The position numbers were made by a program, and so were the translations under genes. The notes under the pieces were generated by a model, which saw only the letters and a list, made by a program, of their open reading frames with translations, was not told the DNA's origin and did not search any database. Positions 1-64,000 of a stretch of DNA of 64,000 nucleotides are shown here, piece by piece. Source of the stretch: Nostoc sp. T09 (GTDB taxonomy: Bacteria; Cyanobacteriota; Cyanobacteriia; Cyanobacteriales; Nostocaceae); NCBI RefSeq assembly GCF_002154695.1, contig NZ_MTAV01000127.1, positions 1 through 64,000 of the forward strand. The letters are read 5' to 3'. Each line of letters starts with the position of its first letter. Position 1 is the stretch's first letter.

Positions 1-5
1 GTCGT

Positions 6-161
6 GTGGTGAGGCAGTCCGATCTTGGGGGTTCCCCCCAGGAGGAACTGCCGAAAGGGTCTCCCGGCTTGAAGAGCCACTGCGTTACGGAGGACAGTTG
101 CGTGGTGAGGCAATGCGGTCTTGGGGGTTTCCCCCATGAGCAATTGCCGAAAGGGTTTCCC
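6..161. repeat. Two imperfect hairpin repeat units, 96 bp apart
   Basis: Two related units of about 60 bp (6-65 and 102-161) share the order GTGGTGAGG, a G-run/C-run hairpin, then CCGAAAGGG. Each can fold as a long stem: GGCAGT (13-18) pairs with ACTGCC (47-52), and GGCAAT (109-114) pairs with ATTGCC (143-148). The one stem difference is compensatory (G-C in the first, A-T in the second). An open frame crosses the area but looks like repeat rather than a gene. The rest of 162-314 has more G/C-run palindromes of the same style. Confidence 0.6.
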
Positions 162-314
162 ACGCCAGTCCGCACAACGGGGGGAACCCCCGCAAGCGGC
201 TGGCTCGACTTGAGCAAACTGTCCGTTGGGGTTCCCCCCGTTGACGCAAGTGGCGTCGAACTGGCGTTGAGCGGAGGACACCTTCGTTCAGACTTTGTAA
301 CAAAGGACACAGAG

Positions 315-388
315 CTAATGACAAATAACAAATGACAAATGACTAATCACAAAGTACAAATGACACAGGACTAATGACTAATGACTAT
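315..388. repeat. Short ATGACAAAT/ATGACTAAT repeat run
   Basis: A run of degenerate 7-10 bp units of the types ATGACAAAT and ATGACTAAT fills the bases just before the prepilin peptidase gene. Similar runs occur at about 15636-15700, 42480-42520, 57715-57800 and 63775-63830. Such low-complexity runs are common between genes of Nostoc-type genomes. The run supplies an apparent ATG at 374 that is probably not the real start of the downstream gene. Confidence 0.6.
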
Positions 389-1210
389 ATGGACATTTTG
401 ATGATCGCCCCGGCGAGTGTGATTGTCTTCGCCTTGGGTGCATCTATTGGCAGCTTTATCAATGTTGTAGTTTATCGGCTACCGGCTGGCTTGTCGGTTC
501 TTTGGCCTCCCTCCCGTTGTCCCCATTGCCTCAACCAGCTGAAAGCGCACGATAATGTACCAGTGTTCGGTTGGCTGTGGTTAAAAGGTCGGTGTCGTTA
601 TTGTAAAAGCAAGATTTCTGTCCGCTATCCTGTGGTAGAAGCATTAACGGGCATAATCTTTCTGCTAGTTTTTTTATTATTTAAAGTTTCTATTTTAACA
701 ATTGGATATTGGGCTTTTTGCAGCTGGTTATTAGCCCTATCACTCATTGACTTAGATACGATGACTTTACCCAACCAACTTACTCAGTCAGGTTTGGTAT
801 TGGGAATTATATTTCAAATAGTTATCGGGTTTTTCCCAGATGGTAGCTGGGTGGGGTCGATCAAACATTTAATGATGGGGATTGTCGGTGCTGTGCTGGG
901 CTTATGGCTATTTGATGCGATCGCTATTCTTGGTTCAATTGCTCTAGGTAAAACAGCAATGGGAGCAGGAGATGCCAAATTAGCCGCCATGATGGGGGCT
1001 TGGTTGGGTTGGAAATATTTGCTGTTAGCTGGGTTTATGGCCTGTGCCGTGGGAGCGTTAGTAGGCGTTGTCTCAATTACACTATCCCAGCGCAGATTTG
1101 GGCAAAAGATACCATTTGGCCCTTTTCTCGCTTTTGGGGCTGCGATCGCTCTATTTGGAGGCGAAGCGATTTTATCTGCTTACCTGCGGTTATTTTTTCC
1201 AGTAAGTTAA
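389..1210 (+). CDS. pilD: Prepilin peptidase (type IV leader peptidase/methylase)
   Basis: Inner-membrane aspartic protease that cleaves and N-methylates type IV prepilins, needed for pili, motility and DNA uptake. The N-terminus carries the GSFINVVVYRLP block typical of the family, then a four-cysteine zinc site (C-x2-C pairs about residues 44/47 and 69/72 from the 389 start). The catalytic aspartates are in LIDLDTMTLPN and in the GAGD motif near residue 195. About seven hydrophobic segments follow. The frame is also open from an ATG at 374, but that ATG belongs to the short repeat run, so the ATG at 389 (MDILMIAP) is preferred. Length of about 273 aa is normal for the family. Confidence 0.93.
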   Translation: MDILMIAPASVIVFALGASIGSFINVVVYRLPAGLSVLWPPSRCPHCLNQLKAHDNVPVFGWLWLKGRCRYCKSKISVRYPVVEALTGIIFLLVFLLFKVSILTIGYWAFCSWLLALSLIDLDTMTLPNQLTQSGLVLGIIFQIVIGFFPDGSWVGSIKHLMMGIVGAVLGLWLFDAIAILGSIALGKTAMGAGDAKLAAMMGAWLGWKYLLLAGFMACAVGALVGVVSITLSQRRFGQKIPFGPFLAFGAAIALFGGEAILSAYLRLFFPVS

Positions 1211-1785
1211 ATATAGGAGGCAAAGACAAATTCAAAATTTAAAAAAACTACTTTTACATCTCATTAGTCCATCATAAGAAATTGCTACCCCCCATGACTG
1301 TAACCGTCATTACGCCATCTGTCCTTCAGATTTTGGTAATATCATCCTGTGACCAGTATTACCCTCTTAACGAGCTAAATGCTCATAACCTAGCAATACG
1401 AATGCTTGAATTGGGAGCAAGTATCCCCTGGAGGGGTTGGGGAAGGGCATCCTGCTGGGGGGTTAATATGCCAAGACTTTTGCCGATACCTTCACAAGAT
1501 AAAACGAATAAGAGACTTGTATTGGCATAAGCATTTTCGTTAAGCTGGCAACCAAACATGCAAAATCAGGTCTGAATTGCTTACAAGCGTAATTTCACGA
1601 TGTAGTCAATAGTCAAGAGCCACAACGGGATGAACAAGCGTGTCTTTCCCATAGCGGAGCCACCAAATACTCTGTATCCAATCCAAAGTCCCAAATCATG
1701 ACTTTGGATTGGGGACTTTTTACCCTGTAATTCCTGTAGCTTCTTGACCCGGTTTCGACCTCATTACCTACTTGATAAGATAAAA
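1211..1785. other. Intergenic region upstream of accD
   Basis: About 575 bp without a convincing gene. A short open frame at 1282-1530 has no recognisable product. The only clear structure is the inverted repeat near 1677-1722, listed separately. Confidence 0.5.
1677..1722 (+). terminator. Hairpin plus T-run in the accD leader
   Basis: TCCAATCCAAAGTC (1677-1690) pairs with GACTTTGGATTGGG (1700-1713), 13 of 14 positions, with a 9-base loop, and is followed by a T-run at about 1717-1721. It lies roughly 65 bp upstream of the accD start in the same direction. It could end an upstream transcript or act as an attenuator. No upstream coding gene ends nearby. Confidence 0.5.
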
Positions 1786-2736
1786 ATGGCAAACAACGAA
1801 GAATCACGCGGTTTAAAGTCACTATTGGATTGGTTTGCAAATCGGCGGAAATCTGGAACTATCAGCCTCGAACGTCAAGAACGTGAAATTGCTGATGGAT
1901 TATGGCATAAGTGCTCTAAGTGTGGTGTGTTGGCGTATACAAAAGACCTAAAAGCAAATCAGATGGTTTGTGTTGAGTGCGGTCATCATAATCGGGTGGA
2001 TAGCGATGAACGCATCCGCCAATTAATCGATCAAAACACTTGGAGACCGATGGACGAGCATCTGCGTCCCACCGATCCCCTGCAATTTCGCGATCGCAAA
2101 CCCTACAGCGATCGCCTGCGGGAAATGCAGGAAAAAATCGGCTTAATAGATGCAGTTAAAACTGGGTTGGGTCAAATTAACGGTTTGCCCGTTGCTCTAG
2201 GAGTCATGGACTTCCGGTTCATGGGTGGAAGCATGGGTTCAGTCGTGGGTGAAAAACTTACCCGCATGATTGAGCAAGCAACTCAGGGACGTTATCCGGT
2301 AATTATCGTCTGTACTTCTGGTGGAGCAAGGATGCAAGAAGGAATGCTCTCCCTGATGCAGATGGCTAAAATCTCCGCCGCCCTCCAACGCCATCGCGAC
2401 GCCAAACTTTTATATATTCCCATTTTGACTCATCCTACTACTGGTGGTGTCACAGCCAGTTTCGCCATGTTGGGCGATATCATCCTCGCAGAACCAAAGG
2501 CTACCATTGGTTTTGCTGGTCGGCGAGTGATAGAGCAAACCATCCGCGAAAAACTGCCAGAGGAATTTCAAACTGCTGAAGATTTGCTCAAGCATGGTTT
2601 TGTCGATGAAATCGTTCCCCGTACTCAGTTAAAGAATACTCTCGCCCAGCTGATTGCTTTGCATCAGCCCGTACCCACCGCCCCTCACATGGTTTTGTGG
2701 GAGAGCATGAGCTTGAGTTCTACCGTTGCTGAATAA
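1786..2736 (+). CDS. accD: Acetyl-CoA carboxylase carboxyltransferase subunit beta
   Basis: Carboxyltransferase beta subunit; with AccA it moves the carboxyl group from biotin-BCCP to acetyl-CoA to make malonyl-CoA, the first step of fatty acid synthesis. The N-terminal zinc ribbon is visible (C43/C46 and C62/C65 from the 1786 start), followed by the crotonase-like carboxyltransferase core with [10 protein letters not shown] and [12 protein letters not shown]. The frame extends upstream to 1744, but the ATG at 1786 ([10 protein letters not shown]) matches the usual cyanobacterial N-terminus, giving 316 aa. It stands alone here, as is usual in cyanobacteria, with a hairpin in its leader. Confidence 0.97.
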
Positions 2737-2813
2737 GAAAAGTGAGGGATGAGGGAAGGGAGACAAGGAAGAAAATGCACCCCTTCGCCTCTGCTCCCTC
2801 TGCTCCCCACCGC

Positions 2814-4211
2814 CTAATGCGGTTCTTTAACAAACATCAGGGGCACGATCGCTATTAGGCGACACACGCTAGACAGGGCAAACAATCCTAGTAAACCTCC
2901 CTGTTCGGCAAATTGGGCGATAAAGCTACCAATAGTTGTGCCCAAAGCACCACTCACTCCAGCTACAGCCGATGCGATCGCAAAATAGATAGACTGATTT
3001 TTTACTGGTGCAATTCCTAGCTGCATATTGTTATTGCACAAATCGATTGCCGCCCAAGTCCCTCCAGTAAAGATGTGTAATAGCGGCAACCACAGCCAAA
3101 TATTCCAACTATTAGCACTCACACCCATCCACAACAACGGTGTTAGTGCAACCAAAATTCCAATCAAGATGAGAATCCGGCGATTGCCGATTTTGTCTGC
3201 CAATTTACCCCACAGAACAATCAAAAGCATATTTGCTCCAGCCTGAAGGCTACCGTAGAGCGTCACATAACTCACATCTAGATGAAGCTGCTCTAGCAAG
3301 TAGAAGTTGAAAAAAGGAGCGCTGATGTTCACAGCCAGCATCCAGAAGCCGAAATAGAGCAGAAACCTTAAAAAGTTACAGTTACTCCAGATGCTAGTGA
3401 ACTCGTTTGCTGGAGTAACTGTTGGCTGTAAAGTGACAGAACTTTCACTGATTTGCTGGCACTTTACAAGAGTACTGTTTTGCAATGCGGGATTCATGTC
3501 TGTCTGGAAGTACTGACATCCCAAGCTAATTAGCCCGAAGATGATACCTACAAGCAGAACTACCCCGTAACCTTGTAGAGTTCCACCATACCAATGTGAT
3601 ACAGCTAGCCCCGCTAAAGGTACGCAGAGCAAATTAGTCAAGCTAGCTGCACTATTACGAATACCAAAATACCTGCCGCGCAATCTCCGAGGCACAATCA
3701 TCGCTAGCCAACTCAGCCATGATGCGCTTCCTAGTCCTCCTAAAAGACCGCTGAACAGGACAACTAACAGGGTTAATAATACTAACTGTCCAGAAGTCAG
3801 TCCAATCCAGCTTGAGCCGATAATGCCAATACCGAGAATTAGCCACAGTAAGCGGGCAATGCCATGAGTTCTTAGAGAATAGTAGAAACGGCTGCTGCTG
3901 CGTTCCGATAAGTAAGCACCCAATGGCTGAACTAAATTCACCAGCATAGGGATAGATGACAGCATCCCAAATACCACTGGGCTAGCACCCAACTCCAACA
4001 GGAAATTGCTCAGTAAAATTCCACCAGTAGTTACACAGAAAACTGTCGCAAAGACAGCATCCAGACTTGAGGCTTTCAAACTGGTGCGAATAGCATCCTT
4101 ATAAACTAGAGGATTGGGTTTTGCGGTAGAAGCCAGTGCTGATTGTGGCGTGATAATCTGGGGAATTTCCAGAGCCACAGGCGCGGCTGTTTCAATCGGA
4201 ACAAAAGCCAT
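2814..4211 (-). CDS. MFS transporter
   Basis: Integral membrane protein of 465 aa with about 12 hydrophobic segments after a 40-residue soluble N-terminus. The pattern fits the major facilitator superfamily: two six-helix halves separated by a polar loop (about residues 235-275), with loop motifs such as GKLADKIGNRR in the second half and PRRLRGRYFGIRN in the first. The substrate cannot be read from the sequence; relatives in cyanobacteria are annotated only as MFS transporters. It is convergent with accD and divergent from the binding lipoprotein gene at 4371. Confidence 0.85.
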   Translation of the reverse strand: MAFVPIETAAPVALEIPQIITPQSALASTAKPNPLVYKDAIRTSLKASSLDAVFATVFCVTTGGILLSNFLLELGASPVVFGMLSSIPMLVNLVQPLGAYLSERSSSRFYYSLRTHGIARLLWLILGIGIIGSSWIGLTSGQLVLLTLLVVLFSGLLGGLGSASWLSWLAMIVPRRLRGRYFGIRNSAASLTNLLCVPLAGLAVSHWYGGTLQGYGVVLLVGIIFGLISLGCQYFQTDMNPALQNSTLVKCQQISESSVTLQPTVTPANEFTSIWSNCNFLRFLLYFGFWMLAVNISAPFFNFYLLEQLHLDVSYVTLYGSLQAGANMLLIVLWGKLADKIGNRRILILIGILVALTPLLWMGVSANSWNIWLWLPLLHIFTGGTWAAIDLCNNNMQLGIAPVKNQSIYFAIASAVAGVSGALGTTIGSFIAQFAEQGGLLGLFALSSVCRLIAIVPLMFVKEPH

Positions 4212-4370
4212 AAATTAATGTTTTACGGATGACGTACCGTAGGATGAGTCTAGTTGCCGATAATTTCTCGTCATTCTATCTTGCCTCTCTCAATAAAAAT
4301 TCAGATTCGTTAAACCTCAGTTATCAACTACAAACGATATAAGTAAGGACAGAGAAACTGTAATTATTAC

Positions 4371-5621
4371 GTGATTAGAAGCAGGTTGTTCAAGTTTTTC
4401 GGATTGGCATTGGCGATCGCGATCGCCATTATTGGTTGCCACAGTCTATCACTACCAAGCGCATCCACAAAAGTTACTGTCAAACTTAGTGGCTGGGGAG
4501 GCAATCAAGTTGAGCAAAAACTCCTAAAACAGGTATTACAAGACTTTGAAGCACAGCACCCCAAGATCCAAGTCAAGTATGAGGTGATTTCCGACCAATA
4601 CATGGACGTAATCAAAACTCGCTTGGTTGGGGAAGCCGCACCAGATGTTTTCTATCTGGATGCGCTGGAGGCTCCTTTCCTGATGAGTCAGGATGTTTTG
4701 GAACCGCTAGATGCTTATATCACCCCCGAATTTGACTTAGCAGACTTTGAAACTAACCTACTCAATAGCTTCAAATACCAGAACCAAATTTACGGTTTCC
4801 CCAAAGACTATTCCACCTTGTCGCTGTTTTACAACAAAAAAGCCTTCGCCACCGCAGGCTTGGCTAGTCCGCCAACTACTTGGGATGAATTACGCAGCTA
4901 CTCTCGGCAGTTAACAGGCAAACTCAACAAATACGGCTTTGGGGAAATTCCCGAGCTAGCACGTCAAGCTTACAAAATCAAAGCCTTTGGCGGGCAAATT
5001 ATTGGTCAAAATGATTACGCCAGCTTTGCCAGAGAAGGGGGTTTGCAGGGATTGCGGTTGGTAGTAGATCAGTATCAAAAAGACCGTTCCTCCGCCCAAA
5101 AATCGGATGTGGGAACAAGTTCAGGTAGCGAAATGTTTGGTCAGAATAAGGTGGCAATGGTGATTGAAGGCAACTGGGCAATTCCTTACCTGAATGACAC
5201 TTTTCCCAATCTGGAGTTTGCTACCGCAGAATTGCCGACAATTAATGGCATAAAAAACACTATGGTTTTTACTGTTGCCTACGTGATGAATAAACAAGCA
5301 AAACACAAAGCCGAAGCTTGGGAATTAATTTCCTATCTTACAGGTAAGGAAGGTATGCAAAAGTGGACAGGAACAGGGTTTGCACTACCTACCCGGAAAT
5401 CTGTAGCAGAGAAATTAGGCTATGACAAAGATCCTTTGCGATCGCCATTTGTCAGTGGTGTGGCCTACGCTACACCTTGGCAAGCAGGCAAATATCCAGC
5501 TGCGATCGTGAATAACTTTGATAACCAGTTTATTAGCGCCTTGTTAGGGCAACAACCATTAAAGCAGGCAATGATACGGGCAGAAAATGAAGCTAACAAG
5601 CAAATCAAAGCGATGCAGTAA
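4371..5621 (+). CDS. ABC transporter sugar-binding lipoprotein
   Basis: Extracellular solute-binding protein of family 1 (MalE-like), 416 aa. It begins at a GTG; the hydrophobic N-terminus ends in a lipobox-like AIIGC with the lipidated cysteine at residue 23. The body has typical features such as AAPDVFYLDALEAPFL, NKVAMVIEGNWAIPYL and a C-terminal helical lobe. Its natural partners are two MalF/MalG-type permeases, and exactly such a pair lies at 13894-15635 on the same strand, separated by 8.3 kb of unrelated genes. The substrate is probably a sugar or glycoside but is not determined. Its 3' end overlaps the convergent gene by 17 bp. Confidence 0.88.
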   Translation: MIRSRLFKFFGLALAIAIAIIGCHSLSLPSASTKVTVKLSGWGGNQVEQKLLKQVLQDFEAQHPKIQVKYEVISDQYMDVIKTRLVGEAAPDVFYLDALEAPFLMSQDVLEPLDAYITPEFDLADFETNLLNSFKYQNQIYGFPKDYSTLSLFYNKKAFATAGLASPPTTWDELRSYSRQLTGKLNKYGFGEIPELARQAYKIKAFGGQIIGQNDYASFAREGGLQGLRLVVDQYQKDRSSAQKSDVGTSSGSEMFGQNKVAMVIEGNWAIPYLNDTFPNLEFATAELPTINGIKNTMVFTVAYVMNKQAKHKAEAWELISYLTGKEGMQKWTGTGFALPTRKSVAEKLGYDKDPLRSPFVSGVAYATPWQAGKYPAAIVNNFDNQFISALLGQQPLKQAMIRAENEANKQIKAMQ

Positions 5622-6870
5622 TCTGCTCAATCGCATCACACGCCATCCCAACCCCATTTTCTGCTTGAATGATACGTCCGATTTCTGCTGCTTTAGCTGT
5701 ATAGTTGGGATTTTCTAATAATTCACGTAACTCCTTAGCTACTCGTGCCGCTAAATACTGCTTACGGGAAATATTACGCGAAGTTCCTAGACGTTCAACT
5801 CTTGCTGCATTGTCTGGTTGGTCATGGCTATAGGGCATCACCAGTGTTGGACAACCTGCCCGTAATGCTTGAGCCGTTGTACCAATGCCACCTTGATGCA
5901 CAATTGCACAAGCACGAGGAAAAATCTGAGAATATGGCGCATAGTTCACAGCAATAATCTCTTGTGTGAGGTTCTCTGGAGGCGCATTCTTGCCAATCAG
6001 CAAAACTGCACGCCGATTTAGGAGCTTTGCAGCTGCGATGCTCTCTTGGTAAAAGCTACCAGGAGCCATGACTGCGGCTGAACCAAGGGTAAAAACGATT
6101 GGCGGTTCACCTGAATTCAAAAATTGCGTGAGTTCTGGTGTCAGTTCCACTCCGCTCTCGTTGCCATCATAAAATGTAAATCCTGTAATGACCGTATTTA
6201 CCGGCCAATCAGGTTGAGGCTTGGCGAATGCTGACGAGAACATTGCTAGCACAAGGTAGGGAGAATACTTATCATCAATGAAGGGATTGCCAACGAGTGC
6301 AGGTAAGCCTAGTTCACGCCGCAGTTGATGAATCGGTTCCGCCCAAGATTTAGCAACTACTTTTGATAATTGAATAATGCCTCGGTTGATAACAGAACCA
6401 AACCCGCGCAGTTTGGCTAGAAATGGAAATACAGGGATTACCGATGGGTCGTAAACAGAGAGAAATGAGGCAGGTTGCAGGACAGCGAACGCCCACGGAA
6501 TCCCTAATTTTTCTGCAACCAACCGAGCCGCCACGACCCCTTCACCCGTAACGATCAAGTCTGCATCTTTTCCACTGTTGATTAAATCTGTGTAGGTTTC
6601 ACGTAAATTCGCGACAACCCAATTTTTGATGACATATTCTGTACCCGCTTTTAAATCCATCATCCGTGTCATCTCTTGAGGATCACTCAAAGCAGTATTG
6701 TCAGGGCGCATCCGATAAAACTCGAATCCCAAAGCTGTAATTTTGCTTTCATATTCTTTGTGCGTTGCAAATACTACATCATGACCACGCTTTTGTAATT
6801 CCAGTGCGATCGCAATTTTGGGATGCAGATCGCCAAAAGAACCTATGGTGGTTAAAACAATACGACTCAC
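5605..6870 (-). CDS. Family 1 glycosyltransferase (UGT/MGT type)
   Basis: GT-B glycosyltransferase of the UDP-glucuronosyl/macrolide type (YjiC-like), 421 aa. The N-terminal domain starts MSRIVLTTIGSFGDLHPKIA, the acceptor-side Rossmann start of this family. The C-terminal donor-binding domain carries IVHQGGIGTTAQALRAGCP and MPYSHDQPDNA, the family's nucleotide-sugar motif. It probably glycosylates a lipid or secondary metabolite; the acceptor is unknown. It is the first gene of the block that separates the binding lipoprotein from its likely permeases, and its end overlaps the lipoprotein gene by 17 bp. Confidence 0.88.
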   Translation of the reverse strand: MSRIVLTTIGSFGDLHPKIAIALELQKRGHDVVFATHKEYESKITALGFEFYRMRPDNTALSDPQEMTRMMDLKAGTEYVIKNWVVANLRETYTDLINSGKDADLIVTGEGVVAARLVAEKLGIPWAFAVLQPASFLSVYDPSVIPVFPFLAKLRGFGSVINRGIIQLSKVVAKSWAEPIHQLRRELGLPALVGNPFIDDKYSPYLVLAMFSSAFAKPQPDWPVNTVITGFTFYDGNESGVELTPELTQFLNSGEPPIVFTLGSAAVMAPGSFYQESIAAAKLLNRRAVLLIGKNAPPENLTQEIIAVNYAPYSQIFPRACAIVHQGGIGTTAQALRAGCPTLVMPYSHDQPDNAARVERLGTSRNISRKQYLAARVAKELRELLENPNYTAKAAEIGRIIQAENGVGMACDAIEQITASL

Positions 6871-6881
6871 TCTTTTAGCCT

Positions 6882-7451
6882 TCAGCCTTCTTTGACTATC
6901 TGTTCTGCGGTCAGTTCCAGGGTTCCTAACTCTGGGGAAATGATGGGTTCGCTTCCTTGGTAAACCTTATCCTCATATAATCCATCAACCCATGCCAAAA
7001 TTGTTACCTGTTGTTGAATCGGGTCTACAATCCAATATTCGGCAATCTCGCGTGCAGCGTACTCCGAACGCTTATGGCGATAGTCTTGGTTCTCCTGTTT
7101 GGGACTGACGACTTCGACAACTAGGCGCGGCGGGGGCATATCATGGGTGATAATGGATCGACTAGCGCCTTCTAGGGCTGTTGCAGCTGCTTCTGAAAGT
7201 ACAACCAAATCAGGAAGGCGAACCGTAGCTACAGCACCACTGACTGCAATCTCTAGCCCAATTCTCAATTTGTAGTAAGGAATGCCATAACGTAGAAAAT
7301 AAGCGAGTAACAGCATCACAATTCGCTGGTTGAGGTCGCTTTCTGAGGGCATTTCTACCAATTCTCCGTTCACTAATTCATACCGGGTGTCTGTCCCGTT
7401 GTCATAGTTCAGGTATTCTTCTAGAGTCATGCGTTGGGTGGAGACTGTCAT
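6882..7451 (-). CDS. Uma2 family protein (DUF820, PD-(D/E)XK fold)
   Basis: Member of the Uma2/DUF820 family, which is greatly expanded in cyanobacteria and has a restriction-endonuclease-like fold; its biological role is unknown. Family hallmarks are MTLEEYLNY, RYELVNGELVEMPSES, RLPDLVVLSEAA and the core PRLVVEVVSP, followed by the KRSEYAAREIAEYWIVDP block. The frame is open up to 7532, but the ATG at 7451 (MTVSTQRMTLEEYL) fits the family better, giving 189 aa. It lies 11 bp after the glycosyltransferase start. Confidence 0.85.
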   Translation of the reverse strand: MTVSTQRMTLEEYLNYDNGTDTRYELVNGELVEMPSESDLNQRIVMLLLAYFLRYGIPYYKLRIGLEIAVSGAVATVRLPDLVVLSEAAATALEGASRSIITHDMPPPRLVVEVVSPKQENQDYRHKRSEYAAREIAEYWIVDPIQQQVTILAWVDGLYEDKVYQGSEPIISPELGTLELTAEQIVKEG

Positions 7452-7533
7452 GAGAGCGTTTCTCCTACTACTATTTTTGCTGTATGCCGAGGGCATCTGA
7501 TAACTTACAGTTCTTTCCTTTGCCTTCAGCAAT

Positions 7534-7926
7534 CTACCAAATTACCTCTAAGTAGAAATTTGCTATTTCTTTATCTGCTGTAATTATTGCAGCTTGATGA
7601 CTTCTAGCTAGTGCTACAACGACTCGATCTACTGGATCTCGGTGACTCCATTCTAACCGGACACTTTCCAGCCAAATATTTTCATCAATGGGTACAATCT
7701 GAACGACACTGGACTTTTTCAGCGTTGTTACGTACTCGTTAAGATTGACCCCTAAATCTAGTTTTTGATTTTTGATTTTGATAGAGATTTCCCATATAGC
7801 TATAGACGGAACTAAACCATTTTTATCCCGTTCCATCTGATTGCATACCTCCTTGGCTCGTTCAGAAAGTTTTGCTGGGTCTAAACTCCACCAGATGAGG
7901 GCGCAGGTATCAAGAACTATCTTCAC
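7534..7926 (-). CDS. PIN-domain toxin of a type II toxin-antitoxin pair
   Basis: PIN-domain ribonuclease (VapC-like), about 130 aa. The acidic active-site residues are visible: aspartate in KIVLDTCALIWW, glutamate in SIAIWEISIK, aspartates in HRDPVDRVVVA and IITADKEI. A GTG at 7926 overlaps the antitoxin stop as GTGA, the coupling expected in such operons; an ATG at 7938 in the same frame is the alternative. The gene is immediately downstream of a Phd/YefM-type antitoxin. It is predicted to cleave RNA when the antitoxin is lost. Confidence 0.87.
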   Translation of the reverse strand: MKIVLDTCALIWWSLDPAKLSERAKEVCNQMERDKNGLVPSIAIWEISIKIKNQKLDLGVNLNEYVTTLKKSSVVQIVPIDENIWLESVRLEWSHRDPVDRVVVALARSHQAAIITADKEIANFYLEVIW

Positions 7927-8153
7927 AATTCTGCCCATTCCTCAGTGGTTGGTGTCGTTAAATCTTCAAAGTACTTTACTTTACCGCGCATCTCCCCGAA
8001 TAACTCCTCTGTTGAAAGTGTTTGTGCGTATTTGGAAATTTTGACGACAGGCTTACCGCGATCGGTAACTACAATTTCTTCTCCTTCTGACTCTACGAGT
8101 CGTAGGAACTCTAGTAGTTGAGCTTTGAGTTTAGTTTTAGAAATAGATTTCAT
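7923..8153 (-). CDS. Phd/YefM-type antitoxin
   Basis: Small DNA-binding antitoxin (76 aa from the ATG at 8153, MKSISKTKLKA). The N-terminal part, with EGEEIVVTDRGKPVVKIS, is the Phd/YefM DNA-binding fold; the C-terminal tail should wrap the PIN toxin. The frame is open to 8180, but those extra codons are made of the palindromic operator and spell a repeated MTIV, so the 8153 start is preferred. The operator directly before the start suggests autoregulation. Confidence 0.87.
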   Translation of the reverse strand: MKSISKTKLKAQLLEFLRLVESEGEEIVVTDRGKPVVKISKYAQTLSTEELFGEMRGKVKYFEDLTTPTTEEWAEL

Positions 8154-8155
8154 AA

Positions 8156-8179
8156 TGACTATAGTCATGACTATAGTCA
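8156..8179. promoter_or_regulatory. Twin palindromic operator of the toxin-antitoxin operon
   Basis: Two head-to-tail copies of the perfect 12-bp palindrome TGACTATAGTCA (8156-8167 and 8168-8179) abut the antitoxin start codon region. Two adjacent dimer sites at this place are what autorepression by a Phd-type antitoxin would need. Confidence 0.75.
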
Positions 8180-8259
8180 TAGTCTCATAAAAAATCTAGA
8201 CACACTATCCCTCTGTGAGTTCTTCTCTAAACAGCGATCGCTCTTTTGGTTGACTTCTG

Positions 8260-9381
8260 TTAATCAATCTCTAGAAGCTCTTTGAGATAATTAATAACTA
8301 TTTGGGGAGCTAGGTGAGTCATGCAAGGATGATTTTCAACCAAGCAGAACTTATTTTTAAAATGATGCTCTTGACAAATGGTACACTTAAAATCTGACAG
8401 GGCTATTTTTACATGGGGTTGTCGGGGTGCCCAAAGCCTAATTGGACTAGCACCGTCACCATCTGCGTCATTACCAAAAATTGCCACTGTGGGACAGCCA
8501 ACAGCAGCAGCAATGTGCAGCAGCCCACTGTCGAGAGTAATACAGACCTTCGCCTGGCGGCATGTACCTGCTAATTCAGTCAACGAGGTTTTCCCTCTTA
8601 GGTCGATCAAGGACGTTTCTTTTAACAAGTCCGCTTCTGTATTATTGGAATAGTATAAAGTCTGCTGAATTTTTGGACTACTACCGACTAAGCCAACTGT
8701 GAGTCCTTGACTTTCACACCACTTAATTACTTGTTTCCAGTAGCTGACTGGCCACATTTTGGCAGGGCGCGTGGCTGTAACACTAATGATTACATCAGGG
8801 ACAAGAAAATTTGGCTGTTTGCTAGGTAATTCTAATTTAAAAAAATCGGTTTCTACATAGGCAATTCGGCAGAAAATTTCACTGATATAGTTACTACTAA
8901 GAATCTCTTGATGTCTTTGGATAAATTCTCGACTGTTCCAGTCTGGATCGCTAATAATCTTCTGTACCGGATCGTGACTAGCGTCTAACTTGAGGCGAAA
9001 ATCTTCAGATAACGCACCTCCTGCAACATAAGTAGGGCGGATAGCAGTAACCGTAACTAAATTAATTTCACTAAATTCATCACAATTAATTGCTAAATCA
9101 TAAGAACCAGCAACTTCACAACGTTGGCGAACAGCTTGAGCAAGGGTTTCAAGAAAGTCTGGATTGTCAGTATAAAGTGAAAATCGCCAGTCAATATATG
9201 GACTATGAATTTCAAAATCCTTGGTAATTTCACTGCCAAAAAAATCTAATGTGCAATGAGGATATTTTTCTTTCATGCCTCTTAACAGAGGTGTAGTTAC
9301 GACGAAATTTCCTACCTTAGTTGAAGAAAAAATAGCTATATGAGGATTGGAGCGCAAAGGTTGATTAGAAAAAATTTCCAT
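8260..9381 (-). CDS. Family 9 glycosyltransferase (heptosyltransferase-like)
   Basis: GT9/heptosyltransferase-like GT-B protein, about 373 aa from the ATG at 9381 (an earlier in-frame ATG lies at 9399). The N-terminal Rossmann part has HIAIFSSTKVGNFVVTTPLL; the C-terminal part has LAGTCRQAKVCITLDSGLLH and CPTVAIFGNDADGD, the donor-binding motif of this family. A cysteine-rich tail (CTICQEHHFKNKFCLVENHP) may bind metal. Likely role: sugar transfer to surface polysaccharide or lipopolysaccharide. It belongs to the accessory glycosyltransferase block. Confidence 0.83.
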   Translation of the reverse strand: MEIFSNQPLRSNPHIAIFSSTKVGNFVVTTPLLRGMKEKYPHCTLDFFGSEITKDFEIHSPYIDWRFSLYTDNPDFLETLAQAVRQRCEVAGSYDLAINCDEFSEINLVTVTAIRPTYVAGGALSEDFRLKLDASHDPVQKIISDPDWNSREFIQRHQEILSSNYISEIFCRIAYVETDFFKLELPSKQPNFLVPDVIISVTATRPAKMWPVSYWKQVIKWCESQGLTVGLVGSSPKIQQTLYYSNNTEADLLKETSLIDLRGKTSLTELAGTCRQAKVCITLDSGLLHIAAAVGCPTVAIFGNDADGDGASPIRLWAPRQPHVKIALSDFKCTICQEHHFKNKFCLVENHPCMTHLAPQIVINYLKELLEID

Positions 9382-9409
9382 AACAATAAAATATGACAAC
9401 AGTCTCTTA

Positions 9410-9440
9410 GATTCCCGACTTCTTAAAGAAGTCGGGAATC
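9410..9440. repeat. Perfect 15-bp inverted repeat (dispersed hairpin)
   Basis: GATTCCCGACTTCTT (9410-9424) is followed after one base by its perfect reverse complement (9426-9440). A close relative with CCCCGACTTTTT arms lies at 35181-35213, so this is a dispersed palindrome. A T-run follows on the plus strand, although the flanking genes run on the minus strand, so it is not a good terminator for them. Confidence 0.7.
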
Positions 9441-9462
9441 TTTTTACTTTTTACTAAATTAT

Positions 9463-10905
9463 CTAGCTAGTAAGTTTTTGAATAATAACCTGATAATCCT
9501 TATATATAATCTGAATTTTATCTCTAAAAATTGTTAAAAAAGCATCTATAGCCAGCTTAGGGTGTTGAGTGAGATTATCCTGAACTTCAGGCCAATTGTA
9601 ATCATCAAATATTATTACTCCTTTGAGTTTAACTAAACGCCAACCCAAGACAGCATCTTCAAGAACATCAGAGGCTATATGAGAACCATCAATATATAGA
9701 AAATCATAAGTATCTATAGGCAGTGTTCGCAAGACTTCCTGAGAGATACCAACAACTTTTTCAACTTTAGAAGCCGAGCCTGTTAGAGCTATATTGAAAT
9801 CAAATCTTTTCTCTAGAGATTTAATGCAATCTGGATCTAAATTTTGATGCTCACAACTTCCCTCAAATGTATCTATACAGGTAATTTTGGCTGATTCATG
9901 AGTCAAGATATTCTCAAGCAGCCAACAAGTAGATCTTCCTTCCCAACTGCCTATTTCTAAAAATTTGAGGTTGGGTAAGTTTGCAAAGTTTTTTAATACC
10001 TGTTCCCAAAAATGAATATGAATACTAAACCAATCTTGAGTAAATTGATAACCTTTATATAAACACTTTTTTAAATATTGCTTGCGTTGTAAATATAAAA
10101 AATGTTCCTCTTCAATTTTATAAGATTGCTCCAATAAATTTGGCTCTATATGATATAGTTCTTGAGATTCACCTGGCGGTAATTGAAACCTCGTAATTTG
10201 TTTATCAAATGCATTATCAGGATATCGGATATATTCGACAGTTTCTAAGTTAGTTTTGCCAATAGTAAAAAATTTTGAGAGCAAAGCCTGATAAGCACAA
10301 TCTTCCGTTTTAGTTTGTTTATGTATCTCATCTTCAAAAAATCCCTCAATAAACTCATGACACTCTCTCCTAACGCACAAGTTTAGAGGTAGACTTTTTT
10401 CGATAGCATCTTGCCAATATGGATGAATTTTATCTTGAGTTTTGACCTTAGACCTAATTACATCAAAACGCTTTTCTGGCAATTTGATTGTCAAGTTATA
10501 ATTATCACTTGCAAGTTGAAAAGATGAAATATTTGCAGGCTTATCTTGTAATAGCATAAAGCAGACATAGATATGTTCTGGTAAAAATAAATCGTCTGCA
10601 TCACAAAAAAATATAATTTCACCCTGGGAATTTTTTACGCCTGTATTTCTAGCTGCTCCTGCACCTCGATTGAAACTGTGTTTTACGACATTACAAAAAG
10701 AGTTTTGGCAGACAAACTCATCCACAATAGATAAAGTATTATCAGTTGAAGCATCATCAACAATAACTATCTCCGCATTAATTAGCTGCGAATGAAGGTA
10801 GCTTTTCTGGAAAAAATCAATGCTCTGGCTAATACTGTCTAGGGTTTTGACTACAACATTCTCACAATTAAATGCTGGTACTATAACTGAAAAAGAACTG
10901 AGCAT
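9463..10905 (-). CDS. Glycosyltransferase family 2 fused to a class I methyltransferase
   Basis: Two-domain protein of 480 aa. Residues 1-230 are a GT-A family 2 transferase: SVIVPAFNCENVVVKTL, VIVDDASTDNT and FFCDADDLFLPEH supply the nucleotide-sugar and metal-binding acidic residues. Residues about 310-470 are a SAM-dependent methyltransferase of the CmcI/Methyltransf_24 type, with FLEIGSWEGRSTCWLLE, ITCIDTFEGS and YDFLYIDGSH. A linker of unknown fold joins them. It may build and methylate a surface glycan. The gene is more AT-rich than its neighbours, consistent with transfer. Confidence 0.85.
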   Translation of the reverse strand: MLSSFSVIVPAFNCENVVVKTLDSISQSIDFFQKSYLHSQLINAEIVIVDDASTDNTLSIVDEFVCQNSFCNVVKHSFNRGAGAARNTGVKNSQGEIIFFCDADDLFLPEHIYVCFMLLQDKPANISSFQLASDNYNLTIKLPEKRFDVIRSKVKTQDKIHPYWQDAIEKSLPLNLCVRRECHEFIEGFFEDEIHKQTKTEDCAYQALLSKFFTIGKTNLETVEYIRYPDNAFDKQITRFQLPPGESQELYHIEPNLLEQSYKIEEEHFLYLQRKQYLKKCLYKGYQFTQDWFSIHIHFWEQVLKNFANLPNLKFLEIGSWEGRSTCWLLENILTHESAKITCIDTFEGSCEHQNLDPDCIKSLEKRFDFNIALTGSASKVEKVVGISQEVLRTLPIDTYDFLYIDGSHIASDVLEDAVLGWRLVKLKGVIIFDDYNWPEVQDNLTQHPKLAIDAFLTIFRDKIQIIYKDYQVIIQKLTS

Positions 10906-10931
10906 ATTAAATTTCCTGAATTTGCGTAAGC

Positions 10932-11498
10932 CTATTCAAAAACTACATCTTCGTAAAGCTCTGCTATTGTTCCTTCAAAATTAATACTGTGTAGTCGAAA
11001 TGATGTATTTTCTGCTGTGTAGGACTGTAAAACCCACAGTCCTTCATGATTACGGCGAAAACACTCAATTCGCTGACGTTTGGTGTTAATTAAAACGTAC
11101 TCTTGCAGACTTTCTAAAGTTTGATAATCAGCAAATTTGTCTCCCCGATCAAAGGCTTCTGTAGAGTTAGATAAAACTTCGACAATTAAACAAGGAAATT
11201 TTTTATATGCAGGAGTTTCCTGATCTCGTTGATCGCAAGTAACCATCACATCGGGATAGTAATATCGATTTAGAGTTTCGATACGTGCTTTCATGTCAGC
11301 AATGTACACACGACAGCCTGAACCGCGTACATGATTACGAAGCAGAGCAAAAATGTTCCCAGCTATAGTAACGTGGGGGTCAAGCGCTCCAGCCATTGCG
11401 TAAATATAGCCCTCAATGTATTCGTGTTTGATGTCGCTTTTTTCCTCCATTTGGAGATATTCTTCAGGGGTAAGGTAGATTTCAGGAGAAGCAATCAT
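10932..11498 (-). CDS. Uma2 family protein (DUF820)
   Basis: Second Uma2/DUF820 protein of the block, 188 aa from the ATG at 11498 (the frame is open to 11522). Family landmarks are LTPEEYLQMEEKSDIKHEYI, the AGNIFALLRNHV helix, RYYYPDVMVTCD, the core CLIVEVLSNST and KFADYQTLESLQEYVLIN. The PD-(D/E)XK-like core residues (D in YYPDVMV, E in IVEVLS) are present. Function unknown; the family is abundant in cyanobacteria. It lies 26 bp after the start of the GT2-methyltransferase gene and may share its transcript. Confidence 0.86.
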   Translation of the reverse strand: MIASPEIYLTPEEYLQMEEKSDIKHEYIEGYIYAMAGALDPHVTIAGNIFALLRNHVRGSGCRVYIADMKARIETLNRYYYPDVMVTCDQRDQETPAYKKFPCLIVEVLSNSTEAFDRGDKFADYQTLESLQEYVLINTKRQRIECFRRNHEGLWVLQSYTAENTSFRLHSINFEGTIAELYEDVVFE

Positions 11499-11677
11499 AT
11501 TTAAAACCTCAAGCTTAAGCAATGGGTAAATCTTGATGTATTTTCTAGAATAACCTTTGTGAGCGATCGCCTACTCCCAATTTGATAGATCTATCCCACT
11601 AATCAGTTAAATACATAACCTTTTAAAACTAAAAATTATTCCCACATCCTAGAAATATTCAAGATATTAATTAATGG

Positions 11678-13057
11678 CTAGACTGGGATAACTTCCGCCA
11701 ATCTCTGTTTCACTTGATAAAAAACACTTTTCCAATCACCTCGACGCGTTTGGCGGAATAAACGCATGGTAGGATACCAAGGCGTTTCCTTACCTGCTAA
11801 TTGCCAACGCCAATCGGGAATTAAAGGCAATAATACCCATACAGGTTTGCCCATTGCGCCAGCTAAGTGTGCTACGGCTGTATCGACGGTAATGACTAAA
11901 TCTAATTGCTGAATAACGCTAGCTGTATCGACAAAATCATTCAGTAAATGACTCAAATCATGAACGCGATACCTTCGGTGGGCTTTGCCTACGCAGTTTA
12001 GCCAAGGTTGAATCTGAGACGCATCATCCCCAACTTGCAAGCTATACAAAGAGACATTACCTACTTCTAATAAATCTATCAATAATTCTGGTGAGCACGA
12101 CTTTTTTTGATGAAATTGAGGATTAAGTTTACCTGCTGACCAGACAATGCCAATGCGATATGCTTTAGATGCGGGAATAATACATCGAGAAGGTAACGGA
12201 TTTGGTGCAAATATATAAGGAATAGTTCTAGGGATGGTATCAAAGGTAGTGTTGAAAATCCGAGGTAAGCTCATCAGCGAAGCGTGATAATCATAGGCAT
12301 AGATATTACAAGAGTTTTTGTTTATAACTTCAAACTTTTCTTGCAGATATTCTTGAAACAGCACTATTAAAGCTGGCTCGATACTAAAGACAACCTTAGC
12401 GCCTCGTTCTCGCAATAACTTCGCATAGCGAGAAAATTGAATCGCATCGCCTAGACCTTGTTCATTCCAGAGAACAATAGATCTTCCCTGAAGATCTGAA
12501 CCATCCCACATAGATTTTTTAGGTTTTACATGGAGAAATGTTTCTGTTGATAATCTCCACTCAAATTCTGCAAAACCTTCACAAAATCTACCTTCTGATA
12601 GCAAAACAATTCCCAAATTAGTATGAGCTTCAGCAAAGTCAGGTTGTAACTGAATTGTCTTTTGATAAGCTGTTCTCGCTTGAGGTAATTTCCCTTGTTC
12701 ATGATAAGCAAAACCAAGGTTGTAATAAGTATTAACATTATCATGTTGAAGTATCAGTGCTTTTTGATAAAGTAAAATAGCTTGTTGAAAATCTCCTTGT
12801 TTTTGATAAATATTCCCTAAATTGATATGGAAAATAGCTGATTCGGGATTGATTTCTAGAGATTTATTGATGAATTCAATCGCAGTTTCGTATTGCTTAT
12901 GTTGTTCAGCAATCAGTCCTAAAAAATGCCAAGCATTAGCGTTATCTGGTTGCTGCTGTAACACTTGCTGAAAACAACTTTGTGATGCTTGCAATTGTCC
13001 AGATTGATAATGCTTGTTGCCTAATGTAAGCTGCTTGTGGATTTGGTCATAATTCAT
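11678..13057 (-). CDS. TPR protein with C-terminal GT9-like glycosyltransferase domain
   Basis: 459 aa. The N-terminal 170 residues are four to five tetratricopeptide repeats (for example NANAWHFLGLIAEQHKQYE and FAEAHTNLGIVLLSEGRF). The C-terminal 290 residues resemble a GT-B/GT9 domain, with IVLWNEQGLGDAIQFSRYA, IGIVWSAGKLNP and LDLVITVDTAVAHLAGAMG, the last being the donor-site motif. This TPR-glycosyltransferase arrangement is common in cyanobacteria; acceptors are not established. It is the most upstream intact gene of the accessory block on this strand. Confidence 0.85.
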   Translation of the reverse strand: MNYDQIHKQLTLGNKHYQSGQLQASQSCFQQVLQQQPDNANAWHFLGLIAEQHKQYETAIEFINKSLEINPESAIFHINLGNIYQKQGDFQQAILLYQKALILQHDNVNTYYNLGFAYHEQGKLPQARTAYQKTIQLQPDFAEAHTNLGIVLLSEGRFCEGFAEFEWRLSTETFLHVKPKKSMWDGSDLQGRSIVLWNEQGLGDAIQFSRYAKLLRERGAKVVFSIEPALIVLFQEYLQEKFEVINKNSCNIYAYDYHASLMSLPRIFNTTFDTIPRTIPYIFAPNPLPSRCIIPASKAYRIGIVWSAGKLNPQFHQKKSCSPELLIDLLEVGNVSLYSLQVGDDASQIQPWLNCVGKAHRRYRVHDLSHLLNDFVDTASVIQQLDLVITVDTAVAHLAGAMGKPVWVLLPLIPDWRWQLAGKETPWYPTMRLFRQTRRGDWKSVFYQVKQRLAEVIPV

Positions 13058-13418
13058 TTTTATGGGTAATCATAGAATGGTTGTTTGCTGCTAAACGCTC
13101 ATCTTTGTAGGGAAGATGAAAGTCTAAGGAATTAGATAGTGTGAGAATTTGCTAACTAGGACGAAAAATTATCTAACGCTGCCGAAAAAATAAGAATAGA
13201 CAAGTTGAAATGTAAGCGAGCCATAGCACACATGTACTAACTAGCAGCAGTCTGCGAGAATACGGGTGTATTTTCAACTTGTTTAACACTAGTAGGATCT
13301 CCAGAAGCCTAAAATTTTTTACTATACATAATTATTTTCAGTTATTATTTCTCCTATTCCGTGCAGATGTTTATTTCAAATACTTTCCCTACGAGCGATC
13401 GCCACCTTTATCCTACTC
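13058..13418. other. Intergenic region between the TPR-GT gene and the AAA+ remnant
   Basis: About 360 bp, AT-rich. No gene, RNA or clear hairpin was recognised. Confidence 0.5.
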
Positions 13419-13850
13419 TTAAGCCAATCCCCATTCCAACTTTAGGGTTTCCAGCTTAGGATTCTTCACAGTTAATCGCTTACACTCCTCCAAAAATTCT
13501 TTTACCTGTTCTTCGTTAAGAGTCAACCCACCATCTTGGAGGTTATTAATGTAAGTGATGATATCTGAAGTTGTCAGAGATGAACTTATTTCTTCTAGCA
13601 AGATAGCGTTTCTGACTTCTCTGCACACTAATTCGATATCAGATGAGGTAAATCTTGAACTTTTATCGGCTAAAATTTCAAAATTAATTATCTGAGCAAA
13701 ATCAATTTTTGCTAAATAGTGTTTAAATAAATCTGTTCTTTCAGATTCATCTGGTGGGAAGATAGGAATCTTCCAATCTAATCTGCCAGAACGTTTCAAA
13801 GCACTATTAATCTCACTTAAAGAGTACGATAAATAATCATGCACAACCAT
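13419..13850 (-). pseudogene. C-terminal fragment of an AAA+ ATPase
   Basis: The 143-residue frame matches only the end of an AAA+ module: ALKRSGRLDWKIPIFPPDES corresponds to the arginine-finger and post-sensor region of Cdc48/FtsH-like ATPases, followed by the small helical lid (SSRFTSSDIELVCREVRNAI). Walker A, Walker B and everything before are absent. An in-frame TAG lies just upstream of the first ATG, and the divergent permease gene begins 43 bp away, so no room exists for the missing part. It is best read as a remnant cut at the edge of the accessory block. Confidence 0.72.
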
Positions 13851-13893
13851 TCGCTACAGCTGGGTTGATGCGCGATTAAGCGGAGGTTTACTT

Positions 13894-14802
13894 GTGTTTG
13901 AAATTAGCAGGCGGCACAGAAAACCCAGGTGGAACATCACAGAAAACCTGGCTGGATATCTATTTATGATGCCCACTATCGTGGTTTTAGGGATTTTTGT
14001 GGTCTTGCCAATTCTTTATGCTGTCTTCCTTTCCCTCCACAAAGTCCAACTTCTGGGCGGGATTAACTACCAGTTCATCGGCTTTCGCAATTTCACGCGC
14101 TTGCTTGATGATGAACGAGTTTGGATTGCTTTGAGAAATACAGCAGAATATGTAGCAATTGTAGTTCCAACTCAAACTATCCTCGCCTTAGTCTTAGCAG
14201 TCACACTGAATTCTGGCATTCGTGGCAAAAACTGGTGGCGCATCCTTTATTTTTTGCCAACAGTCACTTCTTCTGCTGTGCTGACGCTGATTTTCATGTG
14301 GATTTACAATACCGATGGGCTACTTAATGATTTTCTCGCTTCTCTAGGGCTACCTACATATAACTGGTTAGGAGATCCAGCTGTTGCTCTCAAAGGCATC
14401 ATAATCATGAATATTTGGTCAACAGCACCGTTTTATATGGTGATTTACCTAGCGGCGTTGCAGGATATCCCCCAGTCACTTTACGAAGCCGCAGAACTTG
14501 ATGGGGCGAATGGGTGGCAAAAGTTTATTCATGTTACTATCCCCATACTCAAGCCTGTCACCTTCTTTGTCATAGCTATGGGAGTGATTGGCACGTTTCA
14601 ACTATTTGATCAGTCTTATATTTTTTCTGGTGGGACTGGCGGGCCAAACAATGCCACCCTAACCGTGGTACTACTAATTTACCAAGCTGTATTTCGGAAT
14701 TTACAGATGGGTTATGCAGCTGCAATCGCTTTTTTATTAGCAGCGATTATTATTGCGATCGCTTTGATTCAGCAGCGACTCTTTGGAGGTGAAAGACCTT
14801 GA
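13894..14802 (+). CDS. ABC transporter permease, MalF-like
   Basis: Inner-membrane permease of a carbohydrate ABC importer (CUT1), 302 aa, six predicted transmembrane helices. The cytoplasmic EAA loop that contacts the ATPase is clear: EAAELDGANGWQKFIHVTIP. The start is a GTG at 13894. It is coupled to the second permease by a 4-bp overlap. No ATPase gene lies nearby; such permeases often use a shared MsmK/UgpC-type ATPase encoded elsewhere. The matching binding protein is probably the lipoprotein at 4371-5621. Confidence 0.92.
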   Translation: MFEISRRHRKPRWNITENLAGYLFMMPTIVVLGIFVVLPILYAVFLSLHKVQLLGGINYQFIGFRNFTRLLDDERVWIALRNTAEYVAIVVPTQTILALVLAVTLNSGIRGKNWWRILYFLPTVTSSAVLTLIFMWIYNTDGLLNDFLASLGLPTYNWLGDPAVALKGIIIMNIWSTAPFYMVIYLAALQDIPQSLYEAAELDGANGWQKFIHVTIPILKPVTFFVIAMGVIGTFQLFDQSYIFSGGTGGPNNATLTVVLLIYQAVFRNLQMGYAAAIAFLLAAIIIAIALIQQRLFGGERP

Positions 14803-15635
14803 CTAACATCTCTCGCTTTTCCTGGCTCAGAGTACTGCTATATGTCTTACTCACGATTTATGGTGTAATCACTCTAATTCCTTTTTTGTGGGCACTCTCT
14901 GCATCATTCAAGCCCTTATCAGAAATAGTCGGGGGTGCGCCTAATTTCCTCCCAAAAAATTTCACTCTGGACAACTACAAGCAAATATTCTTACAGGAAC
15001 CCTTGTTTTGGCGCTGGCTATTTAACAGTGTGCTAATTGCCGTTAGCGTTACAATTTTAAACTTGCTACTTAACTCAATGGCAGGTTACGCCTTAGCCAG
15101 ACTCCGCTTTGCCGGGAAACGCTTTTGGTTCTTGCTGATTCTGGCAGTTTTAGCAGTTCCAGCCCAGATTACCCTGATTCCTACCTTTTTGATTTTAAAA
15201 GCGATCGGTTGGTTGAATTCTTACCAGGGCATGATTGTACCTAGTATGGTCAATGCCACTTTCATTTTTATGATGCGGCAGTTTTTCGTTAATTTTCCCA
15301 GGGAATTAGAAGAAGCCGCGCAACTAGATGGCTTAAATACCTTGGGGATTTTTCGGCATATTGTCTTACCTTTAGCAAAACCAGCCTTAGCAGCACAAGC
15401 AGTTTTTGTATTCATGGGTAGCTGGAATAATTTCTTGCTACCTGTGGTAATTTTATTTGACCCAGAAATGTTTACTCTCCCTTTAGGACTAAACACCTTC
15501 AAAGGTCAATACATCAGCTATTGGAACTACATCATGGCTGCTTCTATGGTGTTCACCTTACCAGCTTTAGGAATATACGCCTTTTTCAACCGCTACTTTA
15601 TTCAAAGCGTCACATTTACTGGTGGAAAAGGGTAA
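14799..15635 (+). CDS. ABC transporter permease, MalG-like
   Basis: Second permease of the CUT1-type importer, 278 aa with six predicted helices. The EAA motif is EEAAQLDGLNTLGIFRHIVL. The start is a TTG at 14799 overlapping the stop of the MalF-like gene (TTGA), supported by a strong Shine-Dalgarno sequence GGAGGT at 14785-14790. Translation of the two permeases is therefore probably coupled, giving equal amounts of the two halves of the channel. Confidence 0.92.
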   Translation: MTNISRFSWLRVLLYVLLTIYGVITLIPFLWALSASFKPLSEIVGGAPNFLPKNFTLDNYKQIFLQEPLFWRWLFNSVLIAVSVTILNLLLNSMAGYALARLRFAGKRFWFLLILAVLAVPAQITLIPTFLILKAIGWLNSYQGMIVPSMVNATFIFMMRQFFVNFPRELEEAAQLDGLNTLGIFRHIVLPLAKPALAAQAVFVFMGSWNNFLLPVVILFDPEMFTLPLGLNTFKGQYISYWNYIMAASMVFTLPALGIYAFFNRYFIQSVTFTGGKG

Positions 15636-15830
15636 TTGTCATCTGTCATTAGTCATTTGTCATTTGTCCTTTGTCCTTTGTCATTTCTCCCCCTGCTTAC
15701 CCTAATCTCCCTCATCCCCTTGTCCTCCTTGTCCCATTTCTCCCCACCCTCTCCCACACTCCCCACACTCCCTTATCCCCCTTGTCTCCCTTGTCCTCCT
15801 TGTCCTCTTAATCCCTCGTCCACGATCCCC
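15636..15830. repeat. CATTTGT repeat run and pyrimidine-rich tract
   Basis: The bases after the permease gene are a run of CATTAGT/CATTTGT/CCTTTGT units, followed by a long C/T-rich tract of CCTTGTCCTCC-type units. An open frame across it is low-complexity and is not credited as a gene. No hairpin terminator was recognised. Confidence 0.6.
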
Positions 15831-15928
15831 ACTGGAACTAGAACCGTATTTTGGGCGACAAATTGCACTCTTAACATGATATTGGTATTACAGCGACTCA
15901 ATCTCTATATATCAGTTAACAAAACATT

Positions 15929-16168
15929 ATGGGTGTTGCAGACCTATCGATCGCAGAGATAGCAACAGACTACAGTATTCCTGTGGCTAAAGGGTTTTCT
16001 CTGTACAACCACCTCTTAATTGCCGATAAACACCAAAAGACCCATTTGGCGTTGGAGGCTGCAAAGGCAATTATTTCGCAATTATTGTCTGAGAAACACC
16101 CAAAAGGTACTAGCGACTTGATGGGTACTACCGAAGCCACCAGAAGGGCTATTTGGGGCTTTGGTTGA
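15929..16168 (+). CDS. Small conserved-looking hypothetical protein
   Basis: 79-residue frame beginning MGVADLSIAEIATDYSIPV. It is mostly helical, with a possible helix-turn-helix-like start (SIAEIATDYSIPVAKGFSL) and a second helix (LALEAAKAIISQLLSEK), giving a resemblance to the small N-terminal helical modules of IF-2-like proteins. I cannot name a family. It lies just upstream of psbV on the same strand. No good Shine-Dalgarno sequence is visible. It may be a real small gene or a decayed one. Confidence 0.4.
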   Translation: MGVADLSIAEIATDYSIPVAKGFSLYNHLLIADKHQKTHLALEAAKAIISQLLSEKHPKGTSDLMGTTEATRRAIWGFG

Positions 16169-16254
16169 TAGCTCATGGCAAAGAAAAATTAGCAACATGG
16201 AGATTGAGTAACGCTAACTAGCTGTGTTGAGTGTCAAAATCTTTAAGGGGAAAC

Positions 16255-16746
16255 ATGTTTAGAAGATTAATTGGCGTTGTTGTAGCTACTGTTTTGCTAA
16301 CGTTTCAGTTGATTGTCGGTAGCGCGACAGCTGTAGAACTGGATGCAGCCACCCGAACCGTAACATTAAATGATAAGGGTGATACCACTGTACTCAGCTT
16401 GAAAGAAGTCAAAGAAGGTAAACGCTTATTTCAATACGCTTGCGCTCAATGTCATGTAGGGGGCGTCACCAAGACTAACCAAAACGTGGGACTTGAGCCA
16501 GAAGCACTAGCACTGGCAACACCAAACCGTAACAATATTGAAGGCTTGGTGGACTATATGAAGAATCCTACTACTTATGACGGTGAAGAAGAGATTTCTG
16601 AATTACACCCCAGCACCAAGAGTGCAGATATTTTCACTGAAATGAGAAATCTCACAGACGAAGACTTGAAAGCGATCGCTGGTCATATTCTTCTGCAACC
16701 AAAAGTCGTTGGCCAGAAGTGGGGAGGTGGCAAAATTTATTACTAA
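16255..16746 (+). CDS. psbV: Cytochrome c-550, photosystem II extrinsic subunit
   Basis: Lumenal low-potential c-type cytochrome that stabilises the oxygen-evolving complex of photosystem II. The ATG at 16255 has AAGGGG four bases upstream and is preferred to a GTG at 16231. The signal peptide ends SATA|VELD, leaving a 137-residue mature protein, the standard size. The haem motif is CAQCH (C63, C66, H67 of the precursor), and the second axial ligand H118 (mature H92) is in ISELHPST. It is followed by its paralogue and then by the two alternative electron carriers. Confidence 0.97.
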   Translation: MFRRLIGVVVATVLLTFQLIVGSATAVELDAATRTVTLNDKGDTTVLSLKEVKEGKRLFQYACAQCHVGGVTKTNQNVGLEPEALALATPNRNNIEGLVDYMKNPTTYDGEEEISELHPSTKSADIFTEMRNLTDEDLKAIAGHILLQPKVVGQKWGGGKIYY

Positions 16747-16908
16747 AGTTAGTAATTAGTACTGAGTACTGAGATCTGGGTACTGAGCAAAGGGACAGGG
16801 GATTTTGGAAGACCCACTCTCAAATCCCCACTTCCTATAAGACTCAGAACTCAGAACTCGGAACTCAGTACATTTTGACGCACCTCACTATATCTCAACT
16901 AGCTGCTA

Positions 16909-17406
16909 ATGCTGTATCGATTATGTGCTCGTTATCTCTTCCTAGTTCTAGTTATTGTCTTGGTGGACTATAACAGCAGTACTTTACCCGCCCAAGCTGC
17001 CAATATCGATCCTTATATAGGACGGTATTTACATGTCACTGAGCCAATTGCCCTAGATGTAGATGGACAAGGCAATACTCGTCTATTTTCACCATTAGAG
17101 TTGTCTGCTGGTAAACAACTGTTTGAAAACAACTGCATTAATTGTCATGTTGGTGGTGCAACTTTGCCCAATCCCCAAGTATCTTTGTCTGTTGAAACAC
17201 TTAAGGGTGCTAATCCGCCCCGCGATCGCATTAACGCTCTTGTTGCCTTTATGCGCCAGCCAATGACCTATGATGGTAGTCAAGAAACTTATTGGTGTCG
17301 TCAGTTGACCCCTAAGTTTCTCTCGCAACAGCAAGTGGAAAGTTTAGCGGCTTTCATTCTCACAGCAGCACACAAGGCCCCTGGTTGGGGTACGGAAAAT
17401 TTTTGA
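16909..17406 (+). CDS. psbV2: PsbV2-like cytochrome c-550 paralogue
   Basis: c-type cytochrome of 165 aa with a signal peptide ending near PAQA. The haem-binding motif is CINCH (C76, C79, H80). It aligns with PsbV throughout, including MTYDGSQE against TTYDGEEE. At the place of the second histidine ligand it has a cysteine (C130 in ETYWCRQL). PsbV2 of thermophilic cyanobacteria is known to use an unusual His-Cys haem ligation, and its gene follows psbV, as here. The physiological role is unclear. Placement 160 bp after psbV suggests a tandem duplication. Confidence 0.88.
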   Translation: MLYRLCARYLFLVLVIVLVDYNSSTLPAQAANIDPYIGRYLHVTEPIALDVDGQGNTRLFSPLELSAGKQLFENNCINCHVGGATLPNPQVSLSVETLKGANPPRDRINALVAFMRQPMTYDGSQETYWCRQLTPKFLSQQQVESLAAFILTAAHKAPGWGTENF

Positions 17407-17663
17407 AAAGCCAGGAAGCTTTCCTAAAGAAAAAGTAAAATTCTTGCTTTTAGGATTTACCTTATGCTTACCTTGGGTGTCTTTAAACTAGACATATTTT
17501 GTTATATAGCACTCTAGTATTTATTCCTGATTGCACAAATTTTTACTATTTAATCTGCTTTATTATTTAAAAAAAAATTCATCTACGACGGTTTGTCATA
17601 TTTAGTGTTGATTTTATTTAAAATAAGAAAGGGAAAATAAAAACCATTTGTTAGGAGAACGCC

Positions 17664-18080
17664 ATGAAATTAATTGCGGCAAGCTTGCGGCGCTTCAGCC
17701 TAGCTGTCTTGACAATTCTTTTAGTTGTTAGCAGCTTCGCTGTTTTTACTCCCAGCGCATCAGCTGAAACATACCAAGTAAAACTAGGTAGTGATAAAGG
17801 ACTACTAGCATTTGAACCCAAAAAAGTAACGATTAAACCAGGCGATACAATTGAATGGGTGAACAACAAAGTTCCTCCCCATAATGTTGTGTTTGATGCT
17901 GCCCTTAACCCCGCTAAGAGCGCTGATTTAGCTAAATCTCTGTCTCACAAGCAATTGTTGATGAGTCCTGGACAAAAACAAACAACCACATTCCCCACAG
18001 ACGCACCTGCTGGTGAATACACCTTCTACTGCGAACCCCACCGTGGCGCTGGTATGGTTGGCAAAATCGTTGTCGAATAA
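17664..18080 (+). CDS. petE: Plastocyanin precursor
   Basis: Blue copper protein of the thylakoid lumen that carries electrons from cytochrome f to photosystem I. A signal peptide ends at SASA|ETYQ; the mature protein of about 104 aa has the four copper ligands H73 (PPHNVVF), C123 (FYCEP), H126 and M131 (GAGM). A good Shine-Dalgarno sequence (AGGAG) precedes the ATG. The cytochrome c6 gene that replaces it under copper shortage lies 600 bp downstream, so the pair is probably under opposite copper control, although no operator was identified. Confidence 0.98.
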
Positions 18081-18706
18081 GCTAGACACTAAATGATTTT
18101 CCTTGCTCCTGAGTAAAATTAGCACAGAGCAAACCACCATAATCCTACAGTGATGGATAATAAGCGGTGTCGAGTCCTATCCCTGCCTAGAATGCTGACT
18201 ATTGCACAGGTTCGGTAATCGAGGAAGTGAGCTCGTCACCGCTAATTTTAATCAAAGGAAAGATAGGGAAGCTTCTAGTCTGAGTAAATAAGCTAATAAT
18301 CATTCAAATTGCATCCCGTCTCCCGGTCTCCGCGTCTTTTTGAGGCTAAGGATTATGCAACTTATAGTAAGGTTCCTCTTCAGACACTACAATTCAAGAT
18401 AGACCGCCACGGGCGTTAACCTAGCTCCTCCGTGACGAGGCTCGCGCCCACAACGAGGATATGAAAATCTTTACCCTTTTGTCTCCTACCCTCTGCTGAT
18501 TTGAAAATAGATTGAAACTTTTTAATGCTAAACAAAATATAAGTTAAATGCTTATCCGGTCAATAGAGTTTATACGTTACAGAAATTAGCGCTTCATAGG
18601 GTAGAGTACACATAGTATTTGGTAATTTCTAAGGCTTCTAGCAGCTATAGAAAACTTACTGGAGAAGGTTTTGCAGTTGCCGAATGGTTGTTGCGAGGAG
18701 AAGCTC
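18081..18706. other. Intergenic region between petE and petJ
   Basis: About 620 bp containing only scattered stop-rich frames and short GC-rich palindromic stretches around 18395-18450. No gene or named RNA was recognised. It must hold the petJ promoter. Confidence 0.5.
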
Positions 18707-19051
18707 TTGAGAATAATTTTATTTATCCTACTGTTGGCGATCGCCCTATTTAGATTCACATTCACTCTTCCAGCATTAGCTGCTGAAACATCCGATGGAG
18801 CCAAAATATTTGATGCTAATTGTTCTTCTTGCCATATAGGTGGCGGTAACATTCTAATTAGCCATAAAACTTTGAAAAAAGAGGCATTATCAAATTATTT
18901 GGAAAATTATAATCAAGACTCTATTAAAGCAATTATCCACCAGGTACAGAACGGTAAAAATGCTATGCCCGCCTTCAAAAACAAGTTAAGCAGTGAGGAA
19001 ATTTTAGAGGTAGCAGCTTACGTTTTCCAGAAAGCGGAAACAGGCTGGTAA
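18707..19051 (+). CDS. petJ: Cytochrome c6 precursor
   Basis: Soluble lumenal c-type cytochrome that replaces plastocyanin as donor to photosystem I, or donates to the terminal oxidase. The best start is a TTG at 18707, because GAGGAG lies at 18695-18700 and the product then begins with a clean signal peptide (MRIILFILLLAIALF) cleaved near LPALA. The haem motif is CSSCH (C39, C42, H43) and the axial methionine M87 is in NAMPAF. The frame is also open upstream to 18671. At 114 aa the precursor has normal length. Confidence 0.93.
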   Translation: MRIILFILLLAIALFRFTFTLPALAAETSDGAKIFDANCSSCHIGGGNILISHKTLKKEALSNYLENYNQDSIKAIIHQVQNGKNAMPAFKNKLSSEEILEVAAYVFQKAETGW

Positions 19052-19313
19052 ACTGATTCATAGCATTTGAGATTTTTAATTAACAGTCTTTTTCAGTAGG
19101 CTATTTTAATAACTATCCCACGTTAATCTCAAATATCTACATGGAAAATACTCAAACCCTTTAGATTACTAGAGGGTTTTTTATTCGTCAGCAAATTTTC
19201 CAAACAGCTGAGATTTGCATATGAGAAACAAGGATGAACGATCGCTGGGATGATTCATCCTTATTTACTGTTACTCTTGTCTCAATTTCTCAATTGCAAA
19301 TTCCAGACTGTGT

Positions 19314-20936
19314 TTATTTGTCTGGGTTAGAAGTTTGCCGTTCTTGCTTCAGTTCACGCAACTGCCGTATGAGTTTTTTGCCAGATTCCACAGTGGGAGT
19401 TGGCTGGCTTGTGTTGGTATCCGGCGCAGCTAATGGCTTGATAGAAGTTGCTGGTGTGGACACAGGTGCAGCTAATGGCTTGAGAGAAGTTGCTGGTGTG
19501 GATACAGGCTGAAGTTTATTGATTAATGAATTGGGTAATGGTTTAGCTGTCGTCGCTGGTGCAGGTACAGGCTGGATTCTATTGATTAATGAATTGGATA
19601 ATGGTTTGAGAGTTGTCGCCGATGGTGGTGTAGGCTGGTTGCTATTGACTGTCGGATTTAATAACGGCTTGAGAGTAGCCCCGGATGTGGGTAGAGGCTG
19701 ACTGTTATTGACTGTCGGATTTAATAATGGTTTGAGAGTAGCCGCCGATGCGGGTGCAAGCTTTTGAGTATCCCCAGCCGCGTTGTTGCTGTTATTTTTG
19801 AAATCCAGACTAAATGGATGATGAGCAATCTGCTTATCTCCCTTTGGAGGATGTGTACTGAAATACTCTCTTGCTTTTACTTGCAAAGCAGGCGAGACTG
19901 ACTGTCCTTCAAACTTGATATCTAAGACCTTGCCATCAGGGTCTACTACTAATCTCCCCAATACTAAACCTTCCATATCAGGTTTATCTGTAGTAATACT
20001 GTCACGGATAACGCTTTTTTCGACAGCATTTGGGTATTGTTGCTGAACTGTTTTTCTCAGCGCTTCGTAAGAGTTGATCTGGGCGATCGCCTTTTCTGTT
20101 CCTCGCGCAGGCAAATCATTAGATATATTCGGCGTAGATCCCAGCTTTCCTTGTGGTATACCTTCTGTGGCTATGCTTAAATTATCCCCAGCTTGCGGAG
20201 TATTTCCGATCCGAGCTATTAGCTGGTCGTTTTGAGAAACAGTAGATGCATTATTGCCAGGTTGAGTAGTTTGTACAGTAGTACTAACATCGCCTGGTAG
20301 AGCTGGGGTCGCGTCCACAGGAAGAGGCGCTGGAGAGGTTGGCAGACCATCTGGTAGTTTCGCCTCTGGCAATACTGGCAATTTGCTGATTGGTAGAGGC
20401 TTGGCTTCTCCTAATGCTATTTCTCTGTTATTAAAACGCGGAGCTGGTGGCGTAGAGAATTTGCTGTTGCTATTAAAACTAGAAGTGTCAAATCGGAAAT
20501 CTCCCTTGGAGTATCTCCGTAACGACTGCTGTTTGGGCAGCGAGGAAATGCGGTAATTGTTTGGTGATGAGGGGATGGGTGGCAATACCAGCTGACTGGG
20601 ACTAGGCGCAGGTGGCGGTGGCAAAGCAGGTAAACTCGATTGGGCACCTATATCCAGTTGCGGAATTTGGGATTGTTGTAGCAGAACTGAGGATTGTGGA
20701 TTAATTGGTGCAGATGAGCCTGGAATTTGTGGCAGCCGATTTTGGTCAGCTTGGCTCAATTCCATAACTCCAACTGTTTTTGATGATGCTGATTCCTTGG
20801 CTTTATTGGAGTCTACAGGTACTAATGGCACAATCAACGCAATAGCACCGTGGATGCCAAGAGAGGCTATAGCTGCTATCCCAGTTGGCTGGGTTAAGAT
20901 TTCTGGTAGATTTTTTAGCAGGGAGACGTAAGACAT
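19314..20936 (-). CDS. TonB-like energy transducer with proline-rich repeats
   Basis: 540 aa. A hydrophobic segment near residues 18-42 probably anchors the protein. A long proline/serine-rich linker follows to about residue 270. A TonB C-terminal-like domain (about 280-375) contains EGLVLGRLVVDPDGKVLDIK and ALQVKAREYFSTHPP. After this comes a tail of five to six 21-residue repeats (TLKPLLNPTVN type), and a basic helix ends the protein. TonB proteins pass inner-membrane energy to outer-membrane receptors; a repeat tail after the TonB domain is unusual. No ExbB/ExbD genes are near. Confidence 0.75.
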   Translation of the reverse strand: MSYVSLLKNLPEILTQPTGIAAIASLGIHGAIALIVPLVPVDSNKAKESASSKTVGVMELSQADQNRLPQIPGSSAPINPQSSVLLQQSQIPQLDIGAQSSLPALPPPPAPSPSQLVLPPIPSSPNNYRISSLPKQQSLRRYSKGDFRFDTSSFNSNSKFSTPPAPRFNNREIALGEAKPLPISKLPVLPEAKLPDGLPTSPAPLPVDATPALPGDVSTTVQTTQPGNNASTVSQNDQLIARIGNTPQAGDNLSIATEGIPQGKLGSTPNISNDLPARGTEKAIAQINSYEALRKTVQQQYPNAVEKSVIRDSITTDKPDMEGLVLGRLVVDPDGKVLDIKFEGQSVSPALQVKAREYFSTHPPKGDKQIAHHPFSLDFKNNSNNAAGDTQKLAPASAATLKPLLNPTVNNSQPLPTSGATLKPLLNPTVNSNQPTPPSATTLKPLSNSLINRIQPVPAPATTAKPLPNSLINKLQPVSTPATSLKPLAAPVSTPATSIKPLAAPDTNTSQPTPTVESGKKLIRQLRELKQERQTSNPDK

Positions 20937-21251
20937 AGCTGTTATCGTTCACTCGGCTCGGTTGCAGTTGACTAGTTGAGTATCAATAAATTATTTTTCA
21001 AGCTCTAAATTATTTTTCCGGCTCTATATTAATAGATGCATCCTTCTAAAAATAATAGCTTCCTATACTGGACACAAAACGGCCAGTTTGCCATTTTTTT
21101 AAGGTTTAATTTTTGTAATAAAGTAATATTGTACTTCAAAGTTGCATTTGCCGACTTAGCAAGTGATAAATTATCATCTCCGGTTTTTCTGACTTGCACA
21201 GTTCCAACTGAAACTTCTGTTGAGCTTTGATAACTGCTTTAATAATTCCAC
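20937..21251. other. Intergenic region between tonB-like and lipase genes
   Basis: About 315 bp between divergent genes, likely holding both promoters. A 64-codon open frame at 21036-21230 has no recognisable features and is not called. Confidence 0.5.
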
Positions 21252-21947
21252 ATGCCTTTACCCACAGTTATTTTACCTGGCTATTTAGAAAGCGCAATCG
21301 CCTACCGCCAACTAGAACAATCTCTACAGCAATTGGGTTTTCCGACAGTTACAGTACCCTTGCGCCGCCGGGACTGGATAGCCTTGCTGGGTGGTAGACC
21401 TGTCACACCAATTTTGTGGCAACTTGATCGCACGGTAAAGCAGATATTACAGCAGTACAACACTTCTCAAATTAACTTGATTGGTCATTCGGCAGGTGGT
21501 TGGATATCTCGGATCTATTTAGGAGAAAAGCCTTATTTCGGAGGCGTTAAGGGCAAATCTACTCTTTGGCAAGCTCACCCTTTGGTTGCTACTTTGATCA
21601 CCTTGGGTACACCTCATGTTAGCCAAGAACGCTGGACACGCTGGAATTTAGATTTTGTCAGCAATAACTACCCTGGAGCTTTTTACAAGAATGTTCGTTA
21701 CGTTTGTGTAGCTGGCAAAACTATCTTTGGGCAAAGGCGACCTGGTAGCTGGTTAGCTTACAGTAGCTACCAATTAACCTGTGGTCAAGGCAACACTTGG
21801 GGAGATGGGATCACGCCCATTGCAGCTGCTCATCTTGATGGTGCTAAAAATATTGTCATTGAAGGCGTTAGACATTCACCCAGAAACCCTGGTATTTGGT
21901 ACGGCTCACCAGAAACACTCCAAACTTGGGCACAATATTTGGCTTAA
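21252..21947 (+). CDS. Alpha/beta hydrolase, lipase-like
   Basis: 231-residue alpha/beta hydrolase. The oxyanion-side start VILPGYLES and the nucleophile elbow GHSAGG (serine 80) are clear; the catalytic histidine is probably in VRHSPRNPG, with an aspartate near WGDGITPI. No signal peptide is visible, so it is probably cytoplasmic or membrane associated. The family is annotated as triacylglycerol lipase or esterase in cyanobacteria, but the true substrate is unknown. Confidence 0.85.
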   Translation: MPLPTVILPGYLESAIAYRQLEQSLQQLGFPTVTVPLRRRDWIALLGGRPVTPILWQLDRTVKQILQQYNTSQINLIGHSAGGWISRIYLGEKPYFGGVKGKSTLWQAHPLVATLITLGTPHVSQERWTRWNLDFVSNNYPGAFYKNVRYVCVAGKTIFGQRRPGSWLAYSSYQLTCGQGNTWGDGITPIAAAHLDGAKNIVIEGVRHSPRNPGIWYGSPETLQTWAQYLA

Positions 21948-22035
21948 ATATATCCAAAGGTAAAAGTATCTTAATATTTCTTAGCTAAAATTGTAATAAT
22001 AATACACATTTACCCAACGTAAAGAGGTGTCAGCT

Positions 22036-22683
22036 ATGCAAAGTACGCAGTTCGATAGGATTTTGCGGCGACTAGCGACAATATTATCAGTCGTGATTCT
22101 CACCTTGTGCCTGATTGACCTCACTACTGGAGTTTTACTGTCTTTTTATTACGAACCAACAGCAGGTGGTGCTTATAAGTCGTTGCAGATGATTGATACA
22201 CAAGTACCATACGGCTGGTTATTCCATAAAACCCATGATATTGCTGGTAATGCTGTAATTGCGATCGCCCTAATTCAAATTGTGGTGATGTTTTTAGGTA
22301 GACAATTTCGCCAGAGTTGGCTAACTGCGTGGATTAGTGGAATTTTATTTACCTTGAGTGCGATCGCTCTCGATTGGACAGCAATGCTCCTAGACTGGAC
22401 TCAAGAAGGATACTGGCGTTTTAGTATTGAGCTAGGAACAATAGAAGCAATTCCTTTCATTGGTGGAGAATTGCGAGACATCCTAACTGGAGGAGGAGCA
22501 ATTAGTACCATCACTGTTCAACACCTTTACGCCTTAAACAGTTATATTATTTCGCCTGTCGCTCTATTTCTGGCTGTAGTGCATTTATCTGCTTTACTGT
22601 GGCAAGAGCGGGAAATGTATGCAGAAAAAGTTTCATCCAGCGACTATACTCAACTACCAGAAGCTTCACTAGTGGAAAGTTGA
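22036..22683 (+). CDS. Divergent cytochrome b6-like membrane protein
   Basis: 215 aa with four predicted transmembrane helices in the cytochrome b N-terminal pattern. AAAGAGGT eight bases upstream supports the ATG at 22036. Compared with PetB, of the four haem-ligand histidines only two align: H67 (FHKTHDIAG) and H183 (AVVHLSALL). The other two positions carry Q81 and N168 (YALN in place of YALH). Extra histidines H64 and H163 lie nearby. It may bind one haem differently or none. The role is unknown. Its end overlaps the convergent antiporter gene by 34 bp. Confidence 0.75.
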   Translation: MQSTQFDRILRRLATILSVVILTLCLIDLTTGVLLSFYYEPTAGGAYKSLQMIDTQVPYGWLFHKTHDIAGNAVIAIALIQIVVMFLGRQFRQSWLTAWISGILFTLSAIALDWTAMLLDWTQEGYWRFSIELGTIEAIPFIGGELRDILTGGGAISTITVQHLYALNSYIISPVALFLAVVHLSALLWQEREMYAEKVSSSDYTQLPEASLVES

Positions 22684-24569
22684 GCCAGTTTTGCAAGCGG
22701 AACTTCTTCCACCTCAGGTAACTTTTCCAAAGCTAAAGGAGTAGACTGACTACCACCAGATAAGCGTTTTAAAAGATTTGGTCTGGGGTCGTGTAAAAGA
22801 TAGATAATGCGATCGCCAACTTCCCATTCCTGATTGACTGGCATTACCTGTAAGCGTTGTTCTCGTTCTACCAATAACGGTATCAATACTCCAGTCCGAA
22901 TCTTTTCCTGGATGTGATCCTGCTGAGTAGCAAATTCCAACTCATTGAGTGTCGTTGTTCCTAACTTCACTCTCCCATCATTCAAGTACTCATTCCAAGT
23001 TTTAATTGCCAAGTCAGAAACAAAAGCTTGGTTAACTTTACTAGTTGCAGAAGTATTTGCTTGCGGGTCACGAGGAAAAACCGCTAATACACGCGGTGGA
23101 TTAAATTCCTCAGCAGCCCGTTGCGCCAAGACAAAATTTACCTCACCATTACTAGTCATAGCCAAAAAAGTGCCCATAGAGGCCAGTTCTGCCTCTTCTA
23201 AAACAGCAGTATCCAAGGCGCTGCTAGCAATCACCCGCAGATTTTGGGCTTCGGCTTGAGCAAAACAATCCGGGTCTGTATCAATCATCACTACTTTTTC
23301 ACCCCGTTCTTGAAAGAATCGGGCAATCAACAGACTCAAAGGATTGCAACCAACAATCACTGCCCCAGTTGCCTCTTTCGAGGTAATTTGCAGCCACTTA
23401 GCAATCTGTCCAGCTGTTAATCCTTGGCAAACAACCGTCATAATAATTGTTAGGAAAACCAAGGCTTTAATGGCATCACCCCCGTTGATACCCCGCTGTG
23501 TCAAGGAAATCGCAAATAAAGACGCAACAGAGGCAGCAACAATTCCTCTAGGTGCAACCCAGCTTAAAAACAATTTCTGTCGCCAATTGAGGTCACTATT
23601 CCAGGTACACAACAGGATGTTAATTGGTCTGACGACAAACATCAGTACCAAAACTGTGAATAAACTGCCCCAACCCAAGGCAAACACACTAGCAATAGAT
23701 AGGTCGGCTGCTAACAAAATAAACAACACAGAAACACTGAGAATTGTCAGTTGACCTTTGAAGTGTCGCAAAAGTCGTTCTTCAGGTACTGATGAGTTGG
23801 CAAATACTGCGCCTGCAATAACCGTAGTCATCACTCCCGATTCACTGCGGATAGTCTGCGCTAATGTAAACAGCCCCCAAAGTATCGCCAGCACCACCAA
23901 GTTTTTCAGTTCAAAAGACAAGAAATTAGCGCGTTTGAAAATCAAGCTCATCAAGTAACCGCCAGCAGCCCCAATTGCCCCACCAATAGCAAAACGCATG
24001 AGTAACCCGATGATGGCATTTAGCGGGTCTGCATCGCCGTTTAAAATCGTATCGAGAACAACGAAAGCCAAAATAGCTCCAACTGGGTCAATTAAAACCC
24101 CTTCTCCTTCTAACAGCGTTGCCACTTGGCGATCGACATTGATTTGTTTCAGTAGTGGATTGATCACAGTTGGGCCTGTAACCACGATGATTGAAGCGTA
24201 GAGAAAGGCTATATTCCAAGGAAATTCACCCAACCAGTGCGCAGCCATACTACCACCCAGCAGTGTGATTAGCGTTCCCAAGGTGACGAGTAATTGTAAG
24301 CTAACTGAAACTCTACCCAACTCTCGCAAATCCAGGTTAAGTCCACCTTCAAACAAAATTATTGCCGTTGCTAGGGCGACAATCACTTCTAAACCTGTGC
24401 CTAGAGAATGGGGATGCAATAGACCAATACCATCAGACCCCAACAAGATCCCCAAAAGCAGCAACAAAACAATGCTAGGTACCCGAAGATAAGCAGCGAG
24501 CACTTGGGCGCTAATACCTGCAACGACAGCAGTCACCATCTCTAAGGTGATTTCAAAAGATGCTTCCAT
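22650..24569 (-). CDS. Cation:proton antiporter (CPA family) with TrkA-N domain
   Basis: 639 aa. Residues 1-390 form a CPA-type antiporter with about 12 helices, including FEGGLNLDLREL and the ion-binding region LLEGEGVLIDPVGAILAFVV. Residues about 400-510 are a Rossmann RCK/TrkA-N domain (GAVIVGCNPLSLLIARFF, VVMIDTDPD), followed by a TrkA-C-like segment (VLIPLLVEREQRLQVMPV). Such proteins exchange Na+ or K+ for H+ and are gated by nucleotides through the RCK part. Ion specificity cannot be read from the sequence. The gene is convergent with the cytochrome b-like gene. Confidence 0.92.
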   Translation of the reverse strand: MEASFEITLEMVTAVVAGISAQVLAAYLRVPSIVLLLLLGILLGSDGIGLLHPHSLGTGLEVIVALATAIILFEGGLNLDLRELGRVSVSLQLLVTLGTLITLLGGSMAAHWLGEFPWNIAFLYASIIVVTGPTVINPLLKQINVDRQVATLLEGEGVLIDPVGAILAFVVLDTILNGDADPLNAIIGLLMRFAIGGAIGAAGGYLMSLIFKRANFLSFELKNLVVLAILWGLFTLAQTIRSESGVMTTVIAGAVFANSSVPEERLLRHFKGQLTILSVSVLFILLAADLSIASVFALGWGSLFTVLVLMFVVRPINILLCTWNSDLNWRQKLFLSWVAPRGIVAASVASLFAISLTQRGINGGDAIKALVFLTIIMTVVCQGLTAGQIAKWLQITSKEATGAVIVGCNPLSLLIARFFQERGEKVVMIDTDPDCFAQAEAQNLRVIASSALDTAVLEEAELASMGTFLAMTSNGEVNFVLAQRAAEEFNPPRVLAVFPRDPQANTSATSKVNQAFVSDLAIKTWNEYLNDGRVKLGTTTLNELEFATQQDHIQEKIRTGVLIPLLVEREQRLQVMPVNQEWEVGDRIIYLLHDPRPNLLKRLSGGSQSTPLALEKLPEVEEVPLAKLAQLSTSEASGS

Positions 24570-25261
24570 GTTGTAGATTTTGAGCGATAAATATCAAAAT
24601 CTTTTGTAAAGAAGAGTAAATACTACCTCTAAAGGGTACAACATCACACCCTTTTTCCTTGTTAAAATCAAACTTTTTTTCATACTTAGTTTTTTATAAT
24701 ACTCTATTTCCATTGGGTTGGCAAAAGTAGGATTTTTTAAATGGTTGATATCAAGCTAAAAAGGCTAACTATGAGTACATTTGGCTTTGCAATTACGCAC
24801 AACTCTCATCAAAAAACTTGATAAATTTGCTATGGCAATCTCTTATGTATAACCCAAATTTCACAGTGAGTTTTTGTAGATTGCATTGTTCGGCAATACC
24901 AGTAGCATCGGGAGCAAAAACTCATTTGCTTCCTGCTACGCCAGCTGCTATCCTACCCTTCTTCTAACGAAGACACTACACTAACGGGAAGCTGCCTGGA
25001 GGTCGTTTACAAGTTGGTAGACGCGAGGGCAGTTGCTTCAATCGAGGGAACCCCCCCCAAAAGAGGTTTACGGATGCTCCTACCTCGCTAAGGCACTGGT
25101 GAGATCAGTCTTTCATAGGAAATGCTATCAGCGGATATTCCTTGTAAAACTAGATCACACAGAGGTTAATCGCATCCGAATTTAGCTAAAAAAATTTTTT
25201 GGCAGAAACTGTTGACATCGGCTGGAAAATTCGTTAATTTATAAAAGGTCTGAGTCCAAAC
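24570..25261. other. Intergenic region upstream of tRNA-Glu
   Basis: About 690 bp with no convincing gene. Around 25010-25080 there are G/C-rich stretches, including an 8-C run, resembling the repeats at the window start. No named RNA was recognised before the tRNA. Confidence 0.5.
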
Positions 25262-25334
25262 GCCCCCATCGTCTAGAGGCCTAGGACACCTCCCTTTCAC
25301 GGAGGTAACGGGGATTCGAATTCCCCTGGGGGTA
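25262..25334 (+). tRNA. trnE-UUC: tRNA-Glu (anticodon TTC)
   Basis: 73-nt cloverleaf. Acceptor GCCCCCA pairs with TGGGGGT, discriminator A25334. The anticodon stem CCTCC/GGAGG encloses loop CTTTCAC with anticodon TTC at 25296-25298, and the T-arm contains GATTCGAAT. CCA is not encoded. Besides translation, charged tRNA-Glu starts tetrapyrrole (chlorophyll and haem) synthesis in cyanobacteria. Confidence 0.97.
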
Positions 25335-25445
25335 TTGAAAATGAAATTCAACTATAAAAGGTTGTAATTTGTCTTTAATATGCTTCAAATATAAACCCAT
25401 CCTGAAGATTGATGTGAATCCAGGAAGGGTTTAGTATAGTCAAAC

Positions 25446-26039
25446 TTATTGATTAGCTAACTGTTCTACACGCTGATAAACAGCTAAAAGATTTAACCGC
25501 AGATCTCTACTGAGGCGATTTTCAATAATTGTCACTGGCATAGTGAGTTTAGGCCAAACTTTGATTGTATAGCAGAGATTTGTGCCTATAACCTCACCAA
25601 AAGCACAAGGCTCTAAGCACCAGCTACCAGCAAAACCCTTGAAGTCTCCTTCTACCATACGGAAATTAATTTCTTTGGGGAAATATTCTTCCAAATCAAG
25701 CACTACACGTGCATAAAAGTTAAAGTTGAGTAGGCGTTGAGAACCTACTTGCTCTAGGCGAATACCACCGTTAGGATGCTCCAAGAGTTGACTTTTAGCA
25801 AGGTTGGGAATGAAGTCAACTAAGGCTTCATAATCTGTTAGTACTTTCCAGATTTGTTCTACTGGTTGAGGTATACGGATTTTAGCGGTGATTTCCCGTT
25901 GTCGCTCTGCTATTTTCTCAATTTGGATTTCCACAGATGGCTCGGCACCTGTATTAATGGCCAAATCTGCTTCTAGGTTGGTTTCGTCACTAGCGGCGTT
26001 GAAATCAATGTCCGCTGAAGTGTTAGTTTGTTCAGTCAC
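25446..26039 (-). CDS. SRPBCC (START-like) family protein
   Basis: 197 aa. The first 60 residues are acidic and probably disordered; the rest is a polyketide-cyclase/START-like fold (ITAKIRIPQPVEQIWKVLTD, FIPNLAKSQLLEHP, GDFKGFAGSWCLEP). Such domains bind hydrophobic ligands; the ligand here is unknown. The start overlaps the end of the upstream GAF-kinase gene by 8 bp, so the two are probably translated together, which suggests a ligand-linked signalling pair. Confidence 0.83.
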   Translation of the reverse strand: MTEQTNTSADIDFNAASDETNLEADLAINTGAEPSVEIQIEKIAERQREITAKIRIPQPVEQIWKVLTDYEALVDFIPNLAKSQLLEHPNGGIRLEQVGSQRLLNFNFYARVVLDLEEYFPKEINFRMVEGDFKGFAGSWCLEPCAFGEVIGTNLCYTIKVWPKLTMPVTIIENRLSRDLRLNLLAVYQRVEQLANQ

Positions 26040-28110
26040 TTTCAGAATATAGTTTGCTTTCGTTAGAAAACTGGGGCAACGTGAGGGTAAAACAAATTTT
26101 GCTCAGATCGGAATCTGAAATTTGCATACTCTCAACAGCAATTGTCCCATTTAAATGTTGTACAAGAGACTTGGCTAGAGCTAAACCCAAACCAGTCCCA
26201 GGAGTCCAGCGTCCTTTACCACGACGGAACTTGTCAAAGATGTAAGTCGCTTCTTCAGAAGAGATACCACGTCCTATGTTTGTCACCTTAATAATAACTT
26301 GATCGACTAATTGATTGACTTGGTGAGTGGCTTGTAAATCAACAATAGTGTCATGCTCTGAGTATTTACAGGCATTAGTTAGTAACTCTTGCAGGATGCG
26401 GTCAAAACTTTCGACTTCAGTTTGTAGTTTTAAGGAATCCTCTGGTAAATCTAGGGTGATACTTAAACTTTTCTCTGCCAGTTTTTGCTCAAAAGAAGCA
26501 GCTAAATCCTGAATTCGTGTATTTAGATCGATAGGTTCAAACTGTGGAGTTGCTTGTTGAGACTCTAGTTTCTGGAGTGTCAGCAAGTCATTGATCAAAT
26601 TGATTTCTTTGGTACATTCTTGCTCTAAGATATCGAAATATCTATTCTGACGCTCTGGCGCTATTCCTGGTAAACGCAAATTGCGAATTGACATGAGCAT
26701 ATTTGTCAGCGGGTAGCGTAAGCGATCGCTCATATTACTCAAAAATTCATCTTTGAGTACATTGAGTTCTCGCAACTGCTCAACATATTGCCTTGTTCTT
26801 TCGTGCAATTTTGCTTGCAGTTCCAGACTGCTTTGGAGCTTTGCTGTTCGCTCATCTACCAAATTTTGTACTTGTCGCAATGTCTGTGACTGAATAATCG
26901 CATTGCTTACTTGCGCACAGACCATTTCCACTAAATTTAATTCTGCTGATTGCCAACTGCGAGCCACCGCTTGCTGTAGAACTAAAAATCCTAATACTTT
27001 GCCTTGACTCTCTAATGGCATTAACAGCACAGCCGGGAACTGCTCTACTGCCAACAGTGGAGTCGCCGTCAAAATATCTTTTTGTTCTGTATAGTCATTA
27101 ATAACTACTGGTTTTCCTGATTCCGCGAATACGCGCTGGCATAAACCACACTCTGAAATTACAAAGGACTGATCTTTTAAGGTATCTGATGTACTGGTAG
27201 GGTAAGCTTGGATATCCCTAGTCCATTCTCTGACTATGGTGGCTCTGGCATTGGGAATTTGTTTTTTAGACCGAGTCCGAAACAGCGGATCTGTATATTT
27301 CAACATAATGAACAGACCTCGATCTGCCTGTAGCGATTCGGCAGTAGAGGCGATCGCTAACTGGAGCATTTGATTTAACTCTAAGTTGCTCCGACTCAGT
27401 ATAGTTAATTGCTTGATCAAGCTTTGATGTTGATCGCTCTTTTGCAAATGCTGTTGTTGAGCTGCAATCAACTGTGATTGTGCTACTTGAGAAACAGCGA
27501 TCGCGCAAGAAGACTCTATACTTTTCAGTAGTTGTTGTTCTGACTGAGTCCAACTATGGGGTTGAAATTTAATTAGACTAATAACCCCATTATTTTTACC
27601 CCGAAAGCGGGTAGGAATTGCCAAAACAGCTTTTATTGGTAGTGGCAAAGATTGACAACCAATTTCCAGACTTTTTTGAATTGTCGAAATGTCCTCAATA
27701 TTTAATGGTTCAGCCGCACATTGAACTACATGTAGTTCCATGAGTAACTGTTCCATTGAGAAGATTCCGTCTGAGTGCGGTAACCCTAGATATTCTTCCG
27801 TACACCAACTTGCAATAGTCGCTTCAGTAGATGGCTCGCTCATCACTGTAACTAAGCAGCAATCTACCCCAAAGGCAACTCCCAGCAATTTTGCCATATC
27901 TTGCAGCATCAATATCGTCGCTGGTCTGTTAGCGATGATTTGATTAATCTGTTGTAACAACTGGTGGGCTGGTTCTTCCGGATGCTGCATCAGCTTGACT
28001 GGGTATGATTGTAGTCGATCTACGTCATCTGGGCACTGTGGCGGCGATGATAAACGCTTTTTCATTCCTGGCACGCTCTTGGATAACGACCCCATTTTTT
28101 TTGCACCCAA
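26032..28110 (-). CDS. GAF-domain sensor kinase-like protein lacking the H-box histidine
   Basis: 692 aa, soluble. Two GAF domains (about 45-210 and 245-410) precede a dimerisation helix and an HATPase_c domain (about 560-680) with an intact N box (LLTNACKYS) and a GTGLGLALAKSLV G box; the G1 box is NIGRGI rather than DxGxG. In the H box the phospho-accepting histidine is replaced by aspartate 462 (FLSNMSDRLRYPL). The protein can probably bind ATP but cannot autophosphorylate in the usual way. It overlaps the SRPBCC gene downstream. Confidence 0.88.
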   Translation of the reverse strand: MGAKKMGSLSKSVPGMKKRLSSPPQCPDDVDRLQSYPVKLMQHPEEPAHQLLQQINQIIANRPATILMLQDMAKLLGVAFGVDCCLVTVMSEPSTEATIASWCTEEYLGLPHSDGIFSMEQLLMELHVVQCAAEPLNIEDISTIQKSLEIGCQSLPLPIKAVLAIPTRFRGKNNGVISLIKFQPHSWTQSEQQLLKSIESSCAIAVSQVAQSQLIAAQQQHLQKSDQHQSLIKQLTILSRSNLELNQMLQLAIASTAESLQADRGLFIMLKYTDPLFRTRSKKQIPNARATIVREWTRDIQAYPTSTSDTLKDQSFVISECGLCQRVFAESGKPVVINDYTEQKDILTATPLLAVEQFPAVLLMPLESQGKVLGFLVLQQAVARSWQSAELNLVEMVCAQVSNAIIQSQTLRQVQNLVDERTAKLQSSLELQAKLHERTRQYVEQLRELNVLKDEFLSNMSDRLRYPLTNMLMSIRNLRLPGIAPERQNRYFDILEQECTKEINLINDLLTLQKLESQQATPQFEPIDLNTRIQDLAASFEQKLAEKSLSITLDLPEDSLKLQTEVESFDRILQELLTNACKYSEHDTIVDLQATHQVNQLVDQVIIKVTNIGRGISSEEATYIFDKFRRGKGRWTPGTGLGLALAKSLVQHLNGTIAVESMQISDSDLSKICFTLTLPQFSNESKLYSESD

Positions 28111-28852
28111 CCTCTTGGCTTAGTTGTTCACCCTTCCTATGTTTGGTGCACCCTGATGAATTACAAATATTTGATGAAGACTTTCTCTCACCTGTTATAG
28201 CCCCTTTCTATTTCAGATGACTAAGTTTTTGGTATATTAAAACGAATTTTTACACAGGTAGCAAGATACCTAAGATATACTAGAACGCCTTTGCTAGATT
28301 AATTTCTAACTCGATCGGCTTCGGTTAATTTACTAACTTTGACTTAGAATATCCTGTCCGTAACTATACATAAACCGTAATTTCTCTGGAATTGAGGCAA
28401 AAACTCCGCTAGTACTCCCCGTGTTAACACTGAGAGCCATTCAGAAAAAAGTCATATTTATTTCACAATTCCATTCTTCGGTGAGCTAGCCTTTTATAGG
28501 TCTTGCTCAAAGTAAAATCCGATTTAGGCAGAGTTTCAGAAACAATGTTGATACCTGCTTGATAGTTGCAACCAAGTATATATGGGTATTGTTGCTTAAC
28601 TCCTATGCTCGATAATCATTTATTTAATATGCCGATGGTTAGAATCTGTCAAGTGATGTGAAACCCCCTGTGCCGGAAATAGCGATCTTTTTGAGAAAGC
28701 CTAGCTGTCACGGCTGTTCTCTATGAAATTTAACGATATATATGTCTAATTACTTTTATATAATATTTATTTATAAATTAGGGAGCATTTAATAATGAAT
28801 GCAGCCCAGTTTCGCTAAGTACTAACTAGGCTGCATTTTGATGAATATAAAA
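28111..28852. other. Intergenic region, 742 bp
   Basis: AT-rich and without a gene that I can support. A 14-bp hairpin with one mismatch (28798-28811 against 28824-28837, GCAGCC/GGCTGC core) lies just past the stop of the minus-strand RHH gene and may end its transcript, although no strong T-run follows on that strand. Confidence 0.5.
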
Positions 28853-29188
28853 CTATCCAGCCAAACTCTCGATACTCAGAGGAACCATATCGCCATTTCT
28901 TGTGAATCCTAAGAGCATCGGTTGTTGTGGTTGGATAAGTTGACCAGTAAGTACACAACGTTCTTCTTGTTGAGCCGTGGCTGCTATGCTCGCTCGAATA
29001 TCAGTTCGCGAAAATCGAGGTTTCCACTCACCTGATTTTTGCTGCACATAATTCCAGAGGATATCTCGAATTAAGGCTTGATAGCCCTGATTGCCAGCTA
29101 TATCTTTGAGTTTCTCTTTCAGCTCCCGCTCTAGGCGGATGCTGGTAACTTCCATATCGGTGGTTGGGGTGCGAGCGATTGTATGCAT
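28853..29188 (-). CDS. Ribbon-helix-helix (CopG-like) DNA-binding protein
   Basis: 111 aa. The segment EVTSIRLERELKEKLKDIAG followed by YQALIRDILWNYVQQ is a ribbon-helix-helix pattern, suggesting a dimeric DNA-binding regulator. The C-terminal half (ERCVLTGQLIQPQQPMLLGF) is not recognised. A good Shine-Dalgarno sequence (AAAGGAG) precedes the ATG at 29188. No toxin-like neighbour is present, so it is probably a stand-alone regulator. Confidence 0.72.
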   Translation of the reverse strand: MHTIARTPTTDMEVTSIRLERELKEKLKDIAGNQGYQALIRDILWNYVQQKSGEWKPRFSRTDIRASIAATAQQEERCVLTGQLIQPQQPMLLGFTRNGDMVPLSIESLAG

Positions 29189-29600
29189 GAGTTTTTCTCC
29201 TTTAAGGTATGGACAGGATAGTAATACAAGTGTAGTATGTTTAAAGGAATGTTCAATAGGTGAAATTTTCTGTGAAATCCATTTACTCCATCTCTACTTC
29301 TTTGTGTGCTACCAACTGCCGAGCCAGTCGGGAATTAGCATCTTTGGGAGTGGAGTATTTTTTTATGGGTAATGGTGGCCAAAAAGATGGGCAAATCACA
29401 GAGGGTAATTATGATTTTAGATATCGCAGCATTATTGGGCTGAATGCAAAACCACAACTAGACAAAAGAAGCGGGAGGTACAGGCAGAGTCATACTGTAC
29501 CGATATAGACCAGAAAACTTTGAGGTCAATTTCCCACCCCCGCTTCAGCTAAAAAAGAAGCGGGGGTTTTTTAATAAGGAGTCAAGCTGTGACGAGCGTC
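29189..29600. other. Intergenic region with possible miniprotein or small RNA
   Basis: About 410 bp. A 47-codon frame from an ATG at 29365 to 29508 starts MGNGGQKDGQITEGNYDFRY; it is followed closely by a strong terminator (29537-29572), so something is probably transcribed here on the plus strand. I do not recognise the product, and a small RNA is equally possible. Confidence 0.35.
29537..29572 (+). terminator. Rho-independent terminator
   Basis: CCCCCGCTTC (29537-29546) pairs perfectly with GAAGCGGGGG (29557-29566), with a 10-base loop and a TTTTTT run. It lies on the plus strand just before the HNH gene, so it ends an upstream plus-strand transcript. Confidence 0.85.
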
Positions 29601-30107
29601 ATGCAAGTGTTAGAGCAATCCGTAGTGGTATTTTCTCAAAATTACTTGCCACTGTGTCGGGTTAATATCAAGCGGGCAATTGTACTGTTAGTAACAAACA
29701 AAGCTGAACCATTAAGTTTAGCTACAGAAGCCGGGTGGAAAATCCACTCTCCCAGCTTGATACTTGAAGTACCAAAACACATTCGTTTAAAAATTGCTTC
29801 TGGTGAACGGACGTGGAAAGTTCCGCCAGTGAATCGGCGAGAAGTGTTGCGGCGAGACCATCACAGTTGTCAATATTGCGGTAGTAAAAAATCTCTAACA
29901 CTAGATCATGTGATTCCGCGATCGCAAGGCGGTCCTCACACATGGAATAACGTAGTCATAGCTTGTGAAAAATGTAACTCCCATAAAGGGAATCGCACCC
30001 CTTTTGAGGCTGGTATGCAACTGCGTACCAAACCAAAAGCACCAGCGCATCCGGCGATTACTTTTGCCGAGCAGTTCTGGATCAATATGCAAGCAAACCT
30101 GGAATAA
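29601..30107 (+). CDS. HNH endonuclease
   Basis: 168 aa from the ATG at 29601 (a GTG in frame lies at 29589). The HNH/zinc module is complete: [30 protein letters not shown] and the SHKGNRTP tail, a ββα-metal nuclease with two CxxC zinc pairs. The family is widespread in cyanobacteria as a single housekeeping-like gene; its substrate is not established. It lies 16 bp upstream of the next gene and they probably share a transcript. Confidence 0.92.
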
Positions 30108-30123
30108 CAGGAGAGCAGAAGGA

Positions 30124-30513
30124 ATGCTGAAATTAACTTACACCGAAAGGAGCTTTTACTTAGAGTGCCTGAGTCTATCGCTGGAGGAATGGGTAGCACA
30201 GCGCGTAATTTTGGCACTGCGAGTCGGTCAATCTCTTTGTGTTGAACCCAGCACTGCTTCCTTTTTGCTTCCTGTTGATTTACCAGGAGTAGAAAAGCTC
30301 AAGGCTGAGGTAAAACGAGATGACAGTGAAATTATGGAACTGTCTACCTGTGATGCTGAATATCTGGAAGTCACCCTCCGGGGTTCTTGGCTGTCTGATG
30401 GTTCAGAGGAAGCGATGGGTGTGTTCGTCACGACAATGAGCGATCGCACTGAGTTCTTTGTTCATAAAATTTGGCAGGAAGCGCAAGCCTGCGCCTCCGC
30501 CATGAGTGAATAA
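30124..30513 (+). CDS. Conserved cyanobacterial hypothetical protein
   Basis: 129 aa from the ATG at 30124, which has a purine-rich AGGAG/AAGGA leader; the longer open frame upstream overlaps the HNH gene and is not used. The sequence is acidic, with a mixed alpha/beta pattern (MLKLTYTERSFYLECLSLSL, SFLLPVDLPGVEKLKAEV). No transmembrane segment or catalytic motif is visible and I cannot name a family. Its tight spacing behind the HNH nuclease gene suggests co-expression. Confidence 0.8.
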   Translation: MLKLTYTERSFYLECLSLSLEEWVAQRVILALRVGQSLCVEPSTASFLLPVDLPGVEKLKAEVKRDDSEIMELSTCDAEYLEVTLRGSWLSDGSEEAMGVFVTTMSDRTEFFVHKIWQEAQACASAMSE

Positions 30514-30546
30514 TCAGAGTAATGGGTTAGGCTTGTTGCTTACCCA

Positions 30547-31422
30547 TTATTTCTGCATTTCTAGTAGTTCGGGAACTGTCACAAATCGATAGCCTTGTTG
30601 TTTGAGTCCGCTAATAATTTCTGGCAAAGCTTGTACAGTTCTTTGGCGATCGCCTCCGCCATCATGCATTAATACAATAGAACCTGGTTTTGCATCTCTT
30701 AAAACATTCTTGACGAATACCTCAGATTTAGCACGTGGATCGGTATCGGCAGAAGTCTGCGACCACATGACTACAGCATATTTTTGGCTTTTAGCGTAAG
30801 CAGCTAATCCGTTATTTAACACGCCACCTGGAGGACGAAACAGAGTAGTTTTGACTCCGGTAGTTTTGTAGATAAGTTCGTTTGTACGCTCAATTTCACT
30901 TTTCGCTGTGGCTTCATCCATGCGTCGATACCAATGATGCCAAGTATGATTACCGATCGCGTGTCCTTGGGCTACAACTTGCTTGGCAATTGTGGGATTC
31001 GCTTGTAAAGCTTGTCCCACCAAAAAAAATGTTGCTTTCACATCATTTTGCTGGAGAATTTCCAGCATTTTTAATGTAGTATTCGGCCAAGGTCCATCAT
31101 CAATGCTCAGGGCAATTACTTTCTCGTTATTGCTCGGTTGTACGCGATCGACAGTTTTTCCTTCAAATGTCACTGGGATGCTAAAAGTTAGGTTTTCTAC
31201 TTTAGCTGATGACTGCGATTGGGTATTAACTTGGCTGGTTAAAGTTTGTTGTGGAACTTGTATAGCGTGAAGTTTACTTGTTAGCTGATTAGTCTTCAAT
31301 TGTGAGGAAATGCCCGCTGGGGTAATGCTACAAGCTGTTACTGAAAAGGCGATCGCAACTCCACTAATTATTCTTTTTTGCTGGCGGTGAATGTCTGTCA
31401 CATCAGGTTTCCAAAAACTCAC
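30547..31422 (-). CDS. Polysaccharide deacetylase (NodB homology)
   Basis: 291 aa. A signal or anchor segment at residues 18-36 contains SVTAC, a possible lipobox. The carbohydrate esterase 4 domain (about 95-285) has all landmarks: SIDDGPWPN with the metal-binding aspartate, NHTWHHW giving the His-x3-His pair, FRPPGG and IVLMHDGGGDR. It should remove acetyl groups from cell-wall peptidoglycan or an exopolysaccharide in the periplasm. It is convergent with the hypothetical gene at 30124. Confidence 0.93.
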   Translation of the reverse strand: MSFWKPDVTDIHRQQKRIISGVAIAFSVTACSITPAGISSQLKTNQLTSKLHAIQVPQQTLTSQVNTQSQSSAKVENLTFSIPVTFEGKTVDRVQPSNNEKVIALSIDDGPWPNTTLKMLEILQQNDVKATFFLVGQALQANPTIAKQVVAQGHAIGNHTWHHWYRRMDEATAKSEIERTNELIYKTTGVKTTLFRPPGGVLNNGLAAYAKSQKYAVVMWSQTSADTDPRAKSEVFVKNVLRDAKPGSIVLMHDGGGDRQRTVQALPEIISGLKQQGYRFVTVPELLEMQK

Positions 31423-31904
31423 ACAATCATAAGCGCGAGTTTTAGTTTTTAAAGGCGTTTAGTAGCCCCAAACCTAACTATAAAAGCTATTTTAGACAAT
31501 CACAAAGAAATTTTTCTCTAGCTTGATAACAAAGAATTTTGTAGCAAGAATATCCTTTTAGAAAAAGTTTAGTCAAGAGCAAAAGGTAGGTCTTACATAT
31601 AAGTAAAAATACACTGTGCTTGATTACAAAAATAGTCCTGTTGCGATAATCGCTAGTATAGGAATAAATCTCTGAAGTACATAAGCTGACTATTATGCGA
31701 TCGCCTCCTCCATAGCAAGCTAATTGCACTTTGCACAATGACGCTTGTAAGCGATGTCTAACGACAAGCGGCTTTGCGTCTACGCATAGCATTTTACACT
31801 CGGACACGAGCAATGTCTTCTATGAGAGACGAACGTTTAGCTTGCTTCCCCGTAGGGTACGATGGGCTACACCTACTCCATCTGATTTATCTGTGATTTT
31901 ATGA
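31423..31904. other. Intergenic region with dispersed-repeat fragments
   Basis: About 480 bp. The part 31750-31880 has GGCTTTGCGTCTACGC-like and CTTCCCCGTAGGGT-like pieces of the kind dispersed in Nostoc genomes. A 108-codon minus-strand frame over 31487-31813 looks accidental and is not called. Confidence 0.45.
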
Positions 31905-32141
31905 CTATAGCTTTGATTCTGGAAATTCTTTACTATTTTTATCTTGATATTCTTTGATTTTGGTATATAAAATAGCAACGGTTTCTTGAGCAAACAATTT
32001 TTCTTTAAGTTGCAAATATTCACCTTCACTGATTTTACAGGTTGCCCAAAATTTCATTACCTTTGATGGTTCTAAATGGTTGAGTAAAACCTGCATTACT
32101 TCCTGTAAATTCTCTTGTTCATTAATAACTTTAATTGTCAT
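31905..32141 (-). CDS. Small partner protein of a PIN-type gene
   Basis: 78 aa from the ATG at 32141 (MTIKVINEQENLQEVM). Helical and charged, with no motif that I can name. It overlaps the end of the PIN gene by 11 bp, the arrangement of a toxin-antitoxin or accessory partner. Whether it is an antitoxin is an inference from position only. The PIN partner carries an in-frame stop, so this gene may be a leftover. Confidence 0.6.
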   Translation of the reverse strand: MTIKVINEQENLQEVMQVLLNHLEPSKVMKFWATCKISEGEYLQLKEKLFAQETVAILYTKIKEYQDKNSKEFPESKL

Positions 32142-32571
32142 TTTCTCCCTCAATAATAAAGTTGCTTGGATTGATGACTTTGAGTGATAAATTCTGACAT
32201 CGGTTGATTAATCTTCTATCACAAGTTATAAAATAGTCACTTCTAGAAGCTTCAGCACACGCTACATGAAGTGCATCAATAGGTTTAATGCCCTGTTGTT
32301 CTAGTTGTTCTGCTCTTATTCTAAGATTTTCATCTACTAATACTCTCAAGGTAGCTATTTATAAGTATCGCTTCATTGATTGCTGATTGACAATAAAAGG
32401 GTTACGGCTATTTTCATATTCTAGAACTGAAGAACTGACTAATTCTATTAATCTTCCTTCTACCATTTGTAAAATTAAGATAATTGCTTGTGTTTCCAGA
32501 AAGATTTTTGGCTGTGTTTGATCGTCAAATGGACGATTATAAACACTGGTGTCTAGATAAACCCTGGTCAT
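32131..32571 (-). pseudogene. PIN-domain gene with an in-frame stop
   Basis: The N-terminal half (MTRVYLDTSVYNRPFDDQTQ, with the first active-site aspartate) and the C-terminal half (QGIKPIDALHVACAEA and DYFITCDRRLINRC, with the remaining acids) are in the same frame, interrupted by one TAA at 32359-32361. A single C-to-T change of CAA would explain it. There is no frameshift. Either this is a recent loss-of-function mutation or the two halves are made separately from the internal TTG at 32349. Confidence 0.8.
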
Positions 32572-32712
32572 ATAGCTTTTTATAACATCGTCTCTCAACA
32601 GAAGCGATCGCTCTCACACTCATCTCTCAACCCTCACAACCGATCGCACTTGATTTTACACTCTGAACAGGAGTGATCGCCTTCAGAACACCATCATTCC
32701 ACCTCAGAATAG

Positions 32713-32870
32713 GAACATTCTCGTTTGGAACAGGAACGTTCTCACTTGGAAGACGAACATTCTCCTTTAGAACAAGAACATTCATGTTTGAAACAGCAAC
32801 ATTCTCGTTTGGAACACGAAACTTTGAGTTCAGAACATGAAACTTCGAGTTCAGAAGACGAAACTTCGAG
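32713..32870. repeat. 21-bp tandem repeat array, 7.5 units
   Basis: Seven full 21-bp units and one half-unit run head to tail from 32713 to 32870. They fall in two variants: units 1-5 of the GAACATTCTCGTTTGGAAC type, and units 6-8 of the GAAACTTCGAGTTCAGAA type. The period is seven codons. On the plus strand one frame would encode heptads such as EHSRLEQ, but a TAG at 32710-32712 precedes it and there is no start codon, so it is not coding now. Confidence 0.85.
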
Positions 32871-32912
32871 ATAAAAGCTTGATTGATGAGGTTGGGAACA
32901 TGAATTTTACTG

Positions 32913-34151
32913 TTATGAGTTGAGGCGATCGCGTAAATCTGCTAAATTTTCAATAGTATCAACAGTATCAGGATGACTTAAACCTAACCGATACTCCCGA
33001 ATTTGCAAAGCTTTGAGAAAAAGAGGTTCGGCTTCTTTGTACTGACCTTGAGAATAGTAGTGTAATCCCAGATTGTTGAGGCTATCAGCAGCATCAAGAT
33101 GCTCGTCTCCTAGCAGGCGTTGCCTCATTGCTAAAGTTTGGTCATGAAGGAGTTTGGCTTCTTTGTAATTTCCTTGGCAATCGTAAAGACACGCCAGATT
33201 GTTTAAGCATAGAGCAATATCAGGATGCTCTTCTCCCCATAGGCCTTGCATTACTTTTAAAGCCTGGTAATATAGATTTTCAGCTTTTTTGTAATTTTTT
33301 TGATATTTGTAGAGTAGTCCTAAATTTATGAGACAAAGCGCTTGATAATGTTCTTTTCCTGGCAAGCGTTGCAATTTTTCCAAAGCTTGTTTAAAGAGGA
33401 ATTCAGCATCAGTGTATCTGTCTTGTTCATTGTATAGTAATGCCAGGTTGTTAAGTATAGTTGCAATAGTATAATGATCATCTTCTTCTTGTAAGTTTTG
33501 GTAAATTTCCAAAGCTTGATAGTAAAGGAGTTCGGCTTCATCATACCTACCTTGCTCGTCGTAGAGTAATGCCATATTGTTGATGCTAATGGCAACTTGA
33601 GGATGCTCTAAGCCAAAATAGTTTTGAGCAAAATCTAGACACTGCTTGCGCCAAGTTTCTGCTTGCTCATAAAGTCCTTGACATTCATAGAATCGACCTA
33701 AACTACAAAAAGGCAAGATTAAATCTTTATCACTGATATATTTAATGAGATTGTTCGCAACTTCAGCTAAATGAGGTATTGCGGGGGCGACATCCTGAAT
33801 TTGCTGAAGTGTGGGAGCGTCAGGCATATTTTTAGCAACTGCTACCATTACTCTACAAAACGATCGCTTAAAATCCTCTGCCTGTTCTAAACCTGTAAGC
33901 TTACCTTGGAAAAACTCCCGCAGCAGGGGATGCAGTTGATAAATTCCCTTACCTTTCGGCTGGAGTAGATGTAACTGTAACAAGTCTCGTCTAGCTTTTT
34001 TCCAATCTTGAGCCTCATTATTTATTGTTATACCCTCCACCAACTCCCAAGGAATCGGAGCTAGAGCAAATAAACTCAGAAGACATCCTAAATGTTGGGC
34101 ATTTTCTCGCAAACGTCGCCAACTTAACTCAAAAGCAGCAGCTACACCCAA
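32913..34151 (-). CDS. C-terminal half of a broken NB-ARC/TPR protein
   Basis: 412-residue frame. It opens with GVAAAFELSWRRL and APIPWELVEG, the winged-helix end of an NB-ARC (STAND) ATPase. Residues about 170-400 are kinesin-light-chain-type tetratricopeptide repeats of 42 residues (for example HPQVAISINNMALLYDEQG). The ATP-binding N-terminus is in a different frame at 34142-34642, and the middle of the ATPase is missing between them. The full-length ancestor was probably a STAND sensor protein; this half may be translated alone but has no good start. Confidence 0.75.
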   Translation of the reverse strand: MGVAAAFELSWRRLRENAQHLGCLLSLFALAPIPWELVEGITINNEAQDWKKARRDLLQLHLLQPKGKGIYQLHPLLREFFQGKLTGLEQAEDFKRSFCRVMVAVAKNMPDAPTLQQIQDVAPAIPHLAEVANNLIKYISDKDLILPFCSLGRFYECQGLYEQAETWRKQCLDFAQNYFGLEHPQVAISINNMALLYDEQGRYDEAELLYYQALEIYQNLQEEDDHYTIATILNNLALLYNEQDRYTDAEFLFKQALEKLQRLPGKEHYQALCLINLGLLYKYQKNYKKAENLYYQALKVMQGLWGEEHPDIALCLNNLACLYDCQGNYKEAKLLHDQTLAMRQRLLGDEHLDAADSLNNLGLHYYSQGQYKEAEPLFLKALQIREYRLGLSHPDTVDTIENLADLRDRLNS

Positions 34152-34642
34152 TCTTGATAAGTGACGCGGTGGGAATTAGCATATTGCAAAGCTAATTCTG
34201 TTTTCCCGACTCCACCCATCCCCGAAATAGCTACAATTGCTACCTGTTGATTCTTCTGCAACAGCTGATGGAGTTTTTCCAATTCCGTTTCTCGTCCGAC
34301 AAACTTCACTACGCCACTCAAGGGAATATTATGATGAATTTCTTTTGGTGTTTGAGTACTGGGAATATCGTTACCGTTATATTTTGCTGTTAGGTAAGCC
34401 TTTAATGTTTCTAGCTTTCCACGTTTAGAGCTAGCTAACTCAGGACAACTGTGAGCAAACTTGTCATACACCTCAGTCATCCGCTTTTTAAAAGCAGCTG
34501 CACTAATATTAATGTCGTTTGCTAGTTTCGCTTCACTTTTACCTGAGTTTTCAGCCTGTAACCTGACTAAAAAGGCTGCTGTTTGCTCTGGGGATAACTC
34601 ATGAGTAGCAGCTTCTTGTCTTAAAAACTCATCCCATTGCAT
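34142..34642 (-). CDS. N-terminal half of a broken NB-ARC/TPR protein
   Basis: 166 aa. The N-terminal 90 residues are a helical, possibly helix-turn-helix domain often placed before NB-ARC ATPases in cyanobacteria. Then comes VKFVGRETELEKLHQLL and a complete Walker A motif, ISGMGGVGKTELAL. The frame stops 18 residues later (VTYQDWV). Walker B and the rest of the ATPase, roughly 150-200 residues, are absent; the next recognisable segment starts in another frame 10 bp before this stop. A deletion is the simplest explanation. Confidence 0.75.
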   Translation of the reverse strand: MQWDEFLRQEAATHELSPEQTAAFLVRLQAENSGKSEAKLANDINISAAAFKKRMTEVYDKFAHSCPELASSKRGKLETLKAYLTAKYNGNDIPSTQTPKEIHHNIPLSGVVKFVGRETELEKLHQLLQKNQQVAIVAISGMGGVGKTELALQYANSHRVTYQDWV

Positions 34643-34775
34643 AAACAGCCTGAAAAATTCTACTTGATTCTACTTATCTTATACCTTGCTTCTACTTCAT
34701 CTCTATTTGTCAGGAATCTCCGGCTTTAAGGGCAGAAATACCATAAAAACAGTCAATCAAGCGGAGATTCACGCG

Positions 34776-35033
34776 ATGAATACTTCTTTAAAAACTTCTA
34801 CCAACTCTCAGCCATCTACCCAAACTGCACAGTTAATTACTACATCTTCCCCAATAATGGAAAAACCTTCTGCTTGGATGCGCGACGGTTACAGTCCTAC
34901 AGAAATCATCCTCGCAACAGCAATTTTAAGTTCTCTATATATAGCAGGAGTTGCAACTGTAATTATGGCGATAACTGAGTTAGTCAAAACTTTAGTACCA
35001 GAGAAAGATGTTAAACCAAGCCGGAAAAAATAA
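34776..35033 (+). CDS. Small membrane protein, unknown function
   Basis: 85 aa from the ATG at 34776. The first 45 residues are polar and rich in Thr/Ser; one transmembrane helix follows (ILATAILSSLYIAGVATVIM), then a short basic tail (EKDVKPSRKK) that should stay in the cytoplasm. I do not recognise the family. It is divergent from the NB-ARC half-gene. Confidence 0.6.
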   Translation: MNTSLKTSTNSQPSTQTAQLITTSSPIMEKPSAWMRDGYSPTEIILATAILSSLYIAGVATVIMAITELVKTLVPEKDVKPSRKK

Positions 35034-35180
35034 TTTAGCACATAGCTGTTTCAGCCATTGCGATTGAGTTAATTTTCCTAATTGAATTGCTGGAACCGGA
35101 GGAAAAGTGAAGAAGCGGTAGAGTAGAGCTATGGTAATAACAAAGTATAGGGGCGAATGTCACTTACTTTAGCGAGATTT

Positions 35181-35213
35181 AGATCCCCGACTTTTTGAAA
35201 AAGTCGGGGATCT
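35181..35213. repeat. Perfect 16-bp inverted repeat (dispersed hairpin)
   Basis: AGATCCCCGACTTTTT (35181-35196) and its perfect reverse complement (35198-35213) surround one base. It is the sister of the palindrome at 9410-9440, sharing the CCCGACTT core. Two copies in one window point to a dispersed hairpin family. Confidence 0.75.
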
Positions 35214-35250
35214 GGGCAGCAACTTTTATCAGTCAATTACTCTTACTCTT

Positions 35251-36015
35251 ATGCGATCGCCTTTTCCGGGAATGAAGCCCTATCTCGAAAATCCAGAACT
35301 TTGGTCAGCTGTGCATAATCGATTAATTGTAGCGATCGCGGATGACTTGGTGGATCATCTAAGTGAGAAATATCGAGTTGAAATTGAAAAGCGGACTTAC
35401 TTCAGTAGTGATGAAGAGAGCGTTTTAGTTGGTATTCCCAATGTCGCAGTGGTAACAGGTAAAACGGCAGAACCGACATCATCCATTGCTACTGTGTCAT
35501 TACCAGTTCAACCGCAGAAAGTAACAATTCCAATTTCCGAAGAAGTGAACGAACGCTATCTGGAAATTCGAGAAGTTGCTACTGGTACAGTCGTTACCGT
35601 CATTGAGCTTTTGTCTCCCAAAAATAAGCGTTCTGGTGAGGGACGCATGGCTTACGAACGCAAACGCAATCAGGTATTAGCTAGTGCTACTCATCTAGTT
35701 GAGATCGATCTGCTGCGGGGTGGTAAACCTTTTCCGATTACGAGCCAAAACTTAGGAGATTATCGGATTCTAATTTGTCGAGGCGATCGCCAACCGAATG
35801 GGGAATTGTATGCGTTTAGCTTGCGACAGCTTATTCCCCCCTTCCCAATTCCACTTATGACTGGTGAAGCAGAGCCAATTCTCAATTTACAACCTTTGCT
35901 CGATCGGGTTTATGAAAAAGGGCGCTATTACTTAGCAATTGATTACACCAAGCCACCGCAACCGCCACTGTCTGAGGATGATAGACAGTGGGCGGAAATT
36001 TTATTGAGAGGCTGA
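35251..36015 (+). CDS. DUF4058 family protein
   Basis: 254 aa starting MRSPFPGMKPYLENPELWS, the hallmark of DUF4058, a family common in cyanobacteria. Further conserved blocks are VTVIELLSPKNKRSGEGR, THLVEIDLLRGG and YRILICRGDR. The E-x-LSPxNK and VEIDLLR segments are reminiscent of a PD-(D/E)XK nuclease core as in Uma2, but activity is unproven. No signal peptide. It is convergent with pepP. Confidence 0.9.
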   Translation: MRSPFPGMKPYLENPELWSAVHNRLIVAIADDLVDHLSEKYRVEIEKRTYFSSDEESVLVGIPNVAVVTGKTAEPTSSIATVSLPVQPQKVTIPISEEVNERYLEIREVATGTVVTVIELLSPKNKRSGEGRMAYERKRNQVLASATHLVEIDLLRGGKPFPITSQNLGDYRILICRGDRQPNGELYAFSLRQLIPPFPIPLMTGEAEPILNLQPLLDRVYEKGRYYLAIDYTKPPQPPLSEDDRQWAEILLRG

Positions 36016-36028
36016 TGAATATTAACAG

Positions 36029-37336
36029 TTATCTTTCGACTTCATCCACTTCTTTAGGAACTCCAGCCGTTAATACTTCATGTCCGGTGCTGGTTACTAA
36101 CACATCATCTTCGATGCGAATCCCAATCCCCACCCAACGCGGCTCGGTTTGGGGTTGGTCTTCTGCGAGTTTGGTATCTGGCACAATATAAAGTCCGGGT
36201 TCTACTGTGAGTATTTGTCCTGGCTGTAAAATCTGCGGGTTTTCACCGTGCTGGTAAACACCGACATCATGAACATCCAAGCCTAACCAATGGCTGGTGC
36301 GGTGCATATAGTATGGCTTATATTTTTCTTCTTCAATTAATTTATCCACTTCGCCTTTGAGAATACCAACTTCTACTAAGCCTTCTGTGAGGACGCGCAC
36401 TGCTGTATCGTGGACTAAGTTGAAGGGATTACCAGGCTGTACTTGAGCGATCGCTTGTTTCTGGGCTTCTAAAACAATTTCATACAATATTTTTTGTTCT
36501 GGCGTAAATTTACCACCCACAGGAAATGTCCGGGTAATATCTGAGTTGTAATAACCATAGGCACAACCAGCATCAATCAGCAGTAATTCTCCATCCTGCA
36601 TTTGGCGATCATTCTCAATGTAGTGCAATACGCAGGCATTCACACCAGAAGCCACAATTGAAGGATAGGCTGGCCCCATCGCACCCCGCAGTCGGAAAAT
36701 GTGTTCTATTTCTGCTTGGATTTCATACTCATAACGTCCAGGTGTGGTAACTTTTAGTGCATAATTGTGTGCTTCAGTGGCGATCGCGGCTGCTTGACGC
36801 ATCAATTCCAACTCAGCTTGGCTTTTTACCAATCTCATGCTGCTAAGAATTGGGCCTGTATCTTCAATTGCAATTGGCCCTGTACCCCGCTTGGGATAAG
36901 TCCGTAGCAGGCTTTGATAATGGTTAAGGATTTTGTCATTAAAAGTGCGATCGCGTCCTAAATGATAGTAAATGCGATCGGCTTTTTCCAAATATTGTGG
37001 TAATTTATCATCGAGTTCGCTAATGGGGTAAGCTTCATCAGCACCATATACTTCTTTGGCTGCATCTACCCCACAGCGATAGCCAGTCCAAACTTCCTTT
37101 TCCCGATCCTTGGGTTGCACAAACAACACAAACTGGTGTTCTGGGTGATGGGGTGCTAACACAGCTACCGCTTGCGGTTCGTTAAAACCAGTCAGATAGA
37201 AGAAATCACTGTCTTGGCGATAATTGTACTCGACATCGTTGTGCATCACTGCCATTGGCGCACTCCGAAAAATTGCAGTTCCATTGCCAAGTTTTGACAT
37301 CAACTGCTGACGACGCTTCTGATATTCTGCTTGCAT
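36029..37336 (-). CDS. pepP: Xaa-Pro aminopeptidase
   Basis: Metallopeptidase (M24B) that removes N-terminal residues preceding proline, 435 aa. The N-terminal AMP_N domain contains NYRQDSDFFYLTGFNEPQA. The pita-bread catalytic domain supplies the five dimetal ligands: LLLIDAGC, NSDITRTF, HWLGLDVHD, LTVEPGLY and GIRIEDD. The protein is probably cytoplasmic. The start at 37336 gives the usual MQAEYQKRRQQLM N-terminus. Confidence 0.95.
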   Translation of the reverse strand: MQAEYQKRRQQLMSKLGNGTAIFRSAPMAVMHNDVEYNYRQDSDFFYLTGFNEPQAVAVLAPHHPEHQFVLFVQPKDREKEVWTGYRCGVDAAKEVYGADEAYPISELDDKLPQYLEKADRIYYHLGRDRTFNDKILNHYQSLLRTYPKRGTGPIAIEDTGPILSSMRLVKSQAELELMRQAAAIATEAHNYALKVTTPGRYEYEIQAEIEHIFRLRGAMGPAYPSIVASGVNACVLHYIENDRQMQDGELLLIDAGCAYGYYNSDITRTFPVGGKFTPEQKILYEIVLEAQKQAIAQVQPGNPFNLVHDTAVRVLTEGLVEVGILKGEVDKLIEEEKYKPYYMHRTSHWLGLDVHDVGVYQHGENPQILQPGQILTVEPGLYIVPDTKLAEDQPQTEPRWVGIGIRIEDDVLVTSTGHEVLTAGVPKEVDEVER

Positions 37337-37962
37337 AGCTACTAGACATCTCCAATTATGGTGATATCTTAACCTTTAAACACTACAGATTGCATATATC
37401 ACATCTTTTATAAGTGTTAGTAATTTATGTTATTTTAGGCAATAATTTTTGATTTTACTAGCAGTTATGGTTTTACTAGAACCAAAAGTTATCATTTGAT
37501 AATTTTTGAATAAATAAGCTGACAATTATATAATATTTTAGTTGAATATTTTCAATTAGTTATTTAACCCAAGTTGCCTAATATTTCTAGAAATCAACTC
37601 TTATATATCCCTCATAAATAATTGCATTACTTAGTCTGTTTTATCTGCGCCTATGGGGTTAATTATTTTTAATCAAAAACTGCTAAATATGACATTGCAA
37701 GGTTTTTTAGGCTGTATTTATCTTAACTGGGAGCTATATCTCTAAAGCATAACATGAACAAAAATATTTATTTTATTGTTTATCATGAACTTAAAAATAA
37801 AATTAAATCCATTACATAAGCTCAAATAAATATTGATGAATCCTGACATTTATTCAAAAGAGATTAAAAAAGATTTAACGCTAAACAAATGTTATTTAAG
37901 AACAGAATTTTATTAACCAAAGAAGTTAAAACTTTGATCACAACCAGTCATAAAAACACATC
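37337..37962. other. AT-rich intergenic region
   Basis: About 625 bp between divergent genes, very AT-rich, with no gene, RNA or hairpin that I can support. It must hold promoters for pepP and the FG-GAP protein gene. Confidence 0.5.
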
Positions 37963-39282
37963 ATGCCTGAGAAATCATCTTTGGATACAAGTTTGTCATC
38001 AGCACCTTACCAAAAATCAAATATATTGGCATCACCTTTTGATGAACAAACTAATTCTTTTACTAGTCAGAGCAGTTCTTCGCAATTACCAATAAGCGAA
38101 ACACCAAATTCTGTATCCACAAAATCTCTATTTGGAGGAGCAAATCCCAATCCCAATCCTTACTTAACTAGTGCAGCGATTGTGCCTGATTTCAACGGCG
38201 ATGGCAAAACAGATAAAATCTGGGTTGATGCTCAAACTGGTGAAACTCAGGTTTGGTTGATGGATGGCACAACCGTTGCTGCTAAGGGTTCTTTAGGTCA
38301 AATTGATCTAGCTTCAACGGTTTATAAAATTGGCGATTTTAATGGTGATAATAAGACTGACTTCTTGTTACGCAATCAGGTAACAGGTGCTAATACCATT
38401 GTGTTAATGGATGGTACAAACGTTGCAAATCTGGTTCCGCTAGATTCCCTAGACTCATCCTGGACACCGCTGATTGGTGATTTCGATGGCGATCGCAAAA
38501 CTGATATCTTCTGGCGTAACAATCAAACAGGGCAAAACGCCGTTTGGCTGGTGGATGGTAGCAACCCAGGCCAAGTAATTAAAAGCGGAACCATGCTTGA
38601 CTCTGTTGATCCAAGCTGGACTCCTACTATGGTCGATTTCGACGGTAATGGCATAACTGATGTTTTCTGGCGCAGCACCACTGGTGAAAACGTCGCTTGG
38701 TTCATGAATGGTACGCAAGCCAATGCGAGTTCTCTCCAATCACAAGATCCCAGCTGGACTTTTACCGTTGGCGATTTTAACGGTGATCTGCGTTCTGACT
38801 TCTTATGGCGGAACACGACAACAGGTGAGAACAAAGTTTGGCTAACAAATTCTCTCATCCCAAATAACGTTTTCTTCACCGAGGGATCTCTAACAACGCT
38901 AGACGGAAACTGGACATCTAGCATTGCTGATTTCAATGGCGATGGTAAGACTGATATTTTCTGGCACAATCAGGCCACTGGTGAAAACACCACATGGCTA
39001 ATGGATAGTGGAACCATTGTTACTGAAACTTTCCTCGCACCCAGTTCAACAACCGCGCAAGCAACATTTGGCGATTTCAATAATGATGGTAGAACCGATA
39101 TCTACTGGCGCGATTACTCAACAGGAGCAGACGAAATTTGGACAACAAATGCAGATGGTACGACAGTAACTAGAACTCCTGTTGCAGACACAGATAAGCT
39201 TTCCCCAGTACAAGTAGGAGAAGATGGTAATCCAATCCTAGGCCCAGATGGTCTGCCTCTGAAAAAGTGGATGACTTTCTAG
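37963..39282 (+). CDS. FG-GAP/VCBS repeat protein
   Basis: 439 aa. After a Ser/Asn-rich N-terminal 70 residues come about seven repeats of 45-50 residues, each with a calcium-binding-like loop (DFNGDGKTDKIW, DFDGDRKTDIFW, DFNGDLRSDFLW, DFNNDGRTDIYW) and a following WLMDG-type strand. These should form a beta-propeller like integrin alpha chains. No classical signal peptide is present, although the family is usually extracellular, so a type I-like or other C-terminal export signal is possible. The role may be adhesion or surface structure. Confidence 0.88.
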   Translation: MPEKSSLDTSLSSAPYQKSNILASPFDEQTNSFTSQSSSSQLPISETPNSVSTKSLFGGANPNPNPYLTSAAIVPDFNGDGKTDKIWVDAQTGETQVWLMDGTTVAAKGSLGQIDLASTVYKIGDFNGDNKTDFLLRNQVTGANTIVLMDGTNVANLVPLDSLDSSWTPLIGDFDGDRKTDIFWRNNQTGQNAVWLVDGSNPGQVIKSGTMLDSVDPSWTPTMVDFDGNGITDVFWRSTTGENVAWFMNGTQANASSLQSQDPSWTFTVGDFNGDLRSDFLWRNTTTGENKVWLTNSLIPNNVFFTEGSLTTLDGNWTSSIADFNGDGKTDIFWHNQATGENTTWLMDSGTIVTETFLAPSSTTAQATFGDFNNDGRTDIYWRDYSTGADEIWTTNADGTTVTRTPVADTDKLSPVQVGEDGNPILGPDGLPLKKWMTF

Positions 39283-39616
39283 AATATAGTTGGTTGATTC
39301 GCGATCGCACAAAGACTAGCTAGGCTCTGGCTGCCAAAGCCAAATTGAGTAGAGTTGAGCCATACTCTTTTTCTGCTTCTACTCAGTGGCTTTTAAACAG
39401 AAAGTTTCATTCTGAGTCTGGAACACAACAGAGGATCGAGGTAACTCTACCGTAACATCAATACCTCTGCTCAGAACGACATGGTGAATTGTATTCGATA
39501 GGGGTTTTTGCTGGAGTTGTAGAGCCAAAATGCTCAATTTATTGGTTGGGTTGAGCCATACGGTCACCCAACCATAACTAATTTTGGCTATCTGATTCTT
39601 AGACCAACACTTAGCA
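39283..39616. other. Intergenic region with a possible small gene
   Basis: About 330 bp. On the minus strand an open frame, starting inside the end of the MBL gene and ending at 39379, encodes YGWVTVWLNPTNKLSILALQ and a strand-rich tail; the first usable start is a GTG at 39567 (62 codons). It may be a small gene coupled to the MBL gene, but I do not recognise it. Confidence 0.35.
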
Positions 39617-40384
39617 TTAAAACTTATAACTCAAAGTCTGAATTACGCTATTTTCTGGTAGATTACCAGGGCTAATACTAATAGTATCGCTATTACTACG
39701 ACGTACTGTTATCCCCTGCATCAAGTTCAGAAAGTTATCCACTGGTGAAATTTCGCACTTAGAAGCATCTGCTGCCTGTGTACGGTAATGAGTAGGAATC
39801 ACCAGCTTGGGATTTAAAATTTCAACCGCTTGCTTGGCTTCCTGGGCATTATAAGCTTTGGAACTGCCCCCCACAGGAATAAATGCTACATCGGGACGCC
39901 CCATAAGGATTTTTTGCTCAACGGAGATGGGTGCAGCAGCTCCTCCTAAGTGCAGGATATTAATTCCGCCTTGCTTCCAACTCCAAGCAGTATTGACACC
40001 AAACTGCTTACCACCTTTGCGATCGTGATCTACAGCAATTCCCTGGAACTTAATGCCTTGGAACTCATACACTCCAGGTTCGTAAATGAGTTTTGGTTTT
40101 CCAGGAAGTCCGTCTACTGCACCTTCATCTAGCAGTTGACTGCTAATCATGACTAAATCTGCTGCGACTTTCGGGGAACGATACCCAGCTGTACAGCCAA
40201 CGGTGCGAAATGGATTGACGAGAATTTTCACACCGCTACCCGTCAACAGAAAGCAAGTATGACCCAACCACTGAACTGATAAACCGCTAGATTGCGCGTC
40301 AGCTTGAAGTGCAGAACCTAAGTTTGTTAGAAAAGCTGTTGCCAAACCCGCCCCAGCATAGCCCATCAACTGTCGTCGTTTCAT
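39617..40384 (-). CDS. MBL-fold protein (UlaG-like) with incomplete metal site
   Basis: 255 aa with an N-terminal export signal (MKRRQLMGYAGAGLATAFL). The core resembles the metallo-beta-lactamase fold of the UlaG type: VQWLGHTCFLLTG, ILVNPFRTVG, GIAVDHDRKGG, ILHLGGAAAP and LVIPTHYRT. The HxHxDH metal motif expected after DLV is replaced by MISSQLLDEGAVDG, so at least half of the dimetal site is missing. It may bind one metal or have lost hydrolase activity. It begins 3 bp after trpG ends, probably in one operon. Confidence 0.8.
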   Translation of the reverse strand: MKRRQLMGYAGAGLATAFLTNLGSALQADAQSSGLSVQWLGHTCFLLTGSGVKILVNPFRTVGCTAGYRSPKVAADLVMISSQLLDEGAVDGLPGKPKLIYEPGVYEFQGIKFQGIAVDHDRKGGKQFGVNTAWSWKQGGINILHLGGAAAPISVEQKILMGRPDVAFIPVGGSSKAYNAQEAKQAVEILNPKLVIPTHYRTQAADASKCEISPVDNFLNLMQGITVRRSNSDTISISPGNLPENSVIQTLSYKF

Positions 40385-40387
40385 TAA

Positions 40388-40987
40388 TTACTCTCTCGAC
40401 TGTAATTGTTCCAGAAAGTTTCGTAGCAATTGCTTGCCTGAGGATGTCAAGACACTCTCTGGATGAAACTGGACGCCTTGAATGTGTGGATAGTTCCTAT
40501 GTCGTACTCCCATAATAGTACCATCCTCCACCCAAGCAGTTATTTCTAACACATCGGGGCAAGTCTCACGGTCAATAACCAGACTGTGATATCTGGTTGC
40601 AGTTAGAGGATTTTCTAACCCCCGGAAAACTCCGACCCCGGTATGAGATACCTGAGAAGTTTTGCCATGCATCAATTCAGGAGCAGAAACGATTTTACCA
40701 CCGAATACCTGACCAATGCTTTGATGTCCTAAACAGACACCCAAAATTGGCAAATTAGAACCTAGCTGTTCAATTAAATCTAGGCTGATTCCGGCGTCAT
40801 CAGGACGACCTGGCCCAGGAGAAATAACTACAAGCTCAGGATTTAAAGCGCGAATCTCATCCACAGATATTTTATCGTTACGAAAAACCCTAATATCTTT
40901 TGCTACGGGGAACTCTGCCGCAAGTTCTCCTAGATATTGCACTAAATTATAAGTAAAACTATCGTAATTATCGATGACTATAATCAC
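40388..40987 (-). CDS. trpG: Anthranilate/aminodeoxychorismate synthase glutamine amidotransferase
   Basis: Class I glutamine amidotransferase, 199 aa, that supplies ammonia to anthranilate synthase (tryptophan) and, in many bacteria, also to p-aminobenzoate synthase (folate). Conserved parts: [31 protein letters not shown], the nucleophile in [11 protein letters not shown], and the catalytic pair in [10 protein letters not shown]. The gene follows dgkA and ybeY on the same strand, an order typical of cyanobacteria. Confidence 0.95.
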
Positions 40988-41088
40988 AGCTGATAACTCC
41001 TGGCCATGCTACTTATATTATTTTGTTTAATTGTCACCAGATTTGAATTGCTGTAAACGTCATCAATTATCAAATGAAAAGGTCACAC

Positions 41089-41544
41089 CTAGAAAGCTGA
41101 CATAATTAAAGTTGCCAAAGGCGGAAGTATGAGCATACCCGCTACTAGAACAGCTACCAAAGCTGAAATGAGTACAGCACCAGCAGCACAGTCTTTGGCA
41201 ATTTTCGCCAACTCATGATATGTCTGCTTTACTGTTAAATCGACTAGTGACTCAAGGGCTGTATTCAGTAACTCTAAAGCCAAGACTAAACCGCTAGTAA
41301 TACCAATTACTGCTATTTCCACAGATGATAAATGTAGAACAATGCTGGAGGCGATCGCCACAGCGCAGACAGCTACATGAATGCGAAAATTGCGTTGGGT
41401 TTGAAAACTATAGCTAATTCCAGCCCAGGCATACTTAAAACTAATCAATAAATTAGTGGCGACTTGCCAGGAGAGTTCCCGTTCTTTAGTCACAAGTGTT
41501 GGTAAGCGGTTTGAAGTTGGTGGAGAAGAAACTTGTTGGGACAT
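41089..41544 (-). CDS. dgkA: Diacylglycerol kinase
   Basis: Small membrane kinase of the DgkA family, 151 aa from the ATG at 41544 (an in-frame ATG also lies at 41559). Family motifs are SFKYAWAGISYSFQTQRNFR and ALELLNTALESLVDL, the latter with the E-x3-NTA-x-E active-site pattern. Three hydrophobic helices follow. It phosphorylates diacylglycerol or a related lipid (undecaprenol in Gram-positive relatives). It lies between ybeY and trpG. Confidence 0.93.
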   Translation of the reverse strand: MSQQVSSPPTSNRLPTLVTKERELSWQVATNLLISFKYAWAGISYSFQTQRNFRIHVAVCAVAIASSIVLHLSSVEIAVIGITSGLVLALELLNTALESLVDLTVKQTYHELAKIAKDCAAGAVLISALVAVLVAGMLILPPLATLIMSAF

Positions 41545-41666
41545 AGGCTTAAAGATCATAGAGTTGAAGTAGGTAAAGTTGGAATATTCGCCGATTTTAA
41601 TGGCGTAATTAAGTTTTAGGCAATTTTATCGAAAAGTTCTTGGAGAACAGAGATAAATAATAGTGG

Positions 41667-42194
41667 TTACTCTATGTCAAGAGCAATACCTATTCCTCTC
41701 AGCAATATTACTTGCTGTTTTAACATTCTTACCAAACTTGCTTCATCAGGATGATCCCAGCCCAATAAGTGCAATAAACCGTGAGCCACTAGCCAGGCCA
41801 GTTCGGTTTGCAAACTATGCTCCTGCTGTTGGGCTTGACGCTGTGCAGTATCTACAGATACTACAATATCCCCTAAGTACAAAGGCATAGAGGCAAACAT
41901 TTCCTCACTTTGAGGGCAGTCTACCTCTAAGGCAGCAAAGGCTAAAACATCTGTCGGTTTGTCCTGGTGACGATACTGGGCATTCAACGACTGAATTTCT
42001 ACATCGTCTGTCAACCGCAGTCCGATTTCGTAACCTGGTGCTGACGGAAGATATGGGTGAAGTATTTCTAACCAGCAATCAAACCAGTGTTCCCAAGTTT
42101 CACCGGAGATCCGACAATTAGTAGCCCCAAAATTTTCAGTTTTTTCTGGGGACGATTCATAAAAGCAATCTTGTACATCTAGTTCAACTTGCAC
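41667..42194 (-). CDS. ybeY: rRNA maturation RNase YbeY
   Basis: 175 aa. Metal-dependent endoribonuclease for 16S rRNA 3' processing and ribosome quality control. The zinc motif H-x3-H-x5-H is seen in HGLLHLLGWDHPDE, and YRHQDKPTDVLAFA and YLGDIVVSVDTA are the conserved flanking blocks. The N-terminal 30 residues are less conserved. Upstream member of the ybeY-dgkA-trpG run. Confidence 0.95.
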   Translation of the reverse strand: MQVELDVQDCFYESSPEKTENFGATNCRISGETWEHWFDCWLEILHPYLPSAPGYEIGLRLTDDVEIQSLNAQYRHQDKPTDVLAFAALEVDCPQSEEMFASMPLYLGDIVVSVDTAQRQAQQQEHSLQTELAWLVAHGLLHLLGWDHPDEASLVRMLKQQVILLRGIGIALDIE

Positions 42195-42236
42195 TAGCTA
42201 CAAAGTCTCCTAGGAACTCGAGGTGTGGGTTTACAA

Positions 42237-42392
42237 TCAGCGAGTTAGGTAGGCAAGACCTACGAACACAACTAAAAGTCCTATAGCGGTTAGCACAAAA
42301 TGCTTTAGGGAAGTACCACCTTTGCGCACCATATTGCGCATAGCGAGTTTTACGTAGCTAGGTTGAGGTTCCGTTGAAGGAGAGTTGCTCAT
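42237..42392 (-). CDS. DUF3285 small membrane protein
   Basis: 51 aa, starting MSNSPSTEPQPSYVKLAMRN. A short polar N-terminus, a basic stretch (MVRKGGTSLKHF) and one C-terminal transmembrane helix (VLTAIGLLVVFVGLAYL). It matches the cyanobacterial DUF3285 miniproteins, whose function is unknown. It lies between prfB and ybeY on the same strand. Confidence 0.85.
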   Translation of the reverse strand: MSNSPSTEPQPSYVKLAMRNMVRKGGTSLKHFVLTAIGLLVVFVGLAYLTR

Positions 42393-42569
42393 GATGATTT
42401 GATAACAAACTCTTTTATATATAAATGTAACAGTTAACCTAGCGTAAAACTGTCAATTTTCAGATTGGGGATTTGTTATTGGTCAAGGGACAAGGGTCAA
42501 GAGTCATTTGTCCTGAGTATCTTTCTCTCGTCTCCCCTGTATCCCCTGTCCTCGGTTTTTAGCTCCCAA

Positions 42570-43692
42570 TTAAGCAGGAGTACTTTCTACTAATTGGTTT
42601 TCTTGCCGCAGATAAGCTTGGATAAACGCGTCAAGGTCGCCGTTCATCACATCGGTAATGGCAGTCGTTTCTGTATTGGTACGCAAATCTTTAACCATCT
42701 GGTATGGGTGAAACACATAGTTACGAATTTGGTTACCCCAAGAAGCTTCCACCATATCGCCACGAATTTCGGCAATTTCTTGGGCACGTTGTTCTCGCGC
42801 AATAATCAGCAGCTTTGCTTTCAGACGAGTGAGAGCTTTTTCTTTATTTTGCAGCTGCGATCGCTCTTCTGTACAACGCACAGCTAGACCAGTGGGAAGG
42901 TGAACAACTCGTACTGCTGTTTCTACTTTGTTGACGTTCTGTCCACCTTTACCACCAGCACGGGATGTAGTAATTTCTAAATCCTTTTCCGGAATGTCTA
43001 GTTGTACAGAACTATCTATTTGTGGCATAACTTCCACCCCAGCAAAACTGGTTTGGCGTTTACCGTTGGCGTTGAATGGTGAAATCCGTACTAAGCGATG
43101 TGTACCAGTTTCCGATCGCAAATAACCATAGGCATAGCGACCAGTAATTTCCAAAGTAGCTGATTTGATTCCGGCTTCATCACCTTCTGATTCTTCAGCT
43201 AAAGTTACTTTGTAACCGTGGGCTTCTGCCCAACGGGTGTACATCCGCATCAGCATAAATGCCCAGTCTTGCGCATCTGTACCACCAGCGCCAGCGTTAA
43301 TTGTCAGTACTGCCCCTTTCTCGTCGTAGGGGCCGGAAAGTAATTGTTGTAACTCCCACTGATCGAGTTCGCTATTCAGCTTGGTAATGGTAGATTCCGC
43401 TTCGTCCAACAACGCTTCGTCAGTTTCTAACTCCAATAACTCAACAACTGCCTTGGTATCTTCCAGACTAGCTTGCCACTGATGATACTGCTGGATGTGG
43501 GCTTTAAGGTCGTTGAGTTCTTGTAGCGTTTCTTGGGCGTTGGTTTGGTCATTCCAAAATTCTGGCTGGGCTGATATTTGTTCCAGGTCTTGAATTTTGG
43601 CAGTGAGTGCAGGTACGTCAAAGATAGTCCTGGGTTTTACCCAGGCGGTAAGACAACGTTTCGATTTCGCGTTTGAGTTCTAAAACATCCAT
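42570..43692 (-). CDS. prfB: Peptide chain release factor 2, programmed +1 frameshift
   Basis: RF2 reads UAA and UGA and releases the finished protein. The gene is in two frames: 24 codons from the ATG at 43692 ([18 protein letters not shown]) to a TGA at 43618-43620, then, after skipping base 43620, a frame from 43619 to 42570 (349 residues). The site CTT-TGA-C, with a purine-rich AGGAC upstream, is the classic RF2 autoregulatory frameshift. The stop-recognition SPF ([10 protein letters not shown]) and the catalytic GGQ (42939-42947) are intact. The product of 373 residues has normal length. Low RF2 favours frameshifting and more RF2. Confidence 0.97.
43618..43635 (-). promoter_or_regulatory. 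Programmed +1 frameshift site of prfB
   Basis: Reading down the minus strand, a Shine-Dalgarno-like AGGA precedes TAT-CTT-TGA-C. The ribosome pauses at the in-frame TGA when RF2 is scarce and slips +1 from CTT to continue as GAC. The coding sense resumes immediately in the new frame. Confidence 0.93.
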
Positions 43693-43882
43693 AGTGCTTG
43701 CTAAAGATAGAGCGCTTCCAATTGTGAGGAACTTGCCCTTCATTCTATTTGCCTTTTTGATTTTAGCCGTAGTTGAGCAAGTTCTCTCGTTTCAGTAATA
43801 TAAGTTGCTAAAATTACTGGGACTAACCGACTATACTACCAAGCAAGAAACAAAAGGGGAGCATCCCACTTTTTTAATTACC

Positions 43883-43979
43883 GTCATTGCGAGCGAAACG
43901 AAGTAAAGCGAAGCAATCGCAGAATCACTAACTAAGAACGCGTCTATGCGATTGCTTCGTCGTTCCTCCTCGCAATGAC
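43883..43979. repeat. 97-bp palindromic interspersed repeat
   Basis: GTCATTGCGAG at 43883 and CTCGCAATGAC ending at 43979 are perfect inverted ends of a 97-bp element with inner arms AAGCAATCGC/GCGATTGCTT. This repeat is of a well-known kind, seen in many bacterial genomes. It lies in the 348-bp gap between prfB and its paralogue. The rest of the gap, 43693-44040, holds nothing else recognised. Confidence 0.85.
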
Positions 43980-44040
43980 AGATAATTTTTCCTGGCTGCG
44001 AAATAAAAACTGGGATGCACCCAAACAAAAGTATATTTGC

Positions 44041-45145
44041 TTACTCTAAGGGTTGATATTGCTGTTGCAAATAGGCTTTGATAAAAATATCAATGTCACC
44101 ATTCAAAACCTCAGTCACAGATGTTGTTTCCACTTGGGTATGCAAATCATTGACCCTGGTATAAGGGTGCAAGATATATTCACGGATTGGCTTTTTGAAT
44201 AGAGATTTTATTTTGCCAAATTGAATCCCGGCAACATCTTGAACACCTTGAGCTTGCATGAAAGCCCATAGCTTACTTTTAAGAATAGCTAAGGCTTGCT
44301 CTTGGTTTTGCAGTTGATTACGTTCTTGGTTACAAAAGATAGTAATTCCAGTAGGAATATGAAATACTTTTACCCACGTTTCCGGGCGGTTCAAATTTCT
44401 ACGATGCCAACATTTAGTTATATCTAAATCCTTCTCTGGAATTTCTAACTCAAAAGATTCATCTAAAATGGGGCTAACTTCTACATTTGCAAAGCAAGTG
44501 AGTCTTTTACCATTACCATTTTGAGGAGGAATCCTGACTATTTTTACATGGCTTCCTTGTTCTGATTTTAGGCAGCCGTAGGCGTAAAGACCTGTAATTT
44601 CTAGCGTGGCAGAGTTAATTCCAGCTACATCACCGTGAGATTCTTCCGCTAGATTTACTCGGTAATTGTGGCTATTTGCCCAACGATGGTACATTCGCAA
44701 TAAAATAGAAGCCCAATCTTCCGCATCTATTCCGCCAATCCCAGCAGTAATAGTAAGAAATGCGCTCTTTTGGTTATAGGAGTCAACTAGTAACTGTTGT
44801 ATTTCTATTGTTTTGACTTCTTGTTGAAGCTGGATGAGGTTAGTTTGCACCTCATGTAATAATTGCTCATCAGGTGAGAACTCCAACAGTTCTAAAGCCG
44901 CTTTGATATCTCCTATAAGTGAATGCGATCGCTGATATTGTCGCTTTTTTGCATTGAGAGATTCAATCTCTTGAGGTATTTGATGAGCACTAAAGCTAGT
45001 TTTACAAAAAGTAGGTTGAGAAATTATTGTTTCTAATTTTTGAATTCTTGTAATTATTTCTCCCAGGTCAAAGACAATGCTCAGCTTTGCCCAGGATATT
45101 CCATAACCTTTCTATTTCGCGTTTGATTTTGGAGAGTTCCAGCAT
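44041..45145 (-). CDS. RF2-like paralogue without GGQ and SPF, with frameshift site
   Basis: Clear paralogue of the neighbouring prfB. It too starts with a short frame (25 codons from the ATG at 45145, or 29 from 45157) ending in CTT-TGA-C; the TGA is at 45068-45070, and coding continues +1 from 45069 to 44041 (342 residues). No further stop interrupts it. It aligns with RF2 all along, but SPF is replaced by PPQ (RIPPQNGNGK) and the GGQ loop by WHRRNLNRPETW, four residues shorter. It therefore cannot act as a release factor. It may bind ribosomes or RNA, like the plant plastid protein PrfB3, which lost the same motifs. Confidence 0.85.
45068..45085 (-). promoter_or_regulatory. Programmed +1 frameshift site of the RF2 paralogue
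   Basis: CTT-TGA-C at the same codon distance from the conserved core as in prfB. The upstream Shine-Dalgarno-like purine element is weaker (GCTGAGCATTGT before CTT). The retained site implies that synthesis of the paralogue still needs slow termination at UGA. Confidence 0.75.
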
Positions 45146-45213
45146 AGTTTTGCTCATTTTCGGCTGACAACTTACTACATATTGTATTACACAAGTCGAT
45201 ATCTCATCCAATA

Positions 45214-45247
45214 AAAAAACCGTGGTTGCTGAGGTTAAACCACGGTG
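45214..45247 (-). terminator. Terminator of the Bax inhibitor-1 gene
   Basis: On the minus strand ACCGTGGTTTAACC pairs with the returning arm AACCACGGT, followed by a run of seven T. It lies 43 bp past the stop of the BI-1 gene. Confidence 0.85.
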
Positions 45248-45289
45248 ATAATTTATAAAACTTTACTTTTTTCCAGTAACTACAGGCGC

Positions 45290-46018
45290 TTAATCACGGC
45301 CATTGAGGGCAATTAACAACCGCAAAATAAAAATGAACAGGTTGATGTAGGTGAGGTACATAGACAAAGCGGCAGGCAAATACTGATCGTTGCGATAAGT
45401 ACGTGGCAAGATGTAGAAATCAACCACAGATGCCCCTGCAAACAGAAATACTCCCAAACCAGAAATGGCGATTTCTAGCCAGGTTGGTGTATAAACACCG
45501 AACAAGGCAAATACAAATTGAGTAAGACAGACAACTACCAAGGCAATAATGCCGAGAGAGATGGTTTTTGTCAAAGCCATCCCGTCTTGTTCAGAAAGAT
45601 TTGAACCAATTTGACGGGCGACAATAAAGGTAACACCACAACCAAGGGCAGCCAAACCAATACCTTGAATGCCAACACCTTGAGTTCTCAAGGCGAGAAA
45701 CACTAAGCCACTGAGAGTATATCCAGATAAGAGGCTGTAGGTAGCCAGTAGGGGAAGTGCCAGTCCCTTGTTGCCTTTTTCAGCAACATTTTGGGCAACA
45801 AAGAACAGAATTAACTCTACGATGACTGCACCAATGAAGGTAGGGAAGAACAATCCGGGGTTGGTACGGATAACTCCAAGACCACCGTAGGTTCCCAGTG
45901 CTGTGAGTACAAGACCGCCACCGACATAGGGAAGGGCATTGGCAATTACATTTGGACCAACGAGGGCTTGAGTTTTAGCCTCACGAATAGCGTCACGGAA
46001 ATTACTGGTGTTGCTCAT
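45290..46018 (-). CDS. Bax inhibitor-1 family membrane protein
   Basis: 242 aa with six to seven predicted transmembrane helices. The C-terminal conserved part has LFAGASVVDFYILPRTY and ALSMYLTYINLFIFILRLL, the usual end of BI-1/YccA proteins. Members act as pH-sensitive calcium leak channels or regulate membrane proteases; the function in cyanobacteria is not established. It has its own terminator. Confidence 0.9.
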   Translation of the reverse strand: MSNTSNFRDAIREAKTQALVGPNVIANALPYVGGGLVLTALGTYGGLGVIRTNPGLFFPTFIGAVIVELILFFVAQNVAEKGNKGLALPLLATYSLLSGYTLSGLVFLALRTQGVGIQGIGLAALGCGVTFIVARQIGSNLSEQDGMALTKTISLGIIALVVVCLTQFVFALFGVYTPTWLEIAISGLGVFLFAGASVVDFYILPRTYRNDQYLPAALSMYLTYINLFIFILRLLIALNGRD

Positions 46019-46648
46019 CTTTAAAACGTGTTTTGCTGATAAATTTCCTGTATACTTCTATTTTTACTAAAATTCATGGCTAGTAACCAGTAAGTCAAAC
46101 TGGAGAAATCATCTTTGTCAGTGTGATTGCCAAATCAGAAAGATGGTAGGAAATCTAAAGTAGAAAAACTTCATTGCTCAACCTAGAATAGCAAAAAGTC
46201 TCATACTAGCTAACTTTTTTAAGCTTCGACAATATCTGCAAATGCTGGTTAATCTTACTGTAATCGCAAAGATTTGCAAGTCAAATTCAGAGATTATAGT
46301 ACAAAATTAGTTTCAAAATTAATACAAAACTTATCTTAATTTTGTGCCACATGGGTGGTGCACATTGAGCAATTTATATATTTTTCAGCATTAATAGTTG
46401 AGTTTTATTGCACCAACTCAAGACAATTAGCCATGCCAATTGTTTTATAGAAAACAAAATTAATCAGCAACAGATATAAATAAAAAATCATGCGTATAAA
46501 TACTGAATCATAGACTAGAGAAGCTGATAAGTTCAGTATAACGACGATGGTTTATTGAGCGTAGTCTAAGGAAAATAATGACAGCTTTGATGACAATATA
46601 CGCAACTCCATTTTTCAGAAAAAGGAGTTACCACAAAGGAATTTTTAT
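46019..46648. other. Intergenic region upstream of sigF
   Basis: About 630 bp, AT-rich. The first 540 bp hold nothing recognised; the last 70 bp hold a small upstream frame and a hairpin listed separately. Promoters for the BI-1 gene and sigF must lie here. Confidence 0.5.
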
Positions 46649-46679
46649 ATGGCAGCAAGTGAGTCCTCTGTGCGAATAG
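46578..46679 (+). CDS. Possible 33-codon leader frame overlapping the sigF start
   Basis: ATG at 46578 with AAGGAA just upstream; the product MTALMTIYATPFFRKRSYHK and 13 more residues ends at a TAG at 46677-46679, 31 bp inside sigF in another frame. A hairpin AACTCC/GGAGTT with a T5/A5 extension (46604-46629) is inside it. It could couple sigF translation to the leader. Unproven. Confidence 0.35.
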   Translation: MTALMTIYATPFFRKRSYHKGIFIWQQVSPLCE

Positions 46680-47434
46680 ATGGTATAGAGTTATTACACT
46701 TATACCACCAGAATCCCTCTATTAAACTGCGTAATCAACTTGTACAGCTACATACTGGCTTAGTGCGGAAGATGGCTCATAAATTCAGCCATCAATGTAA
46801 TGAACCATATGAAGATTTAGAACAAATTGGTTATTTTGGTTTAATTAGGGCAATTGAGCGCTTTGATCCCAGCCAAGGATATGCGTTTAGTTCCTTTGCT
46901 GTACCATATATTCGTGGTGAGATGCTGCATTTTTTGCGCGATCGCAGTACTTTATTAAAAATTCCCCGGCGTTGGCAAGAACTATATAATGAAGGGCAAA
47001 AGGTTCGCAAAGAATTAGCAATTGCTTTGGGTCGCCCTCCTAAAGATTCAGAAATTGCTAAGCAGCTTCAGGTATCTGTGCACGAATGGCAAGAAACAAA
47101 GTTAGCTGCGCAAAACCGTATGCCTTTAAGTTTAGATGCTACTGCCGTTCACTATGTTGATTGCCAAATAACTTTAGGTGAAGCCCTTCCTTGTCCTCGT
47201 TCTAGTGCTCTTCAGCAACAAGAAGAAGAACGGCAACAACTCCAAGGGGCAATAAGTTTATTGGAAGAAAAGCCACGTATGGCTGTTGAGTTAGTATTTT
47301 TGAAAGAACTTTCGCGCAAAGATGCTGCTAAAAATATTGGCACCAGTCCTATGACAGTAACGCGATATCTGCAAAAGGGAATTCAAGATCTAATTTGCTA
47401 TTTGCAACCACAAGCTGTAGTAACTGGGTCATAG
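46649..47434 (+). CDS. sigF: RNA polymerase sigma factor SigF (group 3)
   Basis: 261 aa. Sigma region 2 (EDLEQIGYFGLIRAIERFDP, YAFSSFAVPYIRGEMLHFLRD), region 3 and region 4 (LSRKDAAKNIGTSPMTVTRY) are all present, in the pattern of the SigB/SigF-like group 3 factors. In cyanobacteria SigF directs genes for type IV pili, motility and stress. AAAGGA at 46635-46640 places the start at 46649. A small overlapping upstream frame may affect its translation. Confidence 0.92.
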   Translation: MAASESSVRIDGIELLHLYHQNPSIKLRNQLVQLHTGLVRKMAHKFSHQCNEPYEDLEQIGYFGLIRAIERFDPSQGYAFSSFAVPYIRGEMLHFLRDRSTLLKIPRRWQELYNEGQKVRKELAIALGRPPKDSEIAKQLQVSVHEWQETKLAAQNRMPLSLDATAVHYVDCQITLGEALPCPRSSALQQQEEERQQLQGAISLLEEKPRMAVELVFLKELSRKDAAKNIGTSPMTVTRYLQKGIQDLICYLQPQAVVTGS

Positions 47435-47509
47435 TCATTATTCAAAAGTCTATAGTCTAAATTTTTATTAACTGTTGACTCTTGACCCTTGACTCTTGAC
47501 CTTAACTAA

Positions 47510-49537
47510 TTACCTAAATTTTAAATCAGCGATCGCACCTTTAGTCATGGCAGCAATAGCTTTATCGGTCGCTTTTGGTAAATGATAATACTTACCTCCG
47601 GCTGTTTGTGCTAATTCTTTAGCAAAGCCAGTGGAAACAAATTTACTCTCCGTATCAATTACTAATAGTTGCATCCCCAAAGCGCGAATTCTAGCAGCAA
47701 TTTCTAACAATTCGGCTTTGATATCTGGTTTTTCTCCTGGTTCTAGCTGTTCACCTAAAGAACGCGCTAAGGGAATATTACCCCGCCCATCGGTAATCGC
47801 TACAACCACAACTTGCCCAATATCTCCACTCATTTGAGCATTTATACCCACGCGCACAGCTTGGGTTAAACCATGCGCTAATGGCGAACCGCCACCACAA
47901 GGCAGCCTTTCCAAACGGTTACGCGCTAAAGCAATGGAACGGGTTGGGGGTAATAATACCTCTGCTTGTTCTCCCCGGAAGGGAATCAACGCCACTTGGT
48001 CACGGTTTTGATATGCTTCTGTCAAAAGTTGCATCACTGCACCTTTAGCTGACTGCATTCGATTGAGGGCCATAGAGCCTGAAGCATCTACCACAAATAC
48101 TATCAACGCTCCAGCTTTGCGTACTAAACGCTTGGCGCGAATGTCTCCTTGTTCAACTATAACTTTGCGATCGGGGTTTCTTTGTCTGCGTGCTTTTTGA
48201 TACGGAGCCGCTGCTCTGAGGGTGGCATCTACGGCGATTCGTCTTACCTTTCCTTTAGGTAACATCGGCTTAATATAGCGTCCCCGGTCTTCCGAGAAGA
48301 TGATGCTACGGCTGCCAGACTTTCCTTGGCGTTTAGCCATTTGGGCAAAATAAAGCACACTAGAATCAAGTAACACCCCTTCCGGATCGAAGATAAATTC
48401 TTCGGGGATGCTAGGTGGTTCTTGTTGTTCTTGTTCCTCTTGTTCCTGTTCCTCTTGTTCCTCTTGCTCTTGTTCTGATTCGTCCTGAGTTTCTGGTGGC
48501 GGAGGAGGAGGAGGTGGCGGTGCTTGTTCGGGTGGTGGTGTCTGCACAATTGTCGCCCGTGGTACGATCACCAATTCCACAGCACGGCGCAAGTCTTCCG
48601 CATTGACGGTGTTGCGTCCTTCCAAAGCAGCAGCAGCTTTGGCAACTCTGACAGCAAATAACTCAGCACGATGTCCTTGGACTCCCCCTCGAATTGCCTC
48701 ATCTACTAAATAGGCAATTTGTTCGTGTGTAATGATTACGTCTTTTAACCATTCCCGTGCCAGAATAATTTGAGTTTTGAGAGCGTCTAAGTCTTCGTTA
48801 TATTGCTGGAGAAACTCTTGGGGAGACTGGGAATACGCGATCGCTTGTTCTACTGCTTGTACTCTTTGATCTAAGCCCAGTACTCCATCTGCTGAGAGTG
48901 CGATCGCAATTCTATCTAGCAAATGCTCTCGCAGTGAACCTTCTTCTGGGTTGTAGGTGGCAATAAACAGCGATTTGCACTGATGCTGAAAACTTATGCC
49001 TTCCCGTTCAATTTGGTTACGTCCTTCCGATAATACTGTCAGTAGTTGATTGCTGATTTGGTCGTCTAGTAAGTTAATTTCATCTACATACAAGACGCCT
49101 CGGTTTGCTGTGGCGAGTAACCCAGGCTGAAATATTGTGTCTCCTTGCTTAACAGACTGTTCTACATCAACAGAACCTAGGAGTCGGTCTTCTGTTACTC
49201 CCAAAGGAATTTGCACAAAAGGCGCAGGGATGATTTCGGTAGGGACATCTTGAATGTCTTTATCTGCGTATTCTGCTAAAAGTTGGTCATCCCAATCTTG
49301 GGGTTGACTGGGGTCGCAGTTGCTGATCGAGCCTTGAACCACTTCAATGGGTGGTAGTAGGGCGTGGATTGCACGCGCCATTACAGATTTTGCCGTACCG
49401 CGACGACCTGCGATCGCCACTCCACCCAATCCCGGATCGACTGCTGCTAAGAGTAAAGCTAATTTAATCGCTTCTTGCCCAACTACGGCTGTCAGGGGAA
49501 AGGAAGTGATTTTAGGGGTGATAGTAGGCGCAGGCAT
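47510..49537 (-). CDS. chlD: Magnesium chelatase subunit D
   Basis: 675 aa. With ChlI and ChlH it inserts Mg2+ into protoporphyrin IX, the first step unique to chlorophyll. The N-terminal AAA+ domain (about 10-330) has [17 protein letters not shown] and [14 protein letters not shown] proline run and a Glu/Gln-rich acidic linker lie at about 345-385. The C-terminal von Willebrand A domain has the MIDAS start VVDASGSM and AITDGRGN. The gene is convergent with sigF. Confidence 0.97.
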
Positions 49538-49633
49538 GGTTTGGCAATATAGCTAGTCTCGGCTCTTAGCATATCAAGGTTCTGGCACATTTAGAATAAG
49601 TGTTATGACAACTTTTCCCAGAGGAGCAACTGT

Positions 49634-50388
49634 ATGAGTATTGCTCAGGCTAAACGCTTCACTTTAGATGAATACCACAGACTCATAGAATTGGGTTTTT
49701 TCGATGAAGATGACCATATTGAATTGATCGACGGAGAAATCATCGAAATGGTATCGAAGGGTAGACCACATGAAACTTGTTTGCGAAGGTTATGGAAAGA
49801 ACTCCCAAAACTTGTAGGAGATAGGGCAACTTTGCAATCTCAAGCCCCAGTTACGTTACCTCCTAACAGCGAACCTGAACCAGATTTTGCTATTCTCCAA
49901 AACCGAGCTGATGATTATCTATCCGCTCACCCTGCACCTACTGATGTGTTATTGGTCATAGAGGTTTCAGATTCTTCTTTAGAGGTTGTTTGAAAAGTGG
50001 TTTGTAGTGTTTTTAAGCACATTTAGATCCCCCCTACCCCCCTTTTCAAGGGGGGAAACTGGACTCAAAGTCCCCCTTTTTAAGGGGGATTTAGGGGGAT
50101 CTACAAACGTTTTGCTACCGACAGCAGGACTTTTCAAACATCCTCTTAGATTATGACCAAGTTGTGAAAATTCCCCTTTATGCTAAAGCTGGAATTTTTC
50201 ATTATTGGATATTCAATTTATTTGATAATCATTTGGAATGTTACAGCGAACCCTATCAGGATTTTTTAGGAAAATCTGGTTATGCAAATAAACGGATTAT
50301 TTTACCCGATCAAACAGTATCTTTACCGGGCTTACCTGATTTAACTGTTGATTTAAGTAAGATATTCCCGCCAAAATTAAATTATTAA
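49634..50388 (+). pseudogene. Uma2 family gene split by a MITE
   Basis: The first part, from 49634, encodes a Uma2/DUF820 N-terminus (FTLDEYHRLIELGFFDEDDH, EPEPDFAILQNR, DVLLVIEVSDSSL). A 164-bp element is inserted after base 49981. The remaining part (DYDQVVKIPLYAKAGIFHYW to the stop at 50388) resumes after it in another frame. Removing 167 bp (element plus one TTA) restores one frame of about 195 codons with the expected SDSSLDYDQVVKIP junction. The gene is therefore recently inactivated, unless the halves work alone. Confidence 0.9.
49982..50145. mobile_element. 164-bp MITE in the Uma2 gene
   Basis: Terminal inverted repeats GAGGTTGTTTGAAAAG (left) and its near-complement at the right end (15 of 16). 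The flanks share TTA (49979-49981 and 50146-50148), a 2-3 bp target duplication as made by Tc1/mariner (IS630)-type transposases. Inside are nested palindromes of C-runs and G-runs (AGATCCCCCC ... GGGGGATCT). It encodes nothing. Confidence 0.88.
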
Positions 50389-50394
50389 TATTTT

Positions 50395-51003
50395 ATGGCT
50401 TATAGTGATTTTAAACTGGCTGAGATAATTGATAACTTTGGTTTAATTATCCATGAGTCATCTGGAATGTTTTCGAGTGTGCAGGAACAAGAATGTAGTG
50501 ATTTGTTATCTACTCTTCTTAAAGAAAATGTTGATTTAGCCGTAGCTATCAGTTCTGAGAAAGCTCGGAGCGAAATGATCATTAGCCCAATTTTATTAGA
50601 AATTAGACGCAAATTTAATTATGAAATCAGCTTGTTTTCTGGAGTAGATTTTACTGTTGATAGCCAACGAGGGCTAAATGGTTTTTGTGATTTTATCTTG
50701 AGCCTGTCTTCCGAACAGTTACTAGTACGCAGTCCGGTAGTTGTTCTCGTAGAAAGCAAGAATGAAAACTTAAGGTTTGGTTTAGCGCAGTGTATTGCTG
50801 AAATGGTAGCTGCTCAGTTGTTTAATGAGAAAAATCAAAATCAAATCAAAGCTATATATGGTGCTGTTACTATTGGTACTATCTGGCAATTTCTCAAGCT
50901 AGAAGGTAACATAATTTCCATTGATTTGAGTGAGTATTATATTAAAGATATTAAGAAAATTTTAGGTATTCTGTATAGTGCGATCGCTGAAAGTACGTCA
51001 TAA
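50395..51003 (+). CDS. PD-(D/E)XK nuclease-like protein
   Basis: 202 aa. The order SEMIISPILLEIRRKF, GLNGFCDFILSLSSE, VVVLVESKNENLRFGLAQCI resembles the N-terminal nuclease core of type I restriction HsdR: an acid in strand 2 (CDF) and E-x-K in strand 3 (VESK). Function unknown; similar proteins are called hypothetical in cyanobacteria. It begins 6 bp after the Uma2 pseudogene and ends 91 bp before the HEPN-RNase III gene on the same strand. Confidence 0.72.
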   Translation: MAYSDFKLAEIIDNFGLIIHESSGMFSSVQEQECSDLLSTLLKENVDLAVAISSEKARSEMIISPILLEIRRKFNYEISLFSGVDFTVDSQRGLNGFCDFILSLSSEQLLVRSPVVVLVESKNENLRFGLAQCIAEMVAAQLFNEKNQNQIKAIYGAVTIGTIWQFLKLEGNIISIDLSEYYIKDIKKILGILYSAIAESTS

Positions 51004-51094
51004 TTTTTTTATCATAAATGCTGACTTTTTTGTGACATGTTTGTAGTAAATGAATAAAATAACGATTGATAAAGATGTCAACTAAAATACCTAA

Positions 51095-52255
51095 ATGGCT
51101 ATTAGCAACCACGAACGAGTTAACAGAGCTTTAATTCTTTTATGCCAAGGCTTATATCCTTATTTAGAGCAGAAAATGCAGTCAGTACATGGTGTGGGCT
51201 GGCTAGCAGTAGCTAAATCTTACTTATCAGATGACCAAAGTTTAAGACGTAAACCAGAAGAAATTCTATATGAGGATGTTTCTGCTGTACTAAAAATAAT
51301 GCTCAAGCAGTGGGATCAAGCCTTTAGGAAAAACTTGAGTAATAGCGAACGCGCTCTCATTAGTGAACTCCTTGAAGTACGTAATAAATGGGCGCATCAA
51401 TCCCGCTTTTCTACAGATGACACATATCGCGCTCTCGATAGTATTGCTCGACTGCTCAAAGTTGTTTCAGCATCAGCAGAAGCAGATATTGTGGAAAAAC
51501 AAAAGCAAGAAGTTTTGCAAATGCTTTCCCCAGAAAAAGCAGAAGAAGCCCGTATTAAAGAAAAATTAACTGACATACACAAACTTTTGCTATTTCGTAA
51601 TGAAAAACTTTTACGACAAGCTCTTACCCACCGTTCTTATGTTCATGAAAACCCAGGAGAAGGTGAACACAATGAACGTTTAGAGTTTCTTGGTGATGCT
51701 TTACTAAATTATTTAAGTGGTGAGTATCTCTATCGTCGCCATCCAGAAAAGGGAGAAGATGAATTAACACGACGGCGTTCAGCGCTGGTAGATGAGAAGC
51801 AATTAGCAAAGTTCGCTATTGAGGTAGGTTTAGATTTTAGAATGCGTTTAGGAAAAGGTGCTATTCGAGATGGAGGTTACCAAAATCCCAATTTACTTAG
51901 TAGTACCTTTGAAGCAGTTCTTGGCGCTTACTATTTAGATAACGATTCCAATATTGAAGCAGTGCGCGCAATTGTCGAACCGCTATTTGATTCTGTACCT
52001 GAGCAAATTGTTGTGATTCGCTCTAGTGTAGACTCAAAAAATCGCTTTCAAGAATGGGTACAACGCAACGTTACTCCAAATCCCCCTGTATATGAGACAT
52101 TTCAAATAGGTGGTTTATCTCATGCGCCAGAGTTCTTAGCCAAAGTTTTTGTGGATAAAAAAGAGTACGGAGAAGGTAAGGGACGCAACAAGAAAGATGC
52201 TGAAAAAGCTGCGGCTGAAGATGCACTGGCTAAATTAAAAAAACATAGTTTGTGA
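51095..52255 (+). CDS. rnc: RNase III with an N-terminal Swt1-like HEPN domain
   Basis: 386 aa, about 150 longer than ordinary RNase III. Residues 1-130 are all-helical with LEVRNKWAHQSRFSTDDTY, where R-N-K-W-A-H is the Rx4H motif of HEPN ribonucleases of the Swt1 type. Residues about 160-305 are the RNase III domain with the catalytic HNERLEFLGDALL and STFEAVLGAYYLD. The last 75 residues are a double-stranded-RNA-binding domain (GEGKGRNKKDAEKAAAEDAL). It may be a two-nuclease RNA enzyme. The upstream neighbour is also nuclease-like. Confidence 0.9.
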   Translation: MAISNHERVNRALILLCQGLYPYLEQKMQSVHGVGWLAVAKSYLSDDQSLRRKPEEILYEDVSAVLKIMLKQWDQAFRKNLSNSERALISELLEVRNKWAHQSRFSTDDTYRALDSIARLLKVVSASAEADIVEKQKQEVLQMLSPEKAEEARIKEKLTDIHKLLLFRNEKLLRQALTHRSYVHENPGEGEHNERLEFLGDALLNYLSGEYLYRRHPEKGEDELTRRRSALVDEKQLAKFAIEVGLDFRMRLGKGAIRDGGYQNPNLLSSTFEAVLGAYYLDNDSNIEAVRAIVEPLFDSVPEQIVVIRSSVDSKNRFQEWVQRNVTPNPPVYETFQIGGLSHAPEFLAKVFVDKKEYGEGKGRNKKDAEKAAAEDALAKLKKHSL

Positions 52256-52315
52256 TGAAAATGATTTTTGATTAGTGCAAAGATGCAAAATTATCTTTTG
52301 TACCTTGGCGCAAAA

Positions 52316-53515
52316 TCAACTCTCTAACATCTTCAACTGCAAGGGAAAAGTCACAGAAAAAGTGGAACCAACACCAATTTCAGAAATTAAATTAATTTTA
52401 CCTTGCAGTAGTTTTACTAAGCGAATAACTATTGCCAACCCTAACCCCGTACTTCCGGGAACGTAGGACTTATTAACATAACTCACGCGAAAATAGGGTT
52501 CAAATATCTGGGTTTGATTTTCTGGCGCTATGCCAATTCCTGTATCAGTAACTGCGATCGCCCAGTGTTGATCGTCCAATACCTGACACGTTATATTAAT
52601 ATCTCCGGACTCTGTATAGCGAATTGCATTACTCACAAGATTTGTAACAATTTGTTGTAATTTTATTGCATCTATAAATACTTGCTGAAGAGCGGATTCG
52701 CAATTAACTACAATAGGTAAGTTTTTTTCCTTAGCTAAAGGCTCCAACATTTCAAACACATTGTTGATTAATTCGCACACATTAGTAAATTCTGGTTCGG
52801 GTTGTATTTTGCCTGCTTCATAACGTGAAAGTTCTAGTATATCGTTGATCAAACGAAGTAAATGTCTGCCATTGCGTAGCACACGCTCAATATGTTCTAG
52901 ATTTACTTGGGTGTCATTTTTTCCATTCTGCTGACGTTGTTGGCGTAAAAATAGATCTGAGTAACCAATAATTGAAGCCAAAGGACTTTTCAGTTCGTGT
53001 GCTAGTTGAGTAAAATAATCTTGATTGCTATTAACTAAGCGATTTAGTTCGTTATTATGAAGTGTTAGGGAATTGTATAACTGTTGTAGTTCTCGCAAGC
53101 GTTCTTCAAAATAACTGTTAAAACACCGAGCGATCGCTTCATCGATTACAGTGTCAATTAAACGCATAACACGAATGATCGCTGCCGGGGTTCCCTGCAA
53201 TAAATATGTTTCTATAGTCTCAAATATGATTGTTCTTAGCAGATGATATTCCCGTGCAATTTCTGCTGGATCAAAACCTTGTTCAGCCCTAAGAATTCCA
53301 TGCTGCCAACTAGCAACAACTATCGATTTAACATCATTCCCTTGAGATGTTGAAAGTACTGTTACCATTGCTTTGATCACCTGAGGAAGATGATTTTTTA
53401 TTGCTGTGTAAGATAACTCATCAGCGCTTTCAATATGCTTATCTTTACGAACCTCTGATACCCATTTCTGGAGGATAATGCCAGTTTTTTCAGCCAGTAC
53501 TTGACTAAAATCCAT
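52316..53515 (-). CDS. Sensor histidine kinase with RsbRD-like N-terminus
   Basis: 399 aa, soluble. Residues 1-150 are helical and resemble the RsbR N-terminal/RsbRD sensor domain (IVVASWQHGILRAEQGFDP). The HisKA domain has an intact H box (FTQLAHELKSPLASIIGYS). The HATPase domain has the N box (IVTNLVSNAIRYTE), DTGIGIAPEN and GSTGLGLAIVIRLV. The signal is unknown. No response regulator is adjacent. Confidence 0.9.
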   Translation of the reverse strand: MDFSQVLAEKTGIILQKWVSEVRKDKHIESADELSYTAIKNHLPQVIKAMVTVLSTSQGNDVKSIVVASWQHGILRAEQGFDPAEIAREYHLLRTIIFETIETYLLQGTPAAIIRVMRLIDTVIDEAIARCFNSYFEERLRELQQLYNSLTLHNNELNRLVNSNQDYFTQLAHELKSPLASIIGYSDLFLRQQRQQNGKNDTQVNLEHIERVLRNGRHLLRLINDILELSRYEAGKIQPEPEFTNVCELINNVFEMLEPLAKEKNLPIVVNCESALQQVFIDAIKLQQIVTNLVSNAIRYTESGDINITCQVLDDQHWAIAVTDTGIGIAPENQTQIFEPYFRVSYVNKSYVPGSTGLGLAIVIRLVKLLQGKINLISEIGVGSTFSVTFPLQLKMLES

Positions 53516-53959
53516 TATTTTAAATTATGTAAATAGACAGATGACTAAAATTCTATATGCAATTACCTTAGCAAGAGTAAAGTTTGATTAAAAAAATTAG
53601 AAAAAGCTGCAACTACCGAAAGGTATAGATTTTTGTTGTTCTAATTTCTCTATAAATGCTGTGCTTGCTTGATGGCTTGCTACTACTGCTGAAGAAGAAT
53701 GTATAATATTTATCATTAATATTTAGTCAATAGCCAAATACTAAAATACTTAGAAGTTTGATTATTCTACCTGTTGTCTCCCCTGGTGTATTGATATTAA
53801 CTAAAGAGAATAACTTTCTATATAAATTTTAACGATTACCCAATACTTAGAATATTTATGCAATATGGGTAGTTAAATCAACAATTTAAATCAAAGGACA
53901 GATATTTTTACTGATAAATCATGTTATATTGTGCAAAATTAGAGTAAGTCAGCCTAATC
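53516..53959. other. Intergenic region before the riboswitch
   Basis: About 445 bp, AT-rich, between divergent units. No gene or hairpin that I can support. Confidence 0.5.
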
Positions 53960-54122
53960 TAGCGCATCACAGTGTGTAACGCTGGAGCGGAGGAACCAAA
54001 TTGTGGGGCGTATCTCTATATCCATTAATTAGTGGATTTGAGCTTTGAATTCACAAATGAAAAGAGAGGGGCATCTCTCAGCCCTAGCCCGTCAGCTAAC
54101 TTCGTAGGCATTGAGAGGAGAC
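53960..54122 (+). ncRNA. ydaO-type (c-di-AMP) riboswitch upstream of the ABC transporter
   Basis: The two most conserved blocks of the ydaO/yuaA aptamer are present in order: GCGGAGGAACCAAA with TGGGGCGTATC (53988-54013), and AGCCCGTCAGCTAAC with TCGTAGGCA (54086-54110), closed by GAGAGG pieces. It lies about 95 bp upstream of the permease gene on the same strand. Such RNAs sense cyclic di-AMP and usually turn genes off. A precise 5' boundary and the expression platform were not determined. Confidence 0.88.
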
Positions 54123-54214
54123 TGAAGAGAAGACATTTTTGTAATCTCATCAGTGTCCAAGGCTGGTACTGCTCGGATTTGTGTACCCGTGCTTAACATA
54201 TGTTGAGGTTGTGA

Positions 54215-55066
54215 ATGTTATTGCAACTAAATTTAGCTGCGGTTTTTGCTGTTGCTGGGCAAGTAGCTTGGAAAAAAGCTAAGCCTGTCATTGTCAAGGA
54301 TGTTGTCATACTACCTGCTTTAGGATTCTTAGGGATAATTTTACTGTGGTGGGTTGTAGCGCTTTTCAACCACGAATTAATGCCCACCCCTCCAGAGGCG
54401 CTAGTTGCTAATCTGGACTACATCTTAAATCCCTTTTATGAACGAGGTCCGGGTAACTTAGGAATAGGTTGGTTGTTGATCGCCAGTTTGCGAAGGGTAT
54501 TGCTGGGTTTTCTGTTAGGTGCAGTAGTGGCAATTCCTCTGGGCTTTCTGATTGGCATGTCCAAATCGGCAATGTTAGCCTTAAATCCCATCATTCAAAT
54601 CTTTAAACCAGTATCACCATTAGCTTGGTTGCCAATTGCCTTGGCTATCTTCAACTTGGCAGATCCTTCAGCAATTTTCGTAATTTTCATTACTTCTTTA
54701 TGGCCGACAATTATTAACACCGCCTTGGGAGTTTCTAGCGTTCCCCAAGATTATTTAGACGTAGCAAGAGTTTTAGAAATACCCCGTTGGCGACGAATTA
54801 CAAAAATTATTTGGCCAGCAAGTCTACCCTATATTTTTACCGGATTGCGAATTAGTTTAGGCATTGCTTGGCTGGTAATTGTCGCTGTAGAAATGCTCAC
54901 TGGTGGTATCGGTATCGGCTTTTTTGTTTGGGATGAATGGAGCCGTTTAAATCTGAGTTCAGTTTTTCTCGCCGTATTAGTAATTGGCTTAACTGGATTA
55001 ATTCTGGATTACGCTGTGGGCAAAATTCAAGAGTTAGTAACCCATCGTCCCACAGCTGCTAAATAA
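54215..55066 (+). CDS. ABC transporter permease, NrtB/CmpB/SsuC-like
   Basis: 283 aa, six predicted helices. Typical blocks: MPTPPEALVANLDYIL, LGFLIGMSKSAMLALNPIIQ, PVSPLAWLPIALAIF and the ATPase-contact region VPQDYLDVARVLEIPRWRRI. It is of the nitrate/bicarbonate/taurine permease type. It is followed by the binding protein and ATPase genes, and preceded by a c-di-AMP riboswitch. The substrate (nitrate, nitrite, bicarbonate or an organic anion) is not fixed by the sequence. Confidence 0.88.
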   Translation: MLLQLNLAAVFAVAGQVAWKKAKPVIVKDVVILPALGFLGIILLWWVVALFNHELMPTPPEALVANLDYILNPFYERGPGNLGIGWLLIASLRRVLLGFLLGAVVAIPLGFLIGMSKSAMLALNPIIQIFKPVSPLAWLPIALAIFNLADPSAIFVIFITSLWPTIINTALGVSSVPQDYLDVARVLEIPRWRRITKIIWPASLPYIFTGLRISLGIAWLVIVAVEMLTGGIGIGFFVWDEWSRLNLSSVFLAVLVIGLTGLILDYAVGKIQELVTHRPTAAK

Positions 55067-55169
55067 TTAGTTTTTTTCAAGCCAAAACCCTTAAAAGCTT
55101 TTAACCTTTGCGGCTTTGCGCCTTTGCGTGAGCTTATTTACCCTATTAATCACCGCTGGAGCCACATAA

Positions 55170-56612
55170 ATGGCTGATCAAAACTGGACTCGACGCGATT
55201 TTCTCTTAGGAATGGGAGCAACAACCGCCTCAATGGCTCTGTCCTCCTGTACAATTTCAGGCGATCGCTCTGCTAAAGGACTAACTGAAGAAGCCTTAGC
55301 AGTTAAACCGATTGTCAGATCCCAAGACTTAGAAAAGCCTGATATTACTGTTGGCTACGTACCTGTAAATGATTGCGCCCCATTTGCGATCGCCTGGAAA
55401 AAAGGCTTCTTCCGCAAATATGGTTTAAATGTCAAACTCAACCGTGAAGCCAGTTGGGCAACTTCCCGCGATGGCGTAATATTTGGTCGCTTAGATGCTG
55501 CACCTGTCGTATCCGGTGCAGTCACCAACGCCAGAATTGGTGCGGAAGGCGCACGCCATGCCCCTTTAAGTGCCGCTATGACAATTCACCGCCACGGTAA
55601 CTCCATGACGATGAACAAAGCCATGTGGGATTTTGGGCTGCGCCCGTGGTACGAATACCAAGAAAAATATGGCGATGGTGCGCTACAAGCTTTCGGTAGA
55701 GATTTTCGCGGCTACTTTGACAAGCAATCCGCAGAAAACAAAGTTTGGGCAGTAGTGCTGAGTTCTTCCATTTACGAATACTTTGTGCGTTACATTTCTG
55801 CGGCGGCTGGTGTCGATCCCCTCAAAGAGTTTCGCATCATCATCGTGCCACCTCCGCAAATGGTAACAAATGTACGCATTGGAGCCATGCAAGCCTACAT
55901 GGTCGCCGAACCTTGGAATACTAGAGCAATTACAGGTAACGAAGGCGTCGGCTTTACCTTCGCCCAAGGTAAAGAAGTCTGGTTAGGACACCCAGATCGA
56001 CTATTGGGAGTGATGGAATCTTTCATCGAACAATATCCCAAAACTTATCGTTCCTTAGTCAAGGCAATGATTGAAGCTTGCCAGTATTGCAGCAAACCAG
56101 AAAACCGCCAGGAAGTTGCCGAACTAATAACCGATCGTTCCTTTACAGGAGCAAAACCTAAAAAGCCAGGTGCCCCAATAACTAAATTTACAGGGCCAGC
56201 AATTATCGGCAATTACAACTATGGTGGATTTGATGGCAAAGACCGCACCATTAAAGCTGCTGATACTACGATTTTCTTTGATATTCCTGACAACATTCCT
56301 AAACAACCAGGAGAACACTCGACATTCTTGTGGAGATCTAGAAGTATCTGGTTGATGACACAAGCAGCACGTTGGGGACAAATTAAAGAATTTCCCAAAA
56401 ATGCTGAACAACTAGCCGCAAAAGGTTGGCGGGCAGACCTTTATCGTGAGATAGCTGCGGAAATGGGTATTGAATCTCCTAAAGATGACTACAAAATAGA
56501 ACCTCCAGAAGTATTCATCGATAAAAAAGGTTTTGATCCCAGCGATCCTGTGGGCTATTTAAATAGTTTTGAAATTAGAGCTAACTCTCCGACTCGTTTC
56601 TATATGTCCTAA
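55170..56612 (+). CDS. NrtA/CmpA-like substrate-binding lipoprotein (Tat signal)
   Basis: 480 aa. The N-terminus is a twin-arginine signal (TRRDFLLGMGATTASMAL) ending in SSC, so the protein is probably exported folded and lipidated. The body is a NrtA/CmpA-type anion-binding fold: ITVGYVPVNDCAPFAIAWKK, ARHAPLSAAMTIHRHGNSM, MQAYMVAEPWNTRAI. It is the middle gene of a permease-binding protein-ATPase set. There is no NrtC-like fused subunit here. Confidence 0.88.
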   Translation: MADQNWTRRDFLLGMGATTASMALSSCTISGDRSAKGLTEEALAVKPIVRSQDLEKPDITVGYVPVNDCAPFAIAWKKGFFRKYGLNVKLNREASWATSRDGVIFGRLDAAPVVSGAVTNARIGAEGARHAPLSAAMTIHRHGNSMTMNKAMWDFGLRPWYEYQEKYGDGALQAFGRDFRGYFDKQSAENKVWAVVLSSSIYEYFVRYISAAAGVDPLKEFRIIIVPPPQMVTNVRIGAMQAYMVAEPWNTRAITGNEGVGFTFAQGKEVWLGHPDRLLGVMESFIEQYPKTYRSLVKAMIEACQYCSKPENRQEVAELITDRSFTGAKPKKPGAPITKFTGPAIIGNYNYGGFDGKDRTIKAADTTIFFDIPDNIPKQPGEHSTFLWRSRSIWLMTQAARWGQIKEFPKNAEQLAAKGWRADLYREIAAEMGIESPKDDYKIEPPEVFIDKKGFDPSDPVGYLNSFEIRANSPTRFYMS

Positions 56613-56660
56613 TTTTCAAGTACCAATATTGACTAACGACTAAATTATTAGGAGCATTTG

Positions 56661-57500
56661 ATGATGGAATATACCGCATTACCTATTCATACTCACAACA
56701 AAGTTATGCCTGGCACAGGATTTCTAGAAATTGAAAATTTAGTCAAGTCTTATCCGACACCAGATAAAGGTAATTTTGTAGTACTAAATGGTGTTAATCT
56801 CACCATCGAAGAAGACGAATATATTTCTGTAATTGGTCACTCTGGTTGCGGTAAATCAACTTTGTTAAAAATTGTAGCAGGCTTAGAAAAAGCAACTTCT
56901 GGCTCGGTACGGCTAGATGGAAAAGAAATTCGTCAGCCGGGAGCAGAAAGAATGATGGTATTTCAGAATTATTCACTTTTACCTTGGTTAACAGTACGAG
57001 AAAATATCCGGTTAGCTGTAGATGAAGTGCTAAAAAATGCCAATCGTGCTGAGAAAATTAGCATTGTAAATGAACACTTGGCAATGGTAAACTTGACCGC
57101 GGCTGCTGATAAATATCCCGATGAAATTTCTGGGGGGATGAAACAGCGTGTGGGTATTGCTAGAGCTTTGGCAATTCGCCCAAAAATGTTGCTGATGGAT
57201 GAACCTTTTGGTGCGCTGGACGCGTTAACTAGAGGTAAATTGCAGCGACAAGTATTAGATATCTGGGAAAAGCATCGCCAAGCAGTGATGATGATTACTC
57301 ACGATGTAGATGAAGCAATTTATATGTCAGATCGCATCGTATTAATGACTAATGGTCCCGCCGCCACAATTGGAGAAATATTAGAAGTGCCTTTTCCTCA
57401 TCCACGCGATCGCTCTGCTATGCGCAACTCCAAAGAATATTTTGAACTGCGCAACCACGCCTTGAATTTTCTTGATCGCTATTTTACGCAAGACGAGTAA
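56661..57500 (+). CDS. ABC transporter ATPase, NrtD/CmpD-like
   Basis: 279 aa. Walker A GHSGCGKST, Q-loop FQNYSLLPW, signature SGGMKQRVGIARAL, Walker B MLLMDEPFGALD and switch MITHDVDEA are all intact. It powers the importer with the two genes upstream. The start is the ATG at 56661, six bases after AGGAG; an in-frame TTG lies just before it. Confidence 0.95.
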   Translation: MMEYTALPIHTHNKVMPGTGFLEIENLVKSYPTPDKGNFVVLNGVNLTIEEDEYISVIGHSGCGKSTLLKIVAGLEKATSGSVRLDGKEIRQPGAERMMVFQNYSLLPWLTVRENIRLAVDEVLKNANRAEKISIVNEHLAMVNLTAAADKYPDEISGGMKQRVGIARALAIRPKMLLMDEPFGALDALTRGKLQRQVLDIWEKHRQAVMMITHDVDEAIYMSDRIVLMTNGPAATIGEILEVPFPHPRDRSAMRNSKEYFELRNHALNFLDRYFTQDE

Positions 57501-57555
57501 ATTAGATTATCATGCTTTTAGTGGGTAGCCTAATTCAAATTCGGCAAATTTTGGA

Positions 57556-57652
57556 TTTGAAGCGGAGGAACCAATGTTTGGGGCTAATCTTTATGAGAGA
57601 CACCTTCCAGTCTTAGCCCGTCAGCTAACTCCGTCGGCAGTGGAAGGAACCG
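57556..57652 (+). ncRNA. Second ydaO-type (c-di-AMP) riboswitch
   Basis: AGCGGAGGAACCAAT and TTGGGGCTAATC (57561-57590), then TTAGCCCGTCAGCTAAC with TCCGTCGGCA (57613-57639), bracketed by CCTTCCA/TGGAAGG arms. It follows the ATPase stop by about 55 bp and precedes the universal-stress-like gene by about 190 bp. It shares the aptamer core with the RNA at 53960 but has a shorter variable arm. The stretch 57715-57800 between it and the gene is a CATTAGT/AAGGACAA repeat run. Confidence 0.87.
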
Positions 57653-57844
57653 CCAAAACTTTGGCTTTCATACCAGTTGTTATTGGGGTTTCTTTTACCG
57701 ATTTTAGTTATTAACTAATTAGTCGTTAGTCATTAGTCATGGTTCAAGAATTGGCGAACATATGACCAAGGACAAAGGACAAAGGACAAAATTGGTTACC
57801 CTGCTTCTCATTAGTCATTTGTTTCATGGGAGAGAAGTTACGCT

Positions 57845-58504
57845 GTGAAAATCAAGCCAATGTTAGTGCGCCTTCAAAGCACCATCGGTCGAGATGACTT
57901 AATTGAGCAAATGGTATTGCTACCAGAGCCAAAAAAAACCTTTTCTAAAAAAGCTTCTACAGCAAAACCAGTTAACTTAATTGTCGCATATGATGCATCT
58001 CCCAAGAGCCATACCGCGCTAGATATAGCCTTTTGGATTGCTCACCAAACGCGCTTGGCTACCAACAAGCCAGTAACAGTTCAAGCCGTTTATGTGGTAG
58101 CAGACAAGTATAAGAGTCAGTATTCAGATATCTCAAGCTTTACCAGACATATCACTCCTTTAGAATGTCCAGTAAGCAATGTATCTAAATCTGTCACACC
58201 CGTTTTAACTCAACCAAAACTACAAGCTATCGCACCACATTTACAAGAAAAATCGTTAGCTGTCCTGCAACAAGCCGACAAAATTCTTTGGCAAGCACGT
58301 AGTTTAGCTGAGGAATGGCAGGGTTCTTTTAAATCTCATTTGCGGTTTGGTACTATTGGCATGGAACTTAAAAAAGTTGTGGAATTAGAAGCTGCTGATA
58401 TTCTATTTATAGGTTGTCGCTCTGTTAATCATCCTATTATTCAGGCTCTAGGTTCTGATTTTCCCTGTGCTGTTTTGGGTATCCCTAGTTGTATTGATGA
58501 ATAA
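57845..58504 (+). CDS. Universal stress protein-like (UspA fold)
   Basis: 219 aa. The Usp/adenine-nucleotide alpha-hydrolase-like fold is seen in NLIVAYDASPKSHTALDIAF and in VVELEAADILFIGCRS with FPCAVLGIPS at the end. A long linker (about residues 95-145) replaces the usual compact middle. The full nucleotide-binding GxxG motif is not obvious, so it may not bind ATP. The start is a GTG at 57845 with GGGAG upstream. Regulation by the c-di-AMP riboswitch is inferred from position. Confidence 0.8.
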   Translation: MKIKPMLVRLQSTIGRDDLIEQMVLLPEPKKTFSKKASTAKPVNLIVAYDASPKSHTALDIAFWIAHQTRLATNKPVTVQAVYVVADKYKSQYSDISSFTRHITPLECPVSNVSKSVTPVLTQPKLQAIAPHLQEKSLAVLQQADKILWQARSLAEEWQGSFKSHLRFGTIGMELKKVVELEAADILFIGCRSVNHPIIQALGSDFPCAVLGIPSCIDE

Positions 58505-58550
58505 ACTCTGGGGTGAATTTCAGTATCTATTCATCTAATTAAGTTTTATA

Positions 58551-58581
58551 AAAAAGCCACCTAAGTTTAGGTGGCTTTTTT
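58551..58581. terminator. Bidirectional terminator after the Usp-like gene
   Basis: AGCCACCTAA and TTAGGTGGCT form a 10-bp stem, flanked by an A-run and a T-run. It lies 47 bp past the stop codon. Confidence 0.88.
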
Positions 58582-59026
58582 AACTAATATGTAAGCCAAT
58601 AAACTGTGACAGCGATAGTGCGGAAAATTAGCAAGCGATCCTGAGCGTCATTACTTTTCTGACTGTCATTACTAAACTAATGACAGAATGGAGGACGAGG
58701 CTCTTTTAAAACATTTTTACACTACAGTATCCCAGTGATGCTATTGCAATTCGTGGCTTTGGCTTTGGCTTTGGATGTGTTGTTTCGCTTTCTACTCTGA
58801 GTAGCTAGAGATTGACATTCTCAAAACCCTTTTCTAAACAAGAAAATTTTTAACCATTACTTAATATTTACAAATTTAAACAAGCAGACATATGAATTTA
58901 TATCTGAAGGAGGATGCTTTCATTTATTGTATTCAATGATGCTACCTACGGAGAGATTTCTGATCTCCGGATCTGGTAAAACAACTATAAGTATAAGTAA
59001 TTTCAGCATAAAAAAGGATTATACTC
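58582..59026. other. Intergenic region before the OmpA/GTPase unit
   Basis: About 445 bp, with no gene or RNA that I recognise. It should contain the promoter of the five-gene unit. Confidence 0.5.
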
Positions 59027-59635
59027 ATGAACCCGCCTGAAGAATACATCAATAGTAATTTGAGAGAACCAGGGCAAGGGGCATCAATTCAAGATATAAA
59101 CAAGCCACAATTGAATGGTACGAATCTTAGCGAAATTAACAGTTTAGATAAAGTCAGAGATATTCTTTTCGGTAATCAGGTACGGGAGGTTGAAAAAAGG
59201 TTTGCACGTTTAGAAGAACGTCTAGTTAAAGAATTAAACAACGTGCGAGATGAGACAAAAAAGCGTTTAGATTACTTAGAAACATATATCAAAAAAGAAG
59301 TTGATTCTTTAACAGAACGTGTAAAAAATGAGCAATTGGAACGAGATGCAGGGGTGAAATCACTTGCTGAAGATCAGAGAAATCTTGCTATTTCTTTAGA
59401 GAAAAAAATTGCTCAAGTTGATGAACAAACTACTAATAGCCAAAGAGAACTACGCGAACATCTCCTCAACCAATCTAATAGCTTACAAGATGATATTAGA
59501 CAAAAATATGAGGAAATACTGACTTTGCTAGAACGGGAATCTCAAGAACTGCGTAGAGAGAAAACTGACCGTTCTAAGCTTGCATCTCTGTTTACAGAAC
59601 TGGCTATCAGGCTAAACTCTGATACGAATTCATAA
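59027..59635 (+). CDS. Coiled-coil protein of the OmpA/GTPase unit
   Basis: 202 aa, no signal or membrane segment. After a polar 40-residue start comes DKVRDILFGNQVREVEKRFA, then a coiled coil to about residue 190 (ERLVKELNNVRDETKKRLDY, LEKKIAQVDEQTT). The IRxLLxG-like start motif is repeated in the next gene's product. I do not know its function; it may be a scaffold or stator-like partner. A Shine-Dalgarno sequence AAGGA precedes the ATG. Confidence 0.78.
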   Translation: MNPPEEYINSNLREPGQGASIQDINKPQLNGTNLSEINSLDKVRDILFGNQVREVEKRFARLEERLVKELNNVRDETKKRLDYLETYIKKEVDSLTERVKNEQLERDAGVKSLAEDQRNLAISLEKKIAQVDEQTTNSQRELREHLLNQSNSLQDDIRQKYEEILTLLERESQELRREKTDRSKLASLFTELAIRLNSDTNS

Positions 59636-59821
59636 TTAGAGCAAGGAGTTAGGAGTTTATTCCTAACCCCTTGCTGATTATCCATTTTTTCACAATAGAT
59701 ATAAGTTTATTAATTAAAAATTAAAAACAAACCTGCATTATAGCAAGGATTTTATCTGCTAAATTTATAAAAGTATATAGACTAAAAATAGTTATTAATT
59801 GGAAATTGGGGGATTTTAAAA

Positions 59822-61702
59822 ATGAGTAATAAATCCACGAATGAAATAGCTAAAGAATCCCCTAAAATTAACATTAATAGTAGCCAAACCAGCATTACGG
59901 TAAGCCCTGGAACTATAAGAGAAACCCAAAGCTTAACGCAGTCACCTGGATTGGAGAGCATTCCTGCATCTACAGACTTACCTGCAAATAGTCATCTCAA
60001 AATCAGCGATGAATTAAGTACAATTCGTAGTTTGCTGCTCGGTGTTGAACCGAGTCAACTTAACAAACTCTATGAACGCTTAAATGATCCCCAAATTCAA
60101 GCCGAAGATATTAGTCGCCTGCTTCCTGAAGCTGTGGTCTTGCGGTCAAAGCAAGATAAACAATTGGGAGAAGCAGTAATATCTACCGTAGAAACAGCGA
60201 TTCATTCCTCGGTCAAGCAAGACCACAACATACTTTCAGAAGCGTTTTTTCCCATCGTTGGACCCGCCACGCGCAAGGCGATTTCCGCAGCTATGGAGGA
60301 GATGATGCAATCTTTAAATCAAACTCTAGAACATAGCGTATCACCACAGAGTCTGCAATGGAGGCTAGAAGCACGAAGGACAGGGAAATCATTTGCCGAA
60401 ATTATCCTGCTCCGGACGCTGGTTTATCGAGTAGAACAAGTATTCCTGATTCATAAACAAACTGGATTATTGCTGCAACATCTCGTAGCACCTAGGGTAA
60501 CAACTCAAGATCCGGATTTGGTCTCAGCGATGTTGACAGCTATCCAGGATTTTGTGAAAGACTCTTTCAGTGTGGAAAGAAGCGAAGGACTGCAAAGTTT
60601 GCAGTTTGGAGAACTCACCGTTTGGGTGGAAGAAGGCCCGCAAGCTGTACTAGCAGCTATTGTTCGAGGAAAACCACCTCAAGAATTAAGGTTAATTCTG
60701 CGAGAAGCAGTAGAAAAAATTCACTTGAAGCTGAGTAGCGAAATTAATGCTTTTAATGGAGATACAGAGCCATTTGCAGCTAGTAGACCTTATTTAGAAG
60801 CTTGCCTGGCAGAAGGTTATAAATCTCCACCTAAAAAAAATTATACTTATGCGTGGAGCCTTTTAGGTACAATAGCGATCGCTTGTGGGATTTGGGGCTT
60901 TTTGACGCTGAGAGACCAATTCCGTTGGCATTCCTATATCCAAAAACTTGAGTCTCAACCAGGAATCGTTGTGGTTAATACTAAACAGCATCAGGGGAAA
61001 TATTTAATTTCTGGAATGCGCGATCCTTTAGCAGTAGACCCTAAAACATTCATCCAGCAAGCAAATCTCAATCCCCAAAAGGTCAGCAGTCAGTGGCGAT
61101 CTTACATCTCATTAGATCCACAATTGGTTACTATAAGATCTGAGAAACTACTGTTACCACCAAAAACAGTATCATTAAAAGTTGACAACAATGGCATTCT
61201 CAATGCCACTGGCTCTGCACCTCGCCAATGGATTTTAGAAACACGAAAATTATGGCGTTTTATTCCCGGGATCAGTCAATTTAATGACACAAATCTTCAG
61301 GAAATTGAACTTAGCCAACTAGAGCTATATAAACAGCAGATTGAACAAGAAACGCTATTTTTTGCAGAAGGAACAACAGAGTTGATTCCAGGTGAAGCTA
61401 ATAAACTCACTAATCTAGTGATAAAAATAAATCAGCTTTTAGATACTGCTATATATCTCGGTAAAGATATACGTCTGCAAATTACAGGACACAGTAGTAC
61501 CACTGGAACAGAAATAAGAAACAATTTCCTTAGCAAAGCCCGCGCCAATAAAATCTTATCTTATCTAACTTCCCAAGGAATTAACACCAGTAACTTTAAC
61601 GGTGTGGGTATAGCTTCTAATCTATCTTTACAACCAGAATCGGCACAAGAAGCTAATCGCAAAGTATCCTTCAAAATATTCATAAGCGACACTTCTAACT
61701 GA
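59822..61702 (+). CDS. Membrane protein with C-terminal OmpA domain
   Basis: 626 aa. The cytoplasmic part (1-340) starts disordered, then has STIRSLLLGVEPSQLNKLYE and a conserved helical region (ISRLLPEAVVLRSKQDKQLG, FFPIVGPATRKAISAAMEEM). A transmembrane helix lies at about 344-362 (WSLLGTIAIACGIWGFLTL). A periplasmic part ends in an OmpA/MotB domain (LFFAEGTTELIPGEANKLTN, QITGHSSTTGTEIRNNFLSK, ARANKILSYLTSQGI) that should bind peptidoglycan. The topology is like MotB with a large cytoplasmic head. Next in the unit is a GTPase. Confidence 0.87.
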   Translation: MSNKSTNEIAKESPKININSSQTSITVSPGTIRETQSLTQSPGLESIPASTDLPANSHLKISDELSTIRSLLLGVEPSQLNKLYERLNDPQIQAEDISRLLPEAVVLRSKQDKQLGEAVISTVETAIHSSVKQDHNILSEAFFPIVGPATRKAISAAMEEMMQSLNQTLEHSVSPQSLQWRLEARRTGKSFAEIILLRTLVYRVEQVFLIHKQTGLLLQHLVAPRVTTQDPDLVSAMLTAIQDFVKDSFSVERSEGLQSLQFGELTVWVEEGPQAVLAAIVRGKPPQELRLILREAVEKIHLKLSSEINAFNGDTEPFAASRPYLEACLAEGYKSPPKKNYTYAWSLLGTIAIACGIWGFLTLRDQFRWHSYIQKLESQPGIVVVNTKQHQGKYLISGMRDPLAVDPKTFIQQANLNPQKVSSQWRSYISLDPQLVTIRSEKLLLPPKTVSLKVDNNGILNATGSAPRQWILETRKLWRFIPGISQFNDTNLQEIELSQLELYKQQIEQETLFFAEGTTELIPGEANKLTNLVIKINQLLDTAIYLGKDIRLQITGHSSTTGTEIRNNFLSKARANKILSYLTSQGINTSNFNGVGIASNLSLQPESAQEANRKVSFKIFISDTSN

Positions 61703-61717
61703 AGTAATTATCAATTT

Positions 61718-62215
61718 ATGCTCCAGAAAAAAATATGTATGGTAGGTGCATTTGCCACAGGTAAGACAAGTTTAGTGGCAAGATTTGTTAGCAGCATTTT
61801 TTCGGAAAATTACCATACTACTGTAGGCGTAAAAATTGATAAGAAAACAGTAAATATACAAGAAATAACGATCAACCTGATTCTTTGGGATTTGTATGGA
61901 GAAGATGAATTTCAAAAAGTGCGCATGTCTTACTTACGAGGTTCATCTGGCTATTTATTAGTAGTAGATGGCACCCGTAAAAATACTCTCGAAAAAGCCT
62001 TTGATCTGCAAACAAGAGTAGAAGAGGCTATTGGTAAGGTTCCTTTTATTTTGATACTGAACAAATGGGATTTGACAGAGGAGTGGGAGATTGATCCTGT
62101 AGAAATCGACGCAATTAAGCAGAAAGGTTGGACTGTGATGAAAACCAGTGCTAAAAATGATCTAGGTGTTGCAGAAGTTTTTCAAACTCTGGCTGAGAAA
62201 ATAATGGATGGATAA
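61718..62215 (+). CDS. Small Rab/Ras-like GTPase
   Basis: 165 aa. P-loop GAFATGKTS, switch I threonine in NYHTTVGVKI, switch II WDLYGEDEF, base-specific LNKWDLTE and TSAKND. It is close to eukaryote-like Rab proteins in size and layout. The catalytic glutamine of switch II (Q61 in Ras) is glutamate, so intrinsic hydrolysis may be low. There is no lipidation site. It starts 15 bp after the OmpA-protein gene, and its stop codon is directly followed by the next ATG. Confidence 0.9.
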   Translation: MLQKKICMVGAFATGKTSLVARFVSSIFSENYHTTVGVKIDKKTVNIQEITINLILWDLYGEDEFQKVRMSYLRGSSGYLLVVDGTRKNTLEKAFDLQTRVEEAIGKVPFILILNKWDLTEEWEIDPVEIDAIKQKGWTVMKTSAKNDLGVAEVFQTLAEKIMDG

Positions 62216-62617
62216 ATGCTAAATTTCCCCACTCCTGTTATTGCTTATTTATTGAATTTTATTCTAGAAGAACGCTCACTTGCCTATCTTTTAGTCAACA
62301 AAGATGGCTGCTTGTCTGCTTGGGGGGGAAAACTAGCAGCATACGGAGTAACTAACGTAAAAGAAGGGGGAAATATCAAAGAACAGGCCTTTTTTCTAGA
62401 AGGTCTACTGCCATTAGACGATTTTCCTATATTTCTACCACGGATAAAAACCGAATACGGTATTTGTGCAGATGTCCATCTCTTTCCTTCAGAGGAAGGT
62501 GATTGGGTATTACTCCTAGATGCAACCTGGGATGAGAAACATTGCGCATTCATTCAACAACAAGTCAATGAATTTGGCTTGTTGCAAGAAAAATTAACTA
62601 AAATTTTAAAGCAGTAA
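62216..62617 (+). CDS. PAS-like protein coupled to the GTPase
   Basis: 133 aa, soluble. The fold looks PAS-like: SLAYLLVNKDGCLSAWGGKL, FFLEGLLPLDDFPIFLP, ICADVHLFPSEEGDWVLLLD and a final helix. The ligand is unknown. Its ATG follows the GTPase stop with no gap (TAAATG), so translation is coupled and the two proteins probably act together. Confidence 0.75.
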   Translation: MLNFPTPVIAYLLNFILEERSLAYLLVNKDGCLSAWGGKLAAYGVTNVKEGGNIKEQAFFLEGLLPLDDFPIFLPRIKTEYGICADVHLFPSEEGDWVLLLDATWDEKHCAFIQQQVNEFGLLQEKLTKILKQ

Positions 62618-62653
62618 TTTACACAAAAAATTAATTTATTGTAGCGTAATCTC

Positions 62654-63766
62654 ATGACTGACTCTATCACAGACGACCTATTCGCAGCCCTGAATATTCT
62701 GGTGTTAGAGCGGCTTAATCCCGGCTCTTTTAAAGTGACTGGGAAAGTTCCAAATTGGTTAAGGCGCTTTTGTCATCCTAGAGTTACATCAGGTGTAAAG
62801 GTCTTAATCCCAGAGGAACAGTTTCCTTTTTTAGAAAATTTTTTAGTTGATGCTGAAGAATTTTGGCAAAATAATAACTCTACAAAACTGAGTTCTGGGT
62901 TCTGGACTGATCGTGATTTAGCTGGGCAAGAATACCATTTTGAAGCATCAGCAATTTCTTTAAACAATAGAAAGTGTTTATTAGTTGAATTATTAGAAGA
63001 TTCTTATAAAGAAAAACAATACGTTATTCAAAAAGCAAGAGAGAATCAATTAAACTATCAACAATTACTCAAGGATAAACAAAAAAAAGAAGTTTTGATT
63101 CATTGTATTATTCACGATATAGCAGGACAATTAAGCAGTATTAATTGTTGTCTAGCTCTGCTGGAATTTGAAAATTTAACACCTAAAGGAGAAGAATGGT
63201 TAGAAATTGGTAGAGAACAGACAATTAAGCAAGAAATGCTGATTCGGGAAATATTAAATGCATTCTCGGCTGAAATGCGATCGCTGGAAGCTTTTACACT
63301 CGCTTCTGAACAAGCACCCAATATTCTGACTGCTGTACAAGAGGTAATCAAGCTGTTAACTCCTACTTTTGCGCTCAATAACATGCAATTACAGCTTGCT
63401 AACAATATTGACTTGACAGCAAACTGGAAAGTAGTTGGCGATCGCTCGCGTTTAGATAGAGTGATTTCAAATTTAGTAGAAAATGCAATGCGCCATAGCC
63501 CACCGGATTCTACTGTGGAAATTGATTTACAACAAGATGAAACATCTGTTCTGGTGACAGTTGACGATCGGGGTGCAGGGGTAGCACCAGAAATTGCAGA
63601 AACTTTATTTCAAAAATTTGCTCAAGGTAAAAATAAATCAGGTAGAGCCGGACTTGGACTTTATTTTTGCCGGATTACAGTTGAACGTTGGGGAGGTAAG
63701 ATTGGTTATTTACCCCGTGCTGAAGGCGGTTCTCGATTTTGGTTTCGTCTATTAAGACCAGAATGA
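62654..63766 (+). CDS. Sensor histidine kinase of the OmpA/GTPase unit
   Basis: 370 aa, soluble. An N-terminal PAS-like sensor (1-130) is followed by a coiled helix and a dimerisation domain with the phospho-acceptor in IIHDIAGQLSSINCC. The HATPase domain has the N box (VISNLVENAMRHS), DDRGAGVAPE and GRAGLGLYFCRITVE. It is the last gene of the five-gene unit. No response regulator follows; output may be through the GTPase or a remote regulator. Confidence 0.88.
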   Translation: MTDSITDDLFAALNILVLERLNPGSFKVTGKVPNWLRRFCHPRVTSGVKVLIPEEQFPFLENFLVDAEEFWQNNNSTKLSSGFWTDRDLAGQEYHFEASAISLNNRKCLLVELLEDSYKEKQYVIQKARENQLNYQQLLKDKQKKEVLIHCIIHDIAGQLSSINCCLALLEFENLTPKGEEWLEIGREQTIKQEMLIREILNAFSAEMRSLEAFTLASEQAPNILTAVQEVIKLLTPTFALNNMQLQLANNIDLTANWKVVGDRSRLDRVISNLVENAMRHSPPDSTVEIDLQQDETSVLVTVDDRGAGVAPEIAETLFQKFAQGKNKSGRAGLGLYFCRITVERWGGKIGYLPRAEGGSRFWFRLLRPE

Positions 63767-63785
63767 ATACTACTCATCGTCATTT

Positions 63786-63828
63786 GTTATTGGTCATTTG
63801 TCCTTTGTAAACACAAATGACCAATAAC
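63786..63828. terminator. 16-bp inverted repeat between convergent genes
   Basis: GTTATTGGTCATTTGT (63786-63801) pairs perfectly with ACAAATGACCAATAAC (63813-63828) around an 11-base loop. It is built from the ATGAC-type short repeats and lies between the kinase gene and the convergent HLIP gene. It may end both transcripts, although no T-run is present. Confidence 0.55.
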
Positions 63829-63888
63829 ATAAACGCCTCAGTGGGTTTCTAACAGAGTAGGTATGCAGTTTAAATGGGAACTTATTAC

Positions 63889-64000
63889 TTAATAGCCAAT
63901 GAGATGCAATACATCGCGCAGAACACTAAATCCTGCTAAATCCCACAACAAATAGGCGAGAAAACCGATAGCTGCCAAACGACCATTCCATAGTTCTGCT
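63889..64000 (-). CDS. High-light-inducible protein (HLIP), C-terminal part
   Basis: The frame enters from the right edge and ends at a TAA at 63889-63891. The visible 36 residues include AELWNGRLAAIGFLAYLLW, the E-x-x-N-x-R chlorophyll-binding helix of the Lhc/HLIP family, and end in VLRDVLHLIGY. HLIPs protect photosystem II assembly intermediates under light stress. The N-terminus is outside the window. Confidence 0.85.
   Translation of the reverse strand, partial: AELWNGRLAAIGFLAYLLWDLAGFSVLRDVLHLIGY

Follow-up and report, generated by a model that had tools for sequence, protein, structure and literature searches.

Why would a cyanobacterium keep, just upstream of an intact gene for release factor 2 (RF2), a full-length relative that lacks the motifs with which RF2 recognizes stop codons and releases the peptide but still carries the RF2 frameshift site? 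The question is raised by a 64,000-nt stretch of DNA from Nostoc sp. T09 (contig NZ_MTAV01000127.1, positions 1 to 64,000), here called the window, in which the RF2-like paralogue spans 44041..45157 on the minus strand, the strand of all genes, motifs and hairpins located below. Its reading frame can start at either of two in-frame ATGs (45157 and 45145) and ends at a stop at 44043..44041. A zero-frame leader of 25 codons counted from 45145 (MLELSKIKREIERLWNILGKAEHCL, 45071..45145) leads into the +1 frameshift site CTT-TGA-C (45067..45073), and the body downstream of the shift is open for 343 residues. An earlier note had described this site as joining two frames at the position where prfB has it, with the body open to its stop, and the window sequence bears that out. 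The intact prfB (42570..43692), with both SPF and GGQ present, is the next gene downstream and has its own CTT-TGA-C at 43617..43623. The gene upstream of the paralogue (45290..46018), which we take to encode a Bax-inhibitor-1-like membrane protein, is syntenic in many relatives. The same genome also contains a prfA, so labelled from its length and score, and a 138-aa ORF bearing an RF-1 domain; Rfam gave no match within 42400..46100 of the window.

Aligned with prfB, the paralogue is identical in 180 of 376 columns. Both Pfam domains score above their cut-offs in the window copy (PCRF 145.2 bits against 24, RF-1 52.8 against 35), the NCBIfam prfB model (TIGR00020) gives it 310.8 bits, below the cut-off of 370, and a structure model (pLDDT 83.9) finds its best match in E. 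coli RF2 (1gqe, TM 0.79), so that the window copy is predicted to have the RF2 fold with PCRF and RF-1 domains. The same alignment places PPQ (44521..44529) where RF2 has its stop-codon motif SPF, and the loop WHRRNLNRP (44383..44409, in a region reading CWHRRNLNRP), with four residues deleted, where RF2 has its GGQ loop. SLFKKP (44188..44205) stands, with the Trp lost, at the position of the RF2 switch loop. The window copy has indeed lost both SPF and GGQ, as the earlier note had it, but across copies the loss is general for GGQ alone: GGQ is absent in 65 of 66 copies, whereas 36 still have SPF. None of the 66 has the switch-loop Trp (two are gapped there), which is present in 9/9 prfB sequences. 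This mixture of kept and lost SPF fits no single decoding-centre role, and we count it against the reading we favour below. The sole copy of the 66 with a GGQ (GRGGQN; L053 / L134 in G142, Nostoc sp. NMS2) still lacks the switch-loop Trp, and its GGQ segment looks like a recombinant. Elsewhere, the segments KDLRT-xx-ET and ERSQ-x-NKEKAL are largely retained among copies, and retention of the prfB consensus is lowest (0.21) in the switch-loop block and highest (0.77) in a 25-residue stretch. At 28 positions at least 75% of the copies agree on a residue that differs from prfB, the prfB side being nine family sequences; examples are Trp233, where prfB has Ala (85%), and Lys169, where it has Arg (all copies).

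To place the gene among genomes we combined profile searches (thresholds 1e-100 with 1e-20 in the family, 1e-75 in a sample of the order, 1e-63 in a sample of the phylum) with hand tallies. A copy or remnant is found in 63 of 217 genomes of the source genome's family, and at these thresholds the paralogue went undetected in 154; in the family scores there is a gap between the copies of 49 genomes, all scoring at least 481 bits, and the next rows, which are prfB and start at 475. The 63 family copies divide into 31 with an open frame, 12 that are open but for a common UGA at codon 167 (one of these cut by a contig end), and 20 that are broken or remnants, G118 and G119 being counted as remnants from the hit table alone. 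The paralogue is dispensable, given the 20 broken copies or remnants and the 154 family genomes in which none was detected, a point against the reading favoured below. In a 388-genome sample of the order, 11 of the 317 genomes outside the family have copies (8 in f2, 2 in f33 and 1 in f21), one of which, G413, has a stop at codon 63. The 386-genome phylum sample gave no copy beyond the order at the 1e-63 threshold. Because copies are found by thresholds, more diverged ones would have been missed, especially beyond the family. Among the carriers with names are Nostoc (N. carneum NIES-2107 is one), Komarekiella, Amazonocrinis, Calothrix brevissima NIES-22 and Tolypothrix.

Some further hits were set aside. 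Six second hits in the phylum sample, in G042, G235, G256, G278, G312 and G572, are all in the prfA score range (1e-64 to 2e-66); they were taken as prfA and not counted. Second hits in G084 and G025 are GGQ-bearing RF2 of another type and were likewise left out; these additional genes (L108 and L109, respectively) lie on small contigs and are probably contamination. In phage and plasmid records all matches fell below 60% identity, and carriage by a phage or plasmid was rejected on this ground; the 30 matches listed are 33 to 36% identical and, where annotated, are RF2.

How did the copies arise? A tree of 58 proteins, built by a quick search under a mixture model, has a split with support 100 that separates 22 paralogues, picked by hand, from 34 prfB, and within this cyanobacterial set the paralogue copies form one clade. 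From a first, separate tree G147, G105 and G087 were dropped. Trees that group the paralogue with the prfB of its own family are rejected by the AU test (p 0.001 for f2, 3e-6 for f33 and 9e-4 for f1). Independent recent duplications of prfB in each family are thereby rejected, by the AU test and the single paralogue clade. With these family-specific groupings rejected, the duplication should predate the split of the families and have been followed by many losses; the phylogeny shows one old duplication with mainly vertical inheritance. The paralogue branches are longer than those of prfB, with that of G316 flagged as long, and attraction between long branches in the 58-protein tree is not excluded by the AU tests.

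Wherever prfB is on the same contig, the paralogue is upstream of it on the same strand, mostly a few hundred bases off (205 to 525 bases from match end to prfB in the 44 family genomes measured, G015 and G018 excepted). In those two a 4.3 kb insert with opposite-strand genes parts the copy from prfB and both copies have stops; the insert is apparently one common event. A remnant in G064 is about 5.6 kb from prfB, the contig of G143 ends at the locus, and G316 has an open copy on another contig than prfB. The gene at 45290 is present in 58 of 81 fetched loci, some of which have short flanks, and its order with the paralogue and prfB recurs in f1, in 2/8 f2 carriers (G386, G413) and in 1/2 f33 carriers (G373). 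Among seven family genomes with no copy, the 45290 gene adjoins prfB in four (G016, G120, G127, G201), with 300-500 bases between, and is about 2.9 kb from it in G103 and G117; in G205 it was not found at the fetched prfB locus. In G184 (L104) two GGQ-less copies, one with CTT-TAG-C and one with CTT-TGA-C, lie in tandem upstream of prfB. In G156 (L077), where the paralogue is open, the match to prfB falls into two overlapping pieces (1-263 and 239-348), so that prfB looks interrupted or partly duplicated.

Copies are also mosaics. G109 and G125, for example, are 0.97-0.98 identical over codons 0-90 and 0.58-0.71 over codons 90-210, and mosaic alleles have blocks at 0.57 to 0.7 identity beside blocks at 0.97. 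In f1 the paralogue dS is often below the prfB dS of the same strain pair (0.04 against 0.256 for G014-G015), although not for G013-G014, which suggests exchange between strains.

At the frameshift site, CTTT-stop-C is found at 68 of 68 paralogue sites, with 55 TGA, 8 TAG, 5 TAA (three of the five, in G015, G113 and G413, in broken copies) and no sense codon. For this census G139, G140 and G147 were dropped and G135 and G072 added. In 15 copies that do not belong to the core set the site was located via its three stop versions, and the same sites were seen without that search. By comparison, CTTTGAC is found in 60/60 prfB genes of family loci, whether the paralogue is beside them or not, and in all 20 of a wider sample. 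The 68 are sequences and not events: about eight changes between stops were placed on the tree by eye. Most single-base changes of TGA give sense codons, and a codon that has changed repeatedly but always into another stop suggests that a stop is needed at the shift site. RF1 reads UAG, and an RF2 sensor would therefore be the wrong reading for the UAG copies; with UAG in 8 and UAA in 5 of the 68 sites, dependence on RF2 at UGA is not universal. UAG in the motif does support +1 shifting, according to passages of two papers: the largest study of CUU substitutions used UAG (PMC5009743), and in E. coli a +1 shift was demonstrated at CUU-UAG-C, the site of a release factor from a giant virus (PMC3521657).

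If synthesis requires the shift, both sides of it should be constrained as one protein. For 25 intact copies the whole body has an omega of 0.376 (lnL -11918.5 against -12151.2 at omega = 1; 2dlnL 465) and the leader, 23 codons in the same copies, one of 0.356 (lnL -633.1 against -647.4; 2dlnL 28). Omega is below 1 in each of six parts of the paralogue, with 0.186 for residues 189-218 and 0.617 for the loop that replaces GGQ (lnL -750.8 against -754.1 at omega = 1), and pairwise values with the window copy are 0.34 to 0.39. The 25 are family copies taken without broken copies, UGA carriers, g47, other families, G142 and G146; G139 (frameshifted), G140 (remnant) and G113 (truncated) were dropped from the codon alignments, and kappa was held in the omega = 1 runs. 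Since copies are mosaic, values from a single tree are approximate, which, with the limit to 25 family copies, also weighs against the favoured reading. The codon models show purifying selection on the intact copies as one protein across the putative +1 frameshift, and synthesis of the paralogue appears still to need that frameshift. Of the proposal that synthesis is tied to slow termination at UGA, the need for frameshifting thus stands, on the 68/68 sites and the constraint on both sides, but the dependence on UGA does not extend to the 8 UAG and 5 UAA copies.

Could the gene nevertheless be a duplicate in slow decay, a tandem prfB copy that the cell can do without and that has weak residual function at most, looking intact because of recency and exchange between strains? 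The 20 of 63 family copies that are broken or remnants favour this, as do the mosaic alleles and an omega about six-fold that of prfB (0.061 in 24 of those 25 genomes, all but G156). The broken pair G014 and G015 also looks neutral (omega 1.02, with 9 synonymous and 31 non-synonymous changes); for G018, also with a stop, the pairwise omega is 0.32. However, neutral evolution, as expected of a pseudogene, is rejected for the 25 intact copies by the 2dlnL of 465, the stop at the shift site is kept in 68/68, a single old duplication has left open copies in four families, and the 28 derived residues are mostly shared. We therefore consider decay unlikely. A pseudogene private to one genome is ruled out for the family by the many related copies and an omega well below 1, although many single copies are broken. 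The signs by which the earlier note would have recognized decay (absence of relatives, random stops, dN/dS near 1) are accordingly met with a divided answer, in that relatives are present and omega is 0.376, but almost a third of the family copies, those same 20, are broken; its reading of the gene as retained and not randomly decaying agrees, in many genomes, with the omega of the 25 intact copies.

The slip site is not all there is to the RF2 switch. In the window prfB, the hairpin CCTGGGT-AAA-ACCCAGG (43629..43645) lies 5' of the shift site, and it is absent from paralogue sites. Over the 24 bases before CTT the mean hairpin energy is -11.1 kcal/mol in 97 cyanobacterial prfB and -2.9 in the 68 paralogue sites. 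A hairpin of up to 7 bp is predicted in every one of the 22 variants among the 97 prfB: 96% of cells pair, against at most 58% in slid controls, and 7 cells are changed on both sides, against a shuffle mean of 2.1 with 0/500 shuffles as high. Two other counts are not unusual, namely two pairs changed on both sides (104/500 shuffles as high) and six further pair types (99/500). The hairpin is a possible natural stimulator of RF2 frameshifting. In vitro, +1 shifting at CUUUGA is enhanced by synthetic hairpins placed upstream (PMC6321510), and no description of a natural prfB 5' hairpin stimulator was found in the literature search or in the parts used of that paper. AGGA is found in 22/68 paralogue sites against 54/60 prfB sites, with AAGG in 19 further paralogue sites. 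The statement that the paralogue kept the RF2 switch therefore needs to be narrowed: judging by these alignments, it retained the slip site, CTTT-stop-C in all 68, but not the prfB-type 5' hairpin, nor mostly the AGGA. With its 5' stimulator weakened, frameshifting may be rare, which we count against the favoured reading.

In part of the family the body holds a second stop. The window copy has TGC (Cys167) at 44572..44574, where 14 aligned relatives have TGA, followed by C in 13 and by A in G111; two damaged copies, G135 and G139, bring the total to 16. At this codon the other copies encode Tyr, Cys, Phe or Leu, and G146 encodes Trp. In the set of 14 carriers, two of which (G111, G152) have a further stop, omega is 0.60 upstream of the UGA and 0.39 downstream, omega = 1 being rejected for both (2dlnL 25 and 90), and the three closest carrier pairs give downstream values of 0.25 to 0.36. 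By hand tallies, other lesions occur in 4/16 carriers and 16/47 non-carriers (Fisher p 0.76). A UGA that terminated the protein would be expected to leave what lies downstream under looser constraint, so a downstream omega below the upstream one speaks against this; selection downstream hints at readthrough, which would be the simplest reading. However, the UGA segment looks common to copies by recombination (G114, G151), and part of the downstream constraint may therefore predate the UGA; a plain killing mutation is not fully rejected. Synonymous diversity over codons 160-180 is low in carriers (0.055 against 0.109 overall) but carries no weight, because it is low in a UGA-less group too (0.029 against 0.102). 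Tentatively, then, expression in part of the family might be gated twice, by the +1 frameshift at CUU-stop-C and then by readthrough of the UGA (UGA-C in 13/14), so that a dead RF2 would be made only under slow termination, to regulate or guard ribosomes at stops; we regard this as possible, though doubtful. No RF2 gene with regulatory stop-codon readthrough in place of the frameshift is known according to the sections used of a 2016 review (PMC5009743), and judged by the same sections a gene using both frameshift and readthrough would, if confirmed, be new for bacteria.

What would such a protein do? The reading we favour, with about even confidence, is that this old GGQ-less RF2 paralogue is made when termination is slow and binds ribosomes or RNA as a non-terminating factor. 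The ribosome would slip at CUU-U only while termination there is slow, so that low release-factor activity, or idling of ribosomes at stops, would be the condition under which the protein is made. The RF2 fold is kept, along with those regions of domains 2 and 4 and of the RF-1 domain which we take to face the ribosome; from these the paralogue may be expected to bind ribosomes (or RNA) without chain release, possibly as a ligand in the A site of ribosomes at stops, which it would hold, protect or retune. As to function, the best inference is a ligand of ribosomes or RNA without catalytic activity. Two features of the locus count against this reading in addition to those named above: a weak terminator-like hairpin just 3' of the window paralogue (44010..44024), between it and prfB, in a region with 6 such hairpins against a shuffle mean of 3.6, and the copy in G316, which is open although off prfB's contig.

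A narrower version of RNA binding would make the paralogue an RNA-stability factor that binds particular transcripts and does not terminate at ribosomes. Its model is PrfB3 of land-plant plastids, which also lost SPF and GGQ and is reported, in the passages used here, to protect petB mRNA (PMC5897788); the window copy has lost both motifs as well. PrfB3 is, however, a land-plant protein, the 36 copies with SPF do not share its loss, and the conserved segments retained look ribosome-facing; we consider such a factor improbable. A third possibility is a conflict or decoy function, in which a fast-changing RF2 look-alike absorbs attack by phages or competitors on RF2 or termination. Patchy presence with repeated loss, the blocks of 0.57-0.7 identity beside blocks of 0.97 and the tandem copies in G184 speak for it, but PADLOC gave no match for the window paralogue, copies mostly adjoin prfB, phage and plasmid matches are as distant as described above, and no part of the six has an omega of 1 or more; we judge it quite unlikely. 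Finally, a cis-acting role, in which translating the upstream frame-shifted gene tunes prfB downstream and the protein is secondary, would suit the usual position upstream on the same strand and the stops in both copies separated from prfB by the 4.3 kb insert (apparently one shared event), but is made very improbable by the amino-acid constraint across the body, the derived residues common to copies, the terminator-like hairpin between the genes and the open G316 copy on a different contig.

As a non-terminating ribosome or RNA ligand the paralogue can be set against known systems, for which, RF2 apart, we draw on parts of the papers cited. With RF2 it shares the fold, PCRF and RF-1 domains, a shift site at the same codon, its usual place as neighbour and a common origin in one old duplication; it differs in lacking GGQ (65/66) and the switch-loop Trp (66/66), in its variable SPF, in a window copy below the NCBIfam prfB cut-off, in a shift stop that may be UAG or UAA and in having no 5' hairpin. 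PrfB3 (PMC5897788) is likewise RF2-derived and without SPF and GGQ, as is the window copy, whereas the paralogue is bacterial, lies beside prfB, is predicted to be frameshift-gated and keeps SPF in many copies. The release factor of Mimivirus (R726) and Megavirus (mg280) resembles the paralogue in a CUU-stop-C motif whose stop is UAG or UAA in place of UGA, and in having a conserved UGA-C in frame within the same gene (PMC3521657). Its authors describe it as a class-I release factor in which the readthrough stop precedes the shift, and they demonstrated readthrough and shift in E. coli (PMC3521657), while the paralogue lacks GGQ and has its UGA, a candidate for readthrough in part of the family, 167 codons after the shift. 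Balon, a bacterial relative of termination factors without stop-codon and GGQ motifs, is a model of a non-terminating A-site ligand but belongs to the aeRF1/Pelota family (PMC10901736), unlike the paralogue with its bacterial RF2 domains and fold; Dom34 is another relative in the aeRF1 family without a working GGQ (PMC6514570). RFH (prfH) and ArfB are also accessory factors derived from release factors, but they retain the catalytic Gln and have no N-terminal domain (PMC6514570), whereas the paralogue is full length without GGQ. No GGQ-less bacterial RF2 paralogue was recognized in the titles and abstract beginnings of the open-access literature searched, and the parts used of PMC3711429, PMC4530459, PMC13245932 and PMC6514570 (section 2.4) make no mention of one. 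Automatic annotation may call the paralogue a pseudogene; frame-shifted prfB itself was mis-annotated in this way in 17 of 428 cases (PMC3711429).

The paralogue would thus be a bacterial RF2 counterpart of the GGQ-less relatives PrfB3 in plastids and Balon and Dom34 in the aeRF1 family (PMC5897788, PMC10901736 and PMC6514570, in the parts cited), tied to its parent gene through position and a recoding signal common to both. With it one can ask by experiment why a translation sensor stayed on a protein that is not expected to terminate, and whether bacteria read the level of termination as a signal for another ribosome factor.

Two small sequence features of the copies and their surroundings may be added. 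In many g37 copies, for example L028, seven residues (MPTAGYA) are inserted in frame after ...SKLFA and before YALAQ; at a guess they come from a small dispersed repeat. In the window itself an inverted-repeat-like element lies between the paralogue and prfB (43883..43980), and its first 36 bases have one other genomic copy at two mismatches or fewer.
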